Of a DNA stretch of 21,951 nucleotides, positions 1-21,951 are shown in pieces. Numbering within the stretch: the first letter of the stretch is position 1; every line of letters begins with the position of its first letter. Location of the stretch: the IMG/VR virus record IMGVR_UViG_3300006754_000219, positions 1 to 21,951 of that record, one strand, 5' to 3'. The notes under the pieces are model-generated. The model was not told where the DNA came from. It searched no databases and saw only the letters and a program-made list of their open reading frames with translations. Source of the stretch: a virus. Made by a program: the position numbers and the translations under genes.

Positions 1-21
1 GCCATGTTTTCATTTTATACC

Positions 22-1518
22 TTAATAATAATTTGCAATTCGGTTATGTTCCAAAGGCTCATCTTCTTCGTCAGAATGCAATGAAATAAAACCACCTTGT
101 CTGAATCTTAACAGAGCTTGCGTAGTGCTATCAACTAAATCGTCATGTTCCATATTTGGAAATCCCGCAAACTCCTCTATTGTTTCTTCTGCCCAACGTG
201 TTTCAGGTGCCCAAACCACTCCTGAAGCAAATAGATCAGATACAGCATTTACTCTTGATATTTTATCATTTCCTCTGCTAGGAGTGTACTCTTGTACTGG
301 AATTCCTATTGCCCTCAATTCAAAGATTAATGGCATACCTGCTGCTTTTGCTTCCACAATAAAGGCATCAGGTTTATAAGCGTTGTATTTTTCAAAAGCC
401 ATTTTCTTTAGCTCAGGAAACTCTAAACGCTCTTTGTAAGCATCTAACAGTATAAGGTTAGGTGCTAGCATTCCGTCATCATCTTCTCTATAAAAGACAC
501 CCCAAGTAGTGCAAGCAGAATAATCAGCTCTTTGATTCTTCATAAAAGCTGTATCCCAAGATTGGATAACAAACTCACATTGTGGTGGATTTCTTTCTTC
601 CCATATTTTCCACCATTCTCTTTTTACCAACGCCCCTTCTTCTGAAGTAGGGTCTTGCTGATACTGAGCCATCCATTTACTATTAGGCAGCTCGGCTTTC
701 AAAGCCTGTAATTCTTCCATTTTCCAGAATTCTGCCCACAAAGGATTACCTGAAGGCATAATGGCAGGAAGTTCTATTACTTCCCATTGGTCAGCTCCGC
801 CACGTTTTATGCTAGCATCTACCACCTGACCAGTTAAATCTTTATTGTGCCATCTTGTCATTACCACAACGATAGAACCATTTGGTTGTAAACGCTGTCT
901 CGGACCTGATGTATACCACTCGTATGTTCTATTGAATACGTTTATATCGGCACTTGCACCTTCTTGTTCTGAATGGGGGTCATCAATGATTAAGAGGTCA
1001 GCACCTTTACCAGTTACCGCACCGCCTACCCCTATCGCAAAATACTCCCCACCTTTGTTTGTATTCCACCTACCTGCTGCTTTGCTGTCAGATTGCAAGC
1101 TAACATCTGGAAAGACTTCTTTATAATCTTTACTATTAACAAGGTTTCTAACCTTCCTACCAAAGCCAACCGCTAGTTCAGCCGTGTGTGCAGTCTGAAT
1201 TATCTTCTTATCTGGGTATCTACCTAGAAACCATGCGGGTAATAGGTAAGAAGCAAACTCACTCTTTGTGTGTCTAGGGGGCATATTGATGATTAAACGC
1301 TTTAATTCGCCTTTAGCGACCCTCTCAAACGCATCAGCCATTATCTCGTGGTGTTTACCATGAATAAAAGCTGACCACATCTCCCCAACAAAGGTCATAA
1401 ACTCATCGTGGCACTTCTCCCTATTCTTCGCTTGCTCTAATTCTTCTAAAAGAACTAGTAACTCTTGCTTTTGTACAGGAGATAGATTTTTTACTTTACT
1501 AAGAACATTCTTATTCAT
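22..1518 (-). CDS. terL: Terminase large subunit (packaging ATPase/nuclease)
   Basis: Motor that cuts concatemeric phage DNA and drives it into the prohead through the portal. The 498-residue protein has full family length. The N-terminal ATPase shows a Walker A-like MPPRHTKSE at residues 79-87 and Walker B LLIIDD ending at D179/D180, followed by the coupling motif VMTRWH near 220. The C-terminal RNase H-like nuclease shows D322 (SWDTAF), E389 (IVEAKAAG) and HDDLVDS around 458-464. The stop codon is at 22-24. No strong ribosome site precedes the ATG at 1518. The gene lies 432 bases downstream of terS on the same strand, an unusually long gap, and its upstream region carries a repeat block shared with the primase gene. 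Family assignment is secure; packaging type (cos or headful) cannot be told from here. Confidence 0.96.
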   Translation of the reverse strand: MNKNVLSKVKNLSPVQKQELLVLLEELEQAKNREKCHDEFMTFVGEMWSAFIHGKHHEIMADAFERVAKGELKRLIINMPPRHTKSEFASYLLPAWFLGRYPDKKIIQTAHTAELAVGFGRKVRNLVNSKDYKEVFPDVSLQSDSKAAGRWNTNKGGEYFAIGVGGAVTGKGADLLIIDDPHSEQEGASADINVFNRTYEWYTSGPRQRLQPNGSIVVVMTRWHNKDLTGQVVDASIKRGGADQWEVIELPAIMPSGNPLWAEFWKMEELQALKAELPNSKWMAQYQQDPTSEEGALVKREWWKIWEERNPPQCEFVIQSWDTAFMKNQRADYSACTTWGVFYREDDDGMLAPNLILLDAYKERLEFPELKKMAFEKYNAYKPDAFIVEAKAAGMPLIFELRAIGIPVQEYTPSRGNDKISRVNAVSDLFASGVVWAPETRWAEETIEEFAGFPNMEHDDLVDSTTQALLRFRQGGFISLHSDEEDEPLEHNRIANYY

Positions 1519-1530
1519 ACTTAATATGTA

Positions 1531-1579
1531 GTATATACTTACTAAGTAGATACTTCTTAAATTAAAAACTTAATAAGTA
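1531..1579 (-). repeat. Dispersed ~50-bp upstream block, copy 1 (before terL)
   Basis: This block is nearly the same as 11866-11915: both begin GTATATACTTACTA, continue through AGTAGATACTT, then TTAA..TTAAAAACTTA (or AAAACTTA), and end in AAGTA. Both copies sit just upstream of a minus-strand gene, terL here and the primase-helicase at the other site. A further AGTAGATACT lies at 1621-1630. The position suggests a promoter or regulator-binding region used by both genes. Confidence 0.7.
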
Positions 1580-1605
1580 CCCAATAGGGTAGGCACTTAT
1601 TAAGT
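1568..1605. repeat. Inverted repeat / hairpin upstream of terL
   Basis: ACTTAATAAGT at 1568-1578 is the exact reverse complement of ACTTATTAAGT at 1595-1605. Inside it, TACCC (1578-1582) and GGGTA (1587-1591) can extend the stem around an AATA loop, leaving a small one-sided bulge. No T tract follows on either strand, so it is more likely an operator or RNA structure than a terminator. Confidence 0.6.
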
Positions 1606-1950
1606 AGAAACTGGGTAGTAAGTAGATACTAGGTATATATATCTACAGATTTTACCATAATGCACCCCCTTCACATAAAAATCAACCTTAAATTGAAAAA
1701 AATAATATGGGGGGTCGGGACTCCTGTGGCTTTATCTAAGAAAGGGGGGGTTACTTAGTGAAAACTTGCTAGCAAAATGCAATAACATAGGGGGGTCTAT
1801 AAAAAGTAGTCTATGAATGTGTGAATCACTATGTATATATGGTAGTCAGGTAGCTGTTTCTCTCCTGTGGGGGTGGGGGTCGTCTTCTGAATCTCCGATC
1901 TGATAACAAAAGGGGTGTCTTCTGATCTGCGCGTATGTGTGTGCGTGAGC

Positions 1951-2445
1951 CTACTGGTCTGCTTCTGCTTCCTTTAACAATGCAACGATCTTCTCTTCTA
2001 TCTCTTCTTCTATGGTCTCGCTATCCCTTGCTTCCTTTATCTCTATCGTGTCATTGAAGAGCGATACTGTCTTGCCTAGTAACTCTAATGCCCTGACTCT
2101 TGTGCTGTCGCTGTCTGCTTCTTTGCTCTCCGACATTAGCCTTTCTAAAACGTAGTTCCTTGTACGAAGGGATGAAGCTACTGAACTATCCTCTTTCCTT
2201 TGTATAGCCTTATGTAAGCTTAGTGCTATCTTAGGGTTAGCTACTAGCTTACTTGCTTCTACTTCTACCCACTTAGGTATCTTGCCTTGCTTGGTTAGAG
2301 TAACGTCATACACTTTTGCATACGCTTCTTTATAGCTTCCCAACTTCCCCTTTATTATCTCGTCTACAAATGCTCTTTGCTTTATGGTTAGATCAGTCTC
2401 TTTGTTCACGATCTTGAGGTTCGGTTTCTCTGTCTTGTCTGTCAT
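1951..2445 (-). CDS. terS: Terminase small subunit
   Basis: DNA-recognition subunit that brings the large subunit to the packaging site. The 164-residue protein starts with TDLTIKQRAFVDEIIKGKLGSYKEAYAKVY (residues about 18-47), the typical helix-turn-helix N-terminal region of the phage TerS family (LT..Q..FV.E...G....AY..A..). It continues with a long helical oligomerisation region rich in charged residues and an acidic tail. An AGGAG ribosome site lies 9 bases before the ATG at 2445. It is followed by terL on the same strand after 432 bases, whereas these genes commonly overlap or nearly touch. Divergent from the early operon, so 2446-2932 probably carries promoters in both directions. Confidence 0.85.
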   Translation of the reverse strand: MTDKTEKPNLKIVNKETDLTIKQRAFVDEIIKGKLGSYKEAYAKVYDVTLTKQGKIPKWVEVEASKLVANPKIALSLHKAIQRKEDSSVASSLRTRNYVLERLMSESKEADSDSTRVRALELLGKTVSLFNDTIEIKEARDSETIEEEIEEKIVALLKEAEADQ

Positions 2446-2522
2446 GGTTCTTGTCTCCTATTACCTGAGTTTATTATCTACCAGTAAGGAGTATTTGTGT
2501 ATGCTCTCATTCTGCTAGCTAA

Positions 2523-2528
2523 TATAAT
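2523..2528 (+). promoter_or_regulatory. Possible -10 box of the early plus-strand operon
   Basis: A perfect TATAAT lies between terS and the first early gene, pointing into the operon. No good -35 hexamer was found at 16-18 bases upstream, so it may depend on an activator. Transcription would start near 2535 and would include the folded leader and the first ribozyme. Confidence 0.4.
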
Positions 2529-2534
2529 GTTGCA

Positions 2535-2857
2535 ATGATGCTTAATGCTGTTAAACTGTCACCATACAGAGCAAACGGATGACCCTCTTTAAAAGCTTCG
2601 CCAGTCTCAAGAGAGATTGAAGGTTCTAGAAGTAGGACGCGATAAGGTTCAAATATAGTGAAGGTCGCATCTGAATCCGCCTAAGAAAGTGGCTAGTGTG
2701 AGGAGAGTGTAAAGGTTATGTGCAAGGTAACTGAAGAAGCAAGACCCACGAAACTCAAAGAGGATGATTATGTCGTTCAGCTATCGAGAGATACCTGATT
2801 CGAGCGTTAGATTAAAGAGACATATTTTGAAACTTTGAGGACAGTCCTCCAACTGTC
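2535..2857 (+). ncRNA. Structured leader RNA released by hammerhead cleavage
   Basis: About 320 bases with no open frame of note but many local folds. Examples are CAGTCTC/GAGATTG with an AAGA loop at 2602-2619, GTTCTA/TAGGAC with a GAAG loop at 2623-2638, TATC/GATA with a GNRA-type GAGA loop at 2782-2793, and GAGGA/TCCTC at about 2836-2848. GGATGACC near 2569 can pair with GGTCGCATC near 2663 across the first two hairpins. The 3' end is set by the ribozyme cleavage site after 2857. The 5' end is inferred from the TATAAT at 2523. I cannot match it to a known RNA family; it may be a leader or a stable phage RNA. Confidence 0.5.
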
Positions 2858-2900
2858 GCAAGGTGTGTACCTTGCCTGATGAAGCGAAAGCAGAAACAGT
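2852..2900 (+). ncRNA. Hammerhead ribozyme A (type III)
   Basis: All core parts are present in order. Stem III is ACTGT (2852-2856) with ACAGT (2896-2900). The cleavage base is C2857. Stem I is GCAAGGT/ACCTTGC closed by a GTGT loop (2858-2875). The core CTGATGA is at 2876-2882, stem II is GC-GAAA-GC flanked by an A/A pair (2883-2892), and the second core GAAA is at 2893-2896. Cleavage after 2857 would leave a 75-base 5' leader on the mRNA starting at 2933. Stems III and II are short, so it may be slower than the others. Confidence 0.86.
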
Positions 2901-2932
2901 AATTAATAACTAACTATGGAGGTTAGAAAACT

Positions 2933-3277
2933 ATGAGAAATATAGATAAAAATTGTGCGGTTGCTCTTTATGAATCTAAGGATTTTAAAGGCGGTAATAC
3001 TGTTGTTACAAGTGAAGGTGTTTGGTTGCATGGCAATCAGATTGTGAGAATCATACCTGAAGGAAACCTAAAGGATTCAACATTGGTTCAATTCACTTTA
3101 TGCGGTTGGGATACTCCAACAACTAGAGCGAGAATCAATGCGGTTCTAGATGTCTTTGAAGGTATGTTGTCCTTAAAGAAAATTAAAGGACAGACTTATC
3201 TTGTTGACTACATGGATAATATCCAAATGCCTATTGATTCCGATCAATGGTATTTCACTAAGGTGGAGGTTGCGTAA
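2933..3277 (+). CDS. Small phage protein, first gene of the early operon
   Basis: 114 residues, function unknown. The central pattern (LHGNQIVRI, then GW.T.TTR.RINAVL at about residues 59-73) resembles a small family common in marine phages, sometimes labelled DUF8033; that link is from memory and tentative. There is no signal peptide or membrane segment. The start is set by ATGGAGGTT at 2916-2924, whose GGAGG lies about 10 bases before the ATG. CTAAC (2910-2914) and GTTAG (2922-2926) can form a hairpin with the ribosome site in the loop. Hammerhead A lies directly upstream, and the next gene starts on the last base of this stop codon. Confidence 0.85.
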   Translation: MRNIDKNCAVALYESKDFKGGNTVVTSEGVWLHGNQIVRIIPEGNLKDSTLVQFTLCGWDTPTTRARINAVLDVFEGMLSLKKIKGQTYLVDYMDNIQMPIDSDQWYFTKVEVA

Positions 3278-3453
3278 TGAAGATCAAAGTTGTTTGGAAA
3301 AATGTCTTTGGGAATTACCTTCTTTATCCTGTCTGCGATACTGCTGAGAAATTAGCAAAGCTGACGAGATCAAAGACCTTTAACGATTATCACGTTGAGG
3401 TAATCGAGAGCCTAGGTTATGAACTGGAGGTTGTTCCTTTCATACCTAGATAA
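3277..3453 (+). CDS. Small hypothetical protein (58 aa), coupled to the previous gene
   Basis: The ATG overlaps the preceding TAA by one base (TAATG), and GGAGG lies about 8 bases upstream inside the previous gene, so translation is probably coupled. The product begins MKIKVVWKNVFGNY and ends EVVPFIPR; it is mostly hydrophilic with no membrane segment, and I do not recognise it. The stop codon at 3451-3453 touches stem I of hammerhead B, leaving no spacer between gene and ribozyme. Tight overlap and a good ribosome site support a real gene. Confidence 0.75.
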   Translation: MKIKVVWKNVFGNYLLYPVCDTAEKLAKLTRSKTFNDYHVEVIESLGYELEVVPFIPR

Positions 3454-3513
3454 GCCTACTGATGAGATTGTGAGATTCAATCGAAACTAGACTGCTTGCG
3501 GTCTAGTCTAGGT
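3454..3513 (+). ncRNA. Hammerhead ribozyme B (type I)
   Basis: A textbook hammerhead opened at stem I. Stem I is GCCTA (3454-3458) with TAGGT (3509-3513). The core CTGATGA is at 3459-3465. Stem II is GATTG/CAATC (3466-3482). The core GAAA is at 3483-3486. Stem III is a closed 7-bp hairpin, ACTAGAC/GTCTAGT (3486-3507), and the cleavage base is C3508. CTAG at 3446-3449 could extend stem I beyond an internal loop. Cleavage after 3508 leaves the whole ribozyme body as the 3' end of the upstream mRNA and a 50-base leader on the 3559 gene. Confidence 0.95.
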
Positions 3514-3530
3514 GCTAGCGTGGTGCTAGC
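3514..3530 (+). other. 5'-end hairpin GCTAGC-GTGGT-GCTAGC after hammerhead B
   Basis: GCTAGC at 3514-3519 and 3525-3530 pair around GTGGT. It begins five bases after the predicted cleavage site, so the processed mRNA would start with it. The same 17 bases follow hammerhead C. It is also a direct repeat of GGTGCTAGC. No T run follows, so it is not a terminator; protection of the new 5' end is a likely role. Confidence 0.75.
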
Positions 3531-3558
3531 ATATAACTAACTAATGGAGGTTAGAAAA

Positions 3559-3873
3559 ATGATTTTAGTTAAATTTGAAATTGAAATTGGTTGTGGTGAT
3601 TCATCTACAGAATATTCTTACTTTGGAGATTATGATAAGAAAGATTATGCAAACTTAAATGGTGAGTGTTTTGTTTCTGCACCTGAAGGCAAATACATAG
3701 ACATTGATCTTTTAGAAGAAGTCTATGGAGAGCCTTGCGAAGGTTTTGAAGAAGCAGAACAGTCTGTAGATGTTTATGACTATGGTGATGACAAGCTTAT
3801 AAGCGTTCTTGCAGTCTACGATTTAAACGTAGAACAACTTGAAACTCTTAGAGCATTCAATATTGTTTATTAA
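3559..3873 (+). CDS. Acidic small phage protein
   Basis: 104 residues beginning MILVKFEIEIG, function unknown. It is strongly acidic (for example LLEEVYGEPCEGFEEAEQS), which could suggest a DNA-mimic or inhibitor, but no motif proves this. An earlier in-frame ATG at 3544 is part of the ribosome site ATGGAGGTT (3544-3552), so I place the start at 3559, with GGAGG 8 bases upstream. The leader is the product of hammerhead B cleavage and again has CTAAC/GTTAG flanking the ribosome site. The stop codon is one base before hammerhead C. Confidence 0.83.
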   Translation: MILVKFEIEIGCGDSSTEYSYFGDYDKKDYANLNGECFVSAPEGKYIDIDLLEEVYGEPCEGFEEAEQSVDVYDYGDDKLISVLAVYDLNVEQLETLRAFNIVY

Positions 3874-3874
3874 A

Positions 3875-3937
3875 GCCTACTGATGATTAGCTGAAATGCT
3901 ATGAAACGAACTTGACTATGGTTGGGTTCGTATAGGT
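3875..3937 (+). ncRNA. Hammerhead ribozyme C (type I)
   Basis: Same architecture as hammerhead B. Stem I is GCCTA (3875-3879) with TAGGT (3933-3937). The core CTGATGA is at 3880-3886. Stem II is TAGC/GCTA with a TGAAAT loop and a U/U pair at the core end (3887-3902). The core GAAA is at 3903-3906, stem III is ACGAAC/GTTCGT (3906-3931), and the cleavage base is A3932 (a GUA triplet, allowed). Stem II and III sequences differ from B while pairing is kept, which is strong evidence for a functional RNA. Cleavage leaves a 55-base leader on the MoxR-type gene. Confidence 0.93.
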
Positions 3938-3954
3938 GCTAGCGTGGTGCTAGC
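3938..3954 (+). other. 5'-end hairpin GCTAGC-GTGGT-GCTAGC after hammerhead C
   Basis: Identical 17-base hairpin to 3514-3530, again starting five bases after the predicted cleavage site. The type I ribozyme plus this hairpin forms a module present twice in 430 bases. Confidence 0.75.
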
Positions 3955-3987
3955 AACATTAACTAGATAAATAGAATGGAGGTTCTT

Positions 3988-5037
3988 ATGTATCCTAGTA
4001 AAGCATTGCAGATTATGAAATCTGTATTAAATGGCGGTAACTCGCCTTTCCTCTTAGGAGGAACTGGTGTTGGTAAATCTGCGGTTGTAAGACAACTGGC
4101 AGATGAACTGGCTAATGGTAGAGAGATTGTATCTGATGAAATTAATCCAACTGCAAAACAGTTTGGGTGGATAGACTTCAGATTATCCCTCTATGAATCC
4201 GTAGACCTTGGCGGTCTGCCTTACATTGATGACAGCGATCAACAGAAGCGTGCCTTCTTAGGCAATCTTCCTATTGGTGGTGAGGGTGTTTTATTCTTTG
4301 ATGAATATGCACAAGCGCATCCAAGCGTTCAAGCAATTGTAGGACAGATTATTTATGAAAGAAGACTAGGCGAATACATCTTACCTGAAGGGTGGAAGAT
4401 TATTTGCGCGGGAAACCGATCTTCTGATAGGGCGGGCAGTAATGCTCTTCCTTCTCATGTCGTAGGTCGTTGCTCAATTATTAACTTTGAGCATAGTGCG
4501 GATGACTGGCTCTCGTGGGCGGTTGAGAATGATGTTCATCCTGACGTTTTAGGTTACATCAATTTTCAGCCTGAATGGTTGAATGAGTTTGACCCAAAAG
4601 TCAAAACTCCACAGCCTTCACCGAGAGCATGGACAAGACTGTCTGACACTTTGAAGACAAGTCCTCCTGATGAACTGAAGCAATTAATTTGTGAATGTGA
4701 TATCGGGGAGACTGCTTCAATTGAATTCATGTCTTTTCTTTCCCTTAAAAATGAAGTGCCTGATCTTGAACTTATTGTTCAAGGTAAGGATGTTGAAGTT
4801 CCTGATAGCGGAGGTATTTGTTATGCAACTATCTGCGCTCTTGTAACTGTCATCAAAGAAGCTAATGAACAGAACGTCACTAGCTACTTCAAGAACTCTC
4901 TTGACTTCATTAAGAAGTTTCCTTCTCCTGAGTTTGGAATCTTCTTTGTTCGTTCTGTAACTGGAGCAAGACCTGATCTAAAAGAAACTTCTACCTATGG
5001 AGAATTTAAGGTAGAAAATTCTGATCTAGAAGTCTAA
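3988..5037 (+). CDS. MoxR-type AAA+ ATPase
   Basis: 349-residue AAA+ ATPase of the MoxR group, which typically remodels or loads metal or partner proteins together with a VWA-domain protein. Walker A GGTGVGKS is at residues 24-31, Walker B LFFDE at 102-106, and sensor 1 is N143 in IICAGNR. The start is the ATG at 3988 with GGAGG five bases upstream; an in-frame ATG at 3976 belongs to the ribosome site ATGGAGGTT. The gene is preceded by hammerhead C and its hairpin. It forms a trio with the DUF3150-like gene (5212) and the HExxH/VWA gene (6188). Its substrate in the phage cycle is unknown. Confidence 0.9.
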   Translation: MYPSKALQIMKSVLNGGNSPFLLGGTGVGKSAVVRQLADELANGREIVSDEINPTAKQFGWIDFRLSLYESVDLGGLPYIDDSDQQKRAFLGNLPIGGEGVLFFDEYAQAHPSVQAIVGQIIYERRLGEYILPEGWKIICAGNRSSDRAGSNALPSHVVGRCSIINFEHSADDWLSWAVENDVHPDVLGYINFQPEWLNEFDPKVKTPQPSPRAWTRLSDTLKTSPPDELKQLICECDIGETASIEFMSFLSLKNEVPDLELIVQGKDVEVPDSGGICYATICALVTVIKEANEQNVTSYFKNSLDFIKKFPSPEFGIFFVRSVTGARPDLKETSTYGEFKVENSDLEV

Positions 5038-5064
5038 TCCTACGGGTTCGATTCCAAGCCTGTC

Positions 5065-5122
5065 GTGTATGGGGAAGAGAATATTTATTATTTACTGGTA
5101 AATCTTCTTTTCCCCTCTACAC
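5065..5122 (+). other. Long hairpin at the 3' end of the MoxR mRNA
   Basis: GTGTA (5065-5069) pairs with TACAC (5118-5122), and the 16 bases at 5071-5086 pair with 5100-5115 with one G/T pair and one mismatch. The stem is about 21 bp. It ends two bases before hammerhead D, so after self-cleavage it would sit close to the new 3' end of the upstream mRNA. It has no T tract, which argues against simple termination. It may block 3' exonucleases or be an RNase III site. Confidence 0.7.
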
Positions 5123-5123
5123 A

Positions 5124-5183
5124 TTATCTGATATTGAGATGTGTTATCTCAACTGACGATCTCGAAAGAGTGAAATCAGATAA
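5124..5183 (+). ncRNA. Hammerhead ribozyme D (type III)
   Basis: Stem III is a perfect 9-bp pair, TTATCTGAT (5124-5132) with ATCAGATAA (5175-5183). The cleavage base is A5133. Stem I is TTGAGAT/ATCTCAA with a GTGTT loop (5134-5152). The core CTGACGA (variable seventh base) is at 5153-5159. Stem II is CTC-GAAA-GAG flanked by a U/U pair (5160-5171), and the core GAAA is at 5172-5175. Cleavage leaves a 78-base leader on the 5212 gene. Every required position is present. Confidence 0.94.
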
Positions 5184-5211
5184 CTTTATCTAACTGAATG
5201 GAGGTTCAATT

Positions 5212-6195
5212 ATGGATAAAAATTTAAGTACAACTCTATCTGAGAATGCTACGTTGGTTCGTGTCGTTTTAGGACACCCTAGCGGAATAAAATCAGATAA
5301 GAGTTTAAAGAATGGATTAGCACAAGAAGTAAAATCTAATGCTGATCTGTTGAGTGTTTCTAAGCACATTTTTGGTCGCAACGTGAATAAAGAATTCCGT
5401 AGCATTATCAATGGGTTTAGGAACGATTTTTACTATCCTTTGACTTTGCCTTGGTCTGATACTTCAGACGAAAAGGGAGTTAAGGTTGGGAGTGGTTGGC
5501 GATTATGTCCTAACTCTAATCTCGATAATCTTATTGCAGAAATAAACAATGCACAAAGAATATGGGATAGAGAGGTTGAGGGATTTTTCGAGCAACTTCC
5601 TGAAGATATCGCAAATGCCAAGGCTAAGTTGGGTGATGCTTTTAACGAAGCAGATTATCCAACTGAAGATTGGGATTTAGATAGACTTAGAGATAAATTC
5701 ATCTTCCAGTATGAAACTGATGTCTTACCAACTTTTGGTTCTGATATCAGATTGAACGTATCTGATGAATTGAGAAAAAGGATAGAGAGTGATGCAGTAA
5801 ACAGAGCAAGCACCAACATTAAAAACATTTTAGTTACTACTGTTGATGCTCTTGTTTCGCAAGTAGATCACTTAGCTGAAAAGCTGAAAGCCTACGACCC
5901 TGAAAACAAGCAGAAGGGATTTTTCAACAATAGCAGTATCGAGAAATTGAGACAGGCTGTTGAAACTCTTCCCTCTATTAATTCAGATATCTTAGGCAAC
6001 GATCAAGCGATATCTGATGCTCATCAACAACTTGTAAGCGTTCTTGCTTCTATCAACTCCGTTGATTCTTTAAGGGATGAAACAGAGATAGGAGAGTCAA
6101 AACGTAAGCAAGTAGCTGAAGGTCTTGAACAGTCTGTTGGCGGACTCAAGGGCGGTTTCTTAGAACGTGCCTTTGGAGGTAAGAAAGATGACTAG
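5212..6195 (+). CDS. DUF3150-like protein
   Basis: 327 residues, largely helical and soluble. The pattern around residues 72-140 (FYYPLTLPWSD, SGWRLCPNSNLDNLIAEI, then W..EVEGFFEQLP) and the position between a MoxR ATPase and a VWA protein match the DUF3150 family seen in similar phage and plasmid clusters; I give that name from memory. Role unknown; it probably works as an adaptor or substrate of the ATPase/VWA pair. GGAGG of ATGGAGGTT (5198-5206) lies 7 bases before the ATG. Hammerhead D precedes it. The last 8 bases overlap the next gene. Confidence 0.75.
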   Translation: MDKNLSTTLSENATLVRVVLGHPSGIKSDKSLKNGLAQEVKSNADLLSVSKHIFGRNVNKEFRSIINGFRNDFYYPLTLPWSDTSDEKGVKVGSGWRLCPNSNLDNLIAEINNAQRIWDREVEGFFEQLPEDIANAKAKLGDAFNEADYPTEDWDLDRLRDKFIFQYETDVLPTFGSDIRLNVSDELRKRIESDAVNRASTNIKNILVTTVDALVSQVDHLAEKLKAYDPENKQKGFFNNSSIEKLRQAVETLPSINSDILGNDQAISDAHQQLVSVLASINSVDSLRDETEIGESKRKQVAEGLEQSVGGLKGGFLERAFGGKKDD

Positions 6196-7564
6196 TTTAG
6201 AGAAGATCATTAAAGCTAGATCAAAGCTAATGCAAGGTAACGTAGGTATGGCAAGTATGCTCCTACATCTTGACTTGGTAGAGGTCGATTCTTCTAAGTG
6301 TGACACTATGGCAACTGACGGAAGGAAGATATACTTCTTTCCTGATTTTGTCGAAGGTCTTACTGAAGAAGAAATTCAAGGCGTACTTGTCCACGAAGCT
6401 TTTCACGTTGTCTACGAACATCCGATAAGGAGAGGGAAGAGACATCCTAAAGTTTGGAACATTGCTTGCGATTATGTAATCAATGCTTACCTTGTATATG
6501 ATTTAGGAATGACTTTGCCAACTGGCGGTCTTTTTAAATACCTATATAAAGGTTGGACTGCTGAGAAGGTCTATCAAGACCTTATCAAAGATCAAGATGC
6601 CTTGGCTGAAGCAGTAGCACAAATTCAAGAAGACAATGAAGAACACAAGCCTGAAGATTCGCAAGATTGCGGTGAGGGTTCTTCAGATTCAGATGAAGCT
6701 AAAGGGGATGATGAAGAATCATTGACTGGTCAAGGAAATATTTCTGAAGACCCAGTAGATGAAAATTCTGACTCTTCAGAGACTGGAGAGATTGACTTGG
6801 ATTCTATTCCTACTGCAATAGGTGAAGTTTGGGATGCTACCAACGAAGAAGGCAAGCCTTTGAATGAAGCAGAACTTCAAGAATTGAAGGGCGAAATTCA
6901 AAGAGCAGTTTCCCTAGCTGATAAGCTAGAGCAATTTGGAAGCGGCACTTCTAATGTTAAAGGTGGTATAGATGAAGAGAAGGATGCAGTAGTTTCTTGG
7001 AAAGAAATGCTGAATGACTTCTTGCAGTCTATAACTTGCAACGATTATTCGTGGTCAAGGCTGAACAAACGTCATTCTTGGAGGGGTATCAATTTGCCTA
7101 GCAAGGTTCGCAATCCTGAAGGAGGAGAACTTGCGATAGCGGTTGATACTAGTGGAAGTGTTTCTCAACATGAACTTAATCAGTTCGCATCTGAGATTCA
7201 AGCTATGGCAGAAGACTGCGGTTTGGAGAAGGTGAGAGTTTGCTATTGTGCAGATACAGTAGTCAAAAATGAGCATGGTGAATGGTGGGATATCTACGAA
7301 CTTAATCAAGGTGAAGACCTTGAACTCAAGGTTCGTGGCGGTGGTGGAACTAGTTTCGACCCTCCCTTCCACTTATTCAATGAGTGGTCTGATGACGTAG
7401 AAGACGTTCAAGCCTTTGTTTACTTTACAGACGGATACGGAACTGTAGAGCCTGAACAAGAGCCTGAATGTCCTGTAGTGTGGTGCGTAACCCAAAAAAG
7501 CAGATATGCTGAAGAACTTCCTTTTGGAGATTTGGTTTACGTTGATACTGCTAATTTCTATTGA
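6188..7564 (+). CDS. Putative metallopeptidase with VWA domain (DUF2201-like)
   Basis: 458 residues when started at ATG 6188, which has GGAGG 8 bases upstream and overlaps the previous gene by 8 bases; a longer frame from 6167 would lie inside that gene. The N-terminal domain has a zincin motif HEAFH at residues 69-73. The middle, about 130-210, is a very acidic low-complexity linker. The C-terminal VWA domain has MIDAS-like DTSGS at about 320-324, GGGGTSFDPPF near 387, and FTDG near 413-416. This two-domain layout is that of the COG3864/DUF2201 group, which partners MoxR ATPases. No ribozyme precedes it, in line with translational coupling to the 5212 gene. Confidence 0.88.
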   Translation: MTSLEKIIKARSKLMQGNVGMASMLLHLDLVEVDSSKCDTMATDGRKIYFFPDFVEGLTEEEIQGVLVHEAFHVVYEHPIRRGKRHPKVWNIACDYVINAYLVYDLGMTLPTGGLFKYLYKGWTAEKVYQDLIKDQDALAEAVAQIQEDNEEHKPEDSQDCGEGSSDSDEAKGDDEESLTGQGNISEDPVDENSDSSETGEIDLDSIPTAIGEVWDATNEEGKPLNEAELQELKGEIQRAVSLADKLEQFGSGTSNVKGGIDEEKDAVVSWKEMLNDFLQSITCNDYSWSRLNKRHSWRGINLPSKVRNPEGGELAIAVDTSGSVSQHELNQFASEIQAMAEDCGLEKVRVCYCADTVVKNEHGEWWDIYELNQGEDLELKVRGGGGTSFDPPFHLFNEWSDDVEDVQAFVYFTDGYGTVEPEQEPECPVVWCVTQKSRYAEELPFGDLVYVDTANFY

Positions 7565-7579
7565 TAAGTCGATTCTAAG

Positions 7580-7617
7580 GGTGGGTTAATTTAGGAGATG
7601 TCCTAGGTTAACTCGCC
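7580..7617 (+). other. 17-bp hairpin after the VWA gene
   Basis: GGTGGGTTAATTTAGGA (7580-7596) pairs along its length with TCCTAGGTTAACTCGCC (7601-7617) with four G/T pairs, closed by GATG. It follows the stop codon and precedes hammerhead E by 45 bases, and no T tract follows. As with 5065-5122, it would sit near the 3' end of the RNA made by ribozyme cleavage. Confidence 0.75.
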
Positions 7618-7662
7618 TTCAGTTTCGCTCGCACGTTGGACTTATGGAGGTGGTTTTCCTTA

Positions 7663-7722
7663 AAACTGATCGCAAAATGTGTATTTTGCCTGATGATGAC
7701 TTAAAAGAGTCGAAATCAGTTT
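7663..7722 (+). ncRNA. Hammerhead ribozyme E (type III)
   Basis: Stem III is AAACTGAT (7663-7670) with ATCAGTTT (7715-7722), 8 bp. The cleavage base is C7671. Stem I is GCAAAAT/ATTTTGC with a GTGT loop (7672-7689). The core CTGATGA is at 7690-7696. Stem II is GACTT/GAGTC with an AAAA loop (7698-7711), and the core GAAA is at 7712-7715. One extra U (7697) sits between the core and stem II. Stem I has the same 7-bp size and GTGT loop as ribozyme A with a different sequence. Cleavage leaves an 80-base leader on the 7752 gene. Confidence 0.9.
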
Positions 7723-7751
7723 ACTAACTATTACTTACAATGGAGGAAATT

Positions 7752-8069
7752 ATGAGTGATAAAAAAGCGGTTATTAAATTAACCAAAACAATGCTTAACA
7801 AATGTATTATTGATGCTAATGCTAGCGTTAGAGAATTTGTTAAGACTCAAGATGTATTCTTTGATGATATGTTGAGTGGTTCTTGGCATGTATTCCAAGC
7901 GGAATTTAAAGACGGAACTAGAACATTTATCAAATGTTACAGAACTAAAAATGCTAGAGCAGATAGAAGAATATCTATTAAACGTATCAAGGCTCAAGCA
8001 AATGTTGGTGATACTGTTACGTTCACTTTGAAAGGTGACAGAGTAATCTTGGAGGTGTCTAGTGAGTGA
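7752..8069 (+). CDS. Hypothetical phage protein (105 aa)
   Basis: Basic protein beginning MSDKKAVIKLTK, with a probable beta-rich C-terminal half (VGDTVTFTLKGDRVILEV). Function not recognised. The in-frame ATG at 7740 is the ribosome site ATGGAGG (7740-7746), so the start is 7752, with GGAGG five bases upstream. The leader comes from hammerhead E. The stop codon is inside the next gene, which uses a GTG start at 8062. This is the last block of the ribozyme-cut operon. Confidence 0.8.
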   Translation: MSDKKAVIKLTKTMLNKCIIDANASVREFVKTQDVFFDDMLSGSWHVFQAEFKDGTRTFIKCYRTKNARADRRISIKRIKAQANVGDTVTFTLKGDRVILEVSSE

Positions 8070-8184
8070 TATTAGAGATAAACCTTGTATGAGTCATTAC
8101 CCAGAGATTGACCACTATTGCGTTTTTAAAAAGCAAGGGTGCGAATACTATAAACCAGAGGTTGATAAGGAGGTATCTAAATGA
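8062..8184 (+). CDS. Small cysteine-containing protein (40 aa, GTG start)
   Basis: The GTG start at 8062 has GGAGGT five bases upstream and overlaps the preceding stop by 8 bases, and its own stop overlaps the next ATG (ATGA). The product begins MSDIRDKPCMSHYPEIDHYC, with three cysteines and two histidines (C9, H12, H18, C20, C27) that could bind a metal. No family recognised. The ribosome site and double overlap are the main support. Confidence 0.65.
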   Translation: MSDIRDKPCMSHYPEIDHYCVFKKQGCEYYKPEVDKEVSK

Positions 8185-8303
8185 ATAAATTCGTTATTAC
8201 GATACATCCTTGTGAAGTATGTGGGAATCCTGATGTTGAGTACGTTAATGGTGAAACTTGCGGTTGTGCGGTTTGTCACGAAGCTTACATGAATCAAGAA
8301 TAG
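8181..8303 (+). CDS. Small zinc-ribbon-like protein (40 aa)
   Basis: The start ATG overlaps the previous stop (ATGA), with AAGGAGG about 7 bases upstream. The product has C11-V-C... spacing C11xxC14 and C27xCxxC32 (CEVCGNP, then CGCAVCHEAY), suggesting a single zinc-binding knuckle. No family name can be given. It ends just before the operon terminator at 8320. Confidence 0.7.
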   Translation: MNKFVITIHPCEVCGNPDVEYVNGETCGCAVCHEAYMNQE

Positions 8304-8319
8304 GAGAAAATAAATTAAA

Positions 8320-8357
8320 GGCGGTAGCTACTTAGGTAGTTACTGCCTTTTTTTTTT
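8320..8357 (+). terminator. Rho-independent terminator of the ribozyme operon
   Basis: A 12-bp stem (8320-8331 with 8336-8347, two G/T pairs) with a TTAG loop is followed by ten Ts. It ends the operon begun at about 2.5 kb. Confidence 0.93.
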
Positions 8358-8368
8358 GGTCTAAATTT
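8349..8368 (+). repeat. Terminator-tail direct repeat, copy 1
   Basis: T9 followed by GGTCTAAATTT is repeated exactly at 8749-8768. Each copy is the tail of a Rho-independent terminator, but the stems differ in sequence, so either the tails were conserved or one terminator was copied and its stem then diverged. Confidence 0.85.
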
Positions 8369-8596
8369 TATACCAACTGCTGTGTTTTTGCCGTAGCGTT
8401 CATTCATAAATAAATATTTACCAGTCATAAGTTTTTATTGGGTTACAGACGACCTATTGCTGTGTTTTGTGATCCCGTTGGTTTTTGGGTATTTTGTCAA
8501 TAGAAAAAAGCAAGACTAGATATAGTGTCTGACCGACAGAAATAACACAAGATGTTGGGCGGGTTGTAAAAAATATTTTATTAACCAGTAAATTCC

Positions 8597-8628
8597 TGTG
8601 GATAAATCTGTGAATAAATTGTGGATAA
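8597..8628 (-). promoter_or_regulatory. Three tandem DnaA boxes
   Basis: TGTGGATAA (8597-8605), TGTGAATAA (8609-8617) and TGTGGATAA (8620-8628) are, on the minus strand, TTATCCACA, TTATTCACA and TTATCCACA, all matching the bacterial DnaA box TTATNCACA. They are spaced 12 and 11 bases apart, about one helical turn, in one orientation. The last ends three bases before the -35 of the small RNA promoter, so host DnaA could start phage replication here, control the small RNA, or both. Confidence 0.85.
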
Positions 8629-8630
8629 GT

Positions 8631-8660
8631 ATTGCATTGTGCAATCAAATGAGTTATAGT
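8631..8660 (+). promoter_or_regulatory. Promoter and overlapping operator of the small RNA
   Basis: -35 TTGCAT (8632-8637), a 17-base spacer and -10 TATAGT (8655-8660); the first base of the small RNA hairpin, A8667, is exactly at the expected +1. ATTGCA-TTG-TGCAAT (8631-8645) is a perfect inverted repeat covering the -35, which looks like a repressor site. The promoter resembles that of the minus-strand gene at 12192 (TTGC, AATGA.TTAT in the same register). Confidence 0.75.
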
Positions 8661-8666
8661 TTTTTT

Positions 8667-8757
8667 ACTGATTTAGGAAAGCCTAAATTAGTAACCTCCA
8701 TGTCTAGTTAGTAGATGTAAAGGGGTAGGTTGTCCGATAACCTATCCCTTTTTTTTT
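8667..8757 (+). ncRNA. Small antisense RNA with an anti-Shine-Dalgarno segment
   Basis: About 91 nt with three parts. An 11-bp 5' hairpin is ACTGATTTAGG/CCTAAATTAGT with an AAAG loop (8667-8692). An apparently single-stranded linker of about 29 bases follows (8693-8721). A Rho-independent terminator ends it (8722-8757). The linker starts with AACCTCCAT (8693-8701), the exact complement of ATGGAGGTT, the ribosome site of the genes at 2933, 3559, 3988 and 5212; seven bases match at 7752. A second linker word, TAGTTAG (8705-8711), complements CTAACTA just upstream of the first two sites, extending the pairing across a 3-4 base bulge. No open frame is present. Likely role: block translation of the ribozyme-processed mRNAs; it also mimics the ACCUCC end of 16S rRNA. 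Confidence 0.82.
8722..8757 (+). terminator. Rho-independent terminator of the small RNA
   Basis: GGGGTAGGTT (8722-8731) pairs with AACCTATCCC (8739-8748) with one G/T pair and a 7-base loop, followed by nine Ts. Confidence 0.93.
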
Positions 8758-8768
8758 GGTCTAAATTT
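8749..8768 (+). repeat. Terminator-tail direct repeat, copy 2
   Basis: Exact copy of 8349-8368 (T9 then GGTCTAAATTT). Confidence 0.85.
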
Positions 8769-8879
8769 GTGAAAGTCATTGCAAATACAACAGGCACTAA
8801 TAATGGGTAGTGTAGGAAAGAGATGAGAAATGGCGTAATAATACAGCAGTAGGCGTGATTAACCGAATAAATATCTATA

Positions 8880-8885
8880 ACCAGT
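8880..8885. repeat. ACCAGT AT-rich dispersed repeat (one of eight noted)
   Basis: ACCAGT in an AATATT/TATTA ... AAATATT context occurs at 2480, 8420, 8584, 8880, 9835, 14061 and 16624, and inverted at 5094-5099. The copies at 8880 and 9835 share ACCAGTAAATATTCT. Three cluster in the control region. Others lie inside genes, and plain ACCAGT also occurs elsewhere (829, 1009), so chance is not excluded. A protein-binding site (origin iteron or regulator) is possible. Confidence 0.4.
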
Positions 8886-8993
8886 AAATATTCTCTGCGC
8901 GGTTACAAAATACTACTGGTGTAGGAAATACATCAATAGGTAACACTACAAGTAATGCAAGTAGTAACACTACCAATCAATGTGTTCAGTCGC

Positions 8994-9022
8994 TTTCAAT
9001 TTGATAGCATTTTGCCTATAAT
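8994..9022 (+). promoter_or_regulatory. Promoter of the 9029 gene (predicted leaderless)
   Basis: A perfect TATAAT at 9017-9022 is preceded by TTTCAA (8994-8999) at 17 bases. The expected +1 is A9029, the first base of the start codon, and no ribosome site is present. GCATTTTGC (9007-9015) between the boxes resembles GCATTGTGC in the small RNA operator. Confidence 0.65.
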
Positions 9023-9028
9023 GAATGA

Positions 9029-9361
9029 ATGTTTGCGGTAGTAAGACACACATATCAATTAGATATTCCAGACCCTAAAAATGTTTTTTCAACGAAGAGT
9101 AGTGCTAAGTGGGTACACTTAGTTTGGGTTTTTAATACTGAAATGGATGCGTTAAGTTTTGCTATCTCATTATTAGATGACCCTTTGATAACTGCCAATG
9201 AGTGGCTATTAGAATCAGCCATACATCAATTAGAAGAGAATAGGTTTTATCAGGTAGGTCGAGAAAGTGTAGCTATAGCAGAAGTACAAGAATCACCTGT
9301 GATAGTTTACGAAGATGAATTAACCGAGGATATAGAAGATGAGCAAAAGTCTATTCATTAG
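9029..9361 (+). CDS. Hypothetical protein (110 aa), predicted leaderless
   Basis: 110 residues beginning MFAVVRHTYQLDIP, with an acidic tail (YEDELTEDIEDEQ). Function not recognised; no signal peptide or membrane helix. Two other ATGs just upstream (9021, 9025) are in other frames. The last 23 bases overlap the ribbon-helix-helix gene, so the two are probably one operon. Its position next to a promoter with operator-like repeats hints at a regulatory or early-decision role, without direct proof. Confidence 0.7.
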   Translation: MFAVVRHTYQLDIPDPKNVFSTKSSAKWVHLVWVFNTEMDALSFAISLLDDPLITANEWLLESAIHQLEENRFYQVGRESVAIAEVQESPVIVYEDELTEDIEDEQKSIH

Positions 9362-9644
9362 ATGCTCGCAAGAAACTTATGAACTTGCACACGCATTAGC
9401 AAAAAAAGAAAGTCGTTCCTTAAACAAGCAGATAATACACATGATACATAGTGTCGCTGATGAAAAAAATGTTGCAGTTAATAAACTTTTGCAAGAATCA
9501 AGAGAAGCTGTAGGATTAAAAGAAGACACTCCTAAACAGGAACATGAAGAAACTCATTTAAGTGGCATTACAGGTGAAACTGTTAGTATTGAGAAGGGTT
9601 TATCAGGGCTTGCTGAAACAAAGAGACAGGACTTTCAGGACTGA
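9339..9644 (+). CDS. Ribbon-helix-helix (Arc-like) DNA-binding protein
   Basis: 101 residues. Residues 1-40 (MSKSLFIRCSQETYELAHAL, then AKKESRSLNKQIIHMI) fit the Arc/MetJ ribbon-helix-helix pattern: a short beta strand, then helix A with E..Y..AHALA, then a turn with S.N and helix B. The rest is hydrophilic and probably disordered. Such proteins are dimeric transcriptional repressors. The palindromic sites at 8631-8645 and 12213-12228 are candidate operators. GAGG lies 8 bases before the ATG. The 3' end overlaps the convergent 9583 gene by 62 bases, so one of the two may be shorter in practice. Confidence 0.65.
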   Translation: MSKSLFIRCSQETYELAHALAKKESRSLNKQIIHMIHSVADEKNVAVNKLLQESREAVGLKEDTPKQEHEETHLSGITGETVSIEKGLSGLAETKRQDFQD

Positions 9645-10140
9645 CGTACCAATAACAAAGAAGTGCATTAGCACAATCCTTAATCACTTCTAATTCAATT
9701 TGGGTAATCTTGCTTGGATTATCAACCATAATTCGCCAAAAAATCCTTTCCTTTGATCTGCCACATAGCTCTCGAATGTTCTTTTGAACCCCAATCAACA
9801 TACAAGACCGAGGAAGAGGCTGAGTATTCTTATTACCAGTAAATATTCTTTCTGAGAGCTGGGGGGTTGCTGGAAAACTTCCTGATTTAGATATCATTCC
9901 TAGATACTTATCGCAGACGTTATGTTGTCGTGAATCAATTTGATCTTCGTGAAATAGAGAGTCAATAAGGTGTTGGTCTAGCACTATCGCTCTACCAACT
10001 TTAGTATTATTAAATACTCTTATAACTACTTCGTGATGTTTGTGCAGATATGGACTGCCGACATCATTAACGTGGACTTCCTCTTTAGAAATCCCAATCG
10101 TAGTCGTCTTGTATTTCTTCTGCTTCTGCATATCTCCCAT
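9583..10140 (-). CDS. Hypothetical phage protein (up to 185 aa)
   Basis: Unrecognised soluble protein. Residues about 55-160 contain HLIDSLFHEDQID, SRSC.LIGVQK-like stretches and a C-terminal DCANALLCYWYVS. The frame overlaps the end of the primase-helicase by 56 bases, so the start is uncertain. ATG 10131 (MQKQKKYK) has GGGAG only two bases away, and ATG 10140 has no clear ribosome site. At its 3' end it overlaps the plus-strand ribbon-helix-helix gene by 62 bases. The frame length supports a real gene downstream of the primase in the same operon. Confidence 0.6.
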   Translation of the reverse strand: MGDMQKQKKYKTTTIGISKEEVHVNDVGSPYLHKHHEVVIRVFNNTKVGRAIVLDQHLIDSLFHEDQIDSRQHNVCDKYLGMISKSGSFPATPQLSERIFTGNKNTQPLPRSCMLIGVQKNIRELCGRSKERIFWRIMVDNPSKITQIELEVIKDCANALLCYWYVSPESPVSLFQQALINPSQY

Positions 10141-11848
10141 TTACAGGATTAAATGTAAGGTCTGTTGAACCGCATTGAGCAGACCAACCCCACCTAGCCT
10201 TCCATACATTAACTGTCACACTACTATCACCTCTGAATACAGTCAACCCCATATCAGCTTTACTGAACCATGCCATTGACTTAGCTATGTCAACTCCTGT
10301 GACTATTGTTTTCTTACCACGTTCTGCGGGTTTTGTAGGATGAGCGACAAAAAAGACTGCACAATCGTGTTGCTTTGCGAACAATTGAACCTTTGTAAGC
10401 ATATCGCTGACTGCATCAGTCTCTAATCCTTTATGATCTGTATGTATAAAATTGTATGGGTCTATCACTAGAATTCTTATGCCATATCTCATAACCGCAC
10501 TAGCACCTTTCTCTAGTATTGATTCAATCGTTGGCAACCCTCCGTCTTGATAGTCTTGGAATAAGATGTGATCGTTTATCCAACTCTGAGCAAAGTCTTT
10601 CTCTTCTTGTGTCATTCTCTGATTCTGACCCTCAAAGAAAGGCTTACCGACAAGACATTGAGCAAGCTGAACAGAATGTAACGTAGGGGGTTTCTCAAAA
10701 GAACAGAAGCAAGTTTTCCAACCATAATTTTTAGCTACGTTTACCACTACTTGATCTATAAATGCAGACTTTCCGTCACCAGGGTATCCTGTTACTACAT
10801 TCAGATAACCTGTCTGTAATGTGAACAATTTATCTACTGAATCTAAACCTGTGCTTACCCCTCTAGGTTTACCCTCTTCGTATAAGCTTTGGAATTCATC
10901 TGCGTAAAAGTCAATGTTATTTAATCCATGTAAGGGAACTGGCTCTGCGTTTAGTATTTGCTTTCTGACTGTATCTGTATCTGTATTTATCAGTAATTCA
11001 TTCGCATCTTTGTGACCTTTGTAATCTGCTATGTAACATCTAGCTTTGTTCAGTCTGCGTGATAACTCGTCTGCTAATATCTGACCATTATCATCTGAAT
11101 CCGTAGCGAGTATAACTCTATCAACCCCTTCAAACAGGTGTCTGTCTTCCCATATATACTTAAACCTTCCGTCTTCCAAGGGGTCTATCTTGTTAGAATC
11201 AGTTAGTTTATTTGGTGCGCCATTGGGTACTGAATAAACGTCTATGTTGCTGTGGTCTTTAAAAGCTTCTTTTATAGCAAGTTGGTCTAATTCACCTTCC
11301 GTAATCACTATCGTTGATTCTATTGTAGGTAAACTGTCGTTGTGTACTTGCCTTCCCCACAACTTAGTAGCGTTGTTATCCCACCAAAAATCCTTACTCC
11401 CATTTGCTGATCTCCACTTAACTGCAACTGTCTCTCCCTCTGAGGCAAAGGTAAAACCTATGACTGGTTTATTATTTTTTTCTGCCAGAACACATCCAGA
11501 TGCTTCTGCCGTTTCAATACTTATCCCTCTTGCCTTCAACCATTCTGCTGACTTACCCCTCTCGTTGTTCTGTGGCATCTTGATTGGCTTCCTCTTGGTT
11601 TCTGTTTTTACTACTGACATTCTGACTCCTTGCGTTCTAGACATTGCTCCTTGAATATTACAATGATGACAATGATAGACTATTGTTTCTGAATTTATAT
11701 TAACTGATAAAGGTGTGTCACCTTTGTTTTTGGTTCTTTCTCTTTGACAATTAGGACAGGTTATTTTGTATTGTCCGTGTGCGTAATTGTTTGTCTTGGG
11801 ATTGTGTTGAATATGGTTTCTTATATCCTCTTTCTCTTGACTCTCCAT
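10085..11848 (-). CDS. Primase-helicase (T7 gp4-like, TOPRIM + DnaB-type)
   Basis: 587-residue replicative enzyme that makes RNA primers and unwinds the fork as a hexamer. The N-terminal zinc site is C31, C34, C60, C63. The TOPRIM domain shows VITEGELD with E184, and ATDSDDNG with D250, D252 and D253. The C-terminal RecA-like helicase has Walker A GYPGDGKS at 354-361, Walker B ILVIDPYNF near 460 and VFFVAHPTK after it. Length and order match T7 gene 4-type proteins, full-length and intact. GGAG lies about 9 bases before the ATG. Upstream is the shared 50-bp block (11866-11915). It is transcribed against most early genes. Confidence 0.95.
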   Translation of the reverse strand: MESQEKEDIRNHIQHNPKTNNYAHGQYKITCPNCQRERTKNKGDTPLSVNINSETIVYHCHHCNIQGAMSRTQGVRMSVVKTETKRKPIKMPQNNERGKSAEWLKARGISIETAEASGCVLAEKNNKPVIGFTFASEGETVAVKWRSANGSKDFWWDNNATKLWGRQVHNDSLPTIESTIVITEGELDQLAIKEAFKDHSNIDVYSVPNGAPNKLTDSNKIDPLEDGRFKYIWEDRHLFEGVDRVILATDSDDNGQILADELSRRLNKARCYIADYKGHKDANELLINTDTDTVRKQILNAEPVPLHGLNNIDFYADEFQSLYEEGKPRGVSTGLDSVDKLFTLQTGYLNVVTGYPGDGKSAFIDQVVVNVAKNYGWKTCFCSFEKPPTLHSVQLAQCLVGKPFFEGQNQRMTQEEKDFAQSWINDHILFQDYQDGGLPTIESILEKGASAVMRYGIRILVIDPYNFIHTDHKGLETDAVSDMLTKVQLFAKQHDCAVFFVAHPTKPAERGKKTIVTGVDIAKSMAWFSKADMGLTVFRGDSSVTVNVWKARWGWSAQCGSTDLTFNPVNGRYAEAEEIQDDYDWDF

Positions 11849-11865
11849 TTATATTGCTCCATGAT

Positions 11866-11915
11866 GTATATACTTACTACTTAGTAGATACTTATTAATT
11901 AAAACTTAGTAAGTA
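11866..11915 (-). repeat. Dispersed ~50-bp upstream block, copy 2 (before primase)
   Basis: Near-identical to 1531-1579, with AGTAGATACT at 11883-11892. It lies between the primase-helicase ATG and the stop of the 11926 gene, in the same orientation and at a similar distance from the start codon as copy 1 is from terL. A second copy of GTATATATACTTACTA borders it at about 11912-11927. Confidence 0.7.
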
Positions 11916-11925
11916 TATATACTTA

Positions 11926-12192
11926 CTATACCCTCTCAATAAACTGCCTATCAATAACCTTGGCTATTTCATTAGACAATCTTTTTCGAGATAGTAAAGG
12001 GTAACTGTTTAATTCCTTTATACTCAATAGCATCTTATCTGTGTCAAAATTATTTCTTTGGCATAGATTTTTAAAATCTTTTGATATAAAGTAGGAGAGT
12101 GCTTTCGTAGATGTATCAACGTCTTTACTTGCGACATCTCTAATAGCTTGTTTGACTATCAGGGAATCTAATTTCGCTAAGTTTTTCTCCAT
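11926..12192 (-). CDS. Hypothetical protein (88 aa), predicted leaderless
   Basis: Starts MEKNLAKLDSLIV; a longer frame from 12219 would place the start inside the promoter. Function unknown; helical, slightly basic, ends DRQFIERV. An excellent promoter ends exactly 6 bases before the ATG, so the mRNA should begin at the start codon, with no ribosome site. It sits upstream of the primase-helicase on the same strand and is divergent from the 12275 gene, a typical place for a regulator, but no clear DNA-binding motif is visible. Confidence 0.68.
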   Translation of the reverse strand: MEKNLAKLDSLIVKQAIRDVASKDVDTSTKALSYFISKDFKNLCQRNNFDTDKMLLSIKELNSYPLLSRKRLSNEIAKVIDRQFIERV

Positions 12193-12198
12193 GCACAA

Positions 12199-12227
12199 AT
12201 AATAAATCATTACTTGCACATTAGCAA
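12199..12227 (-). promoter_or_regulatory. Promoter of the 12192 gene
   Basis: On the minus strand: -35 TTGCTA (12227-12222), a 17-base spacer and -10 TATTAT (12204-12199), then six bases to the ATG at 12192. The spacer contains ATGTGCAAGTAATGATT, similar to the small RNA promoter. Confidence 0.75.
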
Positions 12228-12228
12228 G
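12213..12228. promoter_or_regulatory. Operator-like inverted repeat between divergent genes
   Basis: CTTGC (12213-12217) and GCAAG (12224-12228) flank ACATTA and overlap both -35 boxes: TTGCTA for the minus-strand gene and TTGCAC (12214-12219) for the plus-strand gene. The plus promoter continues with TATCAT at 12238-12243 after 18 bases. A repressor bound here could silence both directions. It resembles ATTGCA-TTG-TGCAAT at 8631. Confidence 0.55.
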
Positions 12229-12274
12229 ACCTCATGTTATCATCTTATACACATCATAAACAGTTGGAGTTAAA

Positions 12275-13036
12275 ATGCGTGTAAAGAAAGAAAAAATAAA
12301 TCCGTATGTTTCACATGAAACATCATCAAATAGAGCCATAGAGAATGGTGAAATTTGGACAAAAGAAAGCTTCCAAGGCAACAATCATGGTAGGAAGCAG
12401 AAAGACAGAGTTTATATTGTCATTGGCACTATTATAGACTCAATAGGAAAGGCTATTATTATGAGAGACTTTGATAGTAATAACCTAGTTGCTAAAGAGC
12501 AGATCACTATAGAGGAAGACCCTCTTTGGGTGTTTCATCCTCAAGCTTCTATAGAAGAAGAAGTGATAGTCACAAAGAAAGTAAATCTCAATAACATAAT
12601 TAAGAAGGAACATAACAATCCTATATTAATTCCACAAAACAATCCCTACGAAAATAAAGTAGAAGAGCAACACAAAGACGAAGACAAAATTACCTGGGGT
12701 CATTATGGAAGTTATAGATACCAAGACTTAGAGTTACTTGGATTAGCTTTAATAGGAACTAAGGCAATAGCAGACCCTATGTATAAAAAGAAATGGAAGA
12801 ATGGTTTTTATCAGGCACAAGGGATGCAAGCATTAGATATGTGGAGAGATCAGGAAAAGACAATTGCTCAAATATGTCAGCAACAACCTTATATATCTGC
12901 TAACCACGACACTAAAGAAGAAGACCTAAAGATTCCCGCAGTACAGACAATGGTAAGAAGGATAGCAAAAACTATTTGGAAGCATGGAACTAAGGAAGAG
13001 AAGCAATTATTGTTTTATCCTGTGAACAAACAATAA
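12275..13036 (+). CDS. Hypothetical protein (253 aa), first gene of the recombination operon
   Basis: No recognised family. The N-terminal part (YVSHETSSNRAIENGEIWTK, residues about 11-30) and a middle linker rich in N, E and K (about 105-140) are followed by a helical C-terminal domain (YRYQDLELLGLALIGTKAIA, later WKNGFYQAQGMQALDMWRDQ). There is no membrane segment. GGAG lies about 6 bases before the ATG. Divergent from the 12192 gene across a palindromic operator. Its position suggests an early or regulatory protein, but function is unproven. Confidence 0.78.
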   Translation: MRVKKEKINPYVSHETSSNRAIENGEIWTKESFQGNNHGRKQKDRVYIVIGTIIDSIGKAIIMRDFDSNNLVAKEQITIEEDPLWVFHPQASIEEEVIVTKKVNLNNIIKKEHNNPILIPQNNPYENKVEEQHKDEDKITWGHYGSYRYQDLELLGLALIGTKAIADPMYKKKWKNGFYQAQGMQALDMWRDQEKTIAQICQQQPYISANHDTKEEDLKIPAVQTMVRRIAKTIWKHGTKEEKQLLFYPVNKQ

Positions 13037-13160
13037 AAGGGGTAAAGATATAAGGTATATAGCCAAGGGTTTAATTTATTTTTTTACCTTCATTGAAGGA
13101 GTGACTCACCTAAGAAGCTAGAAACGAGTCATAATTATTACTTTAATTTAGGAGAAAAGT

Positions 13161-13403
13161 ATGGAATTTGAAATAAAAGAAGGTGTTCCCTTACCAATAG
13201 GGAGAGGTAAACCTAGGAAATATGATATCCCTTTAGACACAATGAAGAAGGGCGATCATATATTAATTGAATTACCTAAAACGAAGATAGCACAAGAAGT
13301 TAAAATTATAAGAAACTTTGTGCTTAGATACAGGCACAACAATCCACATACAAAGTTTACAGTCCGCCAAATGGAAGACGGAGTAGGTATATGGAGAATG
13401 TAG
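13161..13403 (+). CDS. Small phage protein (DUF7303-like)
   Basis: 80 residues. The layout EIKEGVPLPIGRGKPRKYDIP..TMKKGDHI... ending in VRQMEDGVGIWRM follows a small family frequent in marine phages (K.G.P.P ... KYP...M..GDS ... R...DG.R.WR), which I recall as DUF7303. Possibly nucleic-acid binding; function unknown. GGAG lies 7 bases before the ATG. Upstream (13037-13160) is a non-coding stretch with a 7-bp hairpin GTGACTC/GAGTCAT. The end overlaps the next gene by 13 bases. Confidence 0.75.
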   Translation: MEFEIKEGVPLPIGRGKPRKYDIPLDTMKKGDHILIELPKTKIAQEVKIIRNFVLRYRHNNPHTKFTVRQMEDGVGIWRM

Positions 13404-13600
13404 AAATTGAGAAATTAAAGCGTGAAAACGAACTTCTTAAAAAGGAGATAAAGGAATTAAAAGAAGAATTTTATAAATGTATGAGAAGAATAACTTACAC
13501 GACCCTTCATCCTCAATCTCCTGTGCCTTCTGATGCAGCTTTTGATATCAGGGAAGCGTTGGACATTTCACCATATAAGAAACAAGAAAGAACTTATTAG
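13391..13600 (+). CDS. Small coiled-coil protein (69 aa)
   Basis: Residues 4-28 (EIEKLKRENELLKKEIKELK and on) have clear heptads and should form a coiled coil. The rest (HPQSPVPSDAAFDIREALDI) is short and ordered-looking. Function unknown. GGAG lies 9 bases before the ATG, and it overlaps the previous gene by 13 bases. Confidence 0.7.
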   Translation: MENVEIEKLKRENELLKKEIKELKEEFYKCMRRITYTTLHPQSPVPSDAAFDIREALDISPYKKQERTY

Positions 13601-13603
13601 ACA

Positions 13604-14494
13604 ATGAAATACACTAACGTCAACAATATACCTATAGAAGTTATCAGAGCATTACACAATGATAGCTACACTAAAGGGGAGTCTGTCATTACTGCCACAG
13701 GTTTATTAAGACCTCCACAGATACGCATACTAGAGGAAGAACACCACGAAGATATTAGTGTGGATGTTTCAGACGAGATATGGAAACTTTTAGGACAGAG
13801 TGTTCACACCATATTAGAGAGAGCCAACGAAGGGTATAAAGATACGATTACAGAGGAAAGAATGTATGCGACTGTAGGTGGGTGGACTATATCAGGGCAG
13901 ACAGACTCAATATCTGTAGACGACAAGATACTTAAAGACTATAAAGTTACTAGCAGTTGGACAGTAATGAACGCTTTGAAAGAAGGCAAGGAAGAATGGG
14001 AGCAACAGTTGAATATCTATGATTGGCTATTCCGCCAAAACTATCCCGAAAAAACTATTAACCAGTTAAATATTATTACAATCAACCGAGACTGGAGCAA
14101 AAATCAGTTACAACGGAGTGGGGGAGACTATCCGATTGCACCTGTGAGTGTGATTAACATACCAAAATGGAGTGAAGAAGAACAACAAGAATTCATAAAA
14201 GAAAGAGTTTCAATTCATCAGGAAGCGGAAGCTGATTATCTAATCAGCAAGGAGTTACCTCCTTGTACTTCTGCTGAACAATGGAGAAGGAAAGATACTT
14301 ATAGGGTAATGAAGAAAGGTAGGAAATCTGCCTTGCGTGTATTGGAGACACAAGAGTTAGCTGAAGAGTATGTGAGTGGTCATAGTGACGAAGCTAGTTT
14401 GTCTATTGATTTTCTGAAAGGAGAACCGATTAGATGTAACGGCTATTGTCCTGTGGCTGAATTTTGTAACCAATTTCATAAGGAGAAAGTATGA
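13604..14494 (+). CDS. PD-(D/E)XK exonuclease (RecB/Cas4-like)
   Basis: 296-residue nuclease, probably the 5'-3' exonuclease partner of the annealing protein at 14990. Motifs: GQSVHTILE (H68, E72), D101 in ISGQTDS, D112-Y-K114, and Q134..Y139 (QQLNIYDWL), the QxxxY motif of RecB-family nucleases. Four cysteines, C221, C278, C282 and C288, are arranged like the iron-sulfur cluster ligands of Cas4/AddB. It is full length. No strong ribosome site, but the gene is closely packed. Not linked to any CRISPR locus here. Family is secure; cluster presence is inferred. Confidence 0.87.
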   Translation: MKYTNVNNIPIEVIRALHNDSYTKGESVITATGLLRPPQIRILEEEHHEDISVDVSDEIWKLLGQSVHTILERANEGYKDTITEERMYATVGGWTISGQTDSISVDDKILKDYKVTSSWTVMNALKEGKEEWEQQLNIYDWLFRQNYPEKTINQLNIITINRDWSKNQLQRSGGDYPIAPVSVINIPKWSEEEQQEFIKERVSIHQEAEADYLISKELPPCTSAEQWRRKDTYRVMKKGRKSALRVLETQELAEEYVSGHSDEASLSIDFLKGEPIRCNGYCPVAEFCNQFHKEKV

Positions 14495-14631
14495 ATCATA
14501 AGGTTAAAGGGAAAAGAAAGGAAGCTATGCCCAAGCGATATGAAAATCGCATGAAAGATAAGCTAGCTGAGGAAGGGATAAGCAAAGAATGGATGAAAGA
14601 CCATTTGATTATTGATATGGGGGGTGACTAA
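14491..14631 (+). CDS. Small basic protein (46 aa)
   Basis: The start overlaps the previous stop (ATGA), with AGGAG 6 bases upstream, and its stop overlaps the next start (TAATG). The product begins MNHKVKGKRKEAMPKRYENR: highly basic, then GISKEWMKDHLIIDMGGD. Function unknown. Overlaps on both sides support a real gene. Confidence 0.68.
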   Translation: MNHKVKGKRKEAMPKRYENRMKDKLAEEGISKEWMKDHLIIDMGGD

Positions 14632-14990
14632 TGATACCTAGATGCACTTACTATATTGAGACTTGGACAAGGAATGGTGATGAAGAATACATAGATAGAT
14701 TCTGTATTATCTGTCCTGACTTGGAGACATACTTTTCTAAGATTAAATTTGATAACGAAGAGGATTTAGAAGATCAAGTTATTCTTGGGTATGCCTGTTC
14801 ATCTGATCTTGATTGGGATGAAGATCAAAATGCTTATTGGGGAGGCATTAACCTTCACAGAGTACAGACAATGAAAAGATTATCTATGACAGATGCCATG
14901 ATTATGACTAAGCATTTGCCTGAATGTGATTTGATGCCTGAGTTTGAAAATAAATATAAACAATTAACTAAAAATAAGGAGGTAGCCTAA
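14631..14990 (+). CDS. Hypothetical acidic protein (119 aa)
   Basis: Begins MIPRCTYYIETWTRNGDEEY. Acidic overall, with CIICPDLE and several other cysteines but no regular zinc spacing. Not recognised. GGGGGTG serves as the ribosome site; the gene is coupled by one-base overlaps to both neighbours, within the recombination operon between exonuclease and annealing protein. Confidence 0.75.
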   Translation: MIPRCTYYIETWTRNGDEEYIDRFCIICPDLETYFSKIKFDNEEDLEDQVILGYACSSDLDWDEDQNAYWGGINLHRVQTMKRLSMTDAMIMTKHLPECDLMPEFENKYKQLTKNKEVA

Positions 14991-15718
14991 TGGCTGATTT
15001 AACGTATAAAGATGTATGGGATACTCTATCTAAGGTAGATGTATCTGAGCATACAGAAAAGAAGATGAACTTAACTTATCTTTCTTGGGCATGGGCATGG
15101 GGTGTATTAATGGAGCATTATCCTGAAGCTAAGTATAGTTTCTATGAAGATGATAACCATGTGCCTTTTGTAACATTGCCTGACGGAACGTGCGAAGTTA
15201 GGTGCAGAGTTTCTATTGGTGATCTAGTTAGGGAAATGTGGCTACCAATAATGAACCACAAGAACCAACCTGTAATCAATCCTAATTCATTTCAAGTAAA
15301 CACTTCTAAAATGAGGTGTCTTACTAAATGTTTAGGTATGTGGGGTCTTGGTCACTATATATATGCGGGAGAGGATTTACCTGACGGAGAAGCTAAGGAA
15401 GAAAAGCCTGTTGGTAAGAAGCCTGTTCCTAAAAAGACTCCTGTAAAGGAAGAACCTAAGAAGGAAGAATCTGTTGAAGAAGTTAAAGACGATTTCGTCT
15501 ATAACGAGAAATGGGCAGAAGCATTTGTTGAAGGGTTTGTGAAGACGTTAGCCGTATGTAATTCACAAGAAGAAGTTGCGGGTTTATACAAAGCTAACCC
15601 TGAACAAATAGGAGTGTTGAAAGATAAATTCGCAGATCAAAAGAAAAGGCTTGATGCTTTTTCCGTTCAGCACGTTGAAAATTTAAAACAAAAAGAATCA
15701 TCTGAGGAGGTGAAGTAA
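14990..15718 (+). CDS. Single-strand annealing protein (DUF1071 family)
   Basis: 242 residues. The N-terminal domain (residues about 1-140) has the DUF1071 signature: LTYLSWAWAWGVLMEHYPEA, a beta-rich centre, and MRCLTKCLGMWGLGHYIYAGEDLP. This family anneals complementary strands in phage recombination, acting with an exonuclease (here 13604) and an SSB-like protein (15718). The C-terminal third is a K/P/E-rich linker followed by a helical tail. AGGAGG lies 7 bases before the ATG. The gene overlaps both neighbours by one base (TAATG). Confidence 0.87.
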   Translation: MADLTYKDVWDTLSKVDVSEHTEKKMNLTYLSWAWAWGVLMEHYPEAKYSFYEDDNHVPFVTLPDGTCEVRCRVSIGDLVREMWLPIMNHKNQPVINPNSFQVNTSKMRCLTKCLGMWGLGHYIYAGEDLPDGEAKEEKPVGKKPVPKKTPVKEEPKKEESVEEVKDDFVYNEKWAEAFVEGFVKTLAVCNSQEEVAGLYKANPEQIGVLKDKFADQKKRLDAFSVQHVENLKQKESSEEVK

Positions 15719-16023
15719 TGGAAGAGAGAATGCAGAGTGACGGAGCAATCTACACTAATAACTATAAGCAGAACGATAAGCAACCTGATTGGACAGGCAA
15801 GGTAGCTTTAGATAAGAATCTGCTCAAGGCTTTAGTGGAGAAAGTAAAAGGTGGGGAAGAAGCAGAGATGCGTGTTGCCCTTTGGGATAGAACTTCTAAG
15901 AATGGTAACGAGTATAAGTATGCTCGTTTGGACATACCACAACAACAAAAAAAGGCTGAACCTACACCGCCTGTTGTTGAGGAATCAAAGCCTGAGTTGA
16001 GTGATGACGACATCCCATTTTAG
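15718..16023 (+). CDS. SSB-like protein
   Basis: 101 residues. SDGAIYTNNYKQNDKQPDWTGK near the N terminus, followed by a short beta-rich core, fits the DUF736/SSB-like small phage proteins. The tail ends in an acidic DDDIPF, the hallmark by which single-stranded DNA binding proteins recruit replication partners. GAGGAGG lies 7 bases before the ATG, which overlaps the stop of the annealing protein. Context and tail make ssDNA binding likely, though the core is short. Confidence 0.72.
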   Translation: MEERMQSDGAIYTNNYKQNDKQPDWTGKVALDKNLLKALVEKVKGGEEAEMRVALWDRTSKNGNEYKYARLDIPQQQKKAEPTPPVVEESKPELSDDDIPF

Positions 16024-16324
16024 CGACAAGTATGTAATCATGGATGAGGACACAACGATTGGGTGTCCTCAACATGGCGACTTCTTATGTACCCCTGACG
16101 AACATTTAAAAGGGTATGGGTGTCCTGAGTGTAGGCTAGAGGATATCAAAGTAAAAATAAAAGAAGTTGTTGATCGCTTAGATTACTGTATTGAACATGA
16201 ATCTAACGCTTCAGATAATGGATTTTCTGTTAATTCTGATAGCTATTCTAATGAATTGCACAATACATTTGGCAAACTCAAAAGAATAGTTGATGAAATT
16301 GTAGAAATAAGGGGGGAGAAATGA
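16004..16324 (+). CDS. Zinc-ribbon protein
   Basis: Residues about 21-43 show C-P-x-H-G-x-F ... HLKGYGCPEC, a CxxH/CxxC zinc ribbon found at the ends of many phage nucleases and recombination-associated proteins. The remainder is a helical segment without a visible catalytic domain, so this is a stand-alone ribbon. The start is uncertain: GTG 16001, ATG 16004 (used here) or ATG 16040, which gives MDEDTTIG; the first two overlap the SSB-like gene. It ends in ATGA overlap with the next gene. Confidence 0.65.
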   Translation: MTTSHFSDKYVIMDEDTTIGCPQHGDFLCTPDEHLKGYGCPECRLEDIKVKIKEVVDRLDYCIEHESNASDNGFSVNSDSYSNELHNTFGKLKRIVDEIVEIRGEK

Positions 16325-16518
16325 GCGAAATATTTAATTATGACGACAAGTCATCTTACGAAGATAATTTTAATAGGTGGTATGGAATGAACTCAAAAGA
16401 GAAAAGAGATAGCAATGAAGAACCACATTCTATAACTATAGGCAAAAGAATCTTTAGTGAGCAGTACGGAAGAAAGTCTGTTAAGGAAGCACTACAAGGT
16501 ATATTAAAAGGCAAATGA
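16321..16518 (+). CDS. Hypothetical protein (65 aa)
   Basis: Hydrophilic protein beginning MSEIFNYDDKSSYEDNFNRW. Function unknown. A G-rich ribosome site lies just upstream, and ATGA overlaps couple it to both neighbours. No domain recognised. Confidence 0.65.
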   Translation: MSEIFNYDDKSSYEDNFNRWYGMNSKEKRDSNEEPHSITIGKRIFSEQYGRKSVKEALQGILKGK

Positions 16519-16724
16519 GTAAAGGCAGTAGAGACAGGACAAAAGATATAAATAAGTTTCAAGAAAACTTTGATCGCATATTCAGAAACTCTGATCCTGC
16601 TACCATCAGCAAAAAAAATATTAACCAGTCACAGGAAAATCAACATGGAACAACAAGAGAATTGGATGCACCAAATCAGGAGTCTTGCTCCGACAATGGA
16701 GAAGACCGAGTATCAAGTCTATAA
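16515..16724 (+). CDS. Small phage protein of the MSKGS type
   Basis: 69 residues. The start MSKGSRDRTKDINKFQENFD, followed by RIF, matches a short protein found in many tailed phages (MSKGS.xR....F..NFD.IF); function unknown. The last 30 residues lie over the next gene in another frame and over an ACCAGT repeat (16624), so only the first half may be under selection. The ATG overlaps the previous stop. Confidence 0.65.
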   Translation: MSKGSRDRTKDINKFQENFDRIFRNSDPATISKKNINQSQENQHGTTRELDAPNQESCSDNGEDRVSSL

Positions 16725-16980
16725 ATGCGAAGCTGAAGTAAAGAAACTACAAGCACAGTTAAAGCTAAAAGCTTTAGGTGAGGGCATTAAAACAACATCA
16801 GCACAGGAAACCTACGCAGAAGCTTCTGAGGAGTTATATCAAGCTAGATTGAGGGTAGGTGTAGCAAAAGGAACTTTATCTGCTCTAAAGGTGAATCTGA
16901 AAGGATTAGAGGTAGGTTTTGAGGAGTGGAGAACTAAACAAGTATCAGCTAGGAAAGAACAAGCAAGGTATGGTGCATGA
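16645..16980 (+). CDS. Helical phage protein (111 aa)
   Basis: Begins MEQQENWMHQIRSLAPTMEK. Long helices rich in A, E, K and L, with LKVNLKGLEVGFEEWRTKQ near the C terminus. I know similar proteins from phage recombination operons but no function. A longer frame from 16570 exists, but ATG 16645 has AGGA at a good distance. It overlaps the previous gene's end by 80 bases. Its stop overlaps the next ATG (ATGA). Confidence 0.7.
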   Translation: MEQQENWMHQIRSLAPTMEKTEYQVYKCEAEVKKLQAQLKLKALGEGIKTTSAQETYAEASEELYQARLRVGVAKGTLSALKVNLKGLEVGFEEWRTKQVSARKEQARYGA

Positions 16981-17147
16981 GTGATAAGAAAGATAAATAT
17001 TCTCTAACTGTGCGTGGCTCTCAAATGCACTTACTTACACAACATACTACAACAACTGCTGTTTTTAAAAGTTCTTATTGCGCAACATGTGTTATTACAT
17101 TTGATAATGAACAAGATTTAATAAAAACAAAAAATTTGTTGAAGTAG
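16977..17147 (+). CDS. Small hypothetical protein (56 aa)
   Basis: ATGA overlap with the preceding gene. Begins MSDKKDKYSLTVRGSQ and contains CATC, one possible metal-binding pair. Not recognised. Modest support: start overlap and an open frame in a packed operon. Confidence 0.5.
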   Translation: MSDKKDKYSLTVRGSQMHLLTQHTTTTAVFKSSYCATCVITFDNEQDLIKTKNLLK

Positions 17148-17168
17148 AGCAAACTCAGGAAAAACAAA

Positions 17169-17333
17169 ATGAACTGGATAGATAAATTCATAGAAAAAAG
17201 AGCAGATAACGACACAGAGAAAGAAATATATCAAGCTAGGTGGGTTTGGTATCATACAATTCTTTCAATACTTATGCTCATTGTGTGCCTAATCTTATTA
17301 GGCATCTTTATTTTGTTAGCGGTGAAACTCTAA
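17169..17333 (+). CDS. Small single-pass membrane protein (54 aa)
   Basis: Hydrophilic N-terminal part (MNWIDKFIEKRADNDTEKE) followed by one strong membrane helix, TILSILMLIVCLILLGIFIL, at about residues 30-49, ending AVKL. AGGA lies about 10 bases before the ATG. A single helix with a charged N-terminal part could be a small holin-like or superinfection protein, but location in a recombination operon gives no support for lysis. Function open. Confidence 0.65.
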   Translation: MNWIDKFIEKRADNDTEKEIYQARWVWYHTILSILMLIVCLILLGIFILLAVKL

Positions 17334-17337
17334 ATTT

Positions 17338-17634
17338 ATGAAAGGAAGAAACCCTACTGCTAAAGAGAAAAGGCATATGGACAAGGTTAGCCAATTGGGG
17401 TGCATTGTTTGTAAGAATCAGGGTAACGACTTTGTGCCTTGTGATATACACCATATAGAAGGCAAGACTAAGGAGAACGCACACTTCAAGGTTTTGCCTT
17501 TATGTTATCAGCATCATAGAGAAGGAACATTTAATGGCTTATGGGTGAGTAGACATCCCTGGAAGAAAGAGTTTGAGAGGAGATACGGAACTGAACAAGA
17601 ACTGTTATCTCAAGTTGAGGAATTAATAAAATGA
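17338..17634 (+). CDS. HNH nuclease of the Ref type
   Basis: 98 residues matching phage P1 Ref (a RecA-dependent nuclease) and its short relatives: KGRNPTAKEKRHMDKVSQLG, then CIVC (C22, C25), IHHI (H38, H39), LCYQHH (C56, H59, H60) and WKKEFERRYGTE at the C terminus. It has full length for the compact version of the family, with all metal and catalytic residues. It acts in recombination with the annealing and resolvase genes nearby. Its last bases overlap the next gene (ATGA). Confidence 0.87.
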   Translation: MKGRNPTAKEKRHMDKVSQLGCIVCKNQGNDFVPCDIHHIEGKTKENAHFKVLPLCYQHHREGTFNGLWVSRHPWKKEFERRYGTEQELLSQVEELIK

Positions 17635-17945
17635 AAGAAATTGAAGCTATACAGATGCGTAAAGATTTAAAAAAACTTAAAGAGCATGGTTTTACTGCAT
17701 CTTCAATCAGTAAACATTGTGGCAATATAAGTGACCGAGCAATCCGAGAGTTTGCTAACAAAAAAAGAACTATGTTAAGCAATGAAAATCATACTAATTT
17801 AAAAAACTGGATAGAAGAAACAATTAAAACAGTAGATGACTTAACTGTTAACCCATTAGAAGAATTTACAGATGTAGAAATAGAAATGTTTAAGGAATGG
17901 CTATACACAAAAAAACTAAATGATATCCTTTTAAAATTATCGTAA
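17631..17945 (+). CDS. Hypothetical protein with possible helix-turn-helix (104 aa)
   Basis: Residues about 20-45 (HGFTASSISKHCGNISDRAI and on) look like a helix-turn-helix of the kind where a regulator senses DNA sequence; this is weak. The rest is helical. ATGA overlap with Ref; GAGGA lies about 9 bases before the ATG; its last base starts the next gene. Could be a transcription regulator. Confidence 0.6.
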   Translation: MKEIEAIQMRKDLKKLKEHGFTASSISKHCGNISDRAIREFANKKRTMLSNENHTNLKNWIEETIKTVDDLTVNPLEEFTDVEIEMFKEWLYTKKLNDILLKLS

Positions 17946-18202
17946 TGAGTACAGTTAGATTATCTTACAAGACGGCTACACACTTATCTTCAATACACGA
18001 AAGAAAGATAGAAATGTTATTGGGCAAGAATTGGATATTGAGTGATGAACAAAAAGAAATAATTAGAGAGTACGCTAAAAACAAATTTCACACTTACTAT
18101 TCTTACAATACTGTTAATAAATTAGTAGAAGATAAACCACATTTATATGAGTTTCTACCACAACATATAAAGGACAAATTAAATGACTATATTTTTTTTT
18201 AG
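17945..18202 (+). CDS. Hypothetical protein (85 aa)
   Basis: Begins MSTVRLSYKTATHLSSIHER and is basic and helical; function unknown. The start overlaps the previous stop (TAATG). No clear ribosome site, so it probably depends on coupling. It ends in a long T run (encoding IFF) directly before the hairpin at 18204. Confidence 0.6.
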   Translation: MSTVRLSYKTATHLSSIHERKIEMLLGKNWILSDEQKEIIREYAKNKFHTYYSYNTVNKLVEDKPHLYEFLPQHIKDKLNDYIFF

Positions 18203-18203
18203 T

Positions 18204-18224
18204 GCAAGTAACTTGCTGTTTTTT
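18204..18224 (+). terminator. Weak terminator-like palindrome
   Basis: GCAAGT-A-ACTTGC (18204-18216) is a perfect inverted repeat, followed by TGTTTTTT. The stem is short (5-6 bp), so it may be an attenuator. GTGCAAGTAA also occurs in the 12213 promoter region, so an operator role is possible. Confidence 0.35.
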
Positions 18225-18262
18225 CTGGCGACTAGGAATATTTTTTTTCAGCAGGAACTGGG

Positions 18263-18676
18263 ATGGTAACTTTAATACTGCCTTTAGAGGTTTTTTATTC
18301 TAAAAAGAAGAAGTTTATTTTGAATCTCAACAATTACAGGAACGCTCATTACAGGGTTTTATCTATTGCAAAGAAAACTTATTCAGATGACTTGGTAGAA
18401 ATGATTAAGAATTTATTCATCAAAGAGAAATGGGATGACATACCTCGTTTTGATAATCCTGTGGATTTGGAATACGTTTATTATGCCAAGAGTAATCGAA
18501 GAGTAGATGTGAGTAATCCTTGTTCTATTATAGACAAGTTTACTTGTGATGCTTTGGTGAGAGTTGGAATCTTAGAGGATGATAGTTCTAAACAGATTAA
18601 ATCTATAACTTATGTGTATGGAGGGGTGGATAAAGAAAACCCTCGTTGCAGATTAACGATAAAAGAAATATGTTAA
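18263..18676 (+). CDS. rusA: Holliday junction resolvase (RusA family)
   Basis: 137 residues; resolves four-way recombination junctions, ahead of packaging. NNYRNAHYRVLSIAKK at residues 23-38 and the catalytic region RRVDVSN.. with D82, N85, D91, K92, then CDALVRVGILEDDS with D96, D106 and D107 match RusA. Complete family length. AGGA lies 7 bases before the ATG. The stop overlaps the next gene by a few bases. Part of the recombination operon with exonuclease, annealing protein, SSB-like protein and Ref. Confidence 0.87.
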   Translation: MVTLILPLEVFYSKKKKFILNLNNYRNAHYRVLSIAKKTYSDDLVEMIKNLFIKEKWDDIPRFDNPVDLEYVYYAKSNRRVDVSNPCSIIDKFTCDALVRVGILEDDSSKQIKSITYVYGGVDKENPRCRLTIKEIC

Positions 18677-18903
18677 AAGCAGAAGGATTTGATGAAGCAA
18701 TAATAGGACAGACTTACGATATGGCAGTTCAGGAAGAACGTCTTATTTATTCTGTTGAAAAATGCGTGGATATACTAATTGAACGTGACGGAATGACTAG
18801 AGAAGAGGCTTTGGATTATATGTATTTTAACGCAATTTTATCTACTGTTAGCAAAGACCAACCTATTTTCTTGAATGAGGAGTATGACTATGATGTTAGT
18901 TGA
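18670..18903 (+). CDS. Conserved phage protein of unknown function (77 aa)
   Basis: Begins MLKAEGFDEAIIGQTYDMAV. The order FDEAIIG ... Y.VEKCVDILIERDGMTREEALDYMYFN, then PIFL is a widely distributed small protein of phages and bacteria with no known role. The start at 18670 overlaps the RusA stop by 7 bases; an earlier ATG at 18646 would lie deep in RusA. Confident gene, unknown function. Confidence 0.8.
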   Translation: MLKAEGFDEAIIGQTYDMAVQEERLIYSVEKCVDILIERDGMTREEALDYMYFNAILSTVSKDQPIFLNEEYDYDVS

Positions 18904-19255
18904 ACAGTTGAAAGATGATTTAAAGAAAAGGAAGAGAGCCTTTTGGGATTGGCACAACGCTAACCCACAAGTCTATGATAAGTTTGAGGAGTACACTTTA
19001 GAGGCTATCGCTACAGGTAGAAAGCATTACTCTCATTGGGCGATAATTAATCGCATAAGGTGGAATAGAGAGATAGAGACTAACGGAGGTGAGTTCAAGA
19101 TAAGTAATGACTACATATGCTTCTATGCTCGCACATTTATCGCTTATAACCCTGAACACAAAGACTTCTTTAAACTAAAACCTTTGAAGGAAGAGAAGCT
19201 AATAAAAGAGTTAGAGTCCTCCCTGGAGGATAGGCACGTTAGCTTTCTTCCTTAG
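18890..19255 (+). CDS. Conserved phage protein (121 aa)
   Basis: FWDWHNANPQVYDKFEEYTL, then IATGRKHYSHWAIINRIRWN, FKISNDYICFYARTFIAYNP and FF.LK: this order is shared by a phage family of unknown role often found near nuclease and resolvase genes. The start at 18890 follows GAGGAG by 8 bases; ATG 18893 and 18884 are alternatives. It overlaps the previous gene by 14 bases. Its 3' end overlaps the convergent polyvalent protein gene by 45 bases, within which TCCTCC-CT-GGAGGA (19217-19230) forms a tight hairpin. Confidence 0.78.
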   Translation: MMLVEQLKDDLKKRKRAFWDWHNANPQVYDKFEEYTLEAIATGRKHYSHWAIINRIRWNREIETNGGEFKISNDYICFYARTFIAYNPEHKDFFKLKPLKEEKLIKELESSLEDRHVSFLP

Positions 19256-21951
19256 TTCAGGTATAAACGCTAAACGCTTATCTCTTTCTGCTTCTAAGTC
19301 TTGAATCATTTCTGCTTTAACCATAACCGATATATCAGTCCTACGCATCAATCTATCTCTTTTCTTCCTCCAATTATCCAAGTATCTTTCCAATGCCCTT
19401 ACTCTGCCTTTGACATTCATTAAGCCTTTTACATCAGACTTATACGCTCTGAGTTCATCAAACCTTTTTTCTTGTTTAAAACTATTTATAGTCGCAACGG
19501 CTCTATCTACTTCACCTCTAAGTTCATAGAACTGTTGTTGCAACCCTCCCATTTTTTTATTATCCACGACCAGTCTTTTAATTAATGGGTATTGAGCAAA
19601 GTTAGTTGGGTTACTAAAAATATTATTTGGTATGTATGGAGAACCTGTTGCAGTTCTAGTTAGTGAATCCACAATATCCAACACATAACCTCCGAGTGTT
19701 CCTGTATATCCATTGATAACGTGCTCAATCTTAGTTGGTGAGATATTAAAGGCTTCACCGATAACTCTAAATAACTCATTAGTTTGTGGAGATGCTTGAA
19801 GACCTGGCTCTCTCCTCAGCTTATAGTAAGGAACAATTTCTGTGCCTGTAAAGGAATTTCTATTTACTAGAACTTCATAAAGAGGTTTAAACGCTTGAAA
19901 GTCAGCAGGAGAAGGTAAAGATGCAGAAGTTCCTAATTGCCTCCTTATAGACTCTAAAGGGTCTTTCTCTACTGATTCCTTTAGTCCTAAGACTTTCTCT
20001 CCTAAAGTGAGGTCTATGAACCTCTCAGGTAGTGCCTTAAACATCATTCCAATCTCAAAAGGAATAGGAACTTTTAATGTGTAATCAAATGGAGTTGGTA
20101 TCAACCAATTGTCATCTCTTATTTCTCTCTTAGCTTCCTTGTATTCTTCTGTATCACTAACTAATAGATAGTAAATAAGAGTGGAAGCCATAATAGTTCC
20201 ACCTCTCAATGCAGTTCTTCGCATTATTCTGTTCTTGAGCTCGTCTACAGTTTCACCTTCTTGTAGTTTATCTTGTGCTGAATACGTTCCTCTAAATGAC
20301 CTGTATATAAGGTCAAGACCTTGTATTCTAGCGTTTAAAAAAGGTATTGCAGACGTAATAGTTCTAAACATTGGTGATAGTCCTCTACGACCAAAGTTTA
20401 TAACCTCTAAGGCTTGAAAAGCTGCTTCTGATTGTGCTGCTGCATCTGTGTAAACTTTACCTGTTCTTTCATCAATAGTGTTTTTCATGCGTTTATAAAC
20501 TGCATCAAACACACCTTTACGAGTAGCTCCATCAGATTTTGTTGTTAGTCCACCAAGACCATCCCAAACATAAAAGAAAGCTTTTTCTGCTGACATACCA
20601 TTGTTAGCCGTAAGACCTTGTTGTCTTCTTATTCGTGCCATATAGTCAACAACATCACCTTCGTCATTAGCGAAATCATATCCACCAATAACACCAAATC
20701 TTTCTAAGTCTGTCATGTCGCCAAACATATTTTTAATGGTATCTATCATTGGCACAAATCCATCACCACCTGTAAAAGGTGATGATAAATTAACACCTGA
20801 TGTTACAGTTGCAGATAGCGTATCTCTAAGTAAGTTTACTGCTATAAATCCAGGGTCACGAGTTACTGTATCTCTTAATAACGTAGCTGGCATAGCTAAA
20901 AGTTTAGTTATAAATCCAACTTCTGCTCCACCTAATGCTCTGATACTATGAAATAAATCAGGGTCTTCTAAGTTGTAATGTTTTTTAAATCCATTTTCAA
21001 AAACAAATATAGTTTTTGCACCTTGTTTATTTTTTAATTCTTGTGGAGTGATGTATTCTGCTTCACCCATAATTTCTAAACTTTTAATTAACTTTAATGT
21101 TCCGTCATTTTTCATAGAAGCAGTAAGGATAGACAAAGAGTTTCTTGCTATAGCTTCTAATGGAGAAACATTTATTTCTGCTTCAGAACCTTTAAGTTTT
21201 AAATTTAATGGGTTATTAGGTAAAGAACCACCACCTATTCTTGGTGCAGTTATACCCTCTTCTTCAACCATATCCCTATAAAAAGGATAGTAAGTTGATT
21301 CTTCTCTCCATTTTTGAGCTTGTGCTTCATTTAATAAGCCTTTGGCTTGTGCAAAGTCTACTAATTTATTGTTCCATTTTTGATAGTTGTTATATACCTC
21401 AACAACAACTTGATAGTTAGCTTCAATATTATTTATAAATTCTAAATCTTGTTGTGTAAAAGGGGATTCAACTTGTCTATTTTGTTTTTGAAATCCTTGA
21501 ACTCTTTTTAATTTGGCATACGTTCCAAATATTCCTTCTAAGTCTACTAATGGGTCAGAAAATAAAGGAGCAGTAATTTGTAATAAACCACCAGTGCCTG
21601 TATTACCATCAATGTATGGGTTATATACTGTATCTATTTCTAGTTCTTCAGTAGTTGTTAATGCAGCTTCTCCGTCAATAACATCTGTAGCAAAGCCTCT
21701 TGTAAGCATACCTTGAAATATACCTCTTGCTTTATCAGCCATTCTTAATGCAGCTATAGCAGCAGTATCAGCTATGTTATTTAAAAGTCTTACTTCTTCA
21801 AACTCTTCACTTCCTTGTGCTATTTTCTTTTCTACTTTATCTAACTTATCAATATAGTTTTGTCTTGTATCTTTAAAAAACTTTCTAATATTAGTTACAG
21901 GGTCAGAAGCATCACTAATTAATCTTTCATACCAAGGCTTTCTTGGAGCAA
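19211..21951 (-). CDS. Large polyvalent protein, C-terminal part (LPD38-like), 5' end beyond window
   Basis: 912 residues are visible, and the frame has no stop up to base 21951. The ATG at 21742 is only an internal methionine: the 69 codons before it continue PWYERLISDASDPVTN ... AAIAALR, typical of this family. The region from about residue 540 of the 843 after that methionine (FLNARIQGLDLIYRSFRGTY, then PFDYTLKVPIPFEIGMMFK, then GYTGTLGGYVLDIV) matches the LPD38-type domain of large phage proteins thought to be packaged in the virion and injected into the host. One hydrophobic stretch (IMASTLIYYLLV) is present. The end is rich in coiled coil. Late gene on the minus strand, as terS/terL. 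Family is likely; exact LPD number is from memory. Confidence 0.85.
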   Translation of the reverse strand, partial: APRKPWYERLISDASDPVTNIRKFFKDTRQNYIDKLDKVEKKIAQGSEEFEEVRLLNNIADTAAIAALRMADKARGIFQGMLTRGFATDVIDGEAALTTTEELEIDTVYNPYIDGNTGTGGLLQITAPLFSDPLVDLEGIFGTYAKLKRVQGFQKQNRQVESPFTQQDLEFINNIEANYQVVVEVYNNYQKWNNKLVDFAQAKGLLNEAQAQKWREESTYYPFYRDMVEEEGITAPRIGGGSLPNNPLNLKLKGSEAEINVSPLEAIARNSLSILTASMKNDGTLKLIKSLEIMGEAEYITPQELKNKQGAKTIFVFENGFKKHYNLEDPDLFHSIRALGGAEVGFITKLLAMPATLLRDTVTRDPGFIAVNLLRDTLSATVTSGVNLSSPFTGGDGFVPMIDTIKNMFGDMTDLERFGVIGGYDFANDEGDVVDYMARIRRQQGLTANNGMSAEKAFFYVWDGLGGLTTKSDGATRKGVFDAVYKRMKNTIDERTGKVYTDAAAQSEAAFQALEVINFGRRGLSPMFRTITSAIPFLNARIQGLDLIYRSFRGTYSAQDKLQEGETVDELKNRIMRRTALRGGTIMASTLIYYLLVSDTEEYKEAKREIRDDNWLIPTPFDYTLKVPIPFEIGMMFKALPERFIDLTLGEKVLGLKESVEKDPLESIRRQLGTSASLPSPADFQAFKPLYEVLVNRNSFTGTEIVPYYKLRREPGLQASPQTNELFRVIGEAFNISPTKIEHVINGYTGTLGGYVLDIVDSLTRTATGSPYIPNNIFSNPTNFAQYPLIKRLVVDNKKMGGLQQQFYELRGEVDRAVATINSFKQEKRFDELRAYKSDVKGLMNVKGRVRALERYLDNWRKKRDRLMRRTDISVMVKAEMIQDLEAERDKRLAFIPELRKKANVPILQGGL

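What the first reader, a model, noticed from the sequence alone, without database searches (positions are those of the whole stretch)
2852..7722. Five hammerhead ribozymes cut one phage operon into separate mRNAs
Seen: five complete hammerhead motifs (2852-2900, 3454-3513, 3875-3937, 5124-5183, 7663-7722), each with all three stems, CTGANGA and GAAA cores and a permitted cleavage base. One stands before every gene that has an ATGGAGG ribosome site (2933, 3559, 3988, 5212, 7752); genes without a ribozyme (3277, 6188, 8062, 8181) are start/stop coupled to the one before. Stem sequences differ while pairing is kept. Known: single hammerheads occur in phage and bacterial genomes, usually with unknown role. 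Inference: the ribozymes punctuate the operon and define mRNA ends, replacing nucleases or separate promoters.
Basis: partly seen in the sequence, partly recalled or inferred. Interest (0 to 1): 0.96.

Follow-up and report, generated by a model that had tools for sequence, protein, structure and literature searches.

The report
Ribozyme-punctuated phage operon
A marine virus of bacteria carries a self-cutting RNA motif (a hammerhead ribozyme) in front of every independently translated gene of one operon, and so do its relatives; this suggests that the virus cuts its own long RNA into separate messages without needing an enzyme, which was proposed for phages in 2011 but has not been seen there laid out so regularly.

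Summary
A descriptor scan finds exactly five hammerheads in the window, all on the operon strand, at the stated places, and none in 200 shuffles. Covariance models built without window sequences find all five (E 4.5e-15 to 7e-7). Rfam hits none at its gathering threshold, so standard annotation misses them.

In relatives (IMG/VR, ATPase 65-100% identical) the pattern holds. Genes overlapping or abutting the gene before: 98, none with a hammerhead. Genes after a gap over 60 nt: 152 of 168 have one, and most of the 16 exceptions are gene-call errors or variant hammerheads. All 51 distinct ATPase genes have one directly upstream, whose type has switched between I and III. Hammerheads lie only in this operon.

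Best explanation: natural ribozyme insulators turning one transcript into several mRNAs. Cleavage itself is untested.

The general idea is not new: Perreault et al. 2011 described clustered phage hammerheads and tested some. New here are the one-per-cistron rule, the end-capping layout and the variants.

The parts
2560..2839 (+). Leader RNA upstream of the first ribozyme; noncoding, with a conserved block at about 2619-2766
   Evidence: 76-90% identity in relatives and several covarying pairs in an RNAalifold consensus; no Rfam match. The first cut would release it.
2840..2857 (+). Hairpin GACAGT-CCTCCA-ACTGTC; loop complementary to the Shine-Dalgarno TGGAGG, 3' arm shared with stem III of the first hammerhead
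   Evidence: sequence; CCTCC at this place in 24 of 44 distinct leader-type elements of relatives, with changing arms
2852..2900 (+). Hammerhead 1, type III, predicted cut 2857/2858
   Evidence: E 2.6e-9; MFE fold is the hammerhead
2910..2926 (+). Shine-Dalgarno hairpin CTAAC-TATGGAG-GTTAG
2933..3277 (+). Gene 1, unknown function (PHROG 554, Pfam Kyano_Gp96)
3277..3453 (+). Gene 2, overlaps gene 1 by one base, no ribozyme
3454..3513 (+). Hammerhead 2, type I, starts at the base after the stop codon of gene 2; predicted cut 3508/3509
   Evidence: E 2.6e-15; MFE fold is the hammerhead
3514..3530 (+). Hairpin GCTAGC-GTGGT-GCTAGC five bases after the cut: 5' cap of the next mRNA
3541..3554 (+). 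Shine-Dalgarno hairpin CTAATGGAGGTTAG
3559..3873 (+). Gene 3, unknown
3875..3937 (+). Hammerhead 3, type I, U.U at 10.1/11.1; predicted cut 3932/3933
   Evidence: E 7e-7; MFE fold is the hammerhead, z -3.9
3938..3954 (+). Hairpin GCTAGC-GTGGT-GCTAGC after the cut
3973..3986 (+). Shine-Dalgarno hairpin AGAA-TGGAGG-TTCT
3988..5037 (+). AAA+ MoxR-like ATPase (PHROG 1297)
5071..5115 (+). Strong hairpin just upstream of hammerhead 4: 3' cap of the ATPase mRNA
   Evidence: 60 nt upstream fold at -27.4 kcal/mol, z -7.4 (L001 copy)
5124..5183 (+). Hammerhead 4, type III, U.U at 10.1/11.1; predicted cut 5133/5134
   Evidence: E 4.5e-15; MFE fold is the hammerhead
5195..5208 (+). Shine-Dalgarno hairpin TGAA-TGGAGG-TTCA
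5212..6195 (+). Gene 5, 327 aa, unknown
6188..7564 (+). Metallopeptidase-like / VWA protein (Pfam DUF2201_N and DUF2201); overlaps gene 5, no ribozyme
7580..7617 (+). Possible hairpin upstream of hammerhead 5
   Evidence: seen in the sequence (coordinates); not folded on its own
7663..7722 (+). Hammerhead 5, type III, unpaired U between A9 and stem II; predicted cut 7671/7672
   Evidence: E 3e-9; MFE prefers another fold
7752..8069 (+). Gene 7, unknown
8062..8184 (+). Gene 8, 40 aa, GTG start, overlaps gene 7
8181..8303 (+). Gene 9, 40 aa, cysteine pairs, overlaps gene 8
8317..8357 (+). Intrinsic terminator of the operon (15-bp stem, then a run of T)
8664..8757 (+). Candidate small RNA with a single-stranded ACCTCCA matching the operon's Shine-Dalgarno sites; may belong to the system

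Best explanation
The operon (leader at about 2.5 kb to the terminator at 8.36 kb) is probably transcribed as one RNA. Each hammerhead folds and cuts it once, giving six pieces: a leader RNA and five mRNAs, each holding one gene or one group of overlapping genes. Every new mRNA would start with a 5'-hydroxyl followed by a hairpin: stem I of the ribozyme itself for type III, a separate hairpin placed after the ribozyme for most type I. Upstream pieces would end in a 2',3'-cyclic phosphate preceded by a structure: the whole ribozyme for type I, a separate hairpin in many type III cases. The ribozymes would therefore act as natural insulators and punctuation, giving each cistron defined, protected ends, its own stability and a constant 5' leader with the Shine-Dalgarno site in a small hairpin. 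Shown here: the motifs, covariation, conservation, the one-per-uncoupled-gene pattern and the asymmetric hairpins. Inferred: cleavage, one transcript, stability differences, benefit to the phage.
For: Exactly five motifs, none in 200 shuffles. Models from relatives find all five. Type III alignment: 127 cells changed on both sides against 34.7 in shuffles, covariation 0.881 against at most 0.119 for slid versions; type I 0.540 against at most 0.089. Pattern: 152 of 168 genes after gaps over 60 nt have a hammerhead, 0 of 98 coupled genes; no broad-recogniser hits in 30 shuffles or on 361 kb of antisense strand. All 51 distinct ATPase genes have one upstream and the type has switched I/III on the tree. 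Hammerheads are confined to this operon in six contigs of 49-58 kb. Type I followed by hairpins (median z -2.72, 72% below -2) while type III are not (-0.40, 22%); upstream the order reverses (type III -1.70, 43%; type I -0.94, 19%). Shine-Dalgarno hairpins: mean stem 4.49 against 2.92 +/- 0.12 permuted. Predicted Shine-Dalgarno accessibility barely changes on cleavage (medians 2.47 to 2.46 and 2.09 to 2.05 kcal/mol), as expected of an insulator. No promoter excess inside; strong terminator at the end. Precedent for the chemistry in phage context: PMC3088659; RiboJ, a hammerhead plus 23-nt hairpin, raises transcript level about twofold (PMC6206723).
Against: No cleavage or transcript data. No Rfam gathering-level hit. 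Hammerheads 1 and 5 have a weak or off-consensus stem II and hammerhead 5 has a more stable competing fold. In one clade (L064-L079) the ATPase/gene 5 junction has no recognised ribozyme and the genes still follow one another, so the device is not indispensable there. Alignment rows were picked by a descriptor that already demands pairing, so pairing percentages lean towards the model; the slid controls and held-out searches are the less biased evidence. The contigs are related, so p values overstate independence. Fewer than half of type III sites have a clearly unusual upstream hairpin.
Confidence: 0.72

Rival explanations
1. The ribozymes are gene-control switches: folding competition or a ligand decides whether a given one cuts, and cutting turns the following gene on or off.
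For: The leader hairpin 2840-2857 shares its 3' arm with stem III of hammerhead 1 and its loop matches the Shine-Dalgarno site; similar elements occur before the first genes of many relatives. Some type I ribozymes carry long structured inserts in stem III.
Against: Nested folding predicts almost no change in Shine-Dalgarno accessibility on cleavage. Most of the ribozymes are compact and without room for a sensor. No known aptamer found by Rfam.
Confidence: 0.12
2. The hammerheads persist as joints for gene exchange: a ribozyme-plus-leader module moves with gene cassettes, and the repeats help recombination; RNA cutting is secondary.
For: Gene content before the ATPase changes from contig to contig while the modules recur. 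A hammerhead 2-like ribozyme sits before the ATPase in L010 and L072, joined to the ATPase leader at the shared GCTAGC hairpin.
Against: Core letters and pairing are kept while stems diverge, and type I is replaced by type III at the same place, which repeats used for recombination would not need.
Confidence: 0.1
3. They are non-functional or nearly neutral relics.
For: One decayed copy (L073, GAAA changed) and one clade with a junction lacking a ribozyme.
Against: Conservation and covariation.
Confidence: 0.04

Closest known systems
Clustered hammerhead ribozymes of prophages (Perreault et al. 2011, PMC3088659)
   Same: Several hammerheads flanking phage genes; [quoted passage not shown] coli (Agrobacterium triple).
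   Different: Here up to six in one operon, one per uncoupled cistron as a clade-wide pattern, orthologous sites kept with the ribozyme type exchanged, and added end hairpins and Shine-Dalgarno hairpins. The genes here are not those named there.
RiboJ synthetic insulator (hammerhead plus 23-nt hairpin before a ribosome site; PMC6206723, PMC7536230)
   Same: Layout hammerhead, then hairpin, then ribosome site, then gene; the cut leaves a hairpin at the new 5' end.
   Different: RiboJ is man-made from a plant satellite RNA and used behind a promoter. Here the units are natural, lie between cistrons, and exist as type I and type III.
Rfam Hammerhead_3 (RF00008) and RAGATH-1-hammerhead (RF03152)
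   Same: Relatives match Hammerhead_3 at E 1.8e-7 and 3.5e-5; hammerhead 2 matches RAGATH-1 weakly.
   Different: All matches lie below the curated gathering scores.
RNase III processing of T7 early mRNA (from general knowledge)
   Same: A polycistronic phage RNA is cut between genes, leaving structured ends.
   Different: A host protein enzyme does it in T7; here the RNA would cut itself.

Membership tests
Hammerhead ribozyme | Core CUGANGA and GAAA in the right order, UH at the cut, A15.1-U16.1 pair | tested here: met
   All five in the window
Hammerhead ribozyme | Three helices meeting at the core, supported by covariation | tested here: met
   held-out model hits
Hammerhead ribozyme | Paired 10.1-11.1 closing stem II | tested here: inconclusive
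   Paired in hammerhead 2 only; U.U in 3 and 4 (reported as tolerated in PMC3088659), A.A in 1, extra U in 5
Hammerhead ribozyme | Match to a curated Rfam hammerhead model at its gathering score | tested here: not met
   No hit in window and five relatives; best sub-threshold hit in a relative 47.5 bits against 48.5. This tests the model's breadth, not the biochemical definition.
Hammerhead ribozyme | Self-cleavage at the predicted site | not testable with these tools
   Needs in vitro transcription
Ribozyme-punctuated phage operon | Ribozymes between cistrons of one transcription unit, in sense orientation | tested here: met
   All on operon strand; none antisense in relatives; strong terminator only at the end. 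That it is one transcript is inferred.
Ribozyme-punctuated phage operon | Separate mRNAs with matching ends in infected cells | not testable with these tools
   No transcript data for these phages

The most novel reading that the evidence does not exclude
The locus is a complete RNA-based expression system: a conserved leader RNA, hammerheads that cut out each cistron with capped ends, Shine-Dalgarno sites in small hairpins using the sequence TGGAGG that is nearly confined to this operon, and a separate small RNA downstream with an exposed ACCUCCA that would pair with just those sites and control all the cut mRNAs together. In addition, some relatives use hammerhead topologies not described in the papers read here: stem II replaced by three consecutive hairpins, and a two-base AA insert before GAAA.
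Probability: 0.3. Interest if true: 0.9.

Novelty: new variant of a known kind. Interest (0 to 1): 0.74.

Why it matters
The natural job of bacterial and phage hammerheads has been open since 2011. A clade in which nearly every uncoupled gene of one operon has its own ribozyme, the same sites keep a ribozyme while its type changes, and coupled genes never have one gives a clear, testable function. It would be a natural counterpart of a standard synthetic-biology part, and because Rfam misses all of it at its default threshold, more such operons are probably overlooked: phage contigs without these operon genes but with two to four hammerheads before genes turned up here at once.

Tried and rejected
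Rfam as the arbiter: too narrow, all hits sub-threshold. Cleavage as unmasking of the Shine-Dalgarno site: not supported by folding of precursor against product. Hammerheads in the nearest isolated phages by terminase (HTVC027P, HTVC023P, 023Pt_psg01, DSL-LC04, first 50 kb of each): none. The model searches also covered three distant phages that share only the ATPase (Cyanophage S-TIM54, phage G7C, phage phiFa) and found nothing significant there. A cellular genome carrying the ATPase: none, so the host stays unknown. tRNA genes: none. Alignment A2 contained two rows that I had lengthened by hand; it was discarded and nothing rests on it. The first count of the gene pattern had 31 apparent exceptions; reading them showed variant hammerheads and gene-call errors, and a broadened recogniser, written after seeing them, reduced them to 16. 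The strict count alone is 135 of 166 against 0 of 96 (Fisher p = 1e-44). The not-HHR-linked control still contained genes with variant hammerheads, so its small excess is not interpreted.
Full report
OBSERVATION. I wrote a descriptor for the three circular hammerhead permutations (core CUGANGA and GAAA, UH at the cut, at least 4 bp in stems I and III, a short stem II with one core-proximal irregularity allowed). Three are type III (2852, 5124, 7663) and two type I (3454, 3875). Four of the five have the hammerhead as minimum-energy fold; the fifth prefers another fold by 2.8 kcal/mol. Rfam has no gathering-level hit and one weak RAGATH-1-hammerhead hit in the window.

RELATIVES. The window is an IMG/VR virus fragment. 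The ATPase at 3988 led to 80 related contigs, 65-100% identical in protein. They hold 128 distinct strict hammerheads, 69 of type III and 59 of type I, all on the operon strand and none antisense. Covariance models built from relatives only recover all five window motifs: type III at E = 4.5e-15, 2.6e-9 and 3e-9, type I at 2.6e-15 and 7e-7. Pair counts show covariation far above shuffled and slid controls. Rows were selected by a descriptor that requires pairing, so the held-out searches and slid controls carry more weight than the pairing percentages. Rfam's Hammerhead_3 finds relatives at E = 1.8e-7 and 3.5e-5, under its gathering score.

THE PATTERN. With a gene caller based on ribosome sites, 98 distinct genes that overlap or abut the gene before have no hammerhead, while 152 of 168 genes after gaps above 60 nt have one; the broadened recogniser used gives no hit in 30 shuffles and none on 361 kb of antisense strand (Fisher p = 2e-56, on related sequences). 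Of the 16 exceptions most are internal starts or missed upstream genes; four hold variant or long-insert ribozymes and one is decayed (L073). Every one of 51 distinct ATPase genes has a hammerhead directly upstream; on the ATPase tree that site needs only three changes of state, with type III in L064, L065, L069 and L074 and type I elsewhere. The junction after the ATPase has no recognisable ribozyme in the L064-L079 clade. In six contigs of 49-58 kb hammerheads occur only in this operon, and model searches of 13 records agree.

ENDS. The two types cut at opposite ends of the ribozyme, and the flanks differ accordingly. After type I ribozymes the next 30 nt are strongly folded (median -7.6 kcal/mol, z -2.72, 72% below -2), typically GCTAGC-loop-GCTAGC; after type III they are not (-2.4, z -0.40, 22%). 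Upstream the order reverses (type III -13.8, z -1.70, 43%; type I -9.7, z -0.94, 19%), though much of the sequence upstream of type I is coding. So a separate hairpin tends to be supplied where the ribozyme itself does not provide one. Type I ribozymes start almost flush with the preceding stop codon.

RIBOSOME SITES. GGAGG sits in a small covarying hairpin: over 90 distinct starts the mean stem score is 4.49 against 2.92 +/- 0.12 when 3' flanks are permuted. In six near-full contigs TGGAGG precedes 30 of 48 operon genes but about 13 of 535 others. Folding predicts no general change of its accessibility on cleavage, which favours insulation over a translational switch.

VARIANTS. (a) Six distinct sequences, at several operon sites, carry three consecutive hairpins between A9 and G12, the first with a GNRA loop and changing arms (CCTA-GCAA-TAGG, CCAC-GAAA-GTGG, ACGT-GAAA-ACGT); Kienbeck et al. 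2023 state that insertions above one or two nucleotides next to CUGAnGA are unknown (PMC10085705). (b) Before the first genes of many relatives, 44 distinct elements have a two-base AA before GAAA, stem I with loop AATTAA, and a short stem III, about 2-4 bp by eye. (c) One-base inserts CTGAATGA, a type reported as weakly active. (d) Type I with 100-350 nt in the stem III loop. Whether any of these cut is unknown.

WIDER. Pattern scans of IMG/VR found 102 further stretches without the operon genes, 39 of them with at least one strict hammerhead; some are flanks of the same phage group, others are not. L187 has four, L253 three and L258 two, placed before genes. L285 has three, before a short gene block and two long genes, in a layout that resembles this operon.

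MECHANISM AND STATUS. The best-supported reading is ribozyme-made punctuation and insulation of a single transcript, as set out above. Steps shown: motif, conservation, pattern, flanking structures. Steps inferred: co-transcription, cleavage, stability, benefit. The general idea is in Perreault et al. 2011, who also showed cleavage of three clusters; the literature library held no report of this phage group's ribozymes, but most subscription journals are not in it.

Noticed in passing
window 8664-8757 (+): Candidate small RNA: 5' hairpin, single-stranded AACCTCCA, hairpin ATGTCTA-GTTAG-TAGATGT, terminator. AACCTCCATGTCTAGTTAGTAGATGT is nearly invariant in close relatives while the 5' hairpin is replaced by unrelated ones; more distant relatives keep ACCTCCA plus terminator. 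It matches the operon's TGGAGGT ribosome sites.
   Followed up: partly
window 2560-2839 (+): Conserved noncoding leader RNA with covarying pairs and no Rfam match, which hammerhead 1 would release.
   Followed up: partly
L024, L034, L041, L053, L108, L204: Hammerhead-like RNAs in which stem II is replaced by three consecutive hairpins.
   Followed up: partly
L046 ATPase +1051..1297; L055; L005 and L009 about -160: Type I hammerheads with 100-350 nt inserted in the stem III loop; content of the inserts unknown.
   Followed up: no
window 5071-5115 and intergenic stretches at 8380-8900; stem III of L016-L024: Repeated palindrome around TTTACTGGTAAATAATATTTACCAGTAAA, also found inside some ribozyme stems; purpose unknown.
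   Followed up: no
window 7644: An ATGGAGG in the spacer before hammerhead 5 without a gene behind it.
   Followed up: no
L187, L253, L258, L207: Phage contigs without the window's operon genes that have two to four hammerheads placed before genes.
   Followed up: partly
L034, L044, L053, L056, L058: A recurring structured insert in stem III of type I ribozymes (TTTAAACCAGTAAGCAGAAATGCTCTGACCCTTTCGAGGGA); could be a sensor or a peripheral domain.
   Followed up: no
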